A DNA stretch of 64,000 bases from Chroogloeocystis siderophila 5.2 s.c.1. Its GTDB lineage: Bacteria; Cyanobacteriota; Cyanobacteriia; Cyanobacteriales; Chroococcidiopsidaceae. A program made the position numbers and the translations under genes. Positions 1 through 64,000 of this stretch are shown here, piece by piece; position 1 is the stretch's first letter; the number at the start of each line of letters is the position of its first letter. Below the pieces are notes generated by a model. The model ran no database searches, was not told the DNA's origin, and worked only from the letters and a program-made list of their open reading frames with translations. The stretch is taken from the NCBI RefSeq assembly GCF_001904655.1, contig NZ_MRCC01000007.1, positions 1 to 64,000 on the forward strand, given 5' to 3'.

Positions 1-348
1 CGAGCTTCGTCTCCCAAAAGCTAGGTGAGTTTGACCGACTTTTGCAAGAGACCTATTGTGTCGCTGACGATTGTGGTAGCGTTCTTCTAACCAAATGGAA
101 ACTTCTTGTGGTGAGTTGAGTTGCAATGTGCGATCGCTTTCGGGATCGTAAACTCGCCACTGCATTTTGCCATCATCAATGATTTCTCGAACTTGAGGCT
201 CATTGCTAAACGCGAACAACTTGGAGAAATAACGCCCCAGGCGATTGAGCAACAAATTGAATTGACTTTGCGTGGATTTCGATGCAGGCTTTGACCGAGG
301 AACTAGCAGTTCTTGTTCTCTGTAATTGAGCCACTGTTGGTAATTCAT
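1..348 (-). CDS. Unrecognised protein, N-terminal part (runs off the window)
   Basis: An open frame of 116 codons starts at the ATG at 348-346 and continues without a stop to base 1, so the C-terminus lies outside the window. The protein begins MNYQQWLNYREQELL and contains a short region about residues 55-95 (VREIIDDGKMQWRVYDPES... VSIWLEERYH) that alternates charged and aromatic residues like a small soluble domain. No signal peptide or membrane segment is seen. I do not recognise the family. It is transcribed divergently from the LacI-type regulator, and the two perfect palindromes between them could control both genes. Codon use looks like the neighbours. Confidence 0.6.
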   Translation of the reverse strand, partial: MNYQQWLNYREQELLVPRSKPASKSTQSQFNLLLNRLGRYFSKLFAFSNEPQVREIIDDGKMQWRVYDPESDRTLQLNSPQEVSIWLEERYHNRQRHNRSLAKVGQTHLAFGRRSS

Positions 349-374
349 ACACTCTCACTAATTTACTTTGCTTT

Positions 375-433
375 CTGAATCGATTCAGATTGTTTACGTT
401 AACCATTGTAACAACTTTTCTTGATCGATCAAG
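375..433. promoter_or_regulatory. Two perfect palindromes, candidate LacI-family operators
   Basis: CTGAATCGATTCAG (375-388, extendable to a 16-bp palindrome at 374-389) and CTTGATCGATCAAG (420-433) are each perfect 14-bp palindromes sharing the centre ATCGAT. Their centres are 45 bp apart. LacI-family repressors bind palindromes with a central CpG, and both sites have one. They lie between the divergent gene at 1-348 and the regulator starting at 487, so autoregulation plus control of the neighbour is the simplest reading. Binding itself is inferred. Confidence 0.6.
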
Positions 434-486
434 TAAAAGTGTGTTTCAATTACAGGCAAAACGACGAATAGTATCTCAAAAAATGC

Positions 487-1560
487 ATGGAACACGACAA
501 AGCAAGAAAATCCATCAAACTTCAGGATATTGCTCAAGCTGTCGGAGTTTCGCGGACAACGGTATCAAATGCTTTCAATCGACCGGATCAACTTTCGCCA
601 GAACTGCGCGATAAGATTCTAGAAGCAGCCAAGGAAATGGGCTATCCAGGTCCCAACCCAATGGCGCGGATGCTGCGGACAGGGCAAACAGGTGCAATTG
701 GCTTAGTCTTTGGTGAATCGCTACCGTATGCATTCAATGACTTAGCAGCGATCGCGTTTTTAAGAGGAGTCTCAAGAGTTTGCGAACGCGTCAAAGCAAG
801 TTTGCTCATCGTACCCACACTTGAAAGCGATGCAGCACAAAAGACAATTGAGCAAGCAACAGTAGACGGGTTTATTATTTACAATCTCCCCGATGACAGC
901 GAAGCACTCGTACGCGTTTTAGACCGTCAGCTACCAGTTGTCGCCGTCGATCAGCCTTCGTTAAAAAATGTCCCTTCAGTTGGGATTGACGATCGCCAAG
1001 CTGCACGAAAAGCTGCAACACACTTGTTAAGTTTCCACCACAAGCAATTTGCCATCATGGCGATGGAGTTACGATCTGACTTGTATGTTGGCTTAGTAGA
1101 CGCTCAACGACTCGAACACTGTACGCACCAAATAACCAAGCTACGGCTGCGAGGCTACCGCGATGCGCTGGAAGAGGCAAGAATTGACTTTAGCCAAGTG
1201 CCGATTTACGAGTGTCGCAACGACGAGAATCATGCGCGGGAAGTAGCTATGACTTTGTTGCAACGCCAGCCTCGACCAACTGCCATTTTAGCGATGAGTG
1301 ATATCTTAGCTTTTGGTGCTTTGCGCACTGCACAGCAAATGAGTTTAAAAGTGCCAGAAGATTTGTCAATCGTAGGCTTTGATGATATTCCCTTAGCTTG
1401 GCAAATTCGCCCAAGACTCACAACAGTCCAGCAACCACTGGTTGAAAAAGGAGTACTAGCAGCGGAATTATTATTGAGTAAATCAGTAACGAAAACTTCC
1501 AAAGTTTTGGGAACAAGACTTGTGGTACGCGAATCGTCAGGAGTTGCACCAACTGTCTAG
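487..1560 (+). CDS. LacI-family transcriptional regulator
   Basis: 357 residues, the usual length for the family. The N-terminal helix-turn-helix and hinge are clear at about residues 10-60 (IKLQDIAQAVGVSRTTVSNA, then the hinge ending before RMLRTGQTGAIGLVFGE). A periplasmic-binding-protein-like effector domain follows from about residue 67, with the typical late motifs PTAILAMSDILAFGALR and DLSIVGFDDIPLA. Such proteins usually repress sugar or metabolite genes until an effector binds; the effector cannot be told here. An overlapping ATG at 483 is in another frame, and the ATG at 487 gives the canonical N-terminus. Two candidate operators lie 54-112 bases upstream. Confidence 0.9.
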   Translation: MEHDKARKSIKLQDIAQAVGVSRTTVSNAFNRPDQLSPELRDKILEAAKEMGYPGPNPMARMLRTGQTGAIGLVFGESLPYAFNDLAAIAFLRGVSRVCERVKASLLIVPTLESDAAQKTIEQATVDGFIIYNLPDDSEALVRVLDRQLPVVAVDQPSLKNVPSVGIDDRQAARKAATHLLSFHHKQFAIMAMELRSDLYVGLVDAQRLEHCTHQITKLRLRGYRDALEEARIDFSQVPIYECRNDENHAREVAMTLLQRQPRPTAILAMSDILAFGALRTAQQMSLKVPEDLSIVGFDDIPLAWQIRPRLTTVQQPLVEKGVLAAELLLSKSVTKTSKVLGTRLVVRESSGVAPTV

Positions 1561-1704
1561 AGAGGTCAGGGATCGGGGGTCGGAGATCAGGGAAGCATAC
1601 TTTGGAAAGCAGGATGCAGATTAATGGCTTATATATCAGCACTAAAGCGCCCCTTCACACAAATCAGTTTCTTTTTCCTTCTCTGACCTCTGATCTCTAA
1701 CTTC
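1561..1704. repeat. Inverted pair of GGTCAGAGATCAGG-type repeats
   Basis: Directly after the LacI stop a G-rich copy (1561-1592, runs of GGTCAGGGATCGGGGGTC) is followed by a C-rich copy in the opposite orientation (about 1676-1704, CTCTGACCTCTGATCTC). Together they could fold into a long hairpin in the transcript. This is one of many copies of the same short repeat family in the window. Confidence 0.65.
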
Positions 1705-1788
1705 TTTCTTCAATTGCTTGCGATGGCCATTTTCAGGGTGGTAACGTCTAGAAGCTACTTAGACTTATGGAGCCAAGCTACCTAAAAT

Positions 1789-3834
1789 ATGAAGCGATCG
1801 CTTGTTAGTCTGACTTTACTTTCAACTTTCATTACCTCTTTTCCTCCAATTGCCTTTGCGACACCACCTCGAACTCCGGATCAAACAGTGGAGTGCGAAC
1901 TATTAGTTGCTGGAGGGGGACTGGCGGGCGTGGCGACAGCATATGAAGCCTTGCTAGCCGGAAGAACTGTTTGTGTAACCGAAATTACTGATTGGGTAGG
2001 AGGACAAATTTCCGCACAAGGAACCTCCGCACTTGACGAACGTGCCACTCAACGCAGGCAGTTATTTTACTCGCGCGGTTATTTAGAGTTACGTCGGCGC
2101 ATTGAACGAAAGTACGGCAAGTTAGATCCTGGTGACTGTTGGGTAAGTGATTCTTGCTTTTTACCGCGTGATGGTCACGTTATCCTCTCAGAGATGTTGC
2201 GTGATGCTGCAAGGAAAGGTCGAGGACAGTTTAAATGGTTTCCTTCAACCGTCATTAAAGATTTACAAACAGCCCAAATGGGCGCAGAAAAACGCATTCA
2301 AAGTGCGATCGCCATTCAGCATCAACCTGCCAATGGTGCGCCAGTACTCAATACCTATCCGCTATCGCAAACAATTGCTGATGCCTATAGCTATCAAAAC
2401 TCGCGCTTGTTTACCAAAAATATTGTGCGATTTGTCCCTGCTACAAAAAGGAGTGAGGGGCGAGGGGTGAGGGGTGAGTCTGCTTCTGTTCCTAATTGGT
2501 ACGTAATTGATGCAACGGAAACGGGCGAACTGATTGCGCTAGCAGATGTTCCTTATCGCTTAGGTATCGATCCGCGTTCTCATCTCGAACCTTCTTCTTC
2601 TAGCGCGACAAACGATCCTTATTGCACGCAAGGTTTTACTTACACCTTTGCAATGGAGGCAACCCAACAGCCGCAAAGACACGTAGAACCACCATTTTAT
2701 CAACAGTATGCCAGTTATTACAGTTATGAGTTACCACGACTAGCAAGCTTTCCCTTAGTCTTTACCTACCGTCGTATTTGGAGTCCACGCCAAGGCGAAG
2801 ATATGCGCTTTGGTGGGATTTCGTTTACTGCCCCCACTCCAGGCGATATCTCGATGCAAAACTGGACTTGGGGTAATGACTACCGCCCTGGTACTGCTGC
2901 TGACAACTTAGTTTATACGCGCAACCAACTACAATCTACAGGACAGTTGCAACCTGGTGGTTGGCTGGGTGGCTTACGGGTAGAAACTTTGCGTAAAGGT
3001 GAAGAACACGCCAAAGGCTTTTTTCACTGGCTTGTTGCGGGAACGACCGATTCGCAACTTGGTCCTGGTGTGAAGGAACCGCACCCAAATAATCGCTACC
3101 TCGCAGGACTTGATTCGCCAATGGGAACAGCGCACGGATTATCTAAGTATCCTTATATGCGAGAAGGACGCCGGATTTTAGGAAGACCTACCCTAGCCTA
3201 TCCTCAAGGTTTTACTATATCAGAAATTGATATTTCTCGTCGTAACTATAGTGATAGTTACTATCGCTTGGTTTTATCACCACAAAGCTATCGTAGTCTC
3301 AAAGCTGCATTAGCGGGTTTGGAAGCTGCATCGGTGATTGCAGGAACGATTCCTCCTAGAGATGTGATGCGGCGAACGCGCTCTACGATTTATCCTGATG
3401 CTGTTGGTATCGGTCACTATGCAATTGATTTCCATCCTTGTATGCTCCAAAGCCCTGCGGAACTTCCTGGTAATATCGAGCGCCCTGGTGAACGTCTCGG
3501 TGCAGGTCAAGCATATCCTTTTCAAATTCCCCTGCGGGCAATGATTCCCCAGCAAATTGATAACTTACTCGTGTCGGGAAAAAGTATTGCTGTAAGTCAT
3601 ATTGCGGCGGCTGCCTATCGCGTACATTCTTTTGAATGGTCTGCTGGTGCTGCCGCTGGAACTACCGCTGCTTTTGCATTGGAAAGAGCGATCGCCCCCT
3701 ATCAACTCGTCGCCAGATTACCTTTCCCTGAACCGCAGCTTGAAGCTTTACAGCGCCGCCTAGCACAAAATAACAATCCTACAGCTTTCCCTGATACTTC
3801 GATTTTTAATGAAGCTTGGGAAGATTGGCAGTAA
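1789..3834 (+). CDS. Exported FAD-dependent oxidoreductase
   Basis: 681 residues. The first 25 or so form a signal peptide (MKRSLVSLTLLSTFITSFPP... AFA), placing the enzyme outside the plasma membrane. The dinucleotide-binding motif VAGGGLAGVATAYEA follows at about residue 40, and the next part (GGQISAQGTSALDE) resembles FAD_oxidored (PF12831) proteins. The C-terminal region has RAMIPQQIDNLLVSGKSI and a second flavin-contact-like stretch (AAYRVHSFEWSAGAAAG). The substrate is unknown. About ten residues near position 222-231 ([10 protein letters not shown]) are encoded by a GAGGGGTGAGG repeat and are probably an insertion. The next genes are in a decayed stretch, so it appears to stand alone. 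Confidence 0.85.
   Translation: MKRSLVSLTLLSTFITSFPPIAFATPPRTPDQTVECELLVAGGGLAGVATAYEALLAGRTVCVTEITDWVGGQISAQGTSALDERATQRRQLFYSRGYLELRRRIERKYGKLDPGDCWVSDSCFLPRDGHVILSEMLRDAARKGRGQFKWFPSTVIKDLQTAQMGAEKRIQSAIAIQHQPANGAPVLNTYPLSQTIADAYSYQNSRLFTKNIVRFVPATKRSEGRGVRGESASVPNWYVIDATETGELIALADVPYRLGIDPRSHLEPSSSSATNDPYCTQGFTYTFAMEATQQPQRHVEPPFYQQYASYYSYELPRLASFPLVFTYRRIWSPRQGEDMRFGGISFTAPTPGDISMQNWTWGNDYRPGTAADNLVYTRNQLQSTGQLQPGGWLGGLRVETLRKGEEHAKGFFHWLVAGTTDSQLGPGVKEPHPNNRYLAGLDSPMGTAHGLSKYPYMREGRRILGRPTLAYPQGFTISEIDISRRNYSDSYYRLVLSPQSYRSLKAALAGLEAASVIAGTIPPRDVMRRTRSTIYPDAVGIGHYAIDFHPCMLQSPAELPGNIERPGERLGAGQAYPFQIPLRAMIPQQIDNLLVSGKSIAVSHIAAAAYRVHSFEWSAGAAAGTTAAFALERAIAPYQLVARLPFPEPQLEALQRRLAQNNNPTAFPDTSIFNEAWEDWQ
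2450..2478. repeat. GAGGGGTGAGG repeat inside the FAD oxidoreductase gene
   Basis: Three tandem GAGTGAGGGG/GAGGGGTGAG units interrupt otherwise ordinary coding sequence and read in frame as a Gly/Arg/Glu-rich patch. Similar sequence occurs at about 15957-15979, 22091-22124 and 44434-44470. Confidence 0.7.
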
Positions 3835-4273
3835 TTTAGGGGTCAGGGGTCAGAGGTCGGGGGTCAGGTTCAAAACAGGGACAAAACTTTGCCTGTGATT
3901 ATCAGTTCAATTTGACCAACCTGAGCAGAGGCATGCAGTAACACTGGGTTGAAAGTGCCTTGTAAGCAGGTAATAGGTAAAATAAAAGGAATCATCTTTG
4001 TTAAGCCCGTTAAGCTTTGTACATTTTTCTATACTTAAGAGCAATTTGTTGAAGTTGGAACCAGAAACCCAAGCCGATTTGCCAACCGTAGAGGAACTGA
4101 AGAAAGCTAATGAAATTATTACTCGCGGATTAAGCGGGCAAAAGAAGCACAACCGCGTCCAATTGAGAATATCTAGATAGAGTTTGATACGGTTCAAGCA
4201 AAAATTGCAGATAATGCTTCAGTTTCTAAGAATAGAAAGCTTTAGTCGTACGCGATTGCATTTAATGGCTGCT
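3835..4273. other. Intergenic stretch with one repeat copy, no convincing gene
   Basis: A GGTCAGGGGTCAGAGG repeat copy occupies 3838-3868, immediately after the oxidoreductase stop. The remainder has a weak 60-codon frame (3998-4180, TTG start) whose C-terminal half looks coding-like (ADLPTVEELKKANEI), perhaps a remnant of a lost gene. No promoter or terminator can be named with confidence. Confidence 0.5.
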
Positions 4274-4708
4274 TTACTCTGGTAAGTAGTCAGCGTTTAA
4301 AGCTTCTTCAGGAGTAAACGGAGATTGTTTTGGGAAAGTCTCAGTTGGTAAACCAGTTTCAATAGCTGCTGAGATCCGCGCGTCCTTGTAGCATTGCTCA
4401 AATACTTCATCGAAGTAACGCTTGAGGCTGGGGCTATCCGCAAAATCATCCCTCAGGCGACGGCGGTGTTCAAATATAGTCAACAACCAGCTATTGCTTC
4501 GCTTCTCAGGCTGATATTTATATTTGAGCAGGTGCATGAGAATAATAATCAGATTGCTTTTAACTGCCTTTTTCTCACTCCTTCCCATGTCCTCAATTTC
4601 TTCAATCAAATGGGGAATATCCAACTCAGACAGCCTGCCATCTCGCAACAAACTGCTGGTTTTTTCCAACCACAGATAATAATCCTGCTCGTAAAGAGTT
4701 GAAGTCAT
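4274..4708 (-). CDS. DUF29 family protein
   Basis: 144 residues from the ATG at 4708. The protein matches the DUF29 family: an N-terminal YEQDYYLWLEKTSSLLRDGRL segment, then LDIPHLIEEIEDMGRSEKKAVKS, LIIILMHLLKYKYQPE and a C-terminal AISAAIETGLPTETFP. DUF29 proteins are common, often multicopy, in cyanobacteria and have no proven function; sizes of 140-160 residues are normal. The upstream frame allows extension to 4753, but MTSTLYEQDYY is the usual family start. It begins one base after the stop of the upstream 79-codon frame, so the two may once have been one operon. The surroundings look decayed. Confidence 0.85.
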   Translation of the reverse strand: MTSTLYEQDYYLWLEKTSSLLRDGRLSELDIPHLIEEIEDMGRSEKKAVKSNLIIILMHLLKYKYQPEKRSNSWLLTIFEHRRRLRDDFADSPSLKRYFDEVFEQCYKDARISAAIETGLPTETFPKQSPFTPEEALNADYLPE

Positions 4709-4709
4709 G

Positions 4710-5159
4710 TTATTGGTCTTGCGCGATTCCATAACGCTTTTCAATATGTGCAAGGTATTCCAACTTAGTCGGCGTCAGCACTACAGGTCGTTCTAGCAGA
4801 TTGAGGATTTCTACTTCTTCAAAAGGATCTAAATTGCGCTGCCGCAGACAAGAAACGCGATTGGGCAAAGCCCACGCTGCGCGAACACATACTTTCTTTA
4901 ATTGTGGCTCTTTTTCTAAGGGTAAGGGGATAAGTTGCTGATATTTCAAGGTCTACTTCTGCATGATCATCGGATCTACATCGCGCAGCCATACCTCGAT
5001 AGTGTATGCTGTAACGGCAGCAGTCCGTCCCCAACGACCATTGATTTTATTATCATTAGGCACGTAAATCTCTACCAATCTGCCTTCGGCTAGCTGTAGA
5101 TGTTGGGCAATAGCAGGTTTTAGTTTCTCAACCGCGACTAGCTCTTTGAGTGAATTATG
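4710..5159 (-). pseudogene. Broken reading frame upstream of the DUF29 gene
   Basis: On the minus strand a frame is open from 5159 to an in-frame TAG at 4955-4953, then continues in the same frame to a TAA at 4712-4710. The first part reads SLKELVAVEKLKPAIAQHL, then YVPNDNKINGRWGRTAAV and EVWLRDVDPMIMQK, and has no ATG start because a TAA lies directly upstream. The second part (KYQQLIPLPLEKEPQLKKV ... EYLAHIEKRYGIAQDQ) could only start at a TTG right after the TAG. I do not recognise the family. The simplest reading is a truncated gene with a nonsense mutation; two tiny coupled genes are an alternative. Confidence 0.45.
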
Positions 5160-5319
5160 TTATTATTTACTTTATTATGGAAATCTATATAGTTGGGAGG
5201 AAAGCTTTAGATTTCTACTATTTAAATACTTATACTACAACTACAACGCATTCTCCTCTAAATTTTAGTTAAACTAGGTACTTAAAATGTACTTCTTTGA
5301 AAATACATTCAGCTAGCTT

Positions 5320-5646
5320 ATGACTATGAGATTTGCAACAGGTGTTTACGCGATGGCAGCCTCACCAACAGTAGCTCCTGAGAAATCGAGTCAAGTTACG
5401 CCAAAGTTGTATCCTAACTACAAAATCATCGTGTTGAATGATGATTTTAATACGTTTCAGCACGTAGCGGAGTGTCTTGCGAAATACATTCCTGGAATGA
5501 CAAGCGATCGCGCCTGGGAACTCACAAACCAAATCCATTACGAAGGTCAAGCGATCGTTTGGGTAGGTCCATTAGAACAAGCAGAACTTTATCACCAGCA
5601 ATTGCGACGTGCAGATTTAACAATGGCACCACTAGAGGCAGCATAA
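5320..5646 (+). CDS. clpS: ATP-dependent Clp protease adaptor ClpS
   Basis: 108 residues. The ClpS core is plain: YKIIVLNDDFNTFQHVAECL (about residues 37-56), then YIPGMTSDRAWELTNQIHYEG and AIVWVGPLEQAELYHQQL. ClpS binds the N-domain of ClpA/ClpC chaperones and delivers N-degron substrates to ClpP in the cytosol; the NDD motif and following hydrophobic residues line the N-degron pocket in known structures. The start could be 5320, 5326 or 5353 (MAASPTV); the disordered N-terminus does not decide it. Cyanobacteria can carry two ClpS forms, and I cannot tell which this is. Five bases separate it from the DUF2103 gene. Confidence 0.93.
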   Translation: MTMRFATGVYAMAASPTVAPEKSSQVTPKLYPNYKIIVLNDDFNTFQHVAECLAKYIPGMTSDRAWELTNQIHYEGQAIVWVGPLEQAELYHQQLRRADLTMAPLEAA

Positions 5647-5650
5647 TTTA

Positions 5651-5944
5651 ATGAATAATCCCGCTAGTGGCAGATTGGTATTAAACCACTCCACGCATAT
5701 TCCTGGTTTAATTCCTGTTTTAGACCGCCTCACCAAAGTTGAAGGTATACAAACCATTACTCCAGGAGTTATTGGGCGGGTCAAAGGTCACATTCCCCGA
5801 ATGCAACTGCGAGTCTCTGTCCCCATTCGGGGAGGATTTAAAATCATTGTTCGCCAAGGTAAAACTGTACAAGAAGTATTTATCCTGACTACATTGAGCC
5901 AGGATAAGCTTGAGGATGTGATCGCGATCGCTTTAACTAAATAA
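5651..5944 (+). CDS. DUF2103 family protein
   Basis: 97 residues. The sequence NHSTHIPGLIPVLDRL, then TITPGVIGRVKGHIPRMQLRVSVPIRGG and GFKIIVRQGKTVQEVF, matches the DUF2103 family of small, probably metal-binding or nucleic-acid-binding cyanobacterial proteins. The many basic residues around 43-70 fit the latter, but this is a guess. It starts five bases after clpS, so the two are almost certainly cotranscribed. No signal peptide or membrane segment. Confidence 0.8.
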   Translation: MNNPASGRLVLNHSTHIPGLIPVLDRLTKVEGIQTITPGVIGRVKGHIPRMQLRVSVPIRGGFKIIVRQGKTVQEVFILTTLSQDKLEDVIAIALTK

Positions 5945-5983
5945 GTTTATTATTGGTATTAAACAAGTTTTGTTGTGAAATAG

Positions 5984-6307
5984 CTATTCTTCGACTTGTC
6001 TGACTGCGACTCGATGCAATGGCAAACAAATAATGCAAGCAAACGTTAGAAAATAAGACAACGCTGCGGTTAATTTGACACTAAGCGTTGAAATTTCCCA
6101 ATCTGGAAGAATCAGCTTTTGTGCAACACAAGCAATACAATATACCAGCCAGTAAGCAAAGCTCATTCTAAACAAAATGAGTTCAGTTTCTTCTAACTCT
6201 TCGACTTGTGCTTGATTTTTTTTAGCTAGCAAGACTAAACCAACAACACTAGCCAAGAAAGAAAGCGATAGGATGACATCGTGCCAAACAGAGTGGAGTA
6301 TTTGCAT
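5984..6307 (-). CDS. Small four-helix membrane protein, unknown
   Basis: 107 residues with four likely membrane segments: about 8-27 (VILSLSFLASVVGLVLLAKK), 47-64, 78-98 and a weaker helix between. The loop between the first two is acidic (QVEELEETE). I do not recognise the family, and no catalytic motif is visible. It faces the clpS pair convergently and stands alone. Codon use and length argue that it is real, but annotation beyond integral membrane protein is not supported. Confidence 0.6.
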   Translation of the reverse strand: MQILHSVWHDVILSLSFLASVVGLVLLAKKNQAQVEELEETELILFRMSFAYWLVYCIACVAQKLILPDWEISTLSVKLTAALSYFLTFACIICLPLHRVAVRQVEE

Positions 6308-6417
6308 ATAGTTGTATATTAATAATCCAATCGCAAATCAGTCTAAAGGATTAGTGTCTTGGTATACAAAAATAGTTACAAACCTCAATATTATGAACGA
6401 GTGTTAAGAGCCTTGCG

Positions 6418-6909
6418 CTAACAATCTGATTGTGTTTCACACGCACCGATACTAACCCAGCTACTTGAACCATCTGGAGAGTGTTCTTTTTTCCAGATTG
6501 GGGCGTTGTGCTTGAGGGTATCAATCGCATAGCGACAAGCTTCAAATGCTTCCGACCGATGCGGACAACCAATCGCCACAAGTACGCTAATTTCACCAAC
6601 GTGTAAGCGTCCAACGCGGTGATGAATCACGACTCGATTGACATCAGACCAAGTTTTACGAATTTCAGCAGCAATTTGGCGGAATACTTGCATCGCCATC
6701 GGTTCGTAGGCTTGATACTCTAAAGATACGACTGGCTTACCGTCGGTTTGATTGCGCACCATCCCACTCATGACAACGATCGCCCCATTCGCGGCGTCAT
6801 CTGCAAGCGCATAAACTTCTGCAAGTGATAAAGGCGCGAAGGTAATTGCAAAGCTATCTTCAGCTTGCTGAGGAATCGGGGCGGTAAAAGATGAAGTCAA
6901 TTGATTCAT
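6418..6909 (-). CDS. moaE: Molybdopterin synthase catalytic subunit MoaE
   Basis: 163 residues. Family landmarks are in order: ANGAIVVMSGMVRNQTDGKPV (sheet and conserved G-x-V-R), LEYQAYEPMAMQVF, VVIHHRVGRLHVGEISVLVA, HRSEAFEACRYAIDTLK and APIWKKE, whose lysines form the active site. MoaE with MoaD inserts the dithiolene sulfurs into cyclic pyranopterin monophosphate to give molybdopterin in the cytosol. The N-terminal 25 residues are a nonconserved extension. No other molybdenum cofactor gene is nearby. The C-terminal GACETQSDC tail is unremarkable. Confidence 0.95.
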   Translation of the reverse strand: MNQLTSSFTAPIPQQAEDSFAITFAPLSLAEVYALADDAANGAIVVMSGMVRNQTDGKPVVSLEYQAYEPMAMQVFRQIAAEIRKTWSDVNRVVIHHRVGRLHVGEISVLVAIGCPHRSEAFEACRYAIDTLKHNAPIWKKEHSPDGSSSWVSIGACETQSDC

Positions 6910-7052
6910 TATTCATCGCGATTAAGCTTATTCACAAATTATTACAAATCGCGCCGAATCCTGGACAATTAACCTCGCCCCTAGCTTCCAACCTCATTTA
7001 TCGTCACAATAATCAAAGTGTTGATTTGGAATAGAGGCTTTAGCAGACTTTT

Positions 7053-7622
7053 ATGACCTCAAAAGAAAGTAACTCTCCAGAATCTTTTTGGTTGCGAGTA
7101 TGGCACAACCAGAAGGAAAACTTGATTTTAATTCTGATTGCCTTAGTTTTAGCATTCTTGATCAGAACGTTTGTGGCGGAACCGCGCTACATTCCTTCCG
7201 ATTCAATGCTACCGACGTTACACATGGGCGATCGCTTAGTTGTCGAAAAAGTCTCTTACTGGCTGCATCCGCCAATGACCGGCGATATTATCGTTTTTGA
7301 ACCGCCGCCAAAACTACAAACGATGGGTTATGCCAAAGACCAAGCGTTTATTAAGCGCGTGATTGGTAAACCTGGCGATATCGTAGCTGTCGCGAATGGC
7401 AAGGTCTATCTCAATAATCAGCCATTAACTGAAGATTATATTGCTGAGCCTCCTAAGTATCAATGGGGACCCCAGCAGGTGGCGGAAAACGAGTTTTTTG
7501 TGATGGGAGACAACCGTAACGATAGTAATGATTCTCACGTTTGGGGCTTTTTACCACGCGAAAATATCATCGGACACGCTTGTTTTCGATTTTGGCCTTT
7601 GAAGCGTAGTGGATTTGTGTAA
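7053..7622 (+). CDS. lepB: Signal peptidase I
   Basis: 189 residues. One membrane anchor lies at about 23-40 (LILILIALVLAFLIRTF). The catalytic serine is in PSDSMLPTL (Ser51) and the general-base lysine in FIKRVIGKPGD (Lys101); the conserved GDNRNDSNDSHVWG box is near 152-165. The enzyme removes signal peptides from exported proteins at the outer face of the plasma or thylakoid membrane. The length fits the compact cyanobacterial type. It is transcribed alone, convergent with the HhH gene downstream. Confidence 0.96.
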   Translation: MTSKESNSPESFWLRVWHNQKENLILILIALVLAFLIRTFVAEPRYIPSDSMLPTLHMGDRLVVEKVSYWLHPPMTGDIIVFEPPPKLQTMGYAKDQAFIKRVIGKPGDIVAVANGKVYLNNQPLTEDYIAEPPKYQWGPQQVAENEFFVMGDNRNDSNDSHVWGFLPRENIIGHACFRFWPLKRSGFV

Positions 7623-7708
7623 GTTATAGCAGAGGTTAGGTTAAGCTCTAGTTTGAGAAATAATGATGAGCTTCTATAACGTCCTAACTCTGTCAACTAG
7701 GATTATTA

Positions 7709-8227
7709 TCAAAAACACAGATAATGCATTAACTTGCTAATTGTGACTCCAGCTAATGACAAACGCCGTTGCAGGTCTACAAGATTGCGGTATGGTCCTG
7801 AGGATGTGCGATTTTGTACTATAGCTGCTGCTAGTGTCCGATCAATAACTGGAATTTGTGCGAGCATTTCAACTGTAGCTGTATTGGGGTTGACTAGCGA
7901 TTGTAGATAGCGTTCTTCGTCGTAGTAGCAAAACTTCAGCACAACTTCCAAAGGCTTCAGTCGTTGCAACGGCATATTCAATGCGGCTGCAATATCTTCG
8001 ATACAGTAAAATTGAACGCCACTGCGACGTAATTCTACGAGCGATCGCGCTTGATGAATAGAGATTCCTGGTAGTCTTAACCAATCATCAACACTCGCTT
8101 GATTGACATCGATGCGGATACCTAACGCAGCGGCGATCGCAATCTCAGCTAGCGACTCCATGCGGTAGTATGGGTCATTGAGGAGCTTGGTGCGGATTGT
8201 CTGAGACTGCAACCAGTTCTGAAGCAT
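7709..8227 (-). CDS. ComEA-like helix-hairpin-helix protein
   Basis: 172 residues with two helix-hairpin-helix regions: IDVNQASVDDWLRLPGISIHQARSLV at about 38-63 and VNPNTATVEMLAQIPVIDRTLAAAIV at about 112-137, the second followed by GPYRNLVDLQRRL. Such motifs bind the DNA backbone without sequence preference and occur in ComEA uptake proteins and repair proteins. No clear signal peptide is present, so it is not a typical ComEA, and a cytosolic DNA-binding role is as likely. It lies 38 bases downstream of the TM2 gene on the same strand, probably as one operon. Confidence 0.75.
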   Translation of the reverse strand: MLQNWLQSQTIRTKLLNDPYYRMESLAEIAIAAALGIRIDVNQASVDDWLRLPGISIHQARSLVELRRSGVQFYCIEDIAAALNMPLQRLKPLEVVLKFCYYDEERYLQSLVNPNTATVEMLAQIPVIDRTLAAAIVQNRTSSGPYRNLVDLQRRLSLAGVTISKLMHYLCF

Positions 8228-8265
8228 GGTGGAGTCAGGGTTTTATTTGTGAAGCCTATCTCTAT

Positions 8266-8661
8266 TCAAACAATTTTATTTAACAATTGGCGGCGTTTTT
8301 GTTCAAATTCGTACTCAGAAATCAATCCATCTTGACGTAGATCGTCGAGTTGACGTAACGCATCGGCGATCACACTTACACGATGAGGAGTTGCTGATTG
8401 ATTTGGTGTCGCCGCAAAAACTTCGATATTTCCTTCAGAGTTATTAAAATTCCGGTCAAATTCCTCCTCATCTTGAGCTAGATACCAAACGCCTTCAATT
8501 GCACTTGCGACGCGCGGAATTGGCGTCCATGATAGAAGTAAATACAATACGCCCCACAGCGGTTGTCCTAGATAGAACTTATGTAAACCGGCGATCGGTA
8601 TGACTGTTCCACTAAAAGCCAAAAGTGCGGCAATTTTTCTACTTTTCAGTTTACCTAACAT
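8266..8661 (-). CDS. TM2-domain membrane protein with C-terminal SHOCT-like motif
   Basis: 131 residues. The N-terminal half is a TM2 domain: two membrane helices around GLHKFYLGQPLWGVLYLLLSWTP, with the conserved G-x-H-x-F-Y-L-G turn, at about 12-50. The C-terminal end (LRQLDDLRQDGLISEYEFEQKRRQLL) is the short oligomerisation motif called SHOCT. TM2-SHOCT proteins are widespread and of unknown function. The gene is first in a likely two-gene operon with the helix-hairpin-helix gene. Confidence 0.8.
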   Translation of the reverse strand: MLGKLKSRKIAALLAFSGTVIPIAGLHKFYLGQPLWGVLYLLLSWTPIPRVASAIEGVWYLAQDEEEFDRNFNNSEGNIEVFAATPNQSATPHRVSVIADALRQLDDLRQDGLISEYEFEQKRRQLLNKIV

Positions 8662-8751
8662 ATTCAGTTCAACTCCACGGTAGCCACGCTCATTCTTAAC
8701 GAAGCGAATGCTGGATCGCTTGATGTTTCGGCGCTAGTGTTGGCTTTGTTT

Positions 8752-8785
8752 TTGCTGCAAGCAAGTGTAACTCAGCAATTTTTTT
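8752..8785 (+). terminator. Orphan terminator-like hairpin
   Basis: TTGCTG (8752-8757) pairs with CAGCAA (8773-8778) and is followed by a run of seven T on the plus strand. No plus-strand gene lies upstream for over 1 kb, so it may end a small RNA or an antisense transcript, or be fortuitous. Confidence 0.35.
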
Positions 8786-8962
8786 CAGATCTCTTCTTTA
8801 TGATAAATATTGATTGTTTTAACACACAAAAAGTAGAGATAGCTGCGATCACCAGACACAATAATGAGCTTGATGTCAAGTGTTGAAATCTCGACAACAA
8901 TACGATGAAGTGTAGCATTTGAGTCTAGACTAGAATAATACCAAATGCAACAGTAAAGTCTC

Positions 8963-8980
8963 CTGAGTGATAGCACTCAG
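8963..8980 (+). promoter_or_regulatory. Leader hairpin before the DUF1825 gene
   Basis: CTGAGTG-ATAG-CACTCAG is a perfect 7-bp stem with a four-base loop, ending 15 bases before the ATG at 8996. It lies where the ribosome binding site would be expected, and no purine-rich Shine-Dalgarno sequence is seen between it and the ATG. A role in mRNA stability or translation is inferred only from position. Confidence 0.5.
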
Positions 8981-8995
8981 TTGAACATAAGTGCC

Positions 8996-9319
8996 ATGGG
9001 ATTTTTTGACTCTGAGATTGTTCAACAAGAAGCCAAGCAGCTTTTTGAAGATTACCAAGCCTTAATCAAACTTGGTCAGAACTACGGCAAGTTTGACCGC
9101 GAAGGCAAAAAGATGTTTATTGAGCAAATGGAAGCTCTGATGGAACGCTATCGCATTTTTATGAAGCGATTTGAACTGTCAGAAGACTTTATGGCTCAAA
9201 TGACGGCGCAGCAACTACAAACGCAGTTAGGACAGTTTGGGATGACACCACAGCAGATGTTTGACCAGATGAATCTAACCCTGGAACGGATGAAAGCAGA
9301 AGTCGACAAACAGCCATAA
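8996..9319 (+). CDS. DUF1825 family protein
   Basis: 107 residues. The start MGFFDSEIVQQEAKQLFEDYQ and the following FDREGKKMFIEQMEALMERYRIF and AQMTAQQLQTQLGQFGMTPQQMF match DUF1825, a small all-helical family confined largely to cyanobacteria and of unknown role. The protein is soluble, highly charged and rich in Met and Gln. An upstream TTG at 8981 would add five residues, but MGFFDSE is the family start. A perfect hairpin lies just upstream. Confidence 0.88.
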   Translation: MGFFDSEIVQQEAKQLFEDYQALIKLGQNYGKFDREGKKMFIEQMEALMERYRIFMKRFELSEDFMAQMTAQQLQTQLGQFGMTPQQMFDQMNLTLERMKAEVDKQP

Positions 9320-9322
9320 AAT

Positions 9323-9352
9323 AGGGATCAGGGGTCGGAGGTCAGAAATCAG
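9323..9352. repeat. GGTCAGAGATCAGG-family repeat
   Basis: AGGGATCAGGGGTCGGAGG plus GTCAGAAATCAG directly follows the DUF1825 stop. A weaker C-rich counterpart (CACCTGATCCTTAACTCC) lies at 9408-9425, so the pair flanks the short gap before the PBP gene. Confidence 0.65.
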
Positions 9353-9436
9353 AAAATTAACCTTTACGCAAAGCCTACTGAGTTTAACTTTAACTTTTTC
9401 TGTTTTTCACCTGATCCTTAACTCCTCTTCGCGCTA

Positions 9437-11359
9437 TTAGTTAGCACTAGGGCGTTGAAACTGCGAAGGCGAGCGGAAATACTCTACTCGTTGATCTTTT
9501 AAAGCTTTCTGCATAAAGTCACGCCATACAGGTGCAACAAAACCACCACCAGTCGAGCCTTTACCTAAGGGGCGATAATTGTCGTTTCCTACCCAAACCG
9601 CAGTTGCTAGCTGTGGTACATAACCGACAAACCAAATGTCACGCTCTGAAGAGGTTGTTCCTGTTTTACCAGCAGCTTGACGGTCAAGTTGTGCTGCTCT
9701 ACCAGTACCGTTGGTAATAACTCCTTGCATCACACTAGTCAGCGATGCTGCTGCCCAGGGATCGAGTACAAGTTGCGGTTTGGGTGTATTGTCGAGTAAT
9801 ACATTACCACTACTGTCACTTACACGGACGATCACGGTCGGCGGCGAGTGCCAACCATAATTAGCAAATGTTGCATAAGCGCTAGCCATTTCGAGCGGTG
9901 TAACGCCAATTGCGCCTAAGGGTAATGAAATGACAGGCTCCATTGGACTATTTATTCCCAGAACCCGACAAATTTCAATCACTTTATTTAGTCCAACTGC
10001 ACGTCCAATTTTAATCGCTGGAATGTTTCGCGAAACTTCTAAGGCTCTGCGAATTGACATTGGTCCTTGGAAGGTGTTGTCGTAGTTTTTCGGCGTGTAA
10101 AGTTGCGTACTACCGTCGTTATAGCTGACTGGAGTATCCTCTACGATCGAGTTAGGAGTATATTTCCCAGAAGCAAACGCTGCGTAATAGACAAATGGTT
10201 TAAAGGCTGACCCAGGTTGACGCTGTGCTTGAGTCGCGCGGTTAAACTCGCTTTTTCTGGGATCGACACCACCAACGAGAGCTTTGATAAACTGAGTTCG
10301 CGGATCGACCGCAACTAATGCCATTTGATCGCCGTTGACGCCCTGGGCGCGAATTCGTTTATGCCAAGTTGTGACAGTTTCTTCTGCCATCCGCTGCATA
10401 TCAGCATCGACAGTCGTTTGTACGCGCATTCCACCTTTGAGTACCGCATCGCGACCAAAGCGTTTCGCTAATTCTTGCGCGGCTGCATTTGTGACATAAG
10501 GCATCGCACTACCTTGAAACGAGCGGATGCGACCGAGTTTAATTTCCGTGTTACGCGCTGCGGCTTCTTCTTCTGGTGTAATCCAACCCAACTGCAACAT
10601 TCGATTAAGCACAATTTCCTGGCGTTGTTTTGCTTGTTCCATGCTATTAAACGGACTATATTGCTCTGGGGCTTGAATCAAACCTGCCATCATCGCGGCT
10701 TCAGCCAAGTTAAGATTCGCGGCTGATTTATTAAAGTACGTTCGGGCTGCGGTTTGGACGCCGTAGTTGTTGTGTCCCCAATAAACTTGGTTGAGGTACA
10801 ACTCTAAAATTTCTTCTTTACTCAGAACTTGTTCAAGGCGAACGGCTAAGACAGCTTCGGCAACTTTGCGACTAAATTTCCGCTCTTGCGTCAAGAAAAT
10901 ATTTCTTGCCAACTGCATCGAGACGGTAGAACCACCTTCCGCGACAGCACCGCGTTGCCAGTTTACCAGTAACGCCCGACCAACACTGCCAACATTGATA
11001 CCATGATGATAATAAAAGTGGCTATCTTCGATCGCCATAACAGCGCGTTTGAGGTCTGGCGAAATGCGGTCTAAGGGAACAACTTCGCGGTTTGCTTCGC
11101 CGTGAATGCTGGCAAGCAATCTACCTTTGATGTCGTAAATATAAGACGTTTCTGAGGGAAAATAGTTACGTAAAGCTCTGACATCGGGTAGGTTGCGGAA
11201 ACTAGTTGCTAACCCAATTAATCCCCCAGCTACAACAGCACTCGTCAGCATTGTAATTGCCAATAGTGTACCGCCAGTTACCTGACCGACTTCTTTGACA
11301 AACTGATAACTGGGTGAAGAGGCTCGTTGTTGTTTTTTATGAACAATACTAGAAGACAC
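9437..11359 (-). CDS. Class A penicillin-binding protein (PBP1A type)
   Basis: 640 residues. A membrane anchor lies at about 29-52. The GT51 glycosyltransferase domain (about 80-250) has EDSHFYYHHG with catalytic Glu111, GGSTVSMQLARN (142-153) and KEEILELYLNQVYWG. The transpeptidase domain has the SxxK motif SAFK (Ser384), SRN (443-445) and KTGTTS (565-570), so both active sites are intact. It polymerises lipid II and cross-links peptidoglycan in the periplasm. Cyanobacteria carry several such paralogues. It is divergent from tyrS and appears monocistronic. Confidence 0.95.
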   Translation of the reverse strand: MSSSIVHKKQQRASSPSYQFVKEVGQVTGGTLLAITMLTSAVVAGGLIGLATSFRNLPDVRALRNYFPSETSYIYDIKGRLLASIHGEANREVVPLDRISPDLKRAVMAIEDSHFYYHHGINVGSVGRALLVNWQRGAVAEGGSTVSMQLARNIFLTQERKFSRKVAEAVLAVRLEQVLSKEEILELYLNQVYWGHNNYGVQTAARTYFNKSAANLNLAEAAMMAGLIQAPEQYSPFNSMEQAKQRQEIVLNRMLQLGWITPEEEAAARNTEIKLGRIRSFQGSAMPYVTNAAAQELAKRFGRDAVLKGGMRVQTTVDADMQRMAEETVTTWHKRIRAQGVNGDQMALVAVDPRTQFIKALVGGVDPRKSEFNRATQAQRQPGSAFKPFVYYAAFASGKYTPNSIVEDTPVSYNDGSTQLYTPKNYDNTFQGPMSIRRALEVSRNIPAIKIGRAVGLNKVIEICRVLGINSPMEPVISLPLGAIGVTPLEMASAYATFANYGWHSPPTVIVRVSDSSGNVLLDNTPKPQLVLDPWAAASLTSVMQGVITNGTGRAAQLDRQAAGKTGTTSSERDIWFVGYVPQLATAVWVGNDNYRPLGKGSTGGGFVAPVWRDFMQKALKDQRVEYFRSPSQFQRPSAN

Positions 11360-11521
11360 GGCGGTTTAACTTCCTCACTTGTAGACAAGGGTTGAAATTG
11401 AGTGATGCGCTAAAAACAACTATTTTTTGTAATTTATAGTAATCTGACACCTGAGCGGATGAGAATACACGCGATCCCGAATCAATTATATGAAGACCAG
11501 TTTAGCTATCAAGTTCCTAGT

Positions 11522-12778
11522 ATGACGCAAAGCCAAGGAGAAACCAAAATTCAACCGACGACTGATAATGCTGTAAAAAATTTTACGTGGCTACGCCGTG
11601 GTGTCAGCGAGATTTTTCCTGAACAAGTGCATTCGGACGATCCGCTGGAAAACCTCGAAAAACGCTTGACAGATACGCATCGACCTTTGCGCGTCAAACT
11701 GGGTATCGATCCTACGAGTCCCGATATTCACCTTGGTCATAGTATTCCTTATAGAAAGCTCCGAGCTTTTCAAGATGCGGGGCATACAGCAGTACTCATT
11801 ATTGGCGATTTTACTGCAAAAATTGGCGATCCAACAGGTAAATCAGAAGTCCGTCGGCAACTGAGTGATGAAATTGTGGCACAAAATGCTAAAACATACT
11901 TGAATCAGTTGCGTCCTATTTTAGATTTTGACACGCCAGGTAGGTTAGAAGTTCGCTACAACTCCGAGTGGCTTTCTAAGTTGGATTTGGCGAAAATTTT
12001 AGAGTTACTTTCCACGATGACTGTGGGTCAGATGTTAGCTAAAGAGGGATTTGCAGAACGTTATGCCCAAGAAAATCCCATTTACTTACACGAGTTTTTG
12101 TACCCGATTATGCAAGGGTATGATTCGGTGGCGGTCGAAGCTGATGTGGAATTAGGGGGGACAGACCAAAAGTTTAATATTGCGGTAGGTCGAGATTTGC
12201 AACGTCACTTCGGGTTTCCCCCGCAGTTCGGCGTACTAATGCCAATTCTCATCGGAACTGATGGAACTCAGAAAATGTCTAAGTCTTTGGGAAACTACAT
12301 TGGTTTATCCGATGATCCACTGACAATGTATTCCAAGTTAGAAAAAATTCCCGATCATCTGCTGGAACAATACTTTGAGTTGTTGACGGATTTACCTTTA
12401 GACGTTTTACCAGAAAACCCGCGCGATCGCCAAAAGCTCTTAGCATTAAATATCGTCGCTCAATTTCACGGTCAAGAAGCTGCCGCAAAAGCACAGCAAA
12501 CCGCAATGTCGCTGGTTCAAGGTGCAACAACGGATACATCTGCTGTTCCAGAATTTTCTTTATCACAGGTAGAGTTTCCAGCGAAGTTGTTTTATATTCT
12601 GAGTGCAAGTAAATTGTGTAAAAGCAGTTCCGATGCTCGCAGACAAATTCAAGGCGGTGCGGTGCGATTGAATAGTGATCGCGTTACGCAACTTGACTTA
12701 GCGTTTGAAAAACCCGAACAACTGTACGAAAAAGTTTTACAAGTGGGAAAAAATAAGTTTGTCCGCTTAGTACCGTGA
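11522..12778 (+). CDS. tyrS: Tyrosyl-tRNA synthetase
   Basis: 418 residues from the ATG at 11522; an ATG at 11459 would add 21 poorly conserved residues. Class I signatures are present: [14 protein letters not shown] for HIGH, and [14 protein letters not shown] for KMSKS. The tyrosine-binding region includes [21 protein letters not shown]-terminal S4 RNA-binding domain ([22 protein letters not shown]) recognises the tRNA. The HLGH form with a nearby KMSKS is the TyrRS type found in many cyanobacteria. It charges tRNA-Tyr in the cytosol. pyrF follows 134 bases later, past a repeat. Confidence 0.95.
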
Positions 12779-12875
12779 TTAAATTGAGTGGCTAGTGAAA
12801 GAGTAGGAGTGTAGGCGAGATTAAGATACGATTTTCCTACTACCCTACAACCCACCTACCCAACTATCCGCTACT

Positions 12876-12908
12876 CCCCTGACCCCCGACCTCTGAACCC
12901 TGAACTCT
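12876..12908. repeat. GGTCAGAGATCAGG-family repeat (C-rich orientation)
   Basis: CCCCTGACCCCCGACCTC followed by TGAACCCTGAACTCT lies five bases before the pyrF ATG, so it occupies the place of its ribosome binding site. Confidence 0.65.
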
Positions 12909-12912
12909 ATCA

Positions 12913-13626
12913 ATGTCCCCAGAACGCATTATTGTGCCTTTAGATGTCGCCAGCGAAGCTGAAGCGATCGCTTTACTCGAAACATTACCAGAAGTTACTT
13001 TCTGGAAAGTTGGTTTAGAGCTTTTTGTCAATAGTGGTCCAGGTATCTTAGAAAGACTGAAAAACCAGCAAAAGCGGATTTTTTTGGATCTGAAGTTTCA
13101 CGATATTCCTAACACAATGGCAGGCGCGTGTCGGGCGGTGGGGCGTTATGGAGTGGATTTGCTCACCATTCACGCCACAGCAGGAAAAGAAGCGATCGCC
13201 GCCGCACATCAGGCGATACAGCAAGGTGCTACCTCAGCCGATGTGATACCTGCCAAAGTACTAGCGATTACACTCCTGACGAGTATTTCAGCGCGACAAC
13301 TGGCATTTGATTTAAAAATTCCGCTAGAGTTACCTGAATATGCGCTACAAATGGCGCTGTTAGCCCAAGCCGCAGGTGTAGATGGTGCTGTTTGTTCGCC
13401 GCAAGAAGTCGGGCATTTACGTCAAATTTGCGGTGACGACTTTGTGTTAGTGTGTCCTGGAGTACGACCCCTTTGGGCAGAAGGGGGAGATCAAAAACGA
13501 TCGCTCACTCCCGTGAAAGCACTTAAAGCTGGAGCCGATTATCTTGTGATTGGGCGTCCAATTACGGCGGCTGAAGACCCAAAAAGTGCGTGGGCACGCA
13601 TTTGTGACGAGTTAGCAGCGTCATGA
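12913..13626 (+). CDS. pyrF: Orotidine 5'-phosphate decarboxylase
   Basis: 237 residues, normal for the bacterial enzyme. The phosphate and substrate-binding landmarks are seen: [18 protein letters not shown] at the start, the catalytic [14 protein letters not shown] box at about residues 56-69, [23 protein letters not shown] and the C-terminal [17 protein letters not shown]. It makes UMP from OMP, the last step of de novo pyrimidine synthesis. The ATG is preceded by a repeat rather than a clear Shine-Dalgarno site. The last codons overlap the next gene by four bases (ATGA), indicating translational coupling. pyrD lies 3 kb downstream. Confidence 0.96.
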
Positions 13627-14213
13627 TAGCAGTGAGAAGGCTGCATCTTTCGATTTACGCTTTATACTTGCTTGCTTATAGCTTCAACCTAGAACTCGTG
13701 GGAATAAAGCCAGTAGATAACACGTACTTTCAACAATCAGTAGGATTTGCTAAGCGATCGCCGCAGTGCCAAACCGAAGATGTGGAAACATTAACCGCAC
13801 AACTATTACCAGCTTTACCAAGCTATGCGAATCGGATTAGTCAACGTACTCGTCGGCGCGATGCGAGCGTTGATATTTATACTTACGTAATTATTGCTGG
13901 ACGCCCTGAGTTTGCACCCTTAACGCTTGGTCCTGGCGAATATACTCCTGACGTAGAATCAACTAACGCACAACAGCCGCAACAAGTCTTTATCACAACA
14001 CTCGAACGACAGTATATTGATAGTAGACCTGTTGAACTGCAACAGTTTCACTGGCTATTTTTCACGCGTGCGGAAGGTCGTTGGCGACTTGCTATCATGT
14101 TTTCCCGCACTGGTTTGTATCCCTCGCGACAACCACTGACACCACCTAGAGATAGTAGTAATGGTACTATTGCCCAAGCAATACGCACATGGTTACGCGA
14201 TTGTCAAACTTAG
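13623..14213 (+). CDS. Unrecognised protein coupled to pyrF
   Basis: 196 residues, starting inside the pyrF stop (ATGA overlap). A hydrophobic stretch at about 8-26 ([18 protein letters not shown]) may be a signal or anchor, which would put the rest outside the membrane. The body has no motif I recognise; it is rich in Gln, Arg and Thr, with a conserved-looking [20 protein letters not shown] strand region near 140-160 that suggests a beta-rich fold. The context gives no function, since coupling to pyrF often reflects only gene packing in cyanobacteria. Confidence 0.75.
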
Positions 14214-14220
14214 AGGTTAA

Positions 14221-14245
14221 AGATCAGGGGTCAGAGATCAGAGTT
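14221..14245. repeat. GGTCAGAGATCAGG-family repeat
   Basis: AGATCAGGGGTCAGAGATCA plus GAGTT follows the stop of the pyrF-coupled gene. A C-rich copy 130 bases further on (14377-14430) forms an inverted pair with it. Confidence 0.65.
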
Positions 14246-14376
14246 AAAAGCTAGTCATTTGTGTTGCAAGCTTAGCGAATGAATTTGTGACTAAACAAAT
14301 AAAGTCCACCGGCGCGAACTTATTGAGCAGACTGTATGTTTGAAGTAGCCTTGAAGAGAGTCGGAGGGCTTCTAAC

Positions 14377-14430
14377 CCTAATCCCTGAACCGTAGGTCTG
14401 CGCTAGCGCCCTCTGACCCCTGATCTCTAC
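14377..14430. repeat. Composite repeat with CCGTAGGTCTGCGC core, covering the end of the glycosylase gene
   Basis: ATCCCTGAACCGTAGGTCTG and CGCTAGCGCCCTCTGACC followed by CCTGATCTC run through the last codons and stop of the minus-strand glycosylase gene. The same composite, with one base changed in the core (CGCAAGCGCC), recurs at 59990-60043, showing that it is a dispersed element longer than the simple GGTCAGAGATCAGG unit. Confidence 0.7.
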
Positions 14431-15127
14431 TATGTTGCATTTCATCTAACTTAGCGCGTACTGCTTGAATATCTTGCCACATCAGCCATTTAGGGCTACC
14501 ACGTTCGCGCGAAGGGTTACGCAATAAATATGCTGGATGGAGAATCGGCATACATAAACGTCCTTCCCACTCAATCCAGTTTCCCCGAATCTTGGTAATT
14601 CCGCGCTTTTCGCCTGTCAAGCCTTTGAGGGCGGTTGCGCCAGTAAATAGAATTATTTTCGGGTCAACCAAACGAATTTGCTCTAGCAGGTAAGGTTTAC
14701 ACGCGCTAATTTCGTCAGTGGTAGGAACGCGGTTGTTCGGTGGACGGCATTTAATGACATTACAGATATAAATGTGATTATCTGTATCAAGCTTTACCGA
14801 AGCTAATATTTTATCAAGAAGTTGCCCCGCTTTACCGACGAAGGGCAATCCGGTTTCATCTTCATTTTGCCCTGGTGCTTCGCCAATGATCATAATCGGT
14901 GCTTGCAAATTTCCGCGTCCAACTACAGCGTGCGTGCGTGTTTCGCCAAGTCCGCAGCGATGACACACATTGCAATGCTGTGCGATTTCCGTCATCGCGG
15001 AATACGTACCTGGGGGAATCGGAATTTTAGCGTCTGTGGGAATTAATTCAGGCTGCGCTGCTGCCGATGCTTCTGAATCAGTAGTAGGATTTTGAAAAAG
15101 ACTAAGTTGCTCTTCGCTGCTAGTCAT
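14378..15127 (-). CDS. Family 4 (Fe-S) uracil-DNA glycosylase
   Basis: 249 residues. Four cysteines spaced as in the thermophilic family 4 enzymes (Cys55, Cys58, Cys127, Cys143) would bind a [4Fe-4S] cluster. The active-site motifs GEAPGQNEDETGLPFVGKAG (about 82-101) and the C-terminal LHPAYLLRNPS (196-206) are intact. It excises uracil from DNA in the cytosol. The first 45 residues are a low-complexity extension. About 17 C-terminal residues (from SRDQGSEGASADLRF) are encoded by a dispersed repeat that supplies the stop codon, so the native end has been replaced. The family is usually clean after the MWQDIQAVRAKL helix. Confidence 0.93.
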   Translation of the reverse strand: MTSSEEQLSLFQNPTTDSEASAAAQPELIPTDAKIPIPPGTYSAMTEIAQHCNVCHRCGLGETRTHAVVGRGNLQAPIMIIGEAPGQNEDETGLPFVGKAGQLLDKILASVKLDTDNHIYICNVIKCRPPNNRVPTTDEISACKPYLLEQIRLVDPKIILFTGATALKGLTGEKRGITKIRGNWIEWEGRLCMPILHPAYLLRNPSRERGSPKWLMWQDIQAVRAKLDEMQHSRDQGSEGASADLRFRD

Positions 15128-15291
15128 GATTGAAATAGCGTCAGTTTAAATAAAATGCAATTGCGCCAAGCGCAGCATCCCGGTTGCCCCTCAATTCTAT
15201 AACAGTGCGTTCGGTCTCAGGATAGTCACACTGAACTAAAATCAGTCATCATAGAAATTAAGACTGTCGCGCTATGGTGTTAGGCGCACTC

Positions 15292-15978
15292 ATGTCAGAT
15301 TTTCCTCTTTTTCGCGATCGCATTGATGCCGGCGAACAGTTGGCGCAAACTATTTCATTTGTTTTAACTCAGCCACCATTATCAACCATCGATGCACAAC
15401 CAATTGTCTATGCACTACCACGCGGAGGTATACCTGTAGGTTTGCCAGTCGCACAATTATTACATTGCCCTTTAAGTATCTTAGTTGCTAAAAAAATTAG
15501 CCATCCTAAGAATCCCGAGTTGGCGATTGGTGCTGTTACTGCGGATGGTAACGTGCTGTGGGCTGAGGAAACGCCATTTTACATTCCTCACTCGCGTCAA
15601 GGAAAAGCCGCTTTAGCAGAAGCGATGGCAAAAGCACAAGCACAACTTGCCCAACTTACACCTGCCTGTCCAGAAGTGAGCGCTGAAGGTGCGATCGCAA
15701 TTATTGTAGATGATGGTATTGCGACAGGAATGACGATCGCTGTCGCCGCGCAAGCTTTAAAAGCTCAAAATCCTGCTGCAATATTATTATGTGCGCCAGT
15801 CGCACCACACGGATTGATTCCTTGGCTGGAACAGTGGGGCGATCGCGTCATTGTGTTGGAAACACCGCAATCATTCATGAGTGTCAGTCGCTTCTACGCC
15901 GAATTTCCCCAAGTTGAAACCGAAGAAGCTTTGGCTTATTTACAGCAACATAAAGAAGAGGTGAGGGGTGAGGGGTGA
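15292..15978 (+). CDS. Phosphoribosyltransferase family protein
   Basis: 228 residues from the ATG at 15292; the upstream ATG at 15274 is possible but adds only MVLGAL. The type I PRTase fold is seen: VYALPRGGIPVGLPVAQLL near residue 40, KKISHPKNPELAIGAV, and the PRPP loop IAIIVDDGIATGMTIAVAAQAL at about 141-162. The substrate base is unknown; proteins of this kind are annotated as predicted phosphoribosyltransferases and may not act on a free purine. The last residues (EEVRGEG) come from a GAGGGGTGAGG repeat that supplies the stop, so the C-terminus is not native. A methyltransferase gene follows 32 bases on. Confidence 0.85.
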   Translation: MSDFPLFRDRIDAGEQLAQTISFVLTQPPLSTIDAQPIVYALPRGGIPVGLPVAQLLHCPLSILVAKKISHPKNPELAIGAVTADGNVLWAEETPFYIPHSRQGKAALAEAMAKAQAQLAQLTPACPEVSAEGAIAIIVDDGIATGMTIAVAAQALKAQNPAAILLCAPVAPHGLIPWLEQWGDRVIVLETPQSFMSVSRFYAEFPQVETEEALAYLQQHKEEVRGEG

Positions 15979-15979
15979 G
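15957..15979. repeat. GAGGGGTGAGG repeat at the end of the PRTase gene
   Basis: GAGGTGAGGGGTGAGGGGTG encodes the last six residues and the stop of the upstream gene. It is the same family as the copy inside the FAD oxidoreductase gene (2450-2478). Confidence 0.7.
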
Positions 15980-16010
15980 TTAATTTTTAGTATTTTAAGT
16001 AAGTAGTTAT

Positions 16011-16712
16011 ATGTCAATTAAACACTCCCAAAGTCAAAATCAAGTGACGCTGCCACGAGTTTTAGAACCAGAAGTGATGGATAGCTGGGAAGAGGCGGTA
16101 GAATACGATGCAATGGACTTTACAGAAGTTAATACTGCCTTTGCTAAAAGTGTGATTGAGTTAGGACCTCATTTTCCGGCGAAAGTGTTGGATGTTGGTA
16201 CAGGGACAGCCAGAATTCCGATATTAATCGCTGCAAAGTGTCCGCAATGGCGGATTTGGGGAATTGATTTAGCTCAAAATATGTTGCAGCTTGGCTTGCA
16301 GCACGTCAAAAACGCTGGCTTAGAACAACAGATTTTTCTCGAAACTGCTGATGCTAAAAAAATGCCTTATTCTGATGGAAAATTTCAGATGGTGATTTCT
16401 AATAGCTTAGTCCACCACTTGCCCGATCCTCTACGCTTTTTCCATGAAATAGCACGCGTACTACAACCACAAGGCGCTATATTTATTCGAGACTTGATTC
16501 GCCCTGTGGATGTCGAAACAATGGATGCCTTGGTTGCAAGCATTGGTGCAGAATACGACGAACGACAAAAGAAATTATTTCGCGACTCGCTTCATGCTGC
16601 GCTTACTTTAGATGAGGTTCGTGATTTAATAGAGCAAGCCAATTTGAGCGATGTAAAAGTTTATCAATCTTCGGATCGACACTGGACAGCAGCAAGAGCG
16701 TGGCAAGATTAA
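16011..16712 (+). CDS. SAM-dependent methyltransferase (class I)
   Basis: 233 residues. The SAM-binding core is clear: [17 protein letters not shown] (motif I, near residue 63), [13 protein letters not shown], a middle acidic motif [20 protein letters not shown] and the HHLPDP post-motif. It resembles the UbiE/COQ5-like group, but the substrate is not identifiable from the motifs. The stop (16710-16712) overlaps the pyrD start by 13 bases, so the genes are cotranscribed. Nothing else in the context points to a lipid, quinone or RNA substrate. Confidence 0.85.
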
Positions 16713-17863
16713 ACTTGAATTCAAAACACGAGTGGGATCTCTACAAACTCGTCATTCGCCCTGTCTTATTTACTGGATTAAAAACTGACCCAGAATGGTT
16801 GTATCAAAGAACAATTAGCGCGCTTAGCTGGCTAGAAAATTCGCCACATCATCCAGTTACAACATCAACGCAAAATTTATTAAAAAAATCATTATGTTTG
16901 AGTGATGAACGCTTAGCACAAAAACTGTGGGGAATTGATTTTCCCAATCCCGTCGGTTTAGCCGCAGGATTTGATAAAGATGGTGTGGCGGCGAGTGTTT
17001 GGTCAAATTTTGGGTTTGGCTTTGCGGAAGTTGGTACAGTCACGTTTCACGCGCAACCAGGAAACCCCCGCCCGCGATTATTTCGTTTACCACAAGATCA
17101 CGCAGCTTTAAACCGCATGGGATTTAACAATTCTGGCGCAGCAATGATGGCGAAACGATTGCAAAACGCCTCTCATTTGATACCAATTGGAGTGAATTTA
17201 GGAAAATCAAAGATTACTCCACTAGAAGCCGCAGCTTCTGACTATCGAGAAAGTTTTCGATTACTTAAAGATTTGGGAGATTATTTTGTTGTCAATGTAT
17301 CTTCCCCAAATACCCCAGGGTTACGATCGCTGCAAAATACCACAGAACTCAGTTCAATTCTGGATGCATTACAACAAGAAAATCAAGCTGCTAAGCCGAT
17401 TTGCGTCAAAATCGCCCCCGATCTTGAATGGGAAGAAATCGCGGCGATCGTTGAAATAGCCCAAAGGTACAAACTTGCGGGAATGATTGCGACAAATACG
17501 ACAATCAGTCGCGATCGCATCACTACAAAAATCTTGACACAAACGGGAAAACCGATTCTCGAAGAAGCTGGTGGAATCAGTGGTTTACCAGTACGCGATC
17601 GCGCTACTGAAATTATTCGGTTTATTTACCAACAAACACAAGGTCAACTTCCGATCATAGGCGTTGGCGGGATCTTTACTGCGCAAGATGCCTGGGAGAA
17701 AATTATTGCAGGTGCAAGTCTCATACAAGTTTACACGGGTTGGATTTATGAAGGACCATGGATGGTACGCCGGATTTTACAAGGGTTGCTGCTTAAATTA
17801 GAAGAACACAAACTCAATTCAATTGTCGATGCGGTAGGATTACAGTCAACCAAGAACTTATGA
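16700..17863 (+). CDS. pyrD: Dihydroorotate dehydrogenase, quinone-linked (class 2)
   Basis: 387 residues. The N-terminal extension ([20 protein letters not shown]) that binds membrane and quinone marks class 2. The FMN barrel has [45 protein letters not shown], and the catalytic serine in [16 protein letters not shown]. It oxidises dihydroorotate to orotate at the membrane and passes electrons to plastoquinone. The start is a GTG at 16700 inside the methyltransferase gene; a TTG at 16715 is the alternative and no ATG fits. The stop overlaps the ureE ATG (ATGA), so pyrD, ureE and probably the methyltransferase form one transcript. Confidence 0.95.
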
Positions 17864-18291
17864 TTGCACTTACGCAACGTCAGCCACCGAATACTGATAT
17901 TCCCGTAGATTTTACTCTGGCACTAACTGCGGAAGAACGCACTCGAAGTCGCTATCGTCTTGAAACTCAAGATGAAATTGTTTTTTTACGCTTACCTAGA
18001 GGTACGGTACTGCGTAATGGTGACTTACTGCAAGCTGAAGATGCAAGTGTTGTGGTGCGGGTAATAGCTAAACCAGAACCTGTGCTTGTGGTGACGGCAA
18101 CTCCAGTATTATTACTGAAGGCTGCATATCATTTAGGGAATCGTCATGTACCCGTAGAAGTTACCCAAGACTATTTGCGGCTGTCGCCCGACCCAGTTTT
18201 ACGCACGATGCTAGAACAACTCGGAATGCAAGTACACGAAGCGGTGCTACCGTTTCAGCCAGAAATTGGCGCGTATGGACATCATCATTAG
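17860..18291 (+). CDS. ureE: Urease accessory protein UreE
   Basis: 143 residues. UreE features: an N-terminal domain with [18 protein letters not shown]... [16 protein letters not shown], then a peptide-binding/metallochaperone domain with [14 protein letters not shown] (metal-binding His in the GNRH motif) and a C-terminal HHH tail. UreE carries nickel to the UreF-UreG-UreH-urease complex. The short tail lacks the long His-rich stretch of some enzymes. It starts within the pyrD stop codon, so translation is coupled. The urease structural genes and ureD are not in the window. Confidence 0.95.
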
Positions 18292-18327
18292 CAATGAGCA
18301 GCGCTACTGAAGTGAATTTGTCCCCCA

Positions 18328-18353
18328 GCCCCCAAATTTGGGATTTCGGGGGC
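18328..18353. repeat. G/C hairpin element between ureE and ureF
   Basis: GCCCCC (18328-18333) pairs with GGGGGC (18348-18353) around AAATTTGGGATTTC. The same style of CCCCCAAA/TTTGGGGG hairpin is common between cyanobacterial genes, and a related one lies at 33799-33816. It may attenuate the transcript between ureE and ureF; it has no T-run. Confidence 0.5.
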
Positions 18354-18423
18354 AGGCAGAGAATGCTACAGTTACTTCACAATTCATTCCTTTACCCACT
18401 TAGCAATTAGCCATAAACGATTG

Positions 18424-19098
18424 ATGACAAATGACCATATATTGTATCTTTTGCAACTTGCAAGTCCAGCATTACCTGTAGGTGCGTATAGTTATTCGGA
18501 GGGAATCGAAGCACTTGTAGATATAGGTACGATTAGCAATGCACAAAGCTTACAACATTGGTTAGAACAAGAACTGCGTTATGGTGCCATTCGCCTAGAA
18601 ACTGCTGTGATGGTACGCGCTTATCATGCAGTACAAAAGAAAGATAGCGAAGCTTTAAGTTATTGGAATTCTTGGCTATCAGCGGCGCGGGAAACTGAGG
18701 AATTACGTTTATCAAGTTGGCAAATGGGGCGATCGCTCGTTAAACTGCTCTTACAATTACAACCGCAGGTATGGCCTTTAGTTGAAACGCTAGAACCTTG
18801 TAATTATGCGATCGCGTTTGGGATGGCGGCGGCTTCTTGGGAAATAGAACCTTTGTTATCGGTTGTTTTAGGATATTTACACACTTGGACAACGAATCTT
18901 GTGACTGCTGGGGTGAAGTTGATTCCGCTAGGACAAACAGCAGGACAACAACTCATCTTAAATTTATTTCCCAATCTCATGAATGCTGCAACAGCGATTC
19001 TTGCTTTGAGTGACGATGACTTGTGTAGTTGCAGTTGGGGATTATCGCTGGCGAGCATGGCGCACGAAATCCAGTATACAAGATTATTTCGTAGTTAG
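18424..19098 (+). CDS. ureF: Urease accessory protein UreF
   Basis: 224 residues. The start [23 protein letters not shown] is the family signature, followed by [19 protein letters not shown] and the C-terminal [20 protein letters not shown]. UreF is the scaffold that recruits UreG and gates the nickel and carbamylation steps of urease maturation. The ATG at 18424 is preferred to the TTG at 18421 that precedes it. It lies 132 bases after ureE and 51 bases before ureG on the same strand. No unusual residues seen. Confidence 0.95.
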
Positions 19099-19149
19099 TA
19101 TAAAGTTTAGAATAGTGAGCGAAATTCTTATAACTGCTAATCGCTAATT

Positions 19150-19752
19150 ATGAGTGCGTTTCGAGTAGGTGTCGCGGGACCTGTCGGATCGGGAAAAACG
19201 GCGTTAGTTGATGCGTTGTGTAAAGCGATGCGTCAACAGTATCATCTTGCAGTAGTGACAAATGATATCTATACGCAGGAGGATGCACAATATTTAGTAC
19301 GTTCGCAAGCATTAACAAGCGATCGCATTTTAGGTGTGGAAACTGGCGGATGTCCCCATACCGCAATTCGCGAAGATGCTTCGATGAATTTAGCCGCGAT
19401 TGAACACCTCGAACAGCGATTTGACGATCTTGATCTCGTTTTTCTCGAAAGTGGGGGCGATAATTTAGCGGCGACGTTTAGCCCCGAATTAGTAGATTTA
19501 ACAATTTATGTTATTGATGTTGCTGCTGGCGATAAAATTCCGCGCAAAGGTGGGCCAGGAATTACTAAGTCAGATTTATTAGTAATTAATAAAATCGATT
19601 TAGCACCTTTTGTCGGTGCAGATCTTAATGTCATGGAACGCGATGCTAAGCGAATGCGAGGCGATAAACCTTTTGTTTTTACTAACTTAAAAACTCACGA
19701 GGGACTCGTAACAGTTATTAATTTTGTGCGAATGAATTGTGAGGAATGTTGA
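19150..19752 (+). CDS. ureG: Urease accessory GTPase UreG
   Basis: 200 residues. The P-loop [14 protein letters not shown] (about 9-22), the metal-binding CPH motif ([15 protein letters not shown]), [17 protein letters not shown] and the guanine-specificity motif [10 protein letters not shown] are all intact. UreG hydrolyses GTP to drive nickel loading into urease. The TGA stop lies inside the next frame: a sensor kinase starts at 19746, overlapping by seven bases. Confidence 0.96.
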
Positions 19753-22700
19753 ATAATTTTAAAATAGGGACAAAAATTGGTGCGAGTTTTGCTTTGGCAT
19801 TAACAATGCTAAGCACAATTGGCATAGTTTCTTATCGCAATACAGTACAGCTGATCGACACGTCACATAGAGAAAATCATAGTTACCGAGTTATTACAAA
19901 GTTACAAAATCTCAGTTCAAGAATTAAAGATGCCGAAACTGGACAAAGAGGCTATATCCTGACAGGAAATACACGTTATCTTGAGCCTTATAATGCAGCA
20001 ATTGCGGTTGTAGAACAAAACCTTAACGATCTGCGACAACTTACATCAGATAATCCCAGCCAACAAAACAGAATTACTACTTTAGAACCGTTAGTTAATC
20101 GCAGAATAGCACTGATCCAACAAACACTAACCCTACAAAACACGCAAGGTTTTGAAGCCGCACGGCAAATTATCCTGACGCATGAGGGTAAAGATTTGAT
20201 GGATCGCATTCGTGCAATCTTAGCTGATATAGAAGTAGAAGAACGCGAATTATTACAACAGCGATCGCAACTTGCTCAAGCCGCAACGCAACAAACAATT
20301 TACACTATCCTCTGGGGAATTCCCCTAGCTTTTGGCACATTAATTTTAATTGCTTATTTTCTCAGTAAAAATATCTCACAACCTCTAGCCGAAGTTTCGG
20401 CGGTGGCGACAAAACTAGCTGCAGGAGATCTGTTTGTTAGCGTCCCCGAACAAAATCGTCAAGATGAAGTCGGTGTCTTGACTCGTACTTTTAATCAGAT
20501 GATTGCGAGTTTACGCACAACAACATTAAAAAACAACGAGCAGGCATGGCTCAAGTCAAACTTAGCAAAATTTGCACTCATGCTTCAAGGTCAAAGAGAT
20601 ATCGAGAAAGTTGCTGAATCTGTTTTATTAGAAATAGTTCCATTGGTAAATGCCCAACAAGGTGTTTTTTATGTAATGGATACTAGCGATGAAAAACCAT
20701 TCCTGAGACTTTTAAGCAGCTACGCACATCGAGAACAAATACCACAAAAATTTCAATTAGGTGAAGGTTTAATCGGACAATGTGCCTTAACGCAGCAAAA
20801 AATTATACTAACTGAAGTACCAAGTCATTACCTGCGAATTCGTTCAGGTTTAGGCGAAGCAACACCGCAAGCGATTATTTTTTTACCAATAGTATTTAAT
20901 TCTCAAGTCAGCGCCGTTATTGAACTTGCATCGTTACACCGCTTAAGCGAACTGCAAGTAACATTTCTAGAGCAAGCAAGTGATAACCTAGCAATTGTCC
21001 TCAATACGATCGCCTCTGACGCGCGCACGCAAAAACTACTACAGCAAGCACAGGCTTTAACAATCGAACTTCAAGCGCAGCAAGAAGAACTGCGAAACAG
21101 CAATTACCGCCTCGAACAGCAGCAAGAAGAGTTACAGCAGACAAACGAAGAATTGCAGCAACTCAACGAAGAACTTGAAGAAAAAGCTGAATTGCTAGCG
21201 GCGCGAAATCAAGAAGTAGAACAAAAAAATGAAGAAGTTGATCGCGCCAGACAGTCTTTAGAGGAAAAAGCTGCTGAATTAGAGCGAATTTCGCAATATA
21301 AATCGCAGTTTCTCGCGACCATGTCCCATGAACTCAGGACACCGCTCAACAGTTTATTAATTTTAGCGAAATTACTTGCGGATAATAGTGCGGGCAACTT
21401 AACCGAAAAACAAGTAGAATACAGCCGCACAATTTATGCTTCAGGAAAAGACTTACTCGGACTCATTAACGACATTCTCGATCTTGCCAAAATTGAATCG
21501 GGAACGATGTCCGTTGATATCAATCCGCTGACGTTAACCGATTTGCGTGTCAATATTGAGCGGACATTCCAGCAAGTGGCGCAAGACAAAGGGCTAGAGT
21601 TTACTGTCGAGTTTGCTCGCGATCGCTTACCTGATGTTATCTATACCGATGGTAAACGCTTACAACAAGTTTTAAAAAATCTGTTGGCGAATGCTTTTAA
21701 ATTTACCGAACAAGGAAAGGTTAGCTTAAAGATTGATGTCGCGACTGAAGGATGGAACCCTAAGCAAGAATCGTTGAATCGTGCGGATGCTGTGTTAGCT
21801 TTCGCAGTAGAAGATACCGGAATTGGTATTGCACAAGATAAGCACGAATTAATTTTTGCAGCGTTTCAACAAGCAGATGGTACAACAAATCGGAAATACG
21901 GCGGTACTGGCTTAGGTTTATCAATTAGCCGCGAAATTGCTCGACTTTTAGGCGGAGATATTCAGCTTGTCAGTCGTTTAGGCGAAGGTAGTACGTTTAC
22001 GCTCTATTTACCACTTAATGATACAGGAAACAAAATTCAGAGATCAAAGGTGAGGGAAAAACAAGAAGACAAACAAGATAGAAAAATCTCTCATCCCTCG
22101 CCCCTCACTCCTCGCCCCTCCCTTCAAGACGATCGCAACGAAATTCAACAAGGCGATCGCACGCTGTTAATTGTTGAAGACGATCTTAACTTTGCTCGCG
22201 TCTTACTCGATATGGCACAAGAACACGGGTTTAAAGTTCTCTTAACCCAAAATGCCAATGATGGACTTCTGCTAGCCCAGCAGTTTCAACCAAATGGCAT
22301 TATGGTTGATATCAACTTACCCGATCTCGATAGTAGTGCCTTACTAGAGCGTCTACAGCATCATCCCAAAACACAAAGCATTCCAGTACATACAATTGCG
22401 GGACGCGAACATTTTACTTACAGTTTATCTCCTGGGGCGATCGCTTACGTACAAAAGCCTGTTAATAGTGAAGCTTTAGCCAAAGTTCTCGCTGATATCA
22501 AAGAAATCGCCGCACATCAAGTCAAAAATCTCCTTGTCATCGAAGATAACGCCACGCAGCGTCAAAATATTGCCGAGTTGATGCAAAACAAAGATGTTGA
22601 GGTGATGGCTGTGGGTACGGGTGCAGAAGCCTTAATCGCACTGCAACAGCATCATTTTGATTGCCTCATCCTCGATTTAGGGCTACCCGATATGAGTGGA

Positions 22701-23345
22701 TTTGAACTCATCCAAGCGATTAAACAGCAGTATAGCAGCGAATTACCAATAATCATCTATACGGGTATCGAAATCACACGCCAAGAAGAAACCGAACTCA
22801 AACGTATTGCACAAGCGATTGTCATTAAGGATCACCCGCAAGGAAGCGATTTGCAACTCGGTGTCTCCCTCGAACGGTTATTAGATGAAACTGCGTTATT
22901 TTTGCACCGCGTACAAGCTGCTTTACCTGCACCTAAGCCTCACGAACCACCAACACAGCGCGATAATTTATTGACAGGAAAGCACGTTTTGATTGTTGAT
23001 GACGATGTACGCAATATTTTTGCACTCACAAGCGTGTTAGAGCGCTATCAAATGCAAGTTTTCTTCGCAGAAAATGGCAAAGAAGCAATTACTCTATTAG
23101 AACAAACTCCCAACATTGATATTGTCCTGATGGATGTAATGATGCCAGAAATGAACGGTTATGAGACAATGCAAGCAATTCGCGCTCAACAACAGTTTCA
23201 ATCTCTACCAATCATTGCACTGACAGCGAAAGCGATGGTAGGCGATCGCGAAAAATGCATCGCTGCGGGTGCGTCAGATTATATTACTAAGCCAGTTGAT
23301 ATCGAGCAACTGCTATCACTCATGCGTGTTTGGTTGTATCAATAA
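19746..23345 (+). CDS. CHASE3-HAMP-GAF hybrid histidine kinase with three receivers
   Basis: 1199 residues. Two membrane helices (about 12-32 and 187-208) bracket a CHASE3 sensor ([20 protein letters not shown]). HAMP follows to about 258, then a GAF domain (about 275-420), a Gln/Glu-rich coiled coil (about 425-520), HisKA with SHELRTPLN (His528), the HATPase with N-, G1- and G2-boxes ([21 protein letters not shown]), and three receivers with phospho-acceptors Asp855, Asp977 and Asp1130. About 30 residues before the first receiver ([10 protein letters not shown]) come from a repeat. The ATG overlaps the end of ureG; GAGG precedes it. cheR and another kinase follow, suggesting a phosphorelay cluster. 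Confidence 0.93.
22091..22124. repeat. GAGGGGTGAGG repeat (C-rich orientation) inside the hybrid kinase gene
   Basis: TCATCCCTCGCCCCTCACTC and CTCGCCCCTCCC encode a Pro/Ser-rich linker between the HATPase and first receiver domain. A related GGTGAGGGAAAAACAAG stretch sits just before it. The insertion is in a flexible linker, where it would do least harm. Confidence 0.7.
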
Positions 23346-23458
23346 AACGTTAACTATTATGGCGTTACTGATTGAAGCTAGCGGTGGGGGAAACAACCCA
23401 TTCAAAGTCTCCTACGTGTGGGGGATGCAACTTACACCTTAATTTAGCAATTAGCTAT

Positions 23459-24277
23459 ATGAACGAACTCGAAGATATTGAAATTCAGCTATTGCTAGAA
23501 GGCATATTTCGCTATTACGGTTTTGATTTTCGCCGTTACGCCCCTGTTGCTATCAAGCGCCGCATTCAGAATATTTTATATTTAGAGAAGTTAGCTAATG
23601 TCTCAGCACTACAAGAAAAAGTTTTGCACGATCGCACTTTTGTTGAGCGATTTCTTGGCTACATGACAGTCAATGTTACTGCAATGTTTCGAGATCCCAG
23701 GTTTTATCTCACCTTCCGAAACAAAGTCATACCTTTGCTCAAAACTTATCCGTTTATCCGCATTTGGTGCGCGGGGTGTTCAACAGGTGAGGAAGTATAT
23801 TCGTTAGCAATTTTATTGTATGAAGAAGAAATATATCATCGTTGTCGCATCTACGCAACAGATATTAATGAGACGGTATTAAGAACTGCCAAAGCCGGAA
23901 TTTTTCCTTTGCGACTAATGCAAGAATATACTCAATACTATTTACAAGCAGGAGGTAAACAATCATTTTCCGAGTATTATACCGCAGCTTATGATCGTGC
24001 GATTTTTCGCGCATTTCTCAAAGAAAATATCGTTTTTTCGCAACACAATCTTGTCTGCGATCGCTCGTTCAATGAATTTAATGCAATTTTGTGCCGCAAT
24101 GTCCTTATTTACTTTAATCAATCGCTACAGCAGCAAGTCCACAAGCTTTTTTATGAAAGTTTGTGCTTGTTAGGCATTTTAGGGTTGGGAAACCAAGAAT
24201 CGCTGTCTTTGAGCCAGCAAGAAAGATACTATAAACAATTAGCAGGACGCGAGCGACTTTATCAGAAAATCAATTAG
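23459..24277 (+). CDS. CheR-type protein methyltransferase
   Basis: 272 residues from the ATG at 23459 (MNELEDIEIQLLLEGIF), the usual CheR start; the frame opens earlier at 23372 but that stretch (HSKSPTCGGCNLH) looks non-coding. The N-terminal helical domain (RRYAPVAIKRRIQNIL) is followed by the SAM domain: IRIWCAGCSTGEEVYSLAILL, YATDINETVLRTAKAGIF, and the late FNAILCRNVLIYFN. CheR methylates glutamates of chemoreceptors, but in cyanobacterial kinase clusters the partner is often unknown. No CheB esterase gene is in the window. The flanking genes are sensor kinases. Confidence 0.9.
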   Translation: MNELEDIEIQLLLEGIFRYYGFDFRRYAPVAIKRRIQNILYLEKLANVSALQEKVLHDRTFVERFLGYMTVNVTAMFRDPRFYLTFRNKVIPLLKTYPFIRIWCAGCSTGEEVYSLAILLYEEEIYHRCRIYATDINETVLRTAKAGIFPLRLMQEYTQYYLQAGGKQSFSEYYTAAYDRAIFRAFLKENIVFSQHNLVCDRSFNEFNAILCRNVLIYFNQSLQQQVHKLFYESLCLLGILGLGNQESLSLSQQERYYKQLAGRERLYQKIN

Positions 24278-24390
24278 TAGCGATTCAGGTCATCATTTGC
24301 TAAAAAAAAGATCATTGTCAAGTGAGAATTTCGTAACTTCAGGGTGTACCGCGATACCTCTTTCCAAATTGTCTATCTTAAGGTGAAGCA

Positions 24391-25965
24391 ATGCCGTCAG
24401 AACCGAAAGTCAATATTCTTATGGTAGATGACCATCCAGAGAATCTCTTGGCGCTGGAGGCGATTTTAGAGGGCTTGGGGCAAAACCTCGTGAAAGCGCA
24501 TTCGGGGATGGAAGCACTGCGTTGCTTATTAAATCAAGATTTTGCCGTTATTTTGCTCGATGTGCAAATGCCTGATATGGACGGGTTTGAAACCGCTGCA
24601 CTCATTCGTCAACGGGCGCGATCGCACTCGACACCAATTATTTTTCTGACAGCTTTTAGCACGAGCGATACGCTACAAATCCGAGGTTATTCGCTAGGGG
24701 CAGTCGATTATTTATTTAAACCAATTCAACCAGAAATCTTAACCTCCAAAGTTTCAGTTTTTGTTGAACTGTATCAAAAAACTGCGCAAATTGAAAGACA
24801 AGCAGCTGAACTCAAAAAAAGTGAAGAACGCTTTCGGCGCTTAAGTGCAAATTCGCCTGTAGGAATTTTTTTAATTGATACTTCAGGACAATGCACGTAC
24901 ATGAACTCGCGGTGTCAAGTAATTTGTGGGTGTACTATCGAGCAAATTACCGAAAATTGGTGGCAAATTATTCATCTTGAAGAACGCGATCGCATTTTTA
25001 ATGAATGGTCGGCGTGTTTTCGTAGCGGACAAGAATACTCAAACGAGTTTCGCATCCAAGCACAAGATACGCTGCGTTGGGTACATTTGCGATCATCGCC
25101 GATGCTATGTGACAAAGGCGAAGTCATAGGTTATGTCGGGACTTTAGAAGACATTAGCGATCGCAAGCAAGCAGAAGCAGAACGCAGTAAACTCATTTAC
25201 GAGCAAGCCGCACGCGCCGAAGCTGAAGCTGCGAACCGGATGAAGGATGAGTTTCTCGCAGTTCTATCCCACGAACTGCGTACCCCTCTAAACTCGATTC
25301 TCGGCTGGGCGAGGCTTTTACGTACGCGCAAGTTTGACGAAAAAACGATTGCTAAAGCCCTCGAAACAATCGAACGCAACGCTAAATCGCAAGCTCAACT
25401 CATCGAGGACATCCTCGATATTTCACGGATTATTCAAGGTAAACTGCGGTTACACCTTTGTCCAGTCAACTTGATACCCATCATCGAAGCTGCAATCAAC
25501 GCAGTACGCCCAGCGGCTGAGGCGAAAGCGATTCAACTCGAAACGTATTTTGACGCAAACGCCAATCTTGTCTGTGCCGATCCTGAACGTTTACAACAAG
25601 TCATTTGGAATTTACTTACAAATGCAATAAAGTTTACTCCTGAAGGCGGTATCGTAGCAGTACGTCTAGAAACGATTGATGCAGCGTATACGCAAATTCA
25701 CGTGCAAGATACTGGTATTGGTATTAGTCCCGAATTTCTTCCGTATGTATTCGACACTTTTCGCCAAGGCGACAGCACTACAACGCGTAGCCACGGCGGA
25801 TTAGGTTTAGGATTGGGTATTGTCCGCCACTTAGTGGAGCTACATCATGGTACAGTTGCAGTTGATAGTGCAGGTGAAGGGCAAGGAACAACTTTTACGG
25901 TAACGCTACCTGTGTTAGAAAAAGTCCCAGGTGCAGCATTAGAATCTTTACCCTCGCTTTCCTAA
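24391..25965 (+). CDS. Receiver-PAS-histidine kinase
   Basis: 524 residues. The receiver (about 1-125) has Asp57 in VILLDVQMPDMDG and TAFSTSD, with the KPI motif near 118. A PAS domain (FRRLSANSPVGIFLIDTSGQ to DISDRK) covers about 147-265, then HisKA with [12 protein letters not shown] (His294) and an HATPase with NAIKFTPEGG, DTGIGISPEF and GGLGLGLGIVR. No membrane segment, so it is cytosolic and presumably takes input through the receiver. It sits 113 bases after cheR and may receive phosphate from the upstream hybrid kinase; this is inferred from order. Confidence 0.93.
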   Translation: MPSEPKVNILMVDDHPENLLALEAILEGLGQNLVKAHSGMEALRCLLNQDFAVILLDVQMPDMDGFETAALIRQRARSHSTPIIFLTAFSTSDTLQIRGYSLGAVDYLFKPIQPEILTSKVSVFVELYQKTAQIERQAAELKKSEERFRRLSANSPVGIFLIDTSGQCTYMNSRCQVICGCTIEQITENWWQIIHLEERDRIFNEWSACFRSGQEYSNEFRIQAQDTLRWVHLRSSPMLCDKGEVIGYVGTLEDISDRKQAEAERSKLIYEQAARAEAEAANRMKDEFLAVLSHELRTPLNSILGWARLLRTRKFDEKTIAKALETIERNAKSQAQLIEDILDISRIIQGKLRLHLCPVNLIPIIEAAINAVRPAAEAKAIQLETYFDANANLVCADPERLQQVIWNLLTNAIKFTPEGGIVAVRLETIDAAYTQIHVQDTGIGISPEFLPYVFDTFRQGDSTTTRSHGGLGLGLGIVRHLVELHHGTVAVDSAGEGQGTTFTVTLPVLEKVPGAALESLPSLS

Positions 25966-25993
25966 AAAAAAGCTAGCCGTGTTGCGACTAGCT
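25964..25993 (-). terminator. Intrinsic terminator of the sugar transferase gene
   Basis: Read on the minus strand, AGCTAGTCG pairs with CGGCTAGCT (9 bp, one G-U) around CAACA, followed by a run of T. It lies 27 bases downstream of the minus-strand transferase stop (26020). The A-run overlaps the stop of the plus-strand kinase gene, so the two genes are tightly convergent. Confidence 0.85.
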
Positions 25994-26019
25994 ATAGTTA
26001 TGCATAGAGACACATCAAG

Positions 26020-27465
26020 TTAGTACGCGCCTTTTTTCCCCACAATCACCATGACAGTTTGCAACAAGATTTGCATATCTAACCATAGTGACCAGTTTTC
26101 CATATAAGTGACATCGAGGCGGATCACTTGCTCAAAATCTGTAATATCTGACCTACCAGAAACTTGCCACAATCCTGAAATTCCTGGTAAAACTTCTTGA
26201 CGAATGAAATGATGTTCGGAAAACTTCTCGACATCTCTAACTGGTAACGGACGCGGACCTACCAAACTCATCTCGCCAAACATCACATTAAATAGTTGCG
26301 GTAACTCGTCCAAGCTGTAACGGCGGAGAAACTTACCAACGCCTGTAATTCGCGGATCGTCTTTAATCTTGAAGAGAATTCCGTCTTTATTTTCGTTTCT
26401 GGCTTCGAGTTCTTTTTGCAGCTTATCTGCATTGACTACCATTGTTCGGAACTTCCACACCTTAAATGGTTTACCGTGCAAACCAATTCGAGTTTGCTTG
26501 TAGAAGATAGGGCCTGGAGAGTCTATTTTAATCAGTAACGCGATTAAAAGATACAGTGGTGACGCTAGTAACACAAAGCTTGTCGCACAGATAAAATCAA
26601 AGCAACGCTTCATCAAAAAGTCACTACCAGTAATCAACGGGGGAGACAGCTTGAGTGCTGGTAATCCACCCACCATCTTGAGTTCTAAGTTTCTTTGAAT
26701 TCCTTCTAAATCAACATCGATTGGCAAAATATGCAGCGTAATTCCGGCATTCCGTAGTTTCCAGTAAAGAAACATCCGGCTTTTAATCGATGCCCACGAG
26801 CAAACAAAGACTTCGGATACGCCCAAACTGCATATCTGCTCAATTGTAGCGTCAAGGTGATCTTTATCTGCTACTAACGCACTGACATCAGCCCAGCCTA
26901 AAACTTTGTAGCAGTTTTCGCGCGCAATCAGTCGATTTGCTTTCTCTCGATCTTCTGGGCGCGAAATGATAAAGGTACGATAACAAACCGCACCTTGCTT
27001 GCGTACGTATTCTACAGTGCTATCAAATGCAAAACGGGCAATAAACGTTAGCGATATGCTAAACACCCACGACAAAACGAAAGTAGATCGCGAAACAAAG
27101 CCATTCGGCTGATAGAAAAATGCTGCGAGTAACAAGAGTAAGTGAGCGATCGTTAACGCTTTGACAAGATTGAAGTAGTCGCGCCGCTCTTGCCTTGTAT
27201 CATACAGTTTTTTAGCTGCAATTAACCCGATTTCAGTTGCGAGGATTGGCACAATTGAGAACGGATTATAAGCTGTGTTCCAGGGAGAATCGAGTGGGGT
27301 GCCAAGCTTTTCTGCCAAGTGCCATGCTGTGTATAACATTGTGGCATCAAGCGACATCAATGATGTAACACGCAGCCATCTAACACCTGTGCCTCTGCGT
27401 AGTCTCGTGAATACGGGGGCGCGGAGATCTAACTTGTTGATTGATAAGGAAGTCGTAGACGTCAT
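26020..27465 (-). CDS. Exopolysaccharide priming sugar transferase (WcaJ/WbaP type)
   Basis: 481 residues from MTSTTSLSIN (27465); an extra ATG at 27480 adds five. Membrane helices fill the N-terminal third, a degenerate nucleotide-binding-like middle domain (TFIISRPEDREKAN) follows, and the C-terminal 200 residues form the phosphoglycosyltransferase domain: a helix (FICATSFVLLASPLYLLIALL), then KIDSPGPIFYKQTRIGLHGK, FRTM, GKFLRRYSLDELPQLFNV and GEMSLVGPRPLPV. It moves a sugar phosphate to undecaprenyl phosphate, starting capsule or EPS chains. No other EPS gene is adjacent. A strong terminator follows the stop; a 700-base upstream region precedes it. Confidence 0.93.
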   Translation of the reverse strand: MTSTTSLSINKLDLRAPVFTRLRRGTGVRWLRVTSLMSLDATMLYTAWHLAEKLGTPLDSPWNTAYNPFSIVPILATEIGLIAAKKLYDTRQERRDYFNLVKALTIAHLLLLLAAFFYQPNGFVSRSTFVLSWVFSISLTFIARFAFDSTVEYVRKQGAVCYRTFIISRPEDREKANRLIARENCYKVLGWADVSALVADKDHLDATIEQICSLGVSEVFVCSWASIKSRMFLYWKLRNAGITLHILPIDVDLEGIQRNLELKMVGGLPALKLSPPLITGSDFLMKRCFDFICATSFVLLASPLYLLIALLIKIDSPGPIFYKQTRIGLHGKPFKVWKFRTMVVNADKLQKELEARNENKDGILFKIKDDPRITGVGKFLRRYSLDELPQLFNVMFGEMSLVGPRPLPVRDVEKFSEHHFIRQEVLPGISGLWQVSGRSDITDFEQVIRLDVTYMENWSLWLDMQILLQTVMVIVGKKGAY

Positions 27466-27480
27466 TAGCTGCACCTCCAC

Positions 27481-28180
27481 CCTAGAACCTAGGAAAATCT
27501 TTTGTTGTCACCATTACACAAGAACTTCATTTAATTTACGGCTTCCCTAGTAATAATTCGGAATATTCATCACTACAAGGTACACTTTTTTACACATCTA
27601 TTCAATTCGTCTTGAGAAGGTTGTGCAATAAAAAAACACTTATGTGTGAGGGTTTACCGAGACATGGACTTAAGTATGGAAAATAAGTTCCTCGCTTTGT
27701 TAACTTTTGTGTGGGAGTAAGATCACTAAACTTTACGTTTACATACAGTTAGTGACTCTATTTGGCAGAATCTCAGACATTTAGTTAAGTTTAGTAAACA
27801 TACTAGCTTGATTTTATACTTATCGCTACATTTACGACTCTCGTTTTTGTTATTGATTAACGCTGCAATAATAAGAGAAACATGACTTTAATTACCAGGA
27901 ATGAGGAAAAACAGTGTGTATTGCAAGTCACACTTCACAGAAACTTTAACAAATAGCAGCGTCAAGGAGGATAATTTCAGACCTTCTTCACATACTCTTT
28001 ACATACAAGCGTCAGCAAACTGTAAATTGCTTAGCTATCGGTTCGCGTTTCTACTCAATTATTCATAAGCTTTCTTGAGTACAACTATATCAAAAGAACT
28101 TCAAGAAGAATTTTTTTGCACCTTCCTTAAGAGAGAGCGGTTAAATTGTATTCAACTTATTAAGCTAGCAATTCCCTTCT
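27481..28180. other. Long AT-rich intergenic region, no gene found
   Basis: About 700 bases between the sugar transferase start and the end of the PEP-synthase-like gene. It is AT-rich, without coding character on either strand. A perfect interrupted palindrome GTTTAGTAAAC lies near 27790-27800 and AACTTTACGTTTACA nearby resembles it, so regulator binding is possible. Otherwise I see nothing nameable; its length before an EPS gene suggests complex promoter control. Confidence 0.5.
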
Positions 28181-30640
28181 CTAATATCCCAGATCTTCTG
28201 CTGTTGGTTCTGTAGCAAATTTGCTAGTTTTTGCGTGTAATTGATGACGCGCACTCTTCAAAAGTAAGCGTTGTTCGGCGCGGGCGATCGCCTGATATGT
28301 TACTTCTACCGCATCAGCTTCGACTGAAATTGCCGTAATCCCCCACTCTACCAAGGAATCGATTAATTCGGGATACAAAACAGGTGCCTGACCGCAGATC
28401 GTACAGGGAATGCGTGCTTGTTTCGCTTGTTGAATAATTTGGGCGATCGCGCGCATGACAACCGGATGGCGGGCGTCAAAAGTTGCTAAATTCTCAAAAT
28501 CGCGGTTAACTCCTAGCAGTAACTGCGTTAAATCGTTTGTCCCAATTGAAACGCCTTGGACTCCAGCCGCAACATATTCTGGAAGCAAAAATAACACCGA
28601 TGGCACTTCTGCCATAATCCACAATTGAAACTGCGGAGATTGAGTTAATCCGACTTGTTCAACTCGCTGCCGGCAGAAGACAAATTCTTCTACAGTCCGC
28701 ATAAACGGTAGAAGTAAGTGAATATTATCGTAACCCGCTTGCCGTACCCCTGCTAAAGCGGTGATCTCTAAATCAAATAGTGTTGGGTCTTGCAAATAGC
28801 TGACAATGCTATGATCGCCGGAGCCTGTGGTGATCGCTGGATTTGAAAGTAGTTGAAACTCAGGCGATCGCCAATCGAGCGAGCGATAAATTACTGGTTT
28901 TGGTGCAAAGGCGCGGGCGAACTGCGTAATGTGTTCTTGCCAAAGTTCGAGTAATTCTGGCTGACGCTGTGGCAACCATCCGAGTATCGATTGACCTTCT
29001 AGCATATTTAATACCATAAGCTCAGACCGCAACAAGCCCAAGCCATCTACTGGTAGATTTTGCACTTTATCCAATAGATGCAGCTGACTTAGGTTGAGTA
29101 AAATTTGAGTAGCAATTGGCACAGTACGATTTGTTACAGATTTATCGAATTGTCTGTGGGGCTTATTTGATACGAGACGATCGCCTGTTTTGCGGTTGGT
29201 TGCTGGTAGCAAAGTCATGGGATGTGATCGCGTTTGATGACTTCTCAGACGGTGAATTTTACCTTGATTTCCATCGAGCTCGATTAAATCATTTGTTTGC
29301 AGAATTTGTGTCGCCTTCGCTACGCTGACGACTGCGGGAATTCCCAATTCTCTTGCTAAGATTGCGCTGTGCGAAGTCAACCCCCCGTGTTCGGTGATAA
29401 AGCCCGCAGCGTGTTGTAGTAACGGTAGCCAATCAGGTGTGATCGCTGTTGTGACAACAATAACTCCTGGTGGTAAGTGCGGCGTCTGTTGAGGATCACT
29501 AACAACATATGCAGGTGCAATCGAACGTCCTGGCGCAGCAGCTAACCCTTGCAGCAATAATGCTGGAGACGGCGCAAGCGGTTGAGGGCGGGTTTCTAAG
29601 CCAACTGGAGAATCGCGGTATTGAGTAATCACTAAATGTGGCTCAATGCCTGCGGTTTCTAACGCCCACTCGCACGTGATCGCGGAATGCGTTTCTTGAA
29701 TGAATTTTTGTCCTAGATGAATTAATTGCTGTAAATTGTGTTGCAAGACATATTGTTGCTGTTGTGCAGCATTGAGTAAATAAACTTGCAAGTCATTTTG
29801 GTTGCTCAAAGATGTATGGTGGGTGAATCCTGCTGGTACGGGTAAATTAGTAACACCATACGCAATTGTTTTGTACCCTAGTGTTTGCGATCGCACTGTT
29901 CCCGTTGGATCTACCAAGTAAAAATCGGGGATAACTTCGCCGCGGGCGATCGCAAGCCCTAATCCATAACTTGCTTGAATTTCTAATCTGTCGGGTTGAC
30001 AGTGCAGTATACCAGAGGCGATCGCATTGTGTAATGGCTGCACAAGAAGAGCAACATCAAGTTGCTGTAGATCAATACCAACCCGCCGCCAATAGAATAA
30101 ATTTCTCGCACTAAATAACTGACTCCAAGTTCGCAGCAAGGCTTGGGCGATCGCTGCGGGATGATTATTACTGACTGGCGATTCCAAAGCATTTTGTAAG
30201 TTTTGCGGTATTCCCTCTGGTAAAACAAGATCCGGATGCAAAATGAGTGTTGTCCAACTCTGCGCGGCTGTTGCGATCTTGTGACTCAAATCAACGACTA
30301 AAGATTCTTGCGCGATCGCTTGACGTAACTTTTGTGCGACTTGTTGTAGTTGCTGCCAATCATCGATATTGAGTTGAACATAAGCATCCAGCACACCATC
30401 AGTTGAACTCAAAAACTGCGCTAAAAACGTTCGCCATGCCAGCGATGATACGACAAAACCTGATTTGACCGGAAAACCGCGCTGTCGCCATTGGCTTAGT
30501 TGTAATGCGCGATCACCTACTAAAGTGCGCTGTGAAGGTTGAATTTGCTCCAGCCAGTGTATTTCTTCCACATGTTTAACGTATGATTCGCTTTGGCGAT
30601 CGCGTTCGATGGCGCGATATGAGATCTTCGGTGACGACAT
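28181..30640 (-). CDS. PEP-synthase-like protein with degenerate ATP-binding half
   Basis: 819 residues. The middle phosphohistidine domain (GGLTSHSAILARELGIPAVV) and the C-terminal PEP-utilising domain are intact (IMAEVPSVLFLLPEYV, GVSIGTNDLTQLLLGVNRD, catalytic-type cysteine in PCTICGQAP). The N-terminal PEP/pyruvate-binding half keeps the later FYWRRVGIDLQQLDVALLVQ and ASYGLGLAIARGEV, but the glycine loop reads LVGDRALQL and the VRSSATAED segment is absent, replaced by LILHPDLVLPE. It may thus not bind ATP normally. The ATG at 30640 overlaps the kinase gene by 65 bases; a GTG near 30570, just after the kinase stop, is an alternative start. Confidence 0.85.
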   Translation of the reverse strand: MSSPKISYRAIERDRQSESYVKHVEEIHWLEQIQPSQRTLVGDRALQLSQWRQRGFPVKSGFVVSSLAWRTFLAQFLSSTDGVLDAYVQLNIDDWQQLQQVAQKLRQAIAQESLVVDLSHKIATAAQSWTTLILHPDLVLPEGIPQNLQNALESPVSNNHPAAIAQALLRTWSQLFSARNLFYWRRVGIDLQQLDVALLVQPLHNAIASGILHCQPDRLEIQASYGLGLAIARGEVIPDFYLVDPTGTVRSQTLGYKTIAYGVTNLPVPAGFTHHTSLSNQNDLQVYLLNAAQQQQYVLQHNLQQLIHLGQKFIQETHSAITCEWALETAGIEPHLVITQYRDSPVGLETRPQPLAPSPALLLQGLAAAPGRSIAPAYVVSDPQQTPHLPPGVIVVTTAITPDWLPLLQHAAGFITEHGGLTSHSAILARELGIPAVVSVAKATQILQTNDLIELDGNQGKIHRLRSHQTRSHPMTLLPATNRKTGDRLVSNKPHRQFDKSVTNRTVPIATQILLNLSQLHLLDKVQNLPVDGLGLLRSELMVLNMLEGQSILGWLPQRQPELLELWQEHITQFARAFAPKPVIYRSLDWRSPEFQLLSNPAITTGSGDHSIVSYLQDPTLFDLEITALAGVRQAGYDNIHLLLPFMRTVEEFVFCRQRVEQVGLTQSPQFQLWIMAEVPSVLFLLPEYVAAGVQGVSIGTNDLTQLLLGVNRDFENLATFDARHPVVMRAIAQIIQQAKQARIPCTICGQAPVLYPELIDSLVEWGITAISVEADAVEVTYQAIARAEQRLLLKSARHQLHAKTSKFATEPTAEDLGY

Positions 30641-32804
30641 TCTGGAACCTATTCCACAGTGGAAGTTTCACAATAAAAGTCGCTCCGTGTCCAAATCCAA
30701 CGCTCTTAGCATCAACAGTGCCACCGTGCAATTCTACCAGCTGACGCACAATCGCAAGTCCCAGCCCTAAACCGCTACTTGAGCGCGTCGTTGCGCTTTC
30801 GGCTTGGCGAAAGCGATCAAAAACATACGGTAGAAACTCAGGGCTAATTCCAATTCCTGTATCGCTGACTTGAATTTCCACATAGCGATCAATGCAGTTC
30901 AGTTTAACTTCAACTTCACCGCCTTCAGGAGTAAATTTCACTGCATTTGACAACAGATTCCAAACAATTTGTTGCAAGCGATCACTGTCACCCCAAACCA
31001 ACCCAATTTCCTCAGAAGTCGTAGTTTTGATCTGAATTTTTTTGGCTGCTGCCGTTGGTTGTACAGTATTAATCGCAGCTTCAATAACACCTAATATATC
31101 AATAGAACGCATCTGTAAATGTAACTGACCGCGCATCAAGCGCGAAGTATCTAAGAGATCCTCAATAAGTTGCGTTTGAATTTTCGCATTGCGTTCAATC
31201 ACTTCTAGGGCTTTTGCCTTTTTTGCTTCATCTAATTGACGACTCCGCAATAATTGCACCCAACCGAGCATGGCATTTAAAGGCGTCCGTAGTTCGTGTG
31301 ATACTATAGCTAAAAAGTCATCTTTAAGGCGATTGGCTTCGGCGAGTTCTTTGGCTTGACGGCGTAAAGCAACTTCTAACTCTTTGCGATCCGTAAGGTC
31401 AAGCACAAAAGCAATACAAGTATCTTGACTGCCTTCAATAATTGCACCACCGAGTAAAACCGGAATGCGCTGACCATCTTTGCGGATATATTCTTTTTCA
31501 AAAAGACGACAAGCGCCAGATGTCCTAATTTCTTGACTTGCTAGTTGATCTAAATGCTGATGTTCAGCTGGTGTCAAATGATCCCAACGCAATCCTGCTT
31601 TGAGGTCATTCTGTTCATATCCCACCATGCGTAAAAACGCATCATTGGCTTCAAGAATTTTACCATCTAAATCAGCTGTAATAATGCCGATGATATCGGC
31701 TTCAATCAAGCAGCGAAAACGCGATTCACTCGTCCGCAGTGCGGCTTGCGATTTGTACATTTGGGCGACTGCGCTTTGGGCTACCGTTTTGGCGCGGGCT
31801 TGCGATCGCGTGAGTCCAAACAACACCAAACTGATCGCCACTCCTCCGAAGAAGATGTATGGTGCTAAGCCTGCTTCGGAGGCACTAGCAAACTCAGGAC
31901 GTGTTGTAAAAACTAAACTCCAGGTACGTCCTGCAATATTGATTTGTGTTGTTGTTGTTAAGCTGGGTTGATAGTTCTCGTTCTCCTGATGCGAACGATG
32001 CAGCAAGTTTTCCGGAGTAATTTCAGTGCCATCGTATACTGTAAAATCTACATAGGAATATTGTTTTTCGCTAACAATATCATTGAGTAAGTCATCTGCC
32101 CGAAAAGGGCTATAAATAAATCCTAATAAGGCAGCTTGTCTTTTCTGCACTGTTTTTGTGCTCAAATTGTTTCTGTAAACAGGAAAGTAGATTAAAAAGC
32201 CCGCTTGTTTGTGACTATCAATTTCTTGTATGAGTGTGACTTTTCCAGATGCAGCGGCACTACCTGTGTCCCGCGCCCGTTCCATTGCTGCACGGCGAAC
32301 TTTTTCTGTAAACATATCGAACCCGATTGCGGCTTGGTTTCTGCGGTCTAACGGTTCGAGGTAGATAATTGAATGGTACTCGCTACGCTCGTATTCTGGA
32401 CGAATCGTTAGTTGTATTCCTTGTTGACGCAGTTCGGTGATGAGAGCATCTTTTTGCGCGGATGTCACTTTCACACTAAACCCGATACCTTGAATTCCTG
32501 GATAGCGATCGCGCAGTTCCAATTGTTCTACATAAGCTTGAAAATCAGCGCGAGTCACAGAATCACTCGCTGCAAATAAGCCGCTTCCACTACGTAACAG
32601 CGAAATATACGTATCTAAACGATTTTGGATATCATCTTTAGTACGCTCAACTGCATTGTTAAAGCGCAATTGGTCTTTGGTTCTAGCGGTGAGTGAGACA
32701 TAGTAAGTTGCTATTCCAGTTAGTAGTAAAGTCACTACTAATACAAAATAAGGAATCCAAGGGCGACGTAGTTGATGTAGTTTTGAGGATAAGTGCGGTT
32801 CCAT
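30576..32804 (-). CDS. CHASE-PAS sensor histidine kinase
   Basis: 742 residues. One helix at about 16-34, then an extracytoplasmic CHASE domain (to about 240, LLRSGSGLFAASDSVTRADFQAYV ... PGIQGIGFSVKV), a second helix near 310-330 (YIFFGGVAISLVLFGL), a PAS domain with PAC (about 360-480), HisKA with [12 protein letters not shown] (about residue 503) and HATPase with NAVKFTPEGG, DTGIGISPEF and SGLGLGLAIVR. It reads a small extracellular ligand; no receiver is fused and no regulator gene is adjacent. It runs 65 bases into the start of the PEP-synthase-like gene, so the two are cotranscribed. Its catalytic core is very similar to the REC-PAS kinase at 24391. Confidence 0.92.
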   Translation of the reverse strand: MEPHLSSKLHQLRRPWIPYFVLVVTLLLTGIATYYVSLTARTKDQLRFNNAVERTKDDIQNRLDTYISLLRSGSGLFAASDSVTRADFQAYVEQLELRDRYPGIQGIGFSVKVTSAQKDALITELRQQGIQLTIRPEYERSEYHSIIYLEPLDRRNQAAIGFDMFTEKVRRAAMERARDTGSAAASGKVTLIQEIDSHKQAGFLIYFPVYRNNLSTKTVQKRQAALLGFIYSPFRADDLLNDIVSEKQYSYVDFTVYDGTEITPENLLHRSHQENENYQPSLTTTTQINIAGRTWSLVFTTRPEFASASEAGLAPYIFFGGVAISLVLFGLTRSQARAKTVAQSAVAQMYKSQAALRTSESRFRCLIEADIIGIITADLDGKILEANDAFLRMVGYEQNDLKAGLRWDHLTPAEHQHLDQLASQEIRTSGACRLFEKEYIRKDGQRIPVLLGGAIIEGSQDTCIAFVLDLTDRKELEVALRRQAKELAEANRLKDDFLAIVSHELRTPLNAMLGWVQLLRSRQLDEAKKAKALEVIERNAKIQTQLIEDLLDTSRLMRGQLHLQMRSIDILGVIEAAINTVQPTAAAKKIQIKTTTSEEIGLVWGDSDRLQQIVWNLLSNAVKFTPEGGEVEVKLNCIDRYVEIQVSDTGIGISPEFLPYVFDRFRQAESATTRSSSGLGLGLAIVRQLVELHGGTVDAKSVGFGHGATFIVKLPLWNRFQNVVTEDLISRHRTRSPKRIIR

Positions 32805-33081
32805 GAAGAGTTTGACTCGCGCAAAAGCCTATTTAAGTGGAATTACTTATAAATAAGTTACCAACGGCTTTATGAACTTTTTATAGTATCTATAGTATTC
32901 CTTTTGAGGAGATTACTTCATTTGTGCGATATTTAAGCCATAACAAAATACTCAAAAAATCAGGATTTACAAACTAACACATAAATTTTGCGATCGCGTA
33001 CCTCTAGAGTTGAAACCTCACCTATTGGCATAGTTCTTTGGTTGTATAGAGTTAATTTACCATCAGGTATAAGTTAAATTT

Positions 33082-33567
33082 GTGATAGTTGGAGTTAAAA
33101 AAACTTTGACAAATACCTACTATGTTTCTCCTAGTGACCTAGGAAGTGTCGTCTTTAGGCTCTGTATTGCGCTAATTGTCGGAGCAATCATTGGCTTAGA
33201 ACGCCAACTACGAAAAAAACCGGCTGGCTTACGAACTCATATGCTTGTCAGCTTTGGTTCGGCCCTCTTTGTACTGATTCCACTGCAAATGGGTATTCAT
33301 TCAGACACTCCTGACGCACTCAGCCGCGTGATTCAAGGTATTGCCGCAGGTATTGGGTTTCTTGGTGCAGGCGAGATTCTCCGCGCAACGCGCGATCGCG
33401 ATGGCGAACTTGGAGATATTCGCGGGTTAACTTCTGCTGCGGCGATTTGGGTTTCGGCGGCTTTAGGAGTTGTCGCCGGATGTGGACTATGGCAGCTAGC
33501 TCTAATTAGCGCGGTACTCGCTTTACTTGTTCTCAATGTATTTAAGCAAATTGAACGCCGAATTTGA
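33082..33567 (+). CDS. MgtC/SapB family membrane protein
   Basis: 161 residues. Four or five membrane helices with the family's RLCIALIVGAIIGLERQ (about 28-44) and the motifs RTHMLVSFGSALF, GIGFLGAGEILR and GLTSAAAIWVSAALGVVAG. The proteins are linked to growth at low magnesium and modulate ATP synthase or phosphate and cation balance in other bacteria; the role here is unknown. The start appears to be the GTG at 33082; no ATG is in frame before the first helix. No magnesium riboswitch is recognisable upstream. Confidence 0.9.
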   Translation: MIVGVKKTLTNTYYVSPSDLGSVVFRLCIALIVGAIIGLERQLRKKPAGLRTHMLVSFGSALFVLIPLQMGIHSDTPDALSRVIQGIAAGIGFLGAGEILRATRDRDGELGDIRGLTSAAAIWVSAALGVVAGCGLWQLALISAVLALLVLNVFKQIERRI

Positions 33568-33921
33568 TTGAGACACCTGACAACTAAAGTTGCGGCTTCA
33601 GATACGAAGTTCACCGCTATGAAGTTTTGAATTTTGAATTGAATTAAGTCTTAAACTCAATACTCTTTACGAGTAATACCATTAAATTCTCCTTACTCCC
33701 CTGCTTCCTCTGCTTCCCATTTGTAGTAATCAGGACTTTTACGCAACAGCTACCCCGAACAATCGCGGCTTCATGAGCAGCCGCTTTTTGGAGGGGGTTT
33801 GGGGGGAAGCCCCCAAGTCTTGGTTCCTAAGATTGCGTAAGTCATAGTAATTTTAACGTGAAACGGTATAACTCCTCTGCTTCCCTCCACCAAAAGCTCC
33901 TGAAGCCTCTGCTTCCTCACC
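33568..33921. other. Intergenic region with repeats
   Basis: 354 bases, convergent between mgtC-like and recF. It contains CTCCCCTGCTTCCTCTGCTT copies at about 33695-33720 and again near 33870-33915, and the MITE-like element listed separately. No reading frame. Confidence 0.55.
33734..33843. mobile_element. MITE-like element remnant
   Basis: GACTTTTACGCAA (33734-33746) and TTGCGTAAGTC (33833-33843) are imperfect inverted ends, the left having two extra bases. Between them is a perfect hairpin, TTGGGGG (33799-33805) and CCCCCAA (33810-33816). Ends of the GACTTACGCAA type and the G-rich hairpin are familiar from non-autonomous elements of cyanobacteria. It carries no gene. Target duplication cannot be seen with confidence. 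Confidence 0.45.
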
Positions 33922-35046
33922 TTAGTCGTGCGTTATCTGTCCTGATTCAACGTGGAGAATTTGAGAGGCTTTGAGCCATTGAGCATCAAACGAGCCTAAG
34001 TGCGTAGTTGTAATCAACGTTTGAAAGCGGTCTTGAATGGCATCGAGTAATTGATTTTGGCGGTGAAGGTCGAGTTCGGCTAAGACATCATCGAGTAATA
34101 ATAGCGGTGATTCGCCAACGACTTCTTCAATCAGTTTGAGTTCCGCAAGCTTGAGCGCGAGAACCAAAGTTCGTTGCTGTCCTTGGGAACCATAGGCGCG
34201 CGCGGGTGTTTGATTAATCGTCAACTCAATTTCATCGCGATGCGGACCTACTAAAGTTGTACCTTGGTGCTGTTCGGCGATCGCTCTAGTACCAATTTTT
34301 TCCACAAAAGCTTGTTGTAATCCTTCAGGATTTTCATCCCAAACGACATTAGGGGTATATTTCACCTGTAGCACTTCGGTACTGCCACTAATACTTTCAT
34401 GCCAATTAGCCGCGACTGGAGCCAAAAGCGCGATCGCGCGCGATCGCCTTCTAATGACTCGGATACCAGCGCTGACCAATTGCTCGTTCCAAACTGCTAA
34501 TTCTTCTAAACCTTGATTACCGACTTCTGCACCTTGAATTTTTTTCAACAAAGCATTTCGCTGGCGTAACACTTGGTTATACTGTTGCAAAATATGCGCG
34601 TAGACAGGTTCTAGCTGAATTAACAAAGTATCTAACCAATTACGGCGCTGATCGGGTCCACCACGAACTAAATCGAGATCGAGACTAGAAAACTGGACTG
34701 CATTCAGCGTACCCAAAAAGTCCATTTGTCGCCGCATATTTTCACTGTTGAGCGCAACCGTCCGCCTGCCATTGCGCCGTAGCGTTAACGACAAGTCAGT
34801 AATACCAGTTTGGCGTTCTAATGTCGCGCTAATTCTGCCGATCAATTCTCCATCGCGAATCAAATCGCGATCGCGCGGACTACGATGCGATCGTAATGTT
34901 GCTAGCAGTTCCACCGCCTCTAACAAATTTGACTTACCTTGCGCGTTATTACCTACCAAAATCGTTTTTGGTGCTAAAAAATCAACCCACTGCTCTTGAT
35001 AGTTACGAAACTGCTGTAGATGTAAAGTTTTTAGGTACATAGTCAT
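33922..35046 (-). CDS. recF: DNA repair and replication-gap protein RecF
   Basis: 374 residues. The SMC-like ATPase has the Walker A motif [17 protein letters not shown] (about 32-48), the signature region with [19 protein letters not shown] (near 285) and Walker [17 protein letters not shown]. RecF with RecO and RecR loads RecA at gaps. A second ATG at 35040 ([14 protein letters not shown]) is the more usual family start; the difference is two residues. It follows the PacL-type gene on the same strand by 64 bases, past a short G-rich GAAGCAGGGGG repeat, so cotranscription is possible. Confidence 0.95.
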
Positions 35047-35110
35047 TCAGGAAGCAGGGGGCAAGGGGGCTTCAGGTGCTTCAGGAGCAGATAACTGCTA
35101 CTAATCACTC

Positions 35111-37927
35111 CTAGTGTCTTTTGACTATACGAAGGAATAACTTTTCTAATTCGACCCATACAAAGAGTAAGGTACTAAAACCAAAGCAAATTGCGAGTTC
35201 TAATGGACTGAGCCAGAAAGTATCAAAAAAGGCTCTTAGTGGTGGCACATACACCAGCATCAGTTGCAAGATTGCTGTGACGACAACCGCTGCGAGTAAA
35301 TAACGGTTTGAGAAAGGATTTAATTCGATTGTTAATCTTGTGTTAGAACGAACGGCTATTGCATGACCCATTTGTGCTAAACACAAGGTCGTAAATACCA
35401 TTGTTCGCCAAGTTCTAGGATCGCGAGGATATTCAGGTGTATGCGTATGGTAGTAAGCCCATACCATCAAGGTAATCGAAATAATCGCAAAAATAATGCC
35501 GATACGCACCATGTAAAATCCTAGCCCGCGCGCAAAAATACTTTCTCGCGGACTAAACGGAGGGCGTTTCATCACGTCTGGTTCGGCAGGTTCTACTGCT
35601 AAAGCAAGCGCAGGTAAACCATCAGTAACTAAATTCATCCACAAAATCTGTAGTGGACTCAACGGGACGCCACCTAAACCAAGCAATGGCGCAGCGGCAA
35701 TTGTTAAAACTTCGCCGATGTTACTGCCAAGAATGTATTTAATAAATCGGCGAATGTTCGTATAGACAACTCGACCTTCTTCGGTGGCGGCGACAATAGT
35801 TGCAAAGTTGTCATCAAGCAGTACCATGTCACTGGCTTCTTTACTGACATCAGTACCAGTAATTCCCATCGCAATACCGATATCAGCTTGTTTTAAGGCA
35901 GGTGCATCATTAACACCATCACCTGTCATCGCCACAACTCTACCGCGTCGTTGTAGCGCTTGGACAATACGTAATTTGTGTTCTGGGGAAACTCGCGCGT
36001 AAATGCTGACAAGATCAACTTGTTTTTCAAGTTCGGGCTGGCTCATGTGTTCTAATTCTTGACCTGTAAGGACGCGATCGCCTGACTGCGCAATTCCTAA
36101 ATCGGTGGCGATCGCTTGTGCGGTTAATTGGTGATCTCCGGTAATCATTACAGGGCGAATTCCAGCATCGCGACAACGTGCCACAGCTTCGCGGACTTCA
36201 GGACGTGGGGCGTCGAGCATTCCCACTAATCCTAGCCAAACTAATTCGCGCTCGGATGTGTCTTCAGAACCTTCGTCGGGTAACGTGGCAAGTGGCTTAT
36301 AAGCAAAACCTAGGACTCTTAACCCTTTACCTGCCATTGCATTATTTTGCGCGAGAATTTCTTGGCGTTGAGCTTCGGTGAGTGGTATCGAGCGTTCGCC
36401 GCAATGAATTTGAGTACAACGTACTAATGTTAACTCAGGTGAACCTTTTGTAAACATTAAATAAGATCCAGTATTATCAAAAGCCAAAGCATTTTGTGCT
36501 TCGTGCTTGGTACTGCAAATGACGCTCATGCGCTTGCGTTCCGAAGAAAAGGGAAACTCTGCCACACGCGGTAATCGTGCTTCCCATTGGTCTTTTTCTA
36601 TGCCTGCTTTACCCGCAAGCGATAGTAGCGCGCCTTCGGTTGGATCTCCTAGAATAATCCACTGCGATTGTTCTTGCTGTAAAACCGCGTCGTTACACAA
36701 AGCACAAGCGACGAGCAAAGCATGAAGTACCGGATATTCGCTAACTTCGATGTTTTGATTATCTAGCAGAAACTGCCCATGAGGAATATAGCCTTCGCCA
36801 GTGACTTGAAAGTATTTATCGTTAGCATAAACGGCTTGCACCACCATCTTATTTTGTGTCAAAGTGCCCGTTTTATCCGAGCAAATTGTCGTGACACTGC
36901 CCAAAGTTTCGACCGCTGGTAGTTTGCGAATCAACGCTTGACGACGTACCATGCGCTGTGTTCCGAGTGCTAAGGTAACAGTAATGACAGCGGGTAAACC
37001 TTCGGGTACGACAGCAACCGCCATACTCAACGAGACTTCCAGCAATTCATTGAAGTTACCAAAGTCAAGATTTGCTGGGTCGAAATTACTGTTTTGCAGG
37101 ACGCCACCCACGACCACTAAAGCAACTAACACGAGTGATCCACCAACTAGCACATTCCCTAGGTGTGACATCCGCTGTTGCAACGGTGTTGGTTCGCTTT
37201 CTACCGACTGAATCATTGCCGCAATGCGTCCGAGTTCAGTTTGCATCCCTGTACCCGTTACAATTGCCTTGGCGCGTCCTTGGACAACTTCAGTGCCTTG
37301 AAATACCATATTGAGGCGATCGCCGATTCCCGTATTTTCCTGAAGTTGAATATCTGCTTGTTTTTCAATCGCTTGGGCTTCTCCGGTCAGCGCGGCTTCG
37401 CGGACTTGTAAGTTTTGTTCTTCAATCAAGCGCGCATCGGCGGCTAGCTGCACGCCTGCTTCCAAGAGCATAATATCTCCTGGGACAAGTTCTTTGGCTT
37501 CGACTTCAACAATTCTGCCGTCACGGATCACGCGTACTAATGGCGCGGAAAGGCGCTTGAGCGCGGCTAAGGCTTTCTCAGCACGACTTTCCTGCAAATA
37601 GCCAAGGATACCGTTGAGGACTACAATTAAACCAATCGCGATCGCATCTTTGGGAAATTCATTATCCTGCAAGTCTAAAAATGCTGATATAATCGCCACC
37701 GCAATCAGCATCACTAACATGATGTTTTTGAATTGATCGAGAAAAATGACCCAAGAACTACGACCACCCGTTTCTTGCAGTTCATTGAGTCCGTATTTTT
37801 GCAATCTTTGTTGTACTTCTTCCGAGGTTAAACCCGTTGAGCGATCGCTAGCTAATAGCTGTAAAGTCTTATCAACATCCAAGGCGTGCCAAACAGGTGT
37901 TGAATTAGGCAGAGAATGTGCAGACAT
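35111..37927 (-). CDS. Calcium-type P-type ATPase (PacL family)
   Basis: 938 residues. It has the N-terminal cation ATPase domain, the TGEA actuator loop ([14 protein letters not shown]), the phosphorylation site [13 protein letters not shown], and [22 protein letters not shown]. The fourth membrane helix carries [16 protein letters not shown] and the sixth [13 protein letters not shown], which match the calcium-coordinating PEGL and N-x-x-x-D of the SERCA type. It likely exports calcium from the cytosol. The ATG at 37927 gives the normal N-terminus (a typical [12 protein letters not shown]). recF follows; upstream is a 450-base region with no gene. Confidence 0.93.
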
Positions 37928-38385
37928 GAAATAGCTCTCGGCAAAGGAGTATAGACATTAATCATAGATTAGCTACTACCTTTGAGCTATGTGTATGGCA
38001 ACTTATCTTCAAAGCATCACTCTAGACTTAGTTCTTTGGCAAGACGGCAAGGTATGCGATCACGATTTAGTCTGGGTGAACTACTTGCAAATTCATGCTT
38101 TGAGTAAAGGGTAAAAATAAATGTAACGTCAAGCCGGTAATTAATTAAGAATAATTACTCCCCACTATCCGTTTCCAAAATTAGCAAGGTGTCATTTCTA
38201 AATTAAAGCTGATTATTTAATGTGTAGTGTTCTTGCTAAACAGTCAGAATTTCTGTTACGCATTTAGCATTAAACTGAGTTCTGTATAGCCAGATTAGTA
38301 CAGGCTGGAGTTTCTTGGGGTGTCTACTCAAATTTTTGTAAATTAAAGCATTCAGGCATTCGGCAAAGGCTTATTTATTGTGTCT
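37928..38385. other. Intergenic region with one tentative 41-codon frame
   Basis: 458 bases between divergent genes. A frame at 37989-38114 (plus) reads MCMATYLQSITLDLVLW, then QDGKVCDHDLVWVNYLQ, for 41 codons. It has no clear ribosome binding site, and I do not recognise it. The rest shows no motif I can name. Confidence 0.45.
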
Positions 38386-40041
38386 ATGACTTCCGCAACA
38401 CCCACTTCTTCTACCAACCTACGGCGAACTATCCGACCAATCGGCGCTGCCGCACTGCATGGCATCGTGTTTGTTGACAATAAACTTATTGCTATTGATC
38501 CGGTTAAAGGACATCTACTACAAATCGATCCTACCAACGACAACACAACAATCATCAATCCTCACGCGACTTTCGAATTTGTCGATGTCACAGGAATATC
38601 TTGGTGGGAGAACACACTCTGGTTGGCACGTGAAAACACAGTGTATTTTTGCCAGCTAAATGATTTTAAGTTACAAGAGTTCGTGACCTTACCCTATCCG
38701 GCGAATGGGATTGCTGTGTGGGCATCAACAGTTTACGTAACGTGTCAAAAAACTGGTTATATTCTCATTTTTGACCGCGAAACAAAACGTCAAATTACGC
38801 AGTTTTACGCGCCAGGAGTCGGGGTAGAAAATATCACCGTTCGTGATGAAGAGTTGTGGGTTTGCGATACAACAGAACAAAGCGTTTATTGCCTAGAACG
38901 CGCCACTGGAGATATCAAGTTTAGCGTGTTGACTCCTTTTGCTTCGCCTACGGGCATAGCATTTTATGCTCATCAAGGTGGAGAAACGCTGTATGTTGCG
39001 TATGCTGACGAAGAAGCCTACATCCGCGATAATCCCAACGCCGACCCATCGCATGAATTAACGTATCGCGATCGCACGTTTGTCCATCCTTTATATTATT
39101 ACTACAATTCCAACGAACACTATGCGCTGTCGAATGGCTACTTGCTGGAGATGATCTATGCGGAGGAAATTGCTCCGTTAGAAGATGTTCATGCCTTAAA
39201 GCAAGTTGAGTGGCGCATTGCTTTACCAGCAGAAACTGACCGTCAAAAAGTCAAACACGTTGAACCTATTGGTTTACCCTTTACCGAAGAAGTTGTAGAA
39301 GGACAGCGCGTCGCTGTCTTTAAATTTGATAGTCTGCAACCGAGTGAAAGACATATCTTTGGCTGGAGAGCATTAATCGAGGTACGCGGTATCAAATATC
39401 GTCTCACTCCTAGAGACGTTGAAGATCTCCCTAACTTATCAACGGAATTTCAATCGCGGTACTTGGTTGATGATGATGAATTAGCGATGGATCAGCTAAT
39501 TGTCCGTCGTGCGGCGAAAGAAGCAATTGGAACCGAAACGAATCTTTTGCGTAAAGCTTACAAAATTCGTAACTATGTTTACGATGAATTGTCCTATGGT
39601 ATCAAACCACACATTGATACGCCCGATGTTGTTTTAGATCGTGGTATTGGTTCCTGCGGCGAGTACGTTGGGGTTTTACTCGCGCTGTTAAGGCTTAATG
39701 GTATTGCGTGTCGCACAATCGGTCGCTATAAGTGTCCTCCTTATGCCGAACAACGGGGCGTTCCGCTACAACCAGACTTTAACCATGTTTGGTTAGAATT
39801 TTACGTACCAGGGTTAGATAAGTGGTTGCCTATGGAATCCAATCCTGATGATGTGGTAGAAAACGGTCCTTATCCTTCACGCTTTTTTATGGGATTAGCT
39901 TGGTATCACATCGAAATTGGTAAAGGTATATCATTTGAAACAATAACAAGCAAAGGCTTGCCACTCGAAGAAATTTCACTTGGTGATATTGCCATCAACC
40001 ACATCCGCTTTACCATTTTTGAAGAATTGCCACCGCTGTGA
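38386..40041 (+). CDS. Beta-propeller / transglutaminase-like fusion protein
   Basis: 551 residues from the ATG at 38386 (a GTG at 38380 is possible). Residues about 25-210 show six-fold weak repeats with NGIAVWASTVYVTCQKTGYI and ENITVRDEELWVCDTTEQSV, as in NHL-like propellers. A linker follows, then a transglutaminase-like domain at about 370-510 with Cys in RGIGSCGEYVGVLLALLR, His in FNHVWLEFYVPG and the third acid/Asn in LPMESNPDD. No signal peptide is seen, so it is cytosolic. The substrate is unknown; transglutaminase-like folds include peptidases and amidases. It stands alone, with a repeat between it and rbp. Confidence 0.8.
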   Translation: MTSATPTSSTNLRRTIRPIGAAALHGIVFVDNKLIAIDPVKGHLLQIDPTNDNTTIINPHATFEFVDVTGISWWENTLWLARENTVYFCQLNDFKLQEFVTLPYPANGIAVWASTVYVTCQKTGYILIFDRETKRQITQFYAPGVGVENITVRDEELWVCDTTEQSVYCLERATGDIKFSVLTPFASPTGIAFYAHQGGETLYVAYADEEAYIRDNPNADPSHELTYRDRTFVHPLYYYYNSNEHYALSNGYLLEMIYAEEIAPLEDVHALKQVEWRIALPAETDRQKVKHVEPIGLPFTEEVVEGQRVAVFKFDSLQPSERHIFGWRALIEVRGIKYRLTPRDVEDLPNLSTEFQSRYLVDDDELAMDQLIVRRAAKEAIGTETNLLRKAYKIRNYVYDELSYGIKPHIDTPDVVLDRGIGSCGEYVGVLLALLRLNGIACRTIGRYKCPPYAEQRGVPLQPDFNHVWLEFYVPGLDKWLPMESNPDDVVENGPYPSRFFMGLAWYHIEIGKGISFETITSKGLPLEEISLGDIAINHIRFTIFEELPPL

Positions 40042-40057
40042 AATATGGCAGTAGACG

Positions 40058-40090
40058 TTGACCTCCGACCTCTGAACCCTGACCTCGACT
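40058..40090. repeat. GGTCAGAGATCAGG-family repeat before the rbp gene
   Basis: TTGACCTCCGACCTCTGAAC and CCTGACCTCGAC lies 17 bases after the fusion-protein stop and about 190 bases before the rbp start, in the likely promoter or leader region. Confidence 0.6.
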
Positions 40091-40225
40091 ATATTGTAAA
40101 TTTGAATTGCTCTTACGCTTTATTCCGTATCCCTCACGCTAAATTTTGTGTTAAATTAGCAGCCGTGAGTCAGATTCGGTTGAAAGCTTTGTTTTTGCTA
40201 CAGAACGTTTTCTGTGTTGACGGGC

Positions 40226-40274
40226 ATATCTCCGAAACTGGAGCTTTACAAACGAAATTGATTTTTGGAGATAT
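40226..40274 (+). promoter_or_regulatory. Leader structure hiding the rbp ribosome binding site
   Basis: ATATCTCC (40226-40233) is perfectly complementary to GGAGATAT (40267-40274), which contains the GGAG ribosome binding site four bases before the rbp ATG. A competing hairpin uses the same CTCC (40230-40233) with GGAG at 40240-40243 around GAAACT. The two folds are mutually exclusive, so the leader could switch between a hidden and an exposed binding site. Cyanobacterial rbp genes are cold-induced through their leaders, so a temperature switch is a sensible hypothesis. Confidence 0.65.
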
Positions 40275-40277
40275 TGA

Positions 40278-40589
40278 ATGTCGATCTACGTAGGTAATTT
40301 ATCCTACCAAGTTACCCAAGAAGATATCCTTGCAGTTTTTGGAGAGTACGGCAACGTCAAACAAGTTCAAGTTCCCACTGATCGCGAAACCGGTCGTCCA
40401 CGTGGTTTTTGTTTTGTGGAAATGTCTTCTGAAGCCGAAGAAACCGCAGCGATTGAGGCTTTAGATGGTGCTGAATGGATGGGACGTAGCTTGAAAGTTA
40501 ACAAAGCGAAGCCGCGTGAAGACAAAGGCAATCGTTATCGTGACAATCGTGGTAGCAGCAACGGTAAGTTCTCGCGGGGACGTTATTAA
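40278..40589 (+). CDS. Cyanobacterial RRM RNA-binding protein (Rbp)
   Basis: 103 residues. A single RRM covers about 1-80 with RNP2 IYVGNLSY and RNP1 RGFCFVEM, and the tail (NRYRDNRGSSNGKFSRGRY) is short, basic and Gly/Ser-rich. These proteins bind single-stranded RNA and several are cold-induced or direct photosystem mRNAs to membranes. The gene is followed 222 bases later by rpsU, the same order as the cold-regulated rbpA1-rpsU pair of Anabaena. GGAG ends eight bases before the ATG but can pair with an upstream sequence (see the leader structure). Confidence 0.94.
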   Translation: MSIYVGNLSYQVTQEDILAVFGEYGNVKQVQVPTDRETGRPRGFCFVEMSSEAEETAAIEALDGAEWMGRSLKVNKAKPREDKGNRYRDNRGSSNGKFSRGRY

Positions 40590-40811
40590 GTAAGAGTAAG
40601 CGGGGGCTAGTGGTTAGTGACTAGAGCAGAACTAGAGGCTAGTGTATCAATACAATAACTTCACTGAGTGTTATTAGTTCTTGCTCTAAAAGCTTCTCAG
40701 GGCTATAGCTTCCTTTGCTTTCTCTGCTCTATAACTGACCTCTAAGCTATGTTTTAGATCAACCTAAAGCCGCATTACAATTAGATTAGTTGTATTCAGA
40801 AAGGAGCAATA

Positions 40812-40991
40812 ATGACCCAAGTGGTTCTAGGAGAAAATGAAGGTATTGATTCAGCTTTGCGGCGATTTAAGCGCCAAGTTTCAAAAGCTGGCATTCTCGC
40901 AGATGTGAAATATCATCGGCATTTTGAAACACCGCAAGAAAAGCGTAAGCGTAAAGCAGTAGCAGCGCGGCGGAAAAGACGTTTTAGATAA
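40812..40991 (+). CDS. rpsU: 30S ribosomal protein S21
   Basis: 59 residues, read directly from the sequence: [19 protein letters not shown], then [20 protein letters not shown] and a basic tail ending RKRRFR. These match S21, a small-subunit protein of bacteria that helps initiation and is needed for Shine-Dalgarno pairing. AAAGGAG stands six bases before the ATG. The neighbour rbp and the bidirectional terminator downstream fit a cold-responsive rbp-rpsU unit, as in Anabaena. A weak short repeat lies between rbp and rpsU. Confidence 0.95.
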
Positions 40992-41082
40992 GATGTTTTG
41001 TTACCAGTCGTGCTTGACTTCATTGAATTCGGTAAGCTACTGGGAAAACATCAAAAGTATTCATTAGTGTAAGTGAAAAAAG

Positions 41083-41106
41083 CGGATTTTGTGATCGCAA
41101 AGTCCG
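41083..41106. terminator. Bidirectional terminator between rpsU and pth
   Basis: CGGATTTTG (41083-41091) pairs with CAAAGTCCG (41098-41106), with one G-U, around TGATCG. T-rich sequence follows on both strands (TTTTCGCTTTTA on plus; TTTTTTCAC on minus). It would end rpsU (plus) and pth (minus). Confidence 0.8.
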
Positions 41107-41127
41107 TTTTCGCTTTTATTGAGTAAG

Positions 41128-41766
41128 CTAAGAATCTTGCGTCGCAGCAAGATCAACTGTGTTATAGCGATTCATTGCTGTTTCTACTCCCTGCTTTAAA
41201 CACAATTCAACACAGTCAACTATTAATGGTAAAAGTTTAGATACTACTTGATTTTCTGTTGTAGAGAATCGCCCTAAAACATGCGAAATGGTATTACCGT
41301 TATTGCTAGCAGCTTGGTGCGGCTTACCAATGCCAATTCGTAGACGGGGAAAGTTTTGCGTACAGAGGTGGGCAATCGCGCTTTTCATGCCATTATGTCC
41401 CCCTGCTGAACCTGATAGACGCAACCGGATTTTCCCAACAGGTAAATCCATATCATCGTAAATCACTAAGATTGATTCAGGAGGCAGTTTAAACCAATCA
41501 ACAACCGCACGAATTGCCTGTCCTGAATTATTCATGTAAGTTAGCGGCTTAAGTAAGCGAATTTTTTCACGGTTTGGGCTAACGCCTTCGCCAAATTCTC
41601 CCTGAAATTTACGATTTTCTGATAACGGTATTTTCCAGGAACGTGCCAAAGCATCCACAGCCGCAAAGCCGATGTTATGTCGAGTTTGTTCGTATTTTGG
41701 TTCTGGATTTCCCAATCCGACAATCAGTTGCGGGATAACCACTGATTGTGGAGTCGCTTTTGTCAT
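41128..41766 (-). CDS. pth: Peptidyl-tRNA hydrolase
   Basis: 212 residues from the ATG at 41766; a TTG at 41799 would extend it 11 codons. Catalytic His in KYEQTRHNIGFAAVDALA, the substrate-binding PLTYMNNSGQAIRAVVDW and VIYDDMDLPVGKIRLRLSGSAGGHNGMKS are all present. It recycles peptidyl-tRNA dropped by ribosomes. It lies downstream of tatA and psbH on the same strand with a gap of 35 bases to tatA, a cluster order seen in other cyanobacteria. A shared terminator follows it. Confidence 0.95.
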   Translation of the reverse strand: MTKATPQSVVIPQLIVGLGNPEPKYEQTRHNIGFAAVDALARSWKIPLSENRKFQGEFGEGVSPNREKIRLLKPLTYMNNSGQAIRAVVDWFKLPPESILVIYDDMDLPVGKIRLRLSGSAGGHNGMKSAIAHLCTQNFPRLRIGIGKPHQAASNNGNTISHVLGRFSTTENQVVSKLLPLIVDCVELCLKQGVETAMNRYNTVDLAATQDS

Positions 41767-41801
41767 AACTAGCTTGTTTGTATTCGTCTCAGATCCCAAG
41801 C

Positions 41802-42074
41802 TTAACTTTGTGAGGACGAAGTTGTGTTATTTTCTGAAGTTTCAGCCGCAGCGATTTGCTTTGGTTCTAGTTGTGCGGTTGTCTGTACAGCTTGCTCAAT
41901 TTGTTCAGCTTCGCGCTTGAATTCATTTTCAAATTCTTTAGAAGCTTCTTGAAAACTACGGACTGCTTTACCCACACTGCGACCAATCTCTGGTAGTTTC
42001 TTAGGACCAAAGATTAACAGCGCCACAATCATAATGACAGCCATTTCTGGCAAACCAATTCCAAAAATATTCAC
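41802..42074 (-). CDS. tatA: TatA/Hcf106-type twin-arginine translocase subunit
   Basis: 90 residues. One membrane helix at about 8-24 (LPEMAVIMIVALLIFGP), then the conserved FGPKKLPEIGRSVGKAVRSFQ amphipathic helix (21-41) and a long charged, Gln/Ser-rich tail. TatA monomers assemble around TatBC to pass folded proteins across thylakoid or plasma membranes. It lies between psbH and pth on the same strand. TatA and TatB cannot be separated by sequence of this length alone; the Glu at the helix start favours TatA. Confidence 0.93.
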   Translation of the reverse strand: MNIFGIGLPEMAVIMIVALLIFGPKKLPEIGRSVGKAVRSFQEASKEFENEFKREAEQIEQAVQTTAQLEPKQIAAAETSENNTTSSSQS

Positions 42075-42169
42075 GCTTCAGTTCTCCTTTGTTTAAAAAC
42101 CAGGACTCCTCTTTTGGGCAATATGCCTGATTTTACCAGTCACTCACTACCCATCCAGTATAAAACTTC

Positions 42170-42192
42170 AAAAAAAACCCGGTTGAACCGGG
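42170..42192 (-). terminator. Intrinsic terminator of psbH
   Basis: CCCGG and CCGGG flank TTGAA (42178-42192), and on the minus strand are followed by eight T (42177-42170). It is 37 bases past the psbH stop at 42229. Transcription from psbH would end here before tatA, which therefore may have its own promoter. Confidence 0.85.
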
Positions 42193-42228
42193 ATTAAATG
42201 GGTGTTTCCCGCTTTGTTACAAGAGGAA

Positions 42229-42438
42229 TTAGCCACCTATGTTTGTCCAATCTGGAGAAATATCTGGTCTTTCAAAGAGTAGAGAAGAGTTGTAGATTTG
42301 CAGAATAATCAGCAGAAATACGAAAAATAACACCATAAATACTGCCATCAGTGGCGTTGTTCCCCATCCACGGGTCACTTTACCATATTCAGAATTCAAG
42401 GGTTTGAGAATATCTCCCAACCAAGTCCGTTGTGCCAT
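42229..42438 (-). CDS. psbH: Photosystem II protein PsbH
   Basis: 69 residues. [21 protein letters not shown], then [26 protein letters not shown] (one membrane helix, about 27-52) and [14 protein letters not shown] match PsbH. It is a single-helix subunit of photosystem II near CP47, needed for stable QA-QB function. The gene is divergent from psbN by 86 bases, the conserved arrangement, and ends at a clear terminator. Confidence 0.97.
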
Positions 42439-42524
42439 GAGTCACCTTAAGATTCGTTGCAACAGCATTTTTTAATCTTCTGTAATATTCTATAGGAATA
42501 GCACTCATAATTTTAATCTAGCCC

Positions 42525-42656
42525 ATGGAACCCGCAACAGTTCTTAGCATTTCTCTCGCTGCTATTGTTATCGCGATTACAGCGTTGTCAATCTATACCT
42601 CGTTTGGTCCTCCTTCTAAGGAGTTAAGCGATCCTTTTGAAGACCATGAGGACTAA
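42525..42656 (+). CDS. psbN: Photosystem II assembly factor PsbN
   Basis: 43 residues, read directly from the sequence: MEPATVLSISLAAIVIAITA and LSIYTSFGPPSKELSDPFED followed by HED. A membrane helix spans about 6-26. PsbN is required to assemble photosystem II reaction centres rather than being a permanent subunit. It lies divergent to psbH, as in most cyanobacteria and chloroplasts. A strong terminator follows (42680-42720). Confidence 0.95.
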   Translation: MEPATVLSISLAAIVIAITALSIYTSFGPPSKELSDPFEDHED

Positions 42657-42679
42657 GACTTTGGCATAAAGTACGAAAG

Positions 42680-42720
42680 AGCTATTGTAGTGAATTTTGC
42701 TGCGCTACGGTAGCTTTTTT
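42680..42720 (+). terminator. Intrinsic terminator of psbN
   Basis: AGCTATTGTAGTG (42680-42692) pairs with CGCTACGGTAGCT (42703-42715), 13 bp with G-U pairs, around AATTTTGCTG and followed by six T. It overlaps the stop codon of the convergent mannosidase gene (42705-42707), so that gene's last codons and stop are part of the hairpin. Confidence 0.85.
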
Positions 42721-45700
42721 ACTGTAAATGAGCAAATCTTCCAAGGTGAAATTTGGTAAGTTGGCTCCAATAATTTATTGTTAGTGGTTCGTTCTAACAA
42801 ATCAACAGTTTCCTCCAAGGCGAGATCTAAATCACTGTTAAAAGATAACTGTGCCGCTTCTCCGTTACATTCGTAGCAGCGTAAAATCCATTTTTGAGAA
42901 TTGTCTTCTGACTGTTTAAACGCCGTCAAAATCAGGTTATCTGCTGATAAATCAAGAAAACAGCCTACTGGTAGTAAGTATTTTGAAACGCGATCACCTT
43001 GTGACACTAACACCACCTGTAGCGGAGAATTTAACTCATATCCGCGTCGTACTGTCTGGGCTTGTTGCCAATTACCTTGATGCGGATAAATCGCATACGT
43101 GAATTGATGATTTCCGCGATCTGCGTTTGGGTTTGGCCATTCTGCACCACGCAGTAACGTTAAGCGTAATTGATGAGGCTGGCTATCGTAGCCGTATTTG
43201 CAATCATTTAGTAAACTCACCCCATAATCATCCGTACTTAAATCTGCCCAGTGTAGCGCTGGTACTTCCCATTTAGCTTGTTCTGCTGGTGTTTCTGGCT
43301 TAGTAGTCCGCTGAATTGCACCGCAAGGAATTTCATAGGTTGCATAATCAGCTTCAAGGTTGAAAGGAAAAGCCGCTTTTACTAAAACATGACGCGATCG
43401 CCAGTTGACAGTAGTCTCTATTTTCAACAACGGTGAACCTGCTTGCAGCACATAATCTTGACAAAATTCTGATTCTCCGAGTTGACGCACAACGCGAATG
43501 CGACTTTGAATGATGCCTTGCTCTAGCCACTGAATTGATACAAGTTGCGCTGGTGGTAAAGGATGCTGTGCATAGTTGGGGTCAATGTTCCATGCATCCC
43601 AGTATTGACCACTATCGGTAAATCCTTGCAGTTGATTACCTCCGTCGGAATGCAATATCTCGCGATCGCACGTCTTATCAAAAACACTCTTCAAATTTCC
43701 GTTTTCACAATCAACAATGACCCGTAAAAATTCATTTTCTAGCGTCCCATCTTCAGTTTTTTTTCTATTATCAGAGTAATACTCAGCACCTGATATAATT
43801 TTTATATTATTGCCTTTTTCTTGCTCATTTTTTGTTGTATTATTTAATACATCGGTAGAAGGAGCTATAAACTTAAGTGCTACTAACCAAAAAACACGAT
43901 AACCTGTAGCAGGAATATCCTTAGCTCTAAATAATAGTGATCGAGCAGCAAGAATTTGGCAAGGTAGCTGATTTCCGTCTAAGTCGCAAACAAGCCAGTC
44001 TTGTGCATCAGGTAATGTCACGCTCACAACCTCAGAACGTTGCCAGTTGAGCGAATTAAACACAACTAAAGGTTGAGCGTCAGGATGCGGAGGTGGCGGT
44101 AATTTAATTTGAGATGCGATCGCACTTAACGACTGCTGAGTAATTTCTGCGGTAACTTGTTCAACTTCTTCCCAAGTTAGGTTAACCTCGGCGTAGACTT
44201 CAGGAATTGAAGAACCAGGGAGAATATCGTGAAATTGGTTAAATAAAACTTTCTTCCAAGCAGCTTCTAATTGAGCTTGAGGATAAACGAAGCCAGTCGC
44301 GATATTAGCTAGTGCGGCAAACAATTCTGCTTGATATAGTAATCCTTCACAACGGCGATTCCAGCGCTTTTGATCCGCGTGTGTGGTGTAACAACCGCGA
44401 TGAAATTCGAGATAGAGTTCATCTTGCCAGATAGGGAGGGGTGAGGAGCGAGGAGAGTGGAGCGAGGGGCAAAAGGTGTCTTCTTCAATTTGAGAACTAT
44501 TGCGGATTTGCTGAAGATATTTTTCTGCTGTGGTAAACCTCAGTTGGGGAAAGAAAGCAGAATTCTGCCATCTTTGGGCGACTTCTAACATATCGCGAGT
44601 CGGACCACCACCGTGATCACCGACTCCAGGAAGCCAGAGTGAAGATTTGAAACTTGTTTGCTGTTCCCACTTGCAGGCATAAGTCGCCATTTTGATCGGG
44701 TCAATACCTTCACCAATCGGCGCAGACATGAGACTTAATATTGTGCTTCCATCAGGCGATCGCCACCAAAAAGCACCATAAGGAAACTTTGTTGTATCGT
44801 TCCAGAGTAACTTTTGCGTGACAAAATACTCAATTCCGGCTTGCTGAAAAAACTGCGGTAACGTAGCGCAAAAACCAAAACTATCAGGTAGCCACGCTAC
44901 TGTAGAAATTGCACCAAATTTGTCTAAAACATAGCGTTGACCGTACAATAGCTGACGGACAATCGATTCACCACTGACTAAATTTAGTTCAGGTTCTACC
45001 CACAATCCGCCTACTATTTCCCAGCGCCCAGCATTTACTTGTTGTTGAATTGCAGCGAATAAATCAGGACGATGTTCTTCGATCCAAGCATAAAGCGCAG
45101 GTGTAGAATGACAAAATATTAATTCTGGAAAATCTTTTTGGAGATTGAGAACCGAAGTAAATGTCCGTTGTGCGGCTTTCCAAGTATCACTAATTGCCCA
45201 TAACCAAGCTAAATCAAGGTGTGCATGACCGAGAAGTTGAATTTGGCGTTGCTTAATCTCTTGTGCTAAGTATTGCACCGAAGAACGAACGGTAAGCAGT
45301 GATTCTGTAAATGCGTGCTGATCAGGTAGAATTGACCAATCAATTTCTGCAAGCGCTATCGCGAGGATTGATAATTTTTCAGGATAGAAGGTTTCTAAGT
45401 AACGTTGTAAAACCGCGAACTCGTCAGCAATAAAACCTGGTTCAGGATAGGCGGTGTCGGTAGATTCATAAACGCAAAGCGATCGCACTAAAGCCCCAGC
45501 ATCGTGATTTGGACTGACTAAGCGTAAAGTTACTGTAATTTCTTCGCCTGGTGTGACTGCTGAACTGAGCAATACGCGCGTTGAACAATCAAATAAGTCG
45601 CCTTCCTGGACAAGTTGACCATTAATATAAATTTGTGCAGCTTCCGCCCACCAGGTAAGCGCTAAGCGCAAACTTAAACCTGCAATTGGATACCCTGATA

Positions 45701-45920
45701 AATCATTGGGAATGACAAATTTTTGGGTTAACCACAGTACTTTTTGCCCCGCTGACCAAGCAATGTGTTCTCTAGCATTAAGTTTTACTTCAGCTTGTGG
45801 TGTTACTTGCGATTCATCTAAAATTCGCCAACGTGCTTGAACATTGACTTGAGTACAACCACGAAGTTTCTCAATAAGAGAAATTGAGTTGCTATAAGTT
45901 TGAGTCGCTGTAGAGGTCAT
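42705..45920 (-). CDS. Alpha-mannosidase, glycoside hydrolase family 38
   Basis: 1071 residues from MTSTATQTYS (45920); a longer start at 46013 is less likely. The catalytic region has QLLGHAHLDLAWLWAISDTW with metal-binding His and Asp, YVLDKFGAI, and the nucleophile-bearing WLPDSFGFCATLPQFF, then VTQKLLWND and GDHGGGPTRD. The all-beta C-terminal half fits GH38. It would cleave alpha-mannosides, probably in the cytosol as no signal peptide is seen. About 12 residues near 510-520 (CPSLHSPRSSPLPI) derive from a GAGGGGTGAGG repeat. It is convergent with psbN; the next gene starts divergently 130 bases away. Confidence 0.92.
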   Translation of the reverse strand: MTSTATQTYSNSISLIEKLRGCTQVNVQARWRILDESQVTPQAEVKLNAREHIAWSAGQKVLWLTQKFVIPNDLSGYPIAGLSLRLALTWWAEAAQIYINGQLVQEGDLFDCSTRVLLSSAVTPGEEITVTLRLVSPNHDAGALVRSLCVYESTDTAYPEPGFIADEFAVLQRYLETFYPEKLSILAIALAEIDWSILPDQHAFTESLLTVRSSVQYLAQEIKQRQIQLLGHAHLDLAWLWAISDTWKAAQRTFTSVLNLQKDFPELIFCHSTPALYAWIEEHRPDLFAAIQQQVNAGRWEIVGGLWVEPELNLVSGESIVRQLLYGQRYVLDKFGAISTVAWLPDSFGFCATLPQFFQQAGIEYFVTQKLLWNDTTKFPYGAFWWRSPDGSTILSLMSAPIGEGIDPIKMATYACKWEQQTSFKSSLWLPGVGDHGGGPTRDMLEVAQRWQNSAFFPQLRFTTAEKYLQQIRNSSQIEEDTFCPSLHSPRSSPLPIWQDELYLEFHRGCYTTHADQKRWNRRCEGLLYQAELFAALANIATGFVYPQAQLEAAWKKVLFNQFHDILPGSSIPEVYAEVNLTWEEVEQVTAEITQQSLSAIASQIKLPPPPHPDAQPLVVFNSLNWQRSEVVSVTLPDAQDWLVCDLDGNQLPCQILAARSLLFRAKDIPATGYRVFWLVALKFIAPSTDVLNNTTKNEQEKGNNIKIISGAEYYSDNRKKTEDGTLENEFLRVIVDCENGNLKSVFDKTCDREILHSDGGNQLQGFTDSGQYWDAWNIDPNYAQHPLPPAQLVSIQWLEQGIIQSRIRVVRQLGESEFCQDYVLQAGSPLLKIETTVNWRSRHVLVKAAFPFNLEADYATYEIPCGAIQRTTKPETPAEQAKWEVPALHWADLSTDDYGVSLLNDCKYGYDSQPHQLRLTLLRGAEWPNPNADRGNHQFTYAIYPHQGNWQQAQTVRRGYELNSPLQVVLVSQGDRVSKYLLPVGCFLDLSADNLILTAFKQSEDNSQKWILRCYECNGEAAQLSFNSDLDLALEETVDLLERTTNNKLLEPTYQISPWKICSFTVKKLP
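44434..44470. repeat. GAGGGGTGAGG repeat inside the mannosidase gene
   Basis: GGGAGGGGTGAGGAGCGAGG and AGAGTGGAGCGAGGGGC read in frame on the minus strand as a Ser/Pro/Leu stretch in the middle of the mannosidase. It resembles the copies in the FAD oxidoreductase and hybrid kinase genes. Confidence 0.65.
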
Positions 45921-46049
45921 ATTTTCGATAAAATCAGATTGTTTAATGAGTAAGTAACAATTAACGTAACGACAAGGCTGGTCACTGGTAATTGGAAAAA
46001 TACTTATTAACAATTACCCATCACCCATTACCCAAACCTAATCCATATT

Positions 46050-47534
46050 ATGTCTTCGGCTTCTGGTCGCTATCAAAGCAAACTCTTCAATTTTATTCAC
46101 CAGCAATCGCGGCGGTTTACACAACAATGCGATCGCGCTTTTCGCCAAATTCAATTTGCCACCAGTTGGATAGCACCAGCCGTCTTGTATCCCTTCTACG
46201 CTCTATTTCAGTCAACACGGAAGCTTAAATTTTCTCCAAAGCCAGCGTCACCACAACTACAAGCACATCAGCCAGAGTCTTCTTTGCATTCCAGCGCAGA
46301 TACGCCAATTCAGCAAGTATTGCAGCTATTTGAAACACCTGCTGAAGAAATGACGCCGATTCAGCCAGATGAGCAACCCCAATCAAATATCTTTGCTTGG
46401 TTCTCGCCGCAAATCATTCACTTAGCCCAACAGACTAAAGAATTATTCCACCCAAATCGCCAAGATACAAAAGTTTCACCTGTAGAGTGGATACCTATTG
46501 CTGCACAACTAAAGAATAATCGACGAGTGATTCGTGGAATTGCGACTGGGCTTGCAAATCGTAACTTAGTCTTAGTCACAACTGAAAATGAAATTCTTGA
46601 TGTTTTTACGCCACAACAGCAGGAACAACTACAAGCCAAGATTGAGGGAGAAGTCGCAACCTACTGGCGCTGTCAGCGTTTAGCGTATGCTTCTCAAATG
46701 TCAACACAACTTAACGGTGAGACAAATCCAAGTAGTTTACTTACTCAAGCAACACCGCTGAATTTACTTGATCGCGTTCTTGCCGAAATCGAATCCCATT
46801 CTTTCGCACTCACTCAATATTGGCAAAATCAATTAAATAGTAGAACTATATTAGCAGATAAAACAAATCAAAACAATATTGAATCGGATAATTCTACAAG
46901 TCAAATACGAATTCAAGCTTTAATTTGGGCAGCAATTGATTTCTTTTTTGGAAATGGTAGTAACACAAAACTAGGAAAAGACACGTCAGCAACAAAATCT
47001 TTGCAATTCTCCAGTACGCAACAAAAAAGAATACCACATCGCCCTGTGTCTCAATTACCTAGTGTTTCATTACCTACCATTGAAGATCCTTGGTTATCGC
47101 TGAGTGACTTATTCAAAGAAGTAGAATCAGAAGCCCAAGTACAAACAATAGCATTTACACAAACATCAAATAAAGTTCTTCCTGAGAATAAAACAAGTGA
47201 TTCTCTCCGCAGAAAATTAATCAACGGTTGGCAAAGATTCAAGCCAAAAATAAATGCAGTGACTGCGTTAGTAAAACTAAGACGAACAAGCGCGATCGCT
47301 TCTGTAACTTCTGAACCATCACCGCCAACTAATCCCGCACAAATTAACCCTACTTCTGAGTGGATCGATGTTTCGGCGATCGCTGTGGGTTATGTTAAAC
47401 ATCCTTTAGAGCAAGTCCTCGAATGGTTAGACCGCGCTATGCTATGGCTAGAAAAATTGTTATTCAAATTTTGGCAGTGGTTGCAGCGATTTGATATCAG
47501 AAAGAAGGCTCAAAGGTCAGAGATCAAGTACTGA
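46050..47534 (+). CDS. Unrecognised 494-residue protein
   Basis: 494 residues, ATG at 46050, divergent to the mannosidase. The N-terminus (SGRYQSKLFNFIHQQSRRFTQ) is basic and amphipathic. The part around 155-220 (RVIRGIATGLANRNLVLVTT) looks like a folded globular core; the rest is Ser/Thr/Gln-rich linker, with a final amphipathic, Trp/Leu-rich segment (DRAMLWLEKLLFKFWQWLQ) near 465-485 that may bind membranes. No enzymatic motif is visible. The last nine residues (KKAQRSEIKY) fall in a GGTCAGAGATCA repeat that also supplies the stop. I give no function. Confidence 0.75.
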   Translation: MSSASGRYQSKLFNFIHQQSRRFTQQCDRAFRQIQFATSWIAPAVLYPFYALFQSTRKLKFSPKPASPQLQAHQPESSLHSSADTPIQQVLQLFETPAEEMTPIQPDEQPQSNIFAWFSPQIIHLAQQTKELFHPNRQDTKVSPVEWIPIAAQLKNNRRVIRGIATGLANRNLVLVTTENEILDVFTPQQQEQLQAKIEGEVATYWRCQRLAYASQMSTQLNGETNPSSLLTQATPLNLLDRVLAEIESHSFALTQYWQNQLNSRTILADKTNQNNIESDNSTSQIRIQALIWAAIDFFFGNGSNTKLGKDTSATKSLQFSSTQQKRIPHRPVSQLPSVSLPTIEDPWLSLSDLFKEVESEAQVQTIAFTQTSNKVLPENKTSDSLRRKLINGWQRFKPKINAVTALVKLRRTSAIASVTSEPSPPTNPAQINPTSEWIDVSAIAVGYVKHPLEQVLEWLDRAMLWLEKLLFKFWQWLQRFDIRKKAQRSEIKY

Positions 47535-47580
47535 ACATTTTGGTGTCTCTAAATTCTCTCATCTGACTCCTGACCTCTTT
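47511..47580. repeat. Inverted pair of GGTCAGAGATCAGG repeats
   Basis: CAAAGGTCAGAGATCAAG (47511-47528) covers the end and stop of the 494-residue gene. ACTCCTGACCTC on the other orientation (about 47565-47578) lies at the end of the antiporter gene. The two could fold together as a crude terminator between convergent genes. Confidence 0.6.
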
Positions 47581-47584
47581 TAAT

Positions 47585-49201
47585 TTAGCTATCGACTGTA
47601 ATAACCGGAATCGGACTCATTTCTAAAACGGCTTGTGAGACAGAACCAAGAATGACTTCTTCCCAAGTGCGGTGTCCCCGTTTACCGATAACAATATCTG
47701 TGACTTGACGTGCTTCGGCGACTTGAACGATCGCTTCTGGAACCGCACCAGATTGCGTGAGAAACTCATAGCGAATATCTGCAAGAAGTTGATTTGCTTT
47801 GCTTTTTAGTTCATCTAAGGCACGTTTATCTCCTAAGTTATCAACGTACAACACAATTACTTCACCGTTGCTGCGTCGTGATAAATCAGCCGCTTTGCGG
47901 AGGACTTGAATTGCCAGTGGAGAAGTATCTATTGCAGCTAAAAACACCGGACGACCTGTAACCGCAACTTTGGTCGGATCGACTTCGCCTTTTTCTAAAA
48001 GTTTGGGTGCGAACACTTGCGTTGCCCATGCACCAATGGGAGCCGTTGTCAAGATCGAAAGCGCGGCGATCGCCAAAATTATTTCGCCACCTTCAATTCC
48101 TGCGGCTAAAGGTAATGCACCAATTGCGGCTTGTACTGTCGCCTTTGCCATATTTCCTGGAAGTAAGAACACCTTTTCTTTCCAAGTCCAGTTACTGCCT
48201 AAGGTAGAGAAATACCAACCAATTCCACGACCAATAACTAAACTAAGTGTTAAAAGTAACAACCCAGGTAGCAAGATATTTCCTAACACCTGAAGCTGAA
48301 TAGTTGCTCCTAGTAATACAAATAAGACAATCTCTGCTATTGTCCACAATATGTCAAATCCACCGCGAATCAAACGTGCTAGGGGTGCATCAAATTCAAT
48401 TAAAAAGAACCCCATTGCCATCACAGCAAGATAACCAGAATAGTAGGGAAAGACTTCCGTAAAAAGCACAAGAAATAATGCTGCACCTGCTGCAATAATC
48501 ATGTCTTGAACAATATTGCGCGTCCAGTTTTGTTTAACCAGTACTAGCACCAATAAGCGAGCAAAAAGAAAACCTGCTGCTAGTCCTAAAACAATTTCTA
48601 GAACTACCTGAAACGGTAAAAGTTGTAAAGGAGTTAATGTAATAATCCCAAAAAGTGTGATTGCTTCCTCTCCCTGCTGCCCTAAAAAGTTAAGTAATAA
48701 GCTAAATACGAGCAAAAGTAAAACATCAGACAGCGCACTTCCGGTCAAGATTGCATCGGGTATTCCTTTAGCGACTCCCCAACCCAAGCTTTTCAGCCGC
48801 AACATTCCTGGTACAATAACTGCGGGTGATTCGGCTCCGACAACACAGCCTAACAGTAAGCCAGTCAAAAAATCAAAGTTAAATATAAACATCGACAAGA
48901 AAGCAACAACGACTGCTTCTGTTGACGCGGGGAGAAACCCTAATCTTAATGCTACGGTTCCTTGTTGTGCTAGCTTTTCTCGGTCTAACCCTAGTCCTGC
49001 CTTCATCAAGATAATCGTGACTGCAACTAACCGCAAGTCATCAGCTGCACCTATAACTTCAGGACTAATAAAATCTGCGAATTGCGGACCTATGGCAATG
49101 CCAACCAAAATCATACCAATTAGGGGTGGTGCTCCTAATCGTCGGGCAAGTTGTCCCGCAAAAAAGCCCATGAATAAAATCCACAACGCGCTGGCTAACA
49201 C
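47585..49201 (-). CDS. Cation/proton antiporter with fused UspA domain
   Basis: 538 residues from the GTG at 49201, chosen because AAGGAG precedes it by six bases; a TTG at 49216 is also in frame. Residues about 1-380 form 11-12 membrane helices of the CPA2/KefB type (AGQLARRLGAPPLIGMILVG, then GCVVGAESPAVIVPGML). The C-terminal 140 residues are a universal stress domain (RPVFLAAIDTSPLAIQVLRK) ending with the ATP-binding GKRGHRTWEEVILGSVSQ pattern. A fluoride riboswitch lies 90-143 bases upstream, so it is likely made when fluoride rises; it would exchange monovalent cations for protons, and the UspA part may gate it. Confidence 0.92.
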   Translation of the reverse strand: MLASALWILFMGFFAGQLARRLGAPPLIGMILVGIAIGPQFADFISPEVIGAADDLRLVAVTIILMKAGLGLDREKLAQQGTVALRLGFLPASTEAVVVAFLSMFIFNFDFLTGLLLGCVVGAESPAVIVPGMLRLKSLGWGVAKGIPDAILTGSALSDVLLLLVFSLLLNFLGQQGEEAITLFGIITLTPLQLLPFQVVLEIVLGLAAGFLFARLLVLVLVKQNWTRNIVQDMIIAAGAALFLVLFTEVFPYYSGYLAVMAMGFFLIEFDAPLARLIRGGFDILWTIAEIVLFVLLGATIQLQVLGNILLPGLLLLTLSLVIGRGIGWYFSTLGSNWTWKEKVFLLPGNMAKATVQAAIGALPLAAGIEGGEIILAIAALSILTTAPIGAWATQVFAPKLLEKGEVDPTKVAVTGRPVFLAAIDTSPLAIQVLRKAADLSRRSNGEVIVLYVDNLGDKRALDELKSKANQLLADIRYEFLTQSGAVPEAIVQVAEARQVTDIVIGKRGHRTWEEVILGSVSQAVLEMSPIPVITVDS

Positions 49202-49234
49202 TTCTTTCTCCTTCAAAAAAATACAACGATGATG

Positions 49235-49344
49235 TTGCCAGGAGTAAGAGAAGCGTTAACAGCAGTAGCCCTACCCTCTGGCAAGCCAGACTAGTAGGAG
49301 CCATCAGCCTGATCAATAGGCGGTTAGGGTGAGCTCCATCACCC
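49235..49344 (-). promoter_or_regulatory. Fluoride riboswitch (crcB motif) and its expression platform
   Basis: The aptamer spans 49291-49344. On the minus strand it reads GGGTGATGGAGCTCACCC, then TAACC, GCCTATTGATCAGGC and TGATGGCTCCTACTAG. P1 is GGGTGA/TCACCC and the second stem GCCT/AGGC. The loop GGAGC (49337-49333) pairs with GCTCC (49301-49297) as the known pseudoknot. These match the crcB-motif consensus closely. Downstream, CCTAC can pair with GTAGG (blocking the pseudoknot), and TTGCCAG can pair either within TCTGGCTTGCCAGA or with CTGGCAA (49241-49235), as expected of an expression platform. The ORF on the minus strand that crosses this region is spurious. Confidence 0.93.
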
Positions 49345-49385
49345 AGTTCAGAAGCAAGAATAACACAATTTTGTTCGCACTTCAC

Positions 49386-51629
49386 CTAAAACGGCGATCG
49401 CACGTCAGAACCTGAGAAAGGATCTGTACCACCTACCCAGTTAAAATCACTGATTCTCAAAGTCAGCGAACCCAACTCTAATGCTGGATTATAGCGAAGG
49501 ACAACGCCATAAGTACGGCGACTGTATTCGAGAAAATAGTCAGTACTCAGTTCTTGACCTGTATCGACATTAATCGAAGTCTGCACGCCAAGGCGAAACG
49601 GTCCATAAATTTGCTGCGTGATTCCGGCGGACAAAATTCGCGTATCAGCGGTGCGATCAAATAAAAACGGCGATGAACCGCCCAAGAGCCCTTGAGAATA
49701 CGCAAGATTAAAGCCGGTATAGTCTAAATACGGTCGCGAGAAATTACCAAACTGCCCTTGAATGCCAATTGTTCCGGTTAACAAGGTTTGTTGGTCGCCA
49801 TTACTATAAAAACTCGCATCACCGCGCACGCCACCGTATACTTGCACGTAAGGAACGATCGGCGTAGGTGTATAACGTAATCCTTGGGTTGCGGTTGCGG
49901 GTAAAGGAGTTCCTTGCCAAAGCAAGAATCCACGACTGAGTGCTGCACTACCTTGCAAGCGACCTAATGATATGCGATTGTTGTTCCGATCCGGTTCGAG
50001 TAAATCAATGCGATCGCTATCAGCAGTAATATATTGCGCCCCCGCTTGATAGCTAAGATTAAATCCAGTGTCTCCGATGGGAATGACTGGCGAAGTCACA
50101 ATTCCACCGATACTACTACGTACTGTCTGATAGCCCAACGAACCGTTATACAAGCGATCGCGATAACTATACTCTACGGTTAAGCCATGCGGTCGTTCCA
50201 GAAGATTCACGGGGGTTCGCAGCCGCAAACTAGCGCGTAAGTTGTCTGCAATATCCGTGAATCCTGGAAGTACTGCTAAGCCTGTCAGCGTTGTTTGTGG
50301 TCCTAAAGTCGCATCTAAGCTACCGCGTACGCCAAAGAGATCGGGGCTAAAAATATTACCGCCGCTTTCGGTTATCGCTTGTTGCACAAAAACCTGTGGT
50401 GTGACACTAACGCGCACTGCTTCGCTATCAATAACATTGAAACTGCGTTCAACAAATAGTCCCCCGCGATCCTCGCTATCGTAACCCAAGTTAACTAATC
50501 CTGGCGTCACTTGCCGTTGGCGGCGGTCAATCACTTGTTCGTTGCGCGGAATTGGGATAGAGAAACCTTGGTCAAAAACTAAGCGTTGTCCGGTTGTTCT
50601 AATGCGATCGCGTGAGGGTGTCTCGCGTGTCAATGTTACTGTATCCGCGCGTAACTCTAACTCTGGAGGCGAGAACGGATCGTTGGTGATGCTAACATTT
50701 GTTGCTTGCCAACCTTGAGGATCGAAGTTAATTGTGTCTGCTTCAACGCGCAAGCGGCGGATCTCGCCTCCTTGTTGTGGTAAAGGTACGCCACCAAATC
50801 CACGATCTGAACCTGCGGTAATTCCTACACCACCAGGGCTTGTGACTTGTTGTAGCGGTTGATTGGCGGTGATGCGATCGCTGAGTGGTCGTGGCGCGAT
50901 TCCCCCAGCGGTGACATCTGTCGGTAAACTTGGTGTAAAATCTGCTCTGGCGGTGGGAATAAAAACTTCGCCACTCGCATTCAGTACATTTCCTGTATCT
51001 TGAACCAAGTTGTAGGTAAAGCGATCGCCGCGTATCACTTGTTGTCCGCGTGTCAGTGCAACATTTCCTTCGCCGACGCCGATGAGATTTTCTAAATTCA
51101 CCTGAAGGCGATCCGCATCTAACACCGTGCCATCATACCGCAGCAAAACATCACCTTCTGCTGTGACAATCTGCCGCTGAGCGTCGTATTCTTGATAATT
51201 TGAATTCAACTCGATGATGCGATCGCCACCTGTTGATGCTGGTGCAGGTTGACTTGGTGCCGGCAGTGGCGTTTGCACTGGTTCTGGTGCTGCTGGCGCT
51301 GGTGCACTAAAATCTAGTGTTCTTAAGTTATTATTACTATTTTCTGGTGCTTGAGCAATTGTCTCACTGGCAAATTTTTTTAACTTCGCGATCATGTGAT
51401 CACGATTTTCAACGTCACTAACTGGTAACGGTGGAATTGAACTAGAGGAAGCTTCTGGCGCAGTATTATTTTGCTCAACTCGATAGCCAATCGAAACAGC
51501 ACCGCCCAAAAGTGTAGCGTCTTTGGCTGCGGCTAATTGCGATCGCACCGATGATGAAGTTGAAGAAATTGCCGTAGACGACAAATGGACAACATGATGC
51601 GGTTCAGGGGGCGGTGCTGCGTGAGTCAT
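49386..51629 (-). CDS. LptD-like outer-membrane assembly protein (DUF3769)
   Basis: 747 residues. An N-terminal low-complexity region with no clear signal peptide, then an OstA-like domain near 155-245 (IIELNSNYQEYDAQRQIVTAEGDVLLRYDG ... IGVGEGNVALTRGQQVIRGDRF) and a beta-barrel-like C-terminal half with many alternating polar/hydrophobic strands, ending TLRISDFNWVGGTD. DUF3769 is the cyanobacterial relative of LptD, which inserts lipopolysaccharide in the outer membrane. psbI lies upstream on the same strand by 122 bases. The fluoride riboswitch starts 42 bases after its stop. Confidence 0.9.
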   Translation of the reverse strand: MTHAAPPPEPHHVVHLSSTAISSTSSSVRSQLAAAKDATLLGGAVSIGYRVEQNNTAPEASSSSIPPLPVSDVENRDHMIAKLKKFASETIAQAPENSNNNLRTLDFSAPAPAAPEPVQTPLPAPSQPAPASTGGDRIIELNSNYQEYDAQRQIVTAEGDVLLRYDGTVLDADRLQVNLENLIGVGEGNVALTRGQQVIRGDRFTYNLVQDTGNVLNASGEVFIPTARADFTPSLPTDVTAGGIAPRPLSDRITANQPLQQVTSPGGVGITAGSDRGFGGVPLPQQGGEIRRLRVEADTINFDPQGWQATNVSITNDPFSPPELELRADTVTLTRETPSRDRIRTTGQRLVFDQGFSIPIPRNEQVIDRRQRQVTPGLVNLGYDSEDRGGLFVERSFNVIDSEAVRVSVTPQVFVQQAITESGGNIFSPDLFGVRGSLDATLGPQTTLTGLAVLPGFTDIADNLRASLRLRTPVNLLERPHGLTVEYSYRDRLYNGSLGYQTVRSSIGGIVTSPVIPIGDTGFNLSYQAGAQYITADSDRIDLLEPDRNNNRISLGRLQGSAALSRGFLLWQGTPLPATATQGLRYTPTPIVPYVQVYGGVRGDASFYSNGDQQTLLTGTIGIQGQFGNFSRPYLDYTGFNLAYSQGLLGGSSPFLFDRTADTRILSAGITQQIYGPFRLGVQTSINVDTGQELSTDYFLEYSRRTYGVVLRYNPALELGSLTLRISDFNWVGGTDPFSGSDVRSPF

Positions 51630-51750
51630 ATTTGAGTCAAAATAAGCAAACAGACAGCCCAGTGCATAACCTCAAGCGCACTTTTAACCCGTCAGCATTA
51701 AATAAATTCAACTGAACTTGTGCCTTTGAGTCTACGGCATCTTGTTGTGG

Positions 51751-51867
51751 TTATTCGAGATCCCGCCGACCAGGGTTACGTGCTGGGTCATTGGACAAAA
51801 AGCCAAAGACAAATATACCAACGAAGAAGGTAACAACTATATAGACAACAATTTTAAGAGTCAACAT
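51751..51867 (-). CDS. psbI: Photosystem II reaction centre protein PsbI
   Basis: 38 residues, read directly from the sequence: [20 protein letters not shown] and [18 protein letters not shown]. It matches PsbI in length and sequence, with one membrane helix (about 4-24) and the conserved DPARNPGR tail. It helps stabilise the D1/D2 core of photosystem II. GGAG lies a few bases before the ATG. The LptD-like gene follows on the same strand, 122 bases away, so they may share a transcript. Confidence 0.97.
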
Positions 51868-52019
51868 AAAACTATCTCCAAGTATGAGAAGCTAAAGGAA
51901 ACTGCAATGCGCAGATAGTCCTTTTCATCATACCCAAATGTCGTCCCTTTTTTTGGTTGATATTGTTTGACTACCTGCAAATTCTGACGTGAGTTTGATG
52001 TTAAGGTTTCACTATAGCA

Positions 52020-52038
52020 GGGGTCAGAGGTTAGGGTT
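52020..52038. repeat. GGTCAGAGATCAGG-family repeat upstream of glucan phosphorylase
   Basis: GGGGTCAGAGGTTAGGGTT, about 105 bases before the phosphorylase ATG. It is a shorter copy of the dispersed family. Confidence 0.55.
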
Positions 52039-52143
52039 AAACGATTGCGATCGCTTTATCCTCGGTAAAGTATTTATCGTTGCCAACTTGCGGCAGAAGT
52101 AGTTAAACAATTTTTTAATAACCAAATACATATCTGCTATTTT

Positions 52144-54699
52144 ATGCAACCAATTTACACATTCAACGTCTCGCCAGCTTTGCCGCCTCATTTAGAAAAA
52201 CTGCGGCAGCTTGCCTACAATATTCACTGGGACTGGAACACCGAAGCTAAAGACTTATTCCGCCGCTTAGATTTAGACCTTTGGGAATCGAGTCATCACA
52301 ATCCTGTTTTGATGCTAGGAACCATTAGTCAAACACGGCTGCAAGAAGTTGTGGAAGACGAAGGCTTTCTCGCACAAATGGATCGGGCGGCGCGTCAATT
52401 GGAAGAATATTTGCAAGAAGGAACTTGGTACGAAAGAAATCGAAGCCAGGAATCAGAATGTTATGCGTATTTTTCCGCCGAATTTGGCTTAGTTGATTGC
52501 TTACCAATCTATTCTGGAGGTTTGGGCGTTTTAGCAGGCGATCACCTCAAATCAGCTAGCGATTTAGGATTACCACTCGTAGGAGTTGGGCTACTGTACC
52601 AGCAAGGCTATTTTGCGCAGTATCTTAACCCTGATGGCTGGCAACAAGAACGTTACCCGATTAATGACTTCTATAACATGCCGCTGCATTTAGAGCGTCA
52701 TCCTGATGGTTCAGAGTTACGCATTGCGGTTCCTTATCCTGGACGTACCGTTTACGCGAGAGTATGGCGCGTGCAAGTAGGGAGGGTACCGCTTTACTTA
52801 CTCGATACCAATATTGAACCCAATAACCCTTACGACCACGACATCACCGACCAGTTATACGGTGGTGACATCGATATGCGCATCCACCAAGAAATTATGC
52901 TGGGAATTGGTGGGGTGTTGATGCTTAAGGCATTGGGTCATAAAGTGACAGCGTACCATATGAACGAAGGTCACTCGGCTTTTCTCACGTTAGAGCGGAT
53001 TCGTGGCTTAATGCAAGAAGGGCTAGATTATGCCACAGCAAGACAAGTCGTCATTTCGAGTAATATCTTTACTACCCACACTCCTGTACCTGCAGGAATT
53101 GACTTGTTTCCACCCGATAAAATTTTGTATTACTTGGGACATTATGCCGATGAGTTTGGATTATCCAAGGATCAATTTCTGGGGTTGGGACGAGAAAATA
53201 CGGGCGATCTCACTGCGCCCTTTAGTATGGCAGTTTTCGCGCTGAAAATGGCAACGTTTGCGAATGGTGTGTCAAAACTGCATGGTGTCGTATCACGCAA
53301 GATGTTTCAAGGCTTGTGGCGCAATTTACCGGAAGATGAAGTTCCGATTACCGCGATTACGAATGGCGTTCACGCGCGTAGTTGTGTTGCGAAATCAACG
53401 CAAGAATTATATGATCGCTATCTTGGTCCTACTTGGTCATCTGCACCAGCCGATCATCAACTTTGGGAACGTGTTGATGCGATCCCCGATGAAGAACTAT
53501 GGCGCAACCACGAACGCTGTAAGGTAGAAATGATTGTCGCGGTGCGCGAACACTTAGTCAAACATTTACGCGATCGCGGTGCTTCGCCAGCAGAAATTGC
53601 CTCTTCCCAAGAAGTTCTCGACCCCTCAACGCTGACGATTGGTTTCGCACGTCGCTTTGCAACTTATAAGCGCGCAACGCTGTGGATGCGGGACATCGAA
53701 AGGATCAAGCGCATTCTCATGGCAAATAAAGACCGTAAAGTCCAACTTGTTATTGCGGGTAAAGCGCATCCGAAAGATATTCCTGGTAAAGAACTGATCC
53801 GTGATATTAATCACTTTATTCAGGAACATGGTGTAGAAAAGCAAGTTGTCTTTGTGCCTAACTATGACATTCACATCGCCCGTTTACTCGTCGCGGGTTG
53901 CGATGTATGGTTAAATACACCGCGCCGTCCTAGAGAGGCTTCGGGTACAAGTGGAATGAAAGCAGCGATGAACGGATTACTGAACCTTAGTGTCCTTGAT
54001 GGTTGGTGGGATGAAGCTGATTATGTGCGCACAGGCTGGGCAATAGGACACGGTGAATCTTACGACGATCCTCATTATCAAGATGAGGTCGAAGCCAATG
54101 CTGTTTATGAGTTACTCGAAAAAGAAGTTGTCCCTTTGTTCTATAACCGCGATGCTGATGGGCTACCGCGCCAATGGCTTGCCAAGATGAAAGCCGCAAT
54201 TCGTTACAACTGTCCCGTCTTTAATACCGCGCGGATGGTGCGCGATTATGCAACAAAAGCCTATTTCCCCGCAAGCGATCGCTACTATACTTTGAGTGCG
54301 AATCACTACTCTCCTGCACGCGAGTTAGCGCAGTGGAAAGTGAATCTTCTCGATTGCTGGTTTAATATCAAAATTGTCAATATTGATATTGCTGCGAGTT
54401 CGGATGTGCAAGTCAATCAAAATATCTCGGTAAAAGCCCAAATTGACTTGGCTAATCTCTCGCCAGAAGATGTGCAGGTAGAACTTTATCAAGGTGCAGT
54501 TGATGCGAGTGGCGAAATTGTGAACGGAATTGCGCATGAAATGAATTTCCAAGGTCGCGATCAACAAGGCCATAGCATTTATACTGGCACGATTACTTAT
54601 ACAACTTCCGGTTTACAGGGCTTGTCGTTGCGTGTTCTACCCAAGCACGCCTTGCTTTCGAGTCCGTATGAACCTAGGGTGATTATGTGGGCAGGTTAG
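52144..54699 (+). CDS. glgP: Alpha-glucan (glycogen) phosphorylase
   Basis: 851 residues, of the shorter bacterial/archaeal alpha-glucan phosphorylase type (family GT35). It begins MQPIYTFNVSPALPPHLEKL and has the HSAFLTLERIR region, an EVPITAITNGVHA stretch, TIGFARRFATYKRATL and the PLP-binding lysine region EASGTSGMKAAMNGLLNLSV. It removes glucose-1-phosphate from glycogen in the cytosol. The C-terminal 100 residues look like a separate beta-rich domain. It ends inside the convergent DUF429 gene (17-base overlap). No other glycogen gene is nearby. Confidence 0.94.
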   Translation: MQPIYTFNVSPALPPHLEKLRQLAYNIHWDWNTEAKDLFRRLDLDLWESSHHNPVLMLGTISQTRLQEVVEDEGFLAQMDRAARQLEEYLQEGTWYERNRSQESECYAYFSAEFGLVDCLPIYSGGLGVLAGDHLKSASDLGLPLVGVGLLYQQGYFAQYLNPDGWQQERYPINDFYNMPLHLERHPDGSELRIAVPYPGRTVYARVWRVQVGRVPLYLLDTNIEPNNPYDHDITDQLYGGDIDMRIHQEIMLGIGGVLMLKALGHKVTAYHMNEGHSAFLTLERIRGLMQEGLDYATARQVVISSNIFTTHTPVPAGIDLFPPDKILYYLGHYADEFGLSKDQFLGLGRENTGDLTAPFSMAVFALKMATFANGVSKLHGVVSRKMFQGLWRNLPEDEVPITAITNGVHARSCVAKSTQELYDRYLGPTWSSAPADHQLWERVDAIPDEELWRNHERCKVEMIVAVREHLVKHLRDRGASPAEIASSQEVLDPSTLTIGFARRFATYKRATLWMRDIERIKRILMANKDRKVQLVIAGKAHPKDIPGKELIRDINHFIQEHGVEKQVVFVPNYDIHIARLLVAGCDVWLNTPRRPREASGTSGMKAAMNGLLNLSVLDGWWDEADYVRTGWAIGHGESYDDPHYQDEVEANAVYELLEKEVVPLFYNRDADGLPRQWLAKMKAAIRYNCPVFNTARMVRDYATKAYFPASDRYYTLSANHYSPARELAQWKVNLLDCWFNIKIVNIDIAASSDVQVNQNISVKAQIDLANLSPEDVQVELYQGAVDASGEIVNGIAHEMNFQGRDQQGHSIYTGTITYTTSGLQGLSLRVLPKHALLSSPYEPRVIMWAG

Positions 54700-55435
54700 G
54701 CGTTACTCTCATCGGCACCACAATGTAACCTGTTGTGCGATCGCCGAGTACTAGATTTCGTTCGGTTCCCCAGTACCACCAATAAGCGGCTACATAAGCA
54801 CAGATGAGGCTATCGAGTTTGTCTTCGAGTGCTTTGAGGGCTGCTGTGGTGCTGGGAATTTCTTGGGGAAACGAACCACAGAGGCATAAAGAACACAAAC
54901 AAGGAAATAATGTAGGGAGGGTGGTGAGAATGTGTTGGTGAAGCTTGATGAGTTCTAGACGGCGATCGCTGAGGCGTCCTTTTTTGTATTTGAGGATGCG
55001 GTTGAGGTTGAATAAGTGAACGATCGCCGGATGGGGGAAAACTTCAATTTGGTATCTTCCGAGTTTTTGTGGCTCGATTTGCGGGGCGTGGATGAAGCCT
55101 CTGGCTTCGAGTTCTAAGCCGAAGTTGATCGTACGTTGGGCAAAGGCTAAACTTTGGTTGGCTGGGTAGCATCCTGCGTGGTATTTACCAAAGTATTTGT
55201 GCGTGAGTTTGTCGGGTAAACGCGTTCCTGTCGCGTTGGGGATGATGGTGGGGGCGTCTACGGCTACGATCACCGGTGCGTCGGGTTCTACTTGGGTATC
55301 AATCCAGGTAAAAATATCGGCAATCGCTTCTTTTCGGTCTAAATCTACAAGTTGTAACTTTCGATTTTGCCACTCTAGACAACATAAACCACTCGGTTGC
55401 GATCGCCACCCGAAATCGATTCCTATAAACCTCAT
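54683..55435 (-). CDS. DUF429 family protein
   Basis: 250 residues from MRFIGIDFGWRSQPSGLCCLEW (55435); ATG at 55468 adds 11 unlikely residues. DUF429 proteins share an RNase H-like fold: FIGIDFGW, VAVDAPTIIPNATGTRLPDKL, YQIEVFPHPAIVHLFNL and the late ALEDKLDSLICAYVAAY. Function is unproven; nuclease or Holliday-junction-like activity is a family guess. About 13 residues (CLCSLCLCGSFPQ) are encoded by a repeat (ACGAACCACAGAGGCATAAA, 54871-54890) in mid-protein. It ends inside the phosphorylase gene. The manganese riboswitch starts 52 bases from its start, on the other strand. Confidence 0.85.
   Translation of the reverse strand: MRFIGIDFGWRSQPSGLCCLEWQNRKLQLVDLDRKEAIADIFTWIDTQVEPDAPVIVAVDAPTIIPNATGTRLPDKLTHKYFGKYHAGCYPANQSLAFAQRTINFGLELEARGFIHAPQIEPQKLGRYQIEVFPHPAIVHLFNLNRILKYKKGRLSDRRLELIKLHQHILTTLPTLFPCLCSLCLCGSFPQEIPSTTAALKALEDKLDSLICAYVAAYWWYWGTERNLVLGDRTTGYIVVPMRVTPNLPT
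54868..54907. repeat. Short repeat inside the DUF429 gene
   Basis: GAAACGAACCACAGAGGCAT and AAAGAACACAAACAAGGAA resemble a repeat often seen between cyanobacterial genes. It reads in frame as CLCSLCLCGSF, rich in Cys and Leu, unlike the rest of the protein. Confidence 0.5.
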
Positions 55436-55486
55436 TTTAGTATTTTCTTGAAATCTATCGAAAGACATAGTAGACTAAACCTAGTT

Positions 55487-55615
55487 TGAAGGGGAGTAGC
55501 TACTGACACACCGTTTTGTCAGTACACTTGAATCAACACACTGGCGTATAAGCCTGGTTCAGGTGACAATTTAGCAACTAGCATCGAGCGCGCTAATTTG
55601 GAAGTGAGACCTTCA
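55487..55615 (+). promoter_or_regulatory. yybP-ykoY manganese riboswitch aptamer
   Basis: The 5' signature GGGGAGTAGC (55491-55500) and 3' signature GTGAGACC (55604-55611) are both exact. The closing stem is TGAAGG (55487-55492) with CCTTCA (55610-55615). Between are a hairpin TACTGACA/TGTCAGTA (55501-55508 with 55517-55524) and a second arm CTTGAA...TTCAGG. This is the manganese-sensing class usually found before manganese exporters, as here. Confidence 0.9.
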
Positions 55616-55637
55616 CTAAGTTCACAGCAGTTAATGT

Positions 55638-55704
55638 GAGCTTGGTGGGGTCTTTTGGCTGTCATCAAGCTCTCTAGCCATTAGTCTAGTTTGAGGAGCT
55701 TGAT
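55638..55704 (+). promoter_or_regulatory. Expression platform of the manganese riboswitch
   Basis: GAGCTTGGTG (55638-55647) pairs with CATCAAGCTC (55663-55672; one G-U). The same ATCAAGCTC (55664-55672) is perfectly complementary to GAGCTTGAT (55696-55704), which overlaps the GAGGAG ribosome binding site before the GTG start. The two hairpins cannot coexist, so one exposes and the other hides the site. A translational switch fits; no T-run follows either hairpin. Confidence 0.75.
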
Positions 55705-55708
55705 TCAG

Positions 55709-56332
55709 GTGCTATCTGCATTTATCGCGGGCTTTTTACTCATTGCCGTTTCTGAGCTAGGAGATAAAACATTCTTTATCGCCGCAATTTTAGCGATGCG
55801 TCACTCGCGCAGGCTGATTTTTGCTGCTGTAGTGGCGGCTTTAGCCGCAATGACGGTGCTATCTGTCCTTGTCGGACAAGTTGCGTCTTTGCTGCCACCA
55901 AATTACATTTATTACGCTGAAATCGTTTTGTTTATTGGCTTTGGTTTTAAACTGCTGTACGATGCGAGTAAAATGCCAGCGAATACGTGTGATGCTGAAG
56001 TTGTCCAAGAGGCGGCAGACATTGTTGACAAAGCCGAAGGACATCTATCTCAGCAAACGAATTGGGCAATTTGTGTCGAAGCTTTTGTTTTGACATTTCT
56101 CGCCGAATGGGGCGATCGCACGCAAATCGCGACTATCGCTTTGGCCGCAGGCAATAATCCTTTTGGGGTAACGACAGGTGCCATTTTAGGTCATGCGCTT
56201 TGTGCGGCGATCGCCGTCATTGGTGGCAGAATACTTGCTGGACGAATATCCGAGCAAGCATTGACAATCTTTGGTGGATGCTTGTTTTTACTCTTTGGGT
56301 TAGTCGCGTGCTGGGAAGGACCTCTTAGTTAG
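55709..56332 (+). CDS. mnx: UPF0016/GDT1 family manganese exporter
   Basis: 207 residues from the GTG at 55709, which has GAGGAG ten bases upstream; TTG codons at 55691 and 55700 are in frame. Two copies of the hallmark motif occur, AVSELGDKTFFIAAILAMRHSR and FLAEWGDRTQIATIALAAGN, so both halves of the six- to seven-helix transporter are present. In Synechocystis the homologue (Mnx) exports manganese across the thylakoid membrane. The manganese riboswitch upstream supports the same role here. The stop overlaps the convergent TPR gene by eight bases. Confidence 0.93.
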   Translation: MLSAFIAGFLLIAVSELGDKTFFIAAILAMRHSRRLIFAAVVAALAAMTVLSVLVGQVASLLPPNYIYYAEIVLFIGFGFKLLYDASKMPANTCDAEVVQEAADIVDKAEGHLSQQTNWAICVEAFVLTFLAEWGDRTQIATIALAAGNNPFGVTTGAILGHALCAAIAVIGGRILAGRISEQALTIFGGCLFLLFGLVACWEGPLS

Positions 56333-57128
56333 CGGGGTTAGGAGTTGGTGCAACTTGCGGAGCTTGCGCGAGTTGATTGATGCGCTCTTTGTATTGTGCG
56401 GGAGCTAAAGACGCAGCGTTATCAAATAAGGATTTAGCTTCCTCATTTTTACCTTGTTGCTTGAGCGCCATTGCTTTTGCTAATACCGGACGAAAGTCTT
56501 GTTTATTATTACTAATGAGTTCGTCGTAGATGGCGATCGCCTCGTTGTAATTTTGCTGTGTTGCATAAACTTGAGCTAACAGCAGCCGAACAGCGTTAAC
56601 GTCGATGTTATCAGCTTGTTGCACGTTATCAAGTGTATTTTGAAGCAATGCGATCGCTTCCGATGGTCTTTGTTCGCGTAATTGAATATTAGCAAGTCCT
56701 TCGAGCGCTTGGAGATTACCAGGATTGGTTGCGAGAATCGAGCGATAAGCTGTAGTTTCACCTTCGCGATCACCTAGCCGTTGCTTAATGTCTGCTAAGA
56801 GTAAATTGTATTCAGCTTCTGTCGGATTCAATCCTGCTAATTTCTCTAGCGGAGCAACAGCACCTTTAAGATCCAACAATTCAAGTCGCGCTTTGACGAG
56901 TCCCCGCAGCGCTGTTTGATTTTCTGGTTCTCGCTGAAGGACAACTTCGTAGCCGCGTGCAGCTTCTGTAAGTTGTTGTTGCGCCTGATTCGTTACGGGT
57001 GCTTCGCCTGCTGGTTGACTAGCACGAAATGCGGTACTGAACAAAGGAAGCATGGAAAAACCAACAAAGGCAATGATTGCCAGCACCAGAACTACACTAA
57101 TAAACCAGCGTCTACGTGGTTGAGACAC
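56325..57128 (-). CDS. Membrane-anchored TPR protein
   Basis: 267 residues. A basic N-terminus and helix (about 8-27, WFISVVLVLAIIAFVGFSML) anchor it, then a chain of about five tetratricopeptide repeats from residue 50 (AARGYEVVLQREPENQTALRGL, GETTAYRSILATNPGNLQALEGL, YNEAIAIYDELISNNKQDFRPVL and others) ends with a Pro/Ala-rich tail. TPRs usually hold protein partners; photosynthetic complex assembly is one common role in this phylum but cannot be claimed here. It is convergent with the manganese exporter gene. The upstream region of 440 bases has no gene. Confidence 0.88.
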   Translation of the reverse strand: MSQPRRRWFISVVLVLAIIAFVGFSMLPLFSTAFRASQPAGEAPVTNQAQQQLTEAARGYEVVLQREPENQTALRGLVKARLELLDLKGAVAPLEKLAGLNPTEAEYNLLLADIKQRLGDREGETTAYRSILATNPGNLQALEGLANIQLREQRPSEAIALLQNTLDNVQQADNIDVNAVRLLLAQVYATQQNYNEAIAIYDELISNNKQDFRPVLAKAMALKQQGKNEEAKSLFDNAASLAPAQYKERINQLAQAPQVAPTPNPAN

Positions 57129-57567
57129 AAAACTGCCTTGAACTCTAAATCTAAAATAATATTATCTTTGACAAATCAGGGCATTACTGAAAAATGCTTT
57201 AACTTTGCCAAAGCATTTTAGACCTACAAGTTAAAATATCTCCAATATGTCTCAAGTAGGTACTTAAAACAGATTTTAACCAATTTTTTGTAGGAACGCG
57301 CTGTGAAATAGGATTTGAACCTCATGAACGCTTGGAACAACGCACAGAACCTTCAAATAATGTTCGGTTGGCTGATGGTTGTACTGTGTTCGATGACTAG
57401 AGGGTATATACCTGTGCTATGCTTCGCACACTGGACTTTGCACTATGCATTTAAGCGACTGTTTTTGCTAAGAAGTTACCAGCGTGTACTTCCTATCAGT
57501 TTACAGCTAATGTGCAGGTGCCAAATAAAATCTCAATTTGGATGTGTCTCCGCCGCAAGGAGTTTTT
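57129..57567. other. Intergenic region with no convincing gene
   Basis: About 440 bases between divergent genes. A 10-bp perfect palindrome GGTATATACC (57403-57412) may be a regulator site. A stretch near 57300-57330 (GGATTTGAACCTCA) superficially looks like a tRNA T-arm but lacks the other arms. Confidence 0.5.
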
Positions 57568-58518
57568 ATGAATTCCTCTGTTAATCCGTTTTCCGAATCG
57601 TCTAATGCTGCTTTTGAGCGCGTTACAATAAGCTCGCAAGCAAGTACCGAAGCAGAATCATCACCAAATGCACCAGAAACTACTTTAGAATCTGTCAATC
57701 GACAGCAACCGATCCCACCTCCGAGCGAACCAATGCAATATCGTGCAATTGGGTTAGTTCGTGGCAAGTACGTCCCCAGCAGCGAGCAATTCACTAAAGG
57801 TGTTCTGTTGACAAGCGATGGCGTAGAAATTGAAACTGTCCTTTTAGGAAGGATTATGAGTTTGGTGCGGAATCACCTCGATTTATCGCAAGACCATTTG
57901 TGGGTAGTTTATCCGCGTACACAACCAAAAGAAGGGACTTTACACCTACAAGTTGTTGGTGTTTGGGAGCCAGATAAGTTAGCAAAACAGCAAAATACAA
58001 GAGATCAGAGGTCAGACGGGGAGCAGGGTAAATCTTTGCAAGAAGTAACTCGTAGTTCAGATCCTGCTGCACCAGAGGAAATGACATCGACTGCGCCGTT
58101 CGTTGAAGATGGCTATTTTTCTGTGCGGGGTGAGATTATTTATCAGTCTGTTCCCGACGAACACTTTATTGTGAAAATCAAGCAGGCTCCACGCAAAGAT
58201 TCGGATAAGCCCAAGTATTTTAAGTTAAAACTCAACGGGGATCTAAAAAGTAAAGCAGTTGGTCAGTTTTGGGACTTACACGCCAAGAGACAGGAAAAAG
58301 ATTTAGTCCTAACACAGGCAAATGCGATCGCAATTCTGCCAGCGAAGCCCAAGTTAAAGCGTGGTGGTCCACCACGTAAAGGCGGTTATCCCTTTCCAAA
58401 ACGCAATTCCGAAACACCACGTCCCGTGCGTAAGACTTTAGACTCTAAGCCAACAGCGCGACCAATTCCAAAATCGTCGGTTCCTAAACCGATCAAACGC
58501 CCTAAGCCACCAAATTGA
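57568..58518 (+). CDS. Unrecognised protein with basic proline-rich tail
   Basis: 316 residues from the ATG at 57568, which is preceded by GCAAGGAG; an upstream frame to 57538 is ignored. The N-terminal 40 residues are Ser/Thr/Glu-rich and disordered. A globular region (about 60-240) has AIGLVRGKYVPSSEQFTKGV and FSVRGEIIYQSVPDEHFIVKI; each could be a small beta domain, perhaps nucleic-acid binding. The C-terminus (KRGGPPRKGGYPFPKRN, then RPVRKTLDSKPTARPIPKSS) is basic and Pro-rich. A repeat (58000-58028) adds TRDQRSDGEQGK in frame. I recognise no family. Confidence 0.75.
   Translation: MNSSVNPFSESSNAAFERVTISSQASTEAESSPNAPETTLESVNRQQPIPPPSEPMQYRAIGLVRGKYVPSSEQFTKGVLLTSDGVEIETVLLGRIMSLVRNHLDLSQDHLWVVYPRTQPKEGTLHLQVVGVWEPDKLAKQQNTRDQRSDGEQGKSLQEVTRSSDPAAPEEMTSTAPFVEDGYFSVRGEIIYQSVPDEHFIVKIKQAPRKDSDKPKYFKLKLNGDLKSKAVGQFWDLHAKRQEKDLVLTQANAIAILPAKPKLKRGGPPRKGGYPFPKRNSETPRPVRKTLDSKPTARPIPKSSVPKPIKRPKPPN
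58000..58028. repeat. GGTCAGAGATCAGG repeat inside a coding region
   Basis: AGAGATCAGAGGTCAGACGG followed by GGAGCAGGG reads in frame as a short charged patch (RDQRSDGEQG). It lies between two globular parts of the protein, as seen with the other in-frame insertions. Confidence 0.65.
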
Positions 58519-58568
58519 GTAGAGGGGCACAGTAAGGTTCTGTTATGAACTTCTCTTTCACTTTCTCC

Positions 58569-59750
58569 TCACTCTAAGGCAACTTGTGCGCCCCAAATGT
58601 CTTGAGGAAGAAAAGACCGTTCTTTAGAGATGGGTGCAACTGGTTCAGTAAGCGTAAATTTTCCGGCTTCAATCCATTGTTTTAGGGTGATGGCAATTTG
58701 ACGTGACAAAAACATACTTGCTAAGGGAGCCGCGCGCACAGGCTTTCCTTCAATCATGATTCGCCCAGACTTAAGCTGTGCGTAGCTGACTAAACCAAAC
58801 GTAGGACGCACGCGACGCGGAATTGAAAAGTCTACAATAGGCGCAACTAAGTCGTTGTCTTGAACTGCACAGTGGACAACGACTTCTTCGTTTAAAACTG
58901 GGATGGGGACTCCAACACCGAGCATAAGCGAAGGACCATAACTTTTAAAATAGCAACCACGTACCCAACGAGCATCCATTTGTTTGGCATCGCCAATTAA
59001 CGCTAAAGTTGCCGCAGGACCAATGGGAGTATCGTTCGGCAGCCGTTTTTGTAAAGGAAAGTGCTGTGTTCCTTCCCACGCGACATAGCCAATTCCGCCA
59101 CCTAAGAAAATTCGCGTACCAATGCCAATTGTTTGTAAATTAGGGTCGTTGAATAATGGCGAAAGCGCACCAGGGTTAGAGTAAACTGCATTACTTAAAC
59201 GCGGTTGTAGTGGACCTAGATATGTGTATAAGGGGCGATCGCCACCATTGACGCCAACAATAAAATTTTGATATAGATTTCGAGGATTAAATAAATAAAA
59301 TTGATTAATTGTGTCGCGGGTAATTGTCGTTTCAAACGTCGCACGTGGATAACAATCGGTGACTTGTCCTAAAGCACGTAGCTGAATCGGAGATCCTGCG
59401 ATTAAGTCAGAAATAACATGACCCCCGCCTTTTTCTCGCGTTTCCTCGCCATCAACAGCTTCCACCGCTTGCGTTGCACCCAAATATAAATCAACTGCGC
59501 CAAAACCCGAATAAGCCGGAACACCATCGAGCCAACAGCGACGAATTTTAATCGGTGGGTCAGTGTGTCCTAAATTGATAATTGCCCCTGAAGACTCCAT
59601 CGGTTCAAAAGTGCCAGTCGTAATCACATCGACTTCTTGTGCTGCTTGCGCGATACCGACTTGTGCTACTCTTGCTTTTAATTCTTCAACTGTCCATACC
59701 ACAACACTTTGGCAATTGATTTTTTCATTAATTTCAGTAATTGTACGCAT
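58569..59750 (-). CDS. Homocysteine biosynthesis protein homologue (DUF39)
   Basis: 393 residues. The start RTITEINEKINCQSVVVWTVEEL and the DVITTGTFEPMESSGAIINL, VDLYLGATQA, EKGGGHVISDLIAGSPIQL and RDTINQFYLFNPRN stretches match DUF39 (HcyBio). In methanogens such proteins, with a ferredoxin partner, turn aspartate semialdehyde and sulfide into homocysteine; the cyanobacterial version is plausible but untested. Cysteines at about 13, 72 and 272 (GCYFKSYGPS) are candidates for sulfur chemistry. The ATG at 59750 is clear. No ferredoxin gene or methionine gene is adjacent. The upstream gap holds one dispersed repeat. Confidence 0.85.
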   Translation of the reverse strand: MRTITEINEKINCQSVVVWTVEELKARVAQVGIAQAAQEVDVITTGTFEPMESSGAIINLGHTDPPIKIRRCWLDGVPAYSGFGAVDLYLGATQAVEAVDGEETREKGGGHVISDLIAGSPIQLRALGQVTDCYPRATFETTITRDTINQFYLFNPRNLYQNFIVGVNGGDRPLYTYLGPLQPRLSNAVYSNPGALSPLFNDPNLQTIGIGTRIFLGGGIGYVAWEGTQHFPLQKRLPNDTPIGPAATLALIGDAKQMDARWVRGCYFKSYGPSLMLGVGVPIPVLNEEVVVHCAVQDNDLVAPIVDFSIPRRVRPTFGLVSYAQLKSGRIMIEGKPVRAAPLASMFLSRQIAITLKQWIEAGKFTLTEPVAPISKERSFLPQDIWGAQVALE

Positions 59751-59916
59751 GGTAGTTGAGAGTAAAATTAGAGATTAAGACACTTTGAGTTCATTTGAGT
59801 TATGAACATCCTGTTAGAGTTACTATTAACAAGTAGCCTACATATTGTTACGTTCATAAATCATTTAGAAGCTTTATAGAACAACGACAAACTCATGATA
59901 AGTCGAGAAGGTGGTA

Positions 59917-59927
59917 TCTCAATTAGC
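59917..59927. promoter_or_regulatory. Shared 11-mer before the AraC gene
   Basis: TCTCAATTAGC is the reverse complement of GCTAATTGAGA at 61141-61151, which lies 19 bases before the TonB receptor start. A common regulator of the iron cluster (the AraC protein or Fur) may bind both. With only two copies this is weak evidence. Confidence 0.35.
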
Positions 59928-59989
59928 TTAAAATGTGTCTATAAAAATTGATAGTATAGCTCAAAACTATTGCCCCAACCAGCTTTTTA

Positions 59990-60043
59990 CCCTGAACCGT
60001 AGGTCTGCGCAAGCGCCCTCTGATGACCTCTCATCCCTGATAT
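59990..60043. repeat. Composite repeat with CCGTAGGTCTGCGC core
   Basis: CCTGAACCGTAGGTCTGCGC and AAGCGCCCTCTGATGACC, then CTCATCCCTGATAT, repeats almost exactly the element at 14377-14430, including the GGTCAGAGATCAGG-type ends. It ends about 25 bases before the AraC ATG. Confidence 0.7.
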
Positions 60044-60069
60044 ATCCATTGTCTTAACCAACAGCAATA

Positions 60070-61044
60070 ATGACAATTATCCTTTCACAAAGTAGTTACT
60101 GGGAGCTATTTGAGGAAGCTGTAGAAGTCGAAACAAACGTTCATTCAGTTGATGAATTTGATACTACTTGGAAGTATCCACAGCAGCTTGGTCAAGGGTA
60201 TTGGCGAGATATTATCCTCAGTAAAGGATTAGCGTTAACGATCGCAGACTATCAACCACAGGATGACATTGTTTCCGCAGCACCCGAACGCCAGCACCCT
60301 TTAGAGTACACCTTCTATCTTTCTGGTGGTGAGGGTTGTAACGATTGTTTTTTACGCGCTGGGCAATACACGCTATGTGGTAGCGGAATTGCACCGAAAG
60401 AAGATTGCTACTCCTCTGCTAAGCGATGCTTTGTTATTAATGCGCACATTGCACCTGAGTTGTTTCAGTCATTCGTTTTGAACCCTACCAAGGAAGTGCC
60501 ACAGGAGTTCCAGCATTTGATGCACAATTTGGATCAAGAGTACAGTACTAGCTTTGGCACAACTACCGCAGAAATGCATATAGTTTTGCAACAAATTTTA
60601 CAATGCCCTTACCACGGTTTCATGAAACGAATGTATCTCGAAAGTAAGGTTTGGGAATTAATGGTGTTGCTGCTTGACCAACTAAAATCACAAAAACAGC
60701 ATAAACCTCCTACTAGTCTAAAATCTGAAGATATTGAGCGCATTTACCAAGCACAAGCAATTTTATTACAGCAGCTGAGCAATCCACCTTCTTTAATCGA
60801 GCTAGCCCGTAAAGTTGGTCTTAATGATTGCACGTTGAAGCGGGGATTTCGCCAAGTTTTTGGCAAAACGGCATTTGCGTATTTACATCATCACCGCTTA
60901 GAACAAGCGAAGCAACTATTGGCACAAGGCGATATGAGTGTTGCAGAAGTTGCTCGTAGTGTAGGATTTGCCGATCGCAGCTACTTCACAATAGCATTTC
61001 GCAAGCAGTATGGCTGTAATCCAGGAGCTTACCGACGGCGATAA
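60070..61044 (+). CDS. AraC-family regulator (PchR-like)
   Basis: 324 residues. The C-terminal 110 residues carry two helix-turn-helix motifs: SLIELARKVGLNDCTLKRGFRQVFG and MSVAEVARSVGFADRSYFTIAFRKQYG, the second the AraC signature. The N-terminal sensor half is that of the siderophore-responding PchR group. Such regulators turn on siderophore receptor genes when the siderophore is imported, often with Fur as repressor. It lies 125 bases before the receptor gene on the same strand; a shared 11-mer flanks both promoters. Confidence 0.92.
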   Translation: MTIILSQSSYWELFEEAVEVETNVHSVDEFDTTWKYPQQLGQGYWRDIILSKGLALTIADYQPQDDIVSAAPERQHPLEYTFYLSGGEGCNDCFLRAGQYTLCGSGIAPKEDCYSSAKRCFVINAHIAPELFQSFVLNPTKEVPQEFQHLMHNLDQEYSTSFGTTTAEMHIVLQQILQCPYHGFMKRMYLESKVWELMVLLLDQLKSQKQHKPPTSLKSEDIERIYQAQAILLQQLSNPPSLIELARKVGLNDCTLKRGFRQVFGKTAFAYLHHHRLEQAKQLLAQGDMSVAEVARSVGFADRSYFTIAFRKQYGCNPGAYRRR

Positions 61045-61140
61045 GTTGATCCGTGCGCTATCAAAAAATTCCGTCTACCCTACAAAAAAATTCCGTCTAG
61101 CCAACAATGCGATCGCGATCGCAACTGTTCATCACTGTAA

Positions 61141-61151
61141 GCTAATTGAGA
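61141..61151. promoter_or_regulatory. Shared 11-mer before the receptor gene
   Basis: GCTAATTGAGA here is the reverse complement of the element at 59917-59927. It stands 19 bases upstream of the receptor ATG. Confidence 0.35.
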
Positions 61152-61169
61152 ATAGCTCTTGTTTAAGTG

Positions 61170-63647
61170 ATGACGCAACTACGACAAGTTATATTAATTA
61201 TTAGTATTCTGCTGTTGGTACTATCACCAAAAGCACGGGCGGAAATTTCTAGAGATAGGCAACCGCAACAAATCAAGCAGCGATCACTGCCATCATTGAC
61301 TCCTAACACCCCAACTCAAATTATAGGAGTACAACTTAACACTGATGCAGAAATTGAGGTGCTCTTAACTCCTTCACAGCAACTGCAACCAGTCATAACC
61401 TCGGTTTTGGGCAATACGTACATTGTCGAGATTCCTAATGCAGTGCTCGTTTTAGCCGATGGTGAAGAATTTCGGACACAAGAGCCAAGTGCAGAAATTG
61501 CAGAAGTCACAGTCACAAATTTACCTAACAATCGCGTTCAGGTGGCGATCACTGGAGTCAACGAGCCTCCTACAGTTACCATAAGTAGCGATCGTCAAAG
61601 ATTGGTATTGAGCGTTACCCCACCACCGCCTACAGCAGAAGAGATAATTGAAATTCTTGTTACCGGCGAACAAGTGCAGGGCTACATCGTCCCTAATGCC
61701 TCAACAGCAACGCGCACCGATACGCCACTGCGCGACATTCCGCAATCGATTCAAGTCATTCCACAACAAGTGCTTGAAGATCAACAGGTGATTCGCCTAG
61801 ATGAAGCACTACGTAATGTTAGTGGTGTTGTTCCTGGTGACAACTTTGCGGGAACGCGCGATCAGTTTATTATTCGTGGTTTTCCTCAGTTCAATACATT
61901 TCGCGATGGCGTGCGCGATAGTCGTAATATTCTCCAAGAAACAACCAATATCGAACGCATTGAAGTTCTCAAAGGTCCAGCGTCAGTTTTATTTGGCAAC
62001 TTAGAACCAGGGGGAATTGTTAATATCATTCCGAAAAGACCCTTACGCGATCCGTTCTACGCGGCTGAAGTGCAAGTGGGTAATTTTGGTCTAATTCGAC
62101 CGCAAATTGATGTTTCTGAACCATTAAACGCTGAGCGATCGCTGTACCGCTTGAATGTTGCCTACGAACGCGCGCAAGGCTTTCGTGATTTTGAACAAGA
62201 TATCGAGCGCGTGTTTATTGCTCCCGTGTTTTCCTGGGCGATTAGCGATCGTACTAATCTCTTACTTGAGTTTGAATATCTCCGAGATGAGCGACCGTTT
62301 GATCGAGGTTTAGTTGCAATTGGTGACACTATTGCCGATATTCCCATAGACCGCATTTTAGGCGAACCTGATGATTTTAGACGCAATGAAGCGGTGAGTG
62401 CTGGATACGCACTCGAACATCGCTTGAGCGAAAATTGGCAGATCCGTAACGCATTTCGCTTCTCAGCATCAGATACACTCGACTTCAAAGCTGATCCTGA
62501 TAGTTTAGACGAAACGACTGGGAATCTCTCGCGAACTTTTAGTTCTAACGATGACCTGCGGGAAACCTATGAGTTACAAACTGCGTTGCTGGGACAATTT
62601 ACAACAGGTGAAATTGCGCATCAAGTTGTGTTTGGTGTAGATTTAGCCCGCGTCTTCTCTCAAGGTACGAATTTCTTATTGCCCGAGGGTGAGACTCCTA
62701 GCATTAATATTTTTGCTCCAGTTTATGATGCGATCGCACGACCAACGCTCAATGACTTAACCGAGTTAGGTCGAGATAGTAGATCGCAAGTAGACTCATT
62801 AGGAATTTACCTGCAAGATCAAGTCAGTATTCTTGATAACTTGAAACTACTTGTTGGCGGTCGCTTCGACATTGTTGAACAAGACAGTGTATTTAACGAT
62901 TCTCCTTCAGCACGCCGCGATGATGTTTTTAGTCCCCGTTTTGGGTTAGTGTATCAACCGATCAACCCAATTTCACTTTACGCGAGCTACAGTCAGTCGT
63001 TTGCACCCAACTTTGGCACTACCGCCGATGGTACACCTTTGGAACCTGAACGCGGGACACAGTATGAAATTGGTGTGAGAGCAGAGTTACTAGAAGGCAG
63101 ATTAATTTCAAATCTCGCCTTCTACGAACTGACAAAAACAAACATTGCCACATCAGATCCGAACGATCCTACGTTTAATTTTTACATTCCCATCGGCGAA
63201 CAACGCAGTCGCGGTATTGAACTCGATATCGGGGGTGAAATTCTTCCTGGCTGGAACGTTATTGCATCTTATGCTTACACCGATGCTGTTATTACTTCAG
63301 GCACTTTTGGGATTCCTGATGGAAATTTACCCGCAAACGTTCCGCAACATAGCGGTAGTTTATGGACAACCTACGAAATTCAGCGCGGTAATTTACAAGG
63401 ATTAGGCTTTGGTCTTGGTTTATTTTTAGTTGGAGCGCGACAAGGAGATAATGAGAATACTTTTGAGCTACCAAGTTATCTTCGTACCGATGCAGCGGTG
63501 TATTACCGACAAGATAACTGGAGGTTAGCACTTAATTTGCGCAACTTATTTGATGTCGCCTATTTTGAAAGTGTTGAATATGGGCGAACGACGATTAAGC
63601 CTGGTGCGCCTTTTACAGTAGTCGGATCAATAGCAATCGAGTTTTGA
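61170..63647 (+). CDS. TonB-dependent siderophore receptor with AMIN domain
   Basis: 825 residues from the ATG at 61170. A signal peptide (about 1-24, VILIISILLLVLSPKARA) is followed by an AMIN domain (about 45-150), the TonB plug (TPLRDIPQSIQVIPQQVL, then VSGVV, TRDQFIIRGFPQFNTFRDG; about 185-330) and a 22-strand barrel ending ...RNLFDVAYFESVEY ... FTVVGSIAIEF with terminal Phe. It imports ferric siderophores across the outer membrane using TonB energy. AMIN domains, which bind peptidoglycan or target septa, are typical of cyanobacterial receptors and rare elsewhere. The lipoprotein gene starts two bases after its stop. Confidence 0.94.
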   Translation: MTQLRQVILIISILLLVLSPKARAEISRDRQPQQIKQRSLPSLTPNTPTQIIGVQLNTDAEIEVLLTPSQQLQPVITSVLGNTYIVEIPNAVLVLADGEEFRTQEPSAEIAEVTVTNLPNNRVQVAITGVNEPPTVTISSDRQRLVLSVTPPPPTAEEIIEILVTGEQVQGYIVPNASTATRTDTPLRDIPQSIQVIPQQVLEDQQVIRLDEALRNVSGVVPGDNFAGTRDQFIIRGFPQFNTFRDGVRDSRNILQETTNIERIEVLKGPASVLFGNLEPGGIVNIIPKRPLRDPFYAAEVQVGNFGLIRPQIDVSEPLNAERSLYRLNVAYERAQGFRDFEQDIERVFIAPVFSWAISDRTNLLLEFEYLRDERPFDRGLVAIGDTIADIPIDRILGEPDDFRRNEAVSAGYALEHRLSENWQIRNAFRFSASDTLDFKADPDSLDETTGNLSRTFSSNDDLRETYELQTALLGQFTTGEIAHQVVFGVDLARVFSQGTNFLLPEGETPSINIFAPVYDAIARPTLNDLTELGRDSRSQVDSLGIYLQDQVSILDNLKLLVGGRFDIVEQDSVFNDSPSARRDDVFSPRFGLVYQPINPISLYASYSQSFAPNFGTTADGTPLEPERGTQYEIGVRAELLEGRLISNLAFYELTKTNIATSDPNDPTFNFYIPIGEQRSRGIELDIGGEILPGWNVIASYAYTDAVITSGTFGIPDGNLPANVPQHSGSLWTTYEIQRGNLQGLGFGLGLFLVGARQGDNENTFELPSYLRTDAAVYYRQDNWRLALNLRNLFDVAYFESVEYGRTTIKPGAPFTVVGSIAIEF

Positions 63648-63649
63648 AT

Positions 63650-64000
63650 ATGAATTACTGTAGACGTTGGCAAGCGTTGCTCCTATTTTTCATAAGCGTC
63701 TGCATTAGCGTATTTGTGGCTTGCACCCACAATACTGATACCGTCGAAACTGTTCCTACCCGATCCGTCCGCCTTGTCAAACACGCTTTAGGAGAAACAC
63801 AAGTCCCTACAAATCCTCAACGGATTGTCACGCTTGATAGTTATACCTTAGAAGCCGTACTAGCACTCAATACAAAACCGATAGGTGCAGCACGAACCGA
63901 CTGGGAGCATTTGCGCGATCGCCTCGACGGGGTAACAAATATAGGACTCTCTGGGGAACCAAGTCTAGAGAAAGTTCTGACGCTCAAGCCTGATTTAATT
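63650..64000 (+). CDS. Siderophore-binding lipoprotein (ABC transporter), partial
   Basis: 117 residues are seen before the window ends; the rest is outside. A signal peptide ends in the lipobox VFVAC (Cys25), so the mature protein would be a lipoprotein. The part from 55 (NPQRIVTLDSYTLEAVLAL), then TKPIGAARTDWEHL, matches the FecB/FhuD-type periplasmic iron-siderophore-binding proteins. It starts two bases after the receptor stop, so it belongs to the same operon; ABC permease and ATPase genes would be expected next. Confidence 0.9.
   Translation, partial: MNYCRRWQALLLFFISVCISVFVACTHNTDTVETVPTRSVRLVKHALGETQVPTNPQRIVTLDSYTLEAVLALNTKPIGAARTDWEHLRDRLDGVTNIGLSGEPSLEKVLTLKPDLI

Follow-up and report, generated by a model that had tools for sequence, protein, structure and literature searches.

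The window, a stretch of 64,000 nucleotides from the beginning of contig NZ_MRCC01000007.1 of the cyanobacterium Chroogloeocystis siderophila 5.2 s.c.1, carries on its minus strand a fluoride riboswitch followed by a gene encoding a cation:proton antiporter with a C-terminal universal stress protein (Usp) domain. The features of the locus, in the order of transcription, are as follows.

49386..51629, minus strand: DUF3769 (LptD-like) gene (PF12600, 663 bits)
49357..49365, minus strand: probable extended -10 promoter element TGTTATTCT, directly 5' of the aptamer
49288..49352, minus strand: fluoride riboswitch aptamer (RF01734; 57.2 bits, E 2.9e-14)
49343-49328, minus strand: aptamer stem GGTGATGGAGCTCACC, from the sequence
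within 49322-49307, minus strand: second aptamer stem, from the sequence
49337-49333 with 49301-49297, minus strand: aptamer pseudoknot, GGAGC with GCTCC, read from the sequence
47585..49201, minus strand: CPA2/NHA-like cation:proton antiporter with C-terminal Usp domain, 538 aa (PF00999, 94 bits; PF00582, 65 bits)
48035..49165, minus strand: Na_H_Exchanger membrane domain (PF00999)
47594..47941, minus strand: Usp domain with the nucleotide-binding motif G-2x-G-9x-GS, GKRGHRTWEEVILGS (PF00582, 1.6e-17)

When positions 46000-52000 were compared with Rfam by cmscan, RF01734 (Fluoride) was the single match, located at 49352..49288 on the minus strand, covering the full model (1-64) with 57.2 bits (gathering cut-off 34); it is also the only RF01734 match in the 5.0-Mb genome. 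This bears out the preliminary description, which had assigned the RNA to the crcB motif, and its elements were all found as described there: both stems (by alignment) and, by sequence, the core AACCGCC/GGCTGATG and the pseudoknot GGAGC/GCTCC. The span then proposed, 49235-49344, loses 8 nt of the aptamer 5' end and takes in about 53 nt of the expression platform. The aptamer lies in the 5' leader of a gene on the same strand, its end being separated by 86 nt from the GTG start. Given this likeness to the crcB motif (full-length match, core, both stems, pseudoknot and a position before a resistance-type gene), the window RNA would be expected to bind fluoride and to change gene expression as a result.

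Motifs of the TGTTATTCT type are also visible in near relatives, and among 88 loci 40% have a -10-like hexamer (at least 5 of 6 positions) just 5' of the aptamer, compared with 8% at control positions; since the element adjoins the aptamer, the transcript would have the aptamer at its 5' end. The DUF3769 gene, which stops 33 nt before the aptamer, is a neighbour outside the module. The window also contains a GH38 alpha-mannosidase gene (42705-46013), divergent from a gene for a 494-aa protein (46050-47534) with no Pfam match.

The antiporter gene starts with the GTG at 49201, preceded by the Shine-Dalgarno sequence AAGGAG; the listed open reading frame begins at a TTG further upstream, and the orthologs open at a conserved MLxS. 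The matches to PF00999 and PF00582 agree with the earlier reading of a CPA2-type antiporter with a C-terminal stress domain. Among solved structures the nearest by sequence is NHA2/SLC9B2 (E 7e-32), followed, for the membrane part, by MjNhaP1 and PaNhaP, and NHA2 is also the best PDB fold match of the AlphaFold model (pLDDT 76). NHA2 relies on the pair Asp277-Asp278 together with an Arg-Glu pair and a lysine in its core (PMC8850199). Alignment to NHA2 and to the orthologs places S158-D159 at the site of the Asp-Asp pair, so that the protein is NHA-like and not a canonical NHA; with TIGR00932 (CPA2 subfamily) it scores 32.8 bits against a curated cut-off of 238. The GAxSPAVxVP motif, the core Asp and the positions of the Glu-Arg pair and of the Lys are retained, and E95, R325 and K353 are invariant across the cyanobacterial antiporter family. 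The family differs from NHA2, apart from the Ser-Asp, in an additional invariant Glu124 within GAESPAVIVP and in the Usp domain, which is absent from the matched NHA2 chains. The KefC-type K+/H+ antiporters share with it the CPA2 fold, a soluble nucleotide-binding C-terminal regulator and a single acidic residue at the ion-site pair; however, the regulator here is Usp and not RCK/KTN, and the KefC fold match is weaker than that of NHA2. The G2xG9xG(S/T) motif of universal stress proteins is present in the Usp domain, which may have a nucleotide-sensing role. Of the fluoride-exporter families, neither PF02537 nor PF00654 matched the protein. The fluoride-riboswitch operon of Enterobacter cloacae FRM also includes uspA, but there the gene stands by itself, and a fusion with an antiporter was not reported (PMC5533749).

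A four-segment leader

The leader is a conserved four-segment switch, in which co-varying strands either bury the ribosome site (OFF) or leave it accessible (ON). Its segments in the window are listed below.

49294..49302, minus strand: segment 1, aptamer 3' strand GGCTCCTAC, common to the pseudoknot and the OFF hairpin
49277..49290, minus strand: inner hairpin TCTGG-CTTG-CCAGA of the OFF hairpin (cognate versus non-cognate z -6.5)
49267..49274, minus strand: segment 2, anti-aptamer GTAGGGCT, pairing with segment 1 (OFF) or segment 3 (ON)
49235..49247, minus strand: segment 3, TTACTCCTGGCAA, pairing with TTGCCAGAGGGTAGG at 49284-49270 (ON hairpin)
49194..49214, minus strand: segment 4, Shine-Dalgarno AAGGAG (49213-49208) and GTG (49201-49199), buried in the OFF fold (MFE leader fold)

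The distance from the aptamer to the start codon is about 85-110 nt in most loci, and each of the 58 non-redundant leaders has GTAG 18-23 nt 3' of the aptamer core. The cognate pairing of the anti-aptamer amounts to -10.1 kcal/mol, compared with -4.6 kcal/mol for shuffled strands. RNAalifold gave no consensus on a MAFFT alignment of the leaders, in which registers slip, and tests of cognate against non-cognate duplexes were used in its place. Cognate strands paired better than strands swapped between loci for segments 1 and 2 (z -3.2), the inner helix of their hairpin (-6.5), segments 2 and 3 (-12.8) and segments 3 and 4 (-9.8), the z-values being descriptive only, as the permutations ignore the relatedness of the loci. 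The alternative pairings CCTAC/GTAGG and TTGCCAG/CTGGCAA, pointed out previously, both exist and co-vary in relatives.

When the window leader ends before the ribosome-binding site it folds as the 1:2 hairpin, and with segment 1 withheld, a state that bound fluoride would bring about, as the 2:3 hairpin. In the OFF fold the ribosome site is taken up by segment 3 and its 5' neighbour (49257-49241). The co-varying structures that bury this site and those that free it exclude one another, but an opening of the complete leader at equilibrium was not reproduced: there the 3:4 helix buries the Shine-Dalgarno sequence and the start codon irrespective of whether segment 1 is blocked, so the ON state would have to be set during transcription. 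In the scheme that we propose, in cells free of fluoride the aptamer 3' strand would pair with the anti-aptamer GUAGGGCU, so that UACUCC of segment 3 could base-pair with the ribosome site and keep translation OFF. With fluoride bound, the pseudoknotted aptamer would retain its 3' strand, the anti-aptamer would pair with UACUCC as transcription proceeds, and the Shine-Dalgarno sequence and start codon would open for synthesis of the antiporter-Usp protein.

A terminator platform was rejected, since a scan of 49150-49500 revealed no terminator-like site in the window leader, which points to a control of the antiporter gene that is probably translational and of the ON type. Termination, as in the crcB riboswitch of Bacillus cereus, could make use of the T-run TGTATTTTTTTG located in the window after segment 3, just 5' of the Shine-Dalgarno sequence; however, this run is not kept in near relatives, the strands pairing with the ribosome site being conserved instead, and together with the outcome of the scan this makes such a mechanism very improbable. 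The preliminary description spoke of a switch working on the transcript, which is likely wrong in emphasis if termination was meant. Several other cyanobacteria have this platform in front of crcB and CLC-F as well (loci L018, L021, L038, L026, and L027). Translational fluoride riboswitches are known from Burkholderia pseudomallei and P. syringae, while the published covariation model has, unlike the platform described here, an overlapping terminator (PMC13273304).

Distribution of the antiporter and of fluoride exporters

The sample consisted of 292 genomes across the phylum, with a photosynthetic subset of 136 genomes encoding PSII proteins. The aptamer was present in 35 of the 292, of which 26 fall within the photosynthetic subset, and in 21 of these 26 an intact ortholog of the antiporter gene lies directly 3' of it; one more has an antiporter remnant, and one an ortholog carrying an internal deletion. 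The target had been called unusual, which is an overstatement, since the fluoride riboswitches of photosynthetic cyanobacteria are most often found before just this antiporter. A similar pattern is seen in near relatives, and by a strict pattern the aptamer is located 5' of at least 47 of the 80 nearest orthologs from named genomes, spanning Gloeocapsopsis, Nostoc, Microcoleus, Scytonema, Pseudanabaena, Gloeomargaritales, and others. The pairing of riboswitch and antiporter gene is not new in kind. Na+/H+ antiporters are the second commonest class of fluoride-riboswitch genes (PMC11139923), in line with the earlier remark that fluoride riboswitches precede antiporters, and K+ transport was noted with the motif in 2010 (PMC2864571). 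In the literature collection searched, no paper on the cyanobacterial riboswitch/antiporter-Usp module was found.

In a member of the phylum outside the photosynthetic set (G016, locus L030) a fluoride aptamer precedes a different, shorter antiporter-like protein of 385 aa, which blastp at 1e-3 does not match to the protein of the window. The ortholog from Calothrix rhizosoleniae SC01 (L134, 4001-5743) has three in-frame stops, and no aptamer was found upstream by the pattern used. A record titled as a Methylobacter MAG (L176) contains a cyanobacterial-type antiporter locus with aptamer remains, and the bin is therefore probably contaminated.

CrcB (PF02537), CLC-F and the antiporter were mapped on the same genomes, the exporters being recognised by sequence family only. 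Among the 136 photosynthetic genomes the antiporter is complementary in distribution to the fluoride exporters: it occurs in 25 of the 29 genomes without CrcB and CLC-F, compared with 23 of the 107 with an exporter (Fisher 2e-10), the remaining genomes having neither (4) or an exporter only (84). The negative association holds without the picocyanobacteria-like family f25 (p=6e-7), after collapsing to genera (median p=1e-5), in within-family permutation (p=5e-5) and in permutation within genome-size classes (0 of 20000). It was replicated in 36 further genomes, with the antiporter in 6 of the 7 that lack an exporter and in 4 of the 29 that have one (p=7e-4). In 11 sampled genomes with no match to CrcB or CLC-F the antiporter is the sole fluoride-riboswitch gene; in a partial search, in which not every CLC matched the motifs, none of their CLC homologs had the CLC-F signature GNNL/GREGT/GEVTP (PMC11139923). 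Synechococcus elongatus, a named control genome, likewise has an RF01734 match and none to PF02537. Twenty-seven orthologs, most of them checked, have no riboswitch and are exporter-poor to the same degree as the riboswitch-bearing ones, so the replacement pattern is independent of the switch. One of the four genomes with neither (G289; L067, about 4060-3000, minus strand) has a riboswitch, with the aptamer variant CTCCTCC for CTCCTAC, and an antiporter gene in which an in-frame internal deletion takes out the ion-site region and leaves the Usp domain.

In other cyanobacteria Fluc (CrcB) and CLC-F, which belong to protein families unrelated to the antiporter, are found behind the same riboswitch-platform cassette, sometimes in one operon with it. 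Operons of the order riboswitch, antiporter, exporter occur with CLC-F and with crcB; the antiporter is followed by CLC-F in 17 loci (some of them remnants) and by crcB in 8, counts that mix random and antiporter-selected loci. Remnants of CLC-F (L036/L116, L113, L130, and L159) and of crcB (L016 and L161) lie 3' of intact antiporter genes, and, reciprocally, antiporter remnants were found before an intact CLC-F gene (L029) and in a genome with crcB elsewhere (L015/G303). Decay of either partner is what redundancy between antiporter and exporter would leave. At two loci (L019 and L021) a small conserved gene (about 107-136 aa), which presumably resembles DUF190, lies 3' of a riboswitch-controlled crcB.

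The genome of the window itself has both the antiporter and a tandem crcB pair, the latter on another contig (C3). Of the aptamer before this pair no more than the 3' half is present (GGCTGATGGCTCCTAC; L046, about 3271-3250, minus strand), while in the sister genome G292 (L020) a complete aptamer, with its 5' half, stands at the same place before crcB. The crcB switch of the window's genome thus looks decayed, and the antiporter gene is the only one behind an intact fluoride riboswitch.

Possible role of the antiporter in fluoride resistance

The aptamer, the gene, the conserved co-varying platform, the complementary distribution and the reciprocal gene decay, all established computationally, are best accommodated by a fluoride-induced resistance module conserved in cyanobacteria, in which a translational switch governs an antiporter that gives resistance without a dedicated exporter; we hold this to be a fairly probable interpretation. 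The protein would most likely exchange a cation for protons and so set the pH and the ion balance of the cytoplasm under a load of HF. Resistance would then be achieved with no dedicated F- exporter, and for this reason the antiporter would tend to replace CrcB and CLC-F, probably standing in for an exporter in the cells that have none. Less in keeping with this are the genome of the window, which has the antiporter and a crcB pair, the 23 genomes that retain antiporter and exporter, the 27 orthologs lacking a riboswitch and the equilibrium fold of the complete leader, in which the ribosome-binding site stays blocked.

Two other roles can be considered. The antiporter may serve ordinary accessory pH homeostasis, expelling protons brought in by HF, its scarcity beside exporters reflecting lineage history only. 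Such is the published explanation for riboswitch-associated Na+/H+ antiporters (PMC11139923), and some operons do encode the antiporter together with an exporter; on the other hand, the negative association persists in the within-family, genus-collapsed and size-matched tests and in the replication, and, from weak-acid chemistry, a higher internal pH in a cell with no exporter would raise F- trapping. This explanation appears rather unlikely, and the earlier proposal that the antiporter offsets proton entry with HF is incomplete where an accessory beside an exporter is meant, because many antiporter genomes have no recognised exporter. Still less likely, and in our opinion doubtful, is that the antiporter-Usp protein moves fluoride itself, which would add to Fluc and CLC-F a third, unrelated family of fluoride exporters in bacteria, one that replaces both in a large part of the cyanobacteria. 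The complementary distribution, the 11 genomes described above, the reciprocal decay within shared operons and the altered ion site, with Ser-Asp for Asp-Asp and the invariant Glu124, would agree with it, but the NHA fold, D159, the positions of the E95-R325 pair and Lys353 are those of cation/proton exchangers. To our knowledge, no anion-selective member of the CPA2/NHA-like family has been described.

The conserved leader offers a complete model, with co-varying strands, of a fluoride switch that is probably translational, published covariation models covering terminators. Both known fluoride exporters are missing from about one fifth of the photosynthetic cyanobacteria sampled (29 of 136), yet 11 of these 29 carry a fluoride riboswitch whose target is the antiporter. 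This poses a testable question: whether a cation/proton antiporter with a Usp tail can make cells that lack an exporter resistant to fluoride, and whether it would do this by movement of fluoride or by control of pH.

What the first reader, a model, noticed from the sequence alone, without database searches (positions are those of the whole stretch)
55487..55711. Manganese riboswitch with two mutually exclusive hairpins over the start of the UPF0016 gene
The yybP-ykoY aptamer signatures are exact. ATCAAGCTC (55664-55672) can pair upstream (55638-55647) or downstream with GAGCTTGAT (55696-55704), which overlaps the ribosome binding site of the likely GTG start. This gives an explicit sequence model for translational control of a thylakoid manganese exporter, which matters because manganese is needed for the photosystem II cluster but is toxic in excess.
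Basis: partly seen in the sequence, partly recalled or inferred. Interest (0 to 1): 0.66.

Follow-up and report, generated by a model that had tools for sequence, protein, structure and literature searches.

The report
Cyanobacterial manganese riboswitch with strand relay
The RNA just ahead of a manganese-exporter gene in this cyanobacterium looks like a manganese sensor coupled to four mutually pairing segments that hide or expose the translation start, a layout kept by matching mutations across many cyanobacteria but below the standard RNA database's cut-off.

Summary
Window 55487-55711 is a manganese (yybP-ykoY) type riboswitch leader directly before a GDT1/UPF0016 (Mnx-like) gene. Rfam RF00080 matches at 26.6 bits, below its cut-off of 45, and 0 of 386 genomes of the phylum reach that cut-off. 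A covariance model built here finds the leader directly upstream of the exporter in 60 of the 92 phylum genomes that hold the exporter.

A third helix, A:B, contains the 3' strand of aptamer helix P1 and links the sensor to the start site. All three helices are kept by compensatory change, also between one representative each of 17 families (0 of 10,000 permutations each), while three control pairings are not.

Best model: without Mn, A:B leaves C to cover the Shine-Dalgarno in D; with Mn, P1 takes part of A, B captures C, and D is free. Nearest-neighbour folding supports this only as a co-transcriptional decision made before D is synthesised; in the window itself the effect is brief and weak. 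Mn binding and translational control are inferred, not shown.

The parts
55448..55476 (+). promoter-like site TTGAAA-17-TAGACT, just upstream of the aptamer
   Evidence: consensus scan only, 9 of 12 matches; 2 found in the region vs 0.6 expected
55487..55492 (+). P1 5' strand (UGAAGG)
   Evidence: pairs with 55610-55615; inner five pairs formed in 67 of 67 rows, one of them with a compensatory change GC>AU in one row
55493..55500 (+). L1 5' strand (GGAGUAGC)
   Evidence: matches the RF00080 consensus, nearly invariant in relatives
55501..55524 (+). P2 hairpin (55501-55507 with 55518-55524)
   Evidence: 93.8% of cells paired, 3 of 7 pairs with double changes
55525..55565 (+). P3 arm: 55525-55535 with 55555-55565, L3 bulge 55536-55542 (ACACACU), P3.2 55543-55545 with 55552-55554; 55538 is the likely equivalent of the Mn-sensing adenine
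   Evidence: 99.3% of P3 cells paired, 6 of 11 pairs with double changes; L3 against Rfam consensus; equivalence to A48 inferred from PMC6754395
55566..55603 (+). variable P4 arm
   Evidence: length varies widely in relatives; pairing seen in single-sequence fold only
55606..55626 (+). segment A: L1 3' strand and P1 3' strand (55610-55615) plus extension; 5' arm of A:B
   Evidence: GAGAC(C/T)UUCAC present in 80 of 80 related loci; A:B covariation
55635..55654 (+). segment B: 3' arm of A:B, alternative partner of C
55663..55672 (+). segment C: pairs with B (55638-55647) or with D
   Evidence: B:C 93.5% paired, 6 pairs and 42 cells with double changes, 0 of 500 shuffles for cells
55693..55704 (+). 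segment D: Shine-Dalgarno GAGGAG (55693-55698) and GAGCUUGAU (55696-55704), pairs with C
   Evidence: C:D 89.2% paired, 4 pairs and 16 cells with double changes
55709..56332 (+). GDT1/UPF0016 (Mnx-like) exporter gene, GTG start
   Evidence: PF01169 GDT1, E 2.3e-46; start codon aligned with GTG/ATG/TTG of relatives

Best explanation
It is a divergent, cyanobacterial Mn2+ riboswitch of the yybP-ykoY class that turns translation of an Mnx-type manganese exporter on when Mn2+ is high. The aptamer's P1 3' strand is the first part of segment A. Without Mn2+, A pairs with B (20 bp), C is left to pair with D, and D holds the Shine-Dalgarno: off. With Mn2+, docking of L1 and L3 stabilises P1, which removes the outer part of A:B and exposes the 3' half of B; C, transcribed next, pairs with B, so that D emerges with nothing to cover it: on. 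The decision is probably made while RNA polymerase is between C and D. Shown by computation: presence, conservation, covariation of all three helices, mutual exclusivity, position of D over the Shine-Dalgarno. Inferred: Mn2+ as ligand, direction (on), action on translation, co-transcriptional timing.
For: RF00080 sub-threshold hit at the right place. L1 and L3 core, P1, P2 and P3 covariation: 95.6% of cells paired, 11 pairs and 66 cells with double changes, 0 of 500 shuffles. Target is a GDT1 Mn/cation exporter. Model R1 lies directly before the exporter in 60 of 92 exporter genomes. A:B, B:C and C:D native duplexes beat swapped ones, z -9.7, -8.7, -9.2 in 41 leaders, and z -6.7, -5.8, -6.3 with one leader per family, 17 families; A:C, B:D and A:D do not (z -0.5 to 1.3). 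With B:C enforced, the cost of opening the Shine-Dalgarno falls from a median of 8.4 to 2.2 kcal/mol, lower in 38 of 38 leaders scored; 3 of 41 had no scorable Shine-Dalgarno and were dropped. In transcripts cut before D, at least 6 expected B:C pairs form in 13 of 92 leaders with A free and in 91 of 92 with the first nine bases of A blocked as in P1. E. coli mntP works as a translational on-switch of the same class (PMC11647493, passages).
Against: Score is below Rfam's curated cut-off. In the complete leader of the window, P1 plus remaining A:B plus C:D is more stable than P1 plus B:C by about 2.5 kcal/mol, and across 38 leaders enforcing B:C costs a median of 5.7 kcal/mol over the best P1-bound ensemble; full-length leaders with P1 reach 6 B:C pairs in only 17 of 92. 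The window is the one leader of 92 below 6 pairs even when cut before D (4.3 pairs), with B:C dominant only while the 3' end is near 55671-55679. 32 of 92 exporter genomes lack an R1 match. No experiment.
Confidence: 0.74

Rival explanations
1. A:B is an intrinsic terminator and the switch acts on transcription; the downstream pairings matter little.
For: The terminator scan calls 55611-55650 with tail TCTTTTGGCT. A run of four or more U near the hairpin end is present in 56 of 116 leaders. Hits in genomes of another class of the phylum (L166-L170) have GC-rich hairpins followed by U-runs, as in classical yybP-ykoY terminators. Terminators are the known platform in Xanthomonas and Lactococcus (PMC6754395, PMC11087558, passages).
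Against: 60 of 116 leaders have no U-run of four and only 7 have five or more. It gives no reason for B:C and C:D to be kept by compensation, nor for D to cover the Shine-Dalgarno.
Confidence: 0.14
2. Only A:B and C:D are functional, as two duplicated hairpins; B:C is a by-product of A resembling C and B resembling D.
For: The four segments are by necessity imperfect repeats, so pairing of B with C follows partly from the other two helices. Equilibrium folds favour A:B plus C:D.
Against: B:C has the most double changes of the three helices, 42 cells, and native B:C beats swapped B:C between 14 lineages, 0 of 10,000. Tree-aware single-column tests had too few independent events to decide.
Confidence: 0.08
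3. The aptamer senses another divalent metal or has lost ligand binding and is a fixed leader.
For: Sub-threshold score everywhere in the phylum sample; L3 base change U to C in this window.
Against: The adenine expected to contact Mn2+ is invariant in 67 rows, helices covary, and the target is a GDT1 exporter in all 60 in-class genomes with the leader.
Confidence: 0.04

Closest known systems
yybP-ykoY Mn2+ riboswitch (Rfam RF00080), e.g. Xanthomonas oryzae and Lactococcus lactis
   Same: L1 and L3 consensus loops, P1/P2/P3 layout, 3' GAGACC strand of L1/P1 shared with a competing hairpin, Mn exporter-type target (PMC6754395 passages)
   Different: Scores below the RF00080 cut-off in all 386 phylum genomes sampled; platform is not a conserved terminator but a four-strand relay to the Shine-Dalgarno
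E. coli mntP translational Mn2+ riboswitch
   Same: Same aptamer class, Mn-dependent exposure of the ribosome binding site upstream of a Mn exporter (PMC11647493 passages)
   Different: Unrelated exporter family; the cyanobacterial anti-/anti-anti-Shine-Dalgarno relay is conserved across families here; mntP platform strands were not compared in any call
Four-strand attenuators of the trp type (recalled)
   Same: Three overlapping helices 1:2, 2:3 and 3:4, with the decision taken during transcription
   Different: Signal is a metal aptamer, output is the translation start

Membership tests
RF00080 (yybP-ykoY, Manganese) | Score at or above Rfam gathering cut-off of 45 bits | tested here: not met
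   26.6 bits; 0 of 386 phylum genomes over cut-off. It is therefore filed as a divergent variant that works like the class, not as an accepted Rfam member
RF00080 (yybP-ykoY, Manganese) | L1 GGGGAGUAGC | tested here: met
   55491-55500 exact
RF00080 (yybP-ykoY, Manganese) | L3 with invariant Mn-contacting adenine between P3.1 and P3.2 | tested here: met
   L3 ACACACU at 55536-55542; adenine 55538 invariant in 67 rows, the neighbouring U is C here; equivalence to A48 inferred from PMC6754395
RF00080 (yybP-ykoY, Manganese) | P1 switch helix whose 3' strand is shared with the competing hairpin | tested here: met
   UGAAGG/CCUUCA and A:B
RF00080 (yybP-ykoY, Manganese) | Four-way junction with P4 | tested here: inconclusive
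   P4 arm varies in length and was not counted; seen only in the single-sequence fold
RF00080 (yybP-ykoY, Manganese) | Binds Mn2+ and changes fold | not testable with these tools
   needs probing
Translational on-switch (Shine-Dalgarno sequestration) | Alternative helices that cover or release the Shine-Dalgarno, kept by compensation | tested here: met
Intrinsic-terminator riboswitch | Competing hairpin followed by a conserved U-run | tested here: not met
   U-run of four or more in 56 of 116 leaders, five or more in 7
GDT1 / UPF0016 exporter | PF01169 domain above cut-off | tested here: met
   156.5 bits vs 27

The most novel reading that the evidence does not exclude
Many cyanobacteria control their Mnx-type manganese exporter by a protein-free, kinetically timed switch: a Mn2+ aptamer frees a toehold in strand B during a short transcription window, C is captured, and the Shine-Dalgarno emerges open. 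Lineages that lack it may use a DNA operator with 11-base ATGA repeats instead. This would be a second cyanobacterial Mn sensing route beside ManS/ManR, acting on translation so that mRNA levels stay flat.
Probability: 0.45. Interest if true: 0.66.

Novelty: new variant of a known kind. Interest (0 to 1): 0.55.

Why it matters
Manganese is the metal of the photosystem II cluster and toxic in excess. The 2024 study PMC11649195 (passages read) says that little is known about Mn-dependent regulation in cyanobacteria beyond ManSR, and reports that mnx transcript did not change under Mn excess in Synechocystis. A translational riboswitch would explain such a pattern in species that have it; whether Synechocystis itself has it I could not establish. 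The finding gives exact strands to mutate, a covariance model that detects the leader where Rfam's cut-off does not, and a test of whether a four-strand switch decides during transcription.

Tried and rejected
Rejected: an artefact of short self-complementary AGCT motifs. The swap test with control pairings argues against it. Rejected as the sole mechanism: transcription termination. Rejected: the weak RF00080 hits at window 38030-38175 and on contig C15 (E 1.2 and 2.4), taken as chance.

Led nowhere: NCBIfam gave no family for the exporter. Single-column independent-pair tests on a tree of the coding sequences found too few independent events per column to decide in the part of the output that was shown (it was cut); a few columns of C:D had pairs going the other way. 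The family-level swap test was used instead. Two first versions of a coordinate script missed rows because of my own pattern errors (corrected). In some searches the start codon of L161 was mis-set; it was corrected for only as to the segments used, and its row should be ignored. In one search, 3 of 41 leaders (L160, L161, L163) were dropped for lack of a scorable Shine-Dalgarno. Literature searches for a described cyanobacterial Mn riboswitch. They found no description of this leader or platform in the open-access library, but the 2013 RegPrecise paper PMC3766115 (passages read) lists yybP-ykoY as present in over 75% of its taxonomic groups and reports 11 cyanobacterial regulogs; I could not see whether yybP-ykoY is among them, and the two founding papers (Dambach 2015, Price 2015) are not held. 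PMC7380456 (passages) says 328 of 333 screened bacterial strains with a UPF0016 gene have it under this riboswitch, so the aptamer in cyanobacteria may already have been listed somewhere.

Full report
Observation. Rfam at curated thresholds lists only a fluoride riboswitch in the whole window. A permissive scan of 55450-55760 gives RF00080 at 55490-55599, 26.6 bits against a gathering score of 45. In the whole genome the same family gives four matches at E up to 10, of which two are credible: this one (E 1.8e-4) and a second on contig C23 (E 3.8e-7). The gene at 55709-56332 is a GDT1/UPF0016 protein, PF01169 at 156.5 bits. The second copy, L001, also precedes a gene that reads as a GDT1 protein and has the same aptamer and A:B hairpin.

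Relatives. A search with the exporter in genome contigs found 431 relatives, of which the best 80 were kept; 80 of 80 have GAGAC(C/T)UUCAC within 200 bases of the start. With the window and 11 further leaders this gave alignment A1 of 92 platforms. 67 leaders from P1 to the end of A:B gave A2; identical leaders, a number of near-identical ones and most leaders with a long P4 had been left out of the 90 collected.

Anatomy. P1 (UGAAGG/CCUUCA), P2 and P3 with the L3 bulge: 27 pairs, 95.6% of cells paired, 11 pairs and 66 cells with changes on both sides, 0 of 500 shuffles as high. The outermost P1 pair is absent in 46 of 67 rows, so P1 is usually five pairs. The published 3' strand of L1/P1.1 in Xanthomonas is GAGACCAGGGAU (PMC6754395, passages), which corresponds to GAGACCUUCACU here. 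Downstream lie four segments: A 55606-55626, B 55635-55654, C 55663-55672, D 55693-55704. Counts on A1: A:B 93.3% paired, 6 pairs and 19 cells with double changes; B:C 93.5%, 6 pairs and 42 cells; C:D 89.2%, 4 pairs and 16 cells, but its outermost pair fails in 58 of 83 rows and the number of pair types is not beyond shuffles (82 of 500). Versions with the partner slid by 1-3 columns pair 31.7-46.0% (A:B), 29.6-53.9% (B:C) and 6.7-58.6% (C:D).

Distribution. Model R1, built from A2, has a match at E up to 0.01 in 63 of 386 phylum genomes: 48 of the same order, 12 others of the same class, 3 of other classes. The exporter is found in 92 of 386. All 60 in-class R1 genomes are among them, and comparing the coordinates of the two tables puts the leader directly upstream of the exporter in each. 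Of the 32 exporter genomes without a match, 20 were fetched, and with filters off the best score is 11.7 bits, on the wrong strand; 12 were not looked at. RF00080 itself gives sub-threshold matches in 50 of 386 and none over the cut-off. The hits outside the class (L166-L170) precede other genes and show U-run terminators.

Independence. To avoid counting inherited changes, duplex energies of native and swapped segments were compared. In 41 diverse leaders A:B, B:C and C:D are better than swapped (z -9.7, -8.7, -9.2; 0 of 5000 each) and A:C, B:D, A:D are not (z -1.2, 1.3, 1.6). With one leader per family (17 families) z is -6.7, -5.8, -6.3, and in 14 lineages after removing three similar ones -6.3, -5.1, -5.6, 0 of 10,000 each; controls lie between -0.5 and 1.3. 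Striking cases: L163 has B GGGCUAGG, C CCAGCCC, D GGGUUGG; L146 and its like have C CAUGCCUACUC and D GGAGUAAAGCAUG, so that the start codon itself is in the helix.

Mechanism. The free leader folds with A:B and C:D formed and the Shine-Dalgarno mostly paired. Enforcing P1 costs about 12 kcal/mol without tertiary or metal terms, and then remaining A:B with C:D still beats B:C by 2.5 kcal/mol in the window. Blocking the first nine bases of A lowers the Shine-Dalgarno opening cost in 75 of 92 leaders (median 8.8 to 5.8), but only from 8.4 to 7.9 in the window. Where B:C is enforced the cost falls to a median of 2.2, lower in 38 of 38 scored leaders, but B:C itself costs a median of 5.7 kcal/mol. 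The picture changes when the transcript ends before D: B:C reaches six expected pairs in 13 of 92 leaders with A free and 91 of 92 with A blocked (15 and 39 of 41 in the diverse set, one row mis-set); in full leaders the numbers are 2 and 17 of 92 (0 and 20 of 41). The one of 92 that stays below six is the window, where B:C dominates only while the 3' end is at about 55671-55679. I therefore propose a decision during transcription and mark it as inferred.

Transcription or translation. A terminator scan does call the A:B hairpin, and about half of the leaders have four U near its end, but 60 of 116 do not. D covers the Shine-Dalgarno or start region in the leaders compared. A mixed mode in some species is not excluded.

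Context in print. PMC11649195 (passages) contrasts heterotrophs, which use MntR and the yybP-ykoY riboswitch, with cyanobacteria, where only ManSR is known, and reports unchanged mnx transcript in Synechocystis under Mn excess. PMC7020235 (passages) does not mention riboswitches. No described cyanobacterial Mn riboswitch was found in searches of an open-access library, but the founding papers are not held and RegPrecise may list it. The aptamer in cyanobacteria may therefore not be new; the conserved four-strand platform is the part I could not find.

Noticed in passing
window 49288-49352 (-): Fluoride riboswitch RF01734, 57.2 bits, upstream of a 543-aa membrane protein at 47585-49216 (-) that looks like a cation/proton antiporter with a C-terminal universal-stress-type domain (domain names recalled).
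   Followed up: partly
L001 (contig C23), - strand, aptamer core at position 613 of the reverse complement: Second copy of the same riboswitch leader before a second GDT1-like gene in the same genome; C and D differ from the window's but still pair.
   Followed up: partly
L203, L206-L209, L211-L213 upstream of the exporter; L001 upstream of the aptamer: ATGA repeats at 11-base spacing (12 pairs at 11, 7 at 22, 5 at 33) in 8 of 20 leaderless exporter promoters, against 2 of 80 loci with the leader, and upstream of the L001 copy: a candidate DNA operator that may replace the riboswitch.
   Followed up: partly
L166-L170: In genomes of other classes of the phylum, Mn-type aptamers precede other genes (TerC-like, exchanger-like, small secreted-looking proteins; names recalled from sequence) and end in classical U-run terminators.
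   Followed up: no
L160 (G181 contig C2) and G031: Exporter copies that look broken: the second copy in G181 meets a stop in that frame shortly after ELGDKTFF, and the G031 match contains one TGA.
   Followed up: no
window 54683-55468 (-): A DUF429 protein gene is divergently transcribed from the riboswitch gene, with a short intergenic region that holds the promoter-like site.
   Followed up: no
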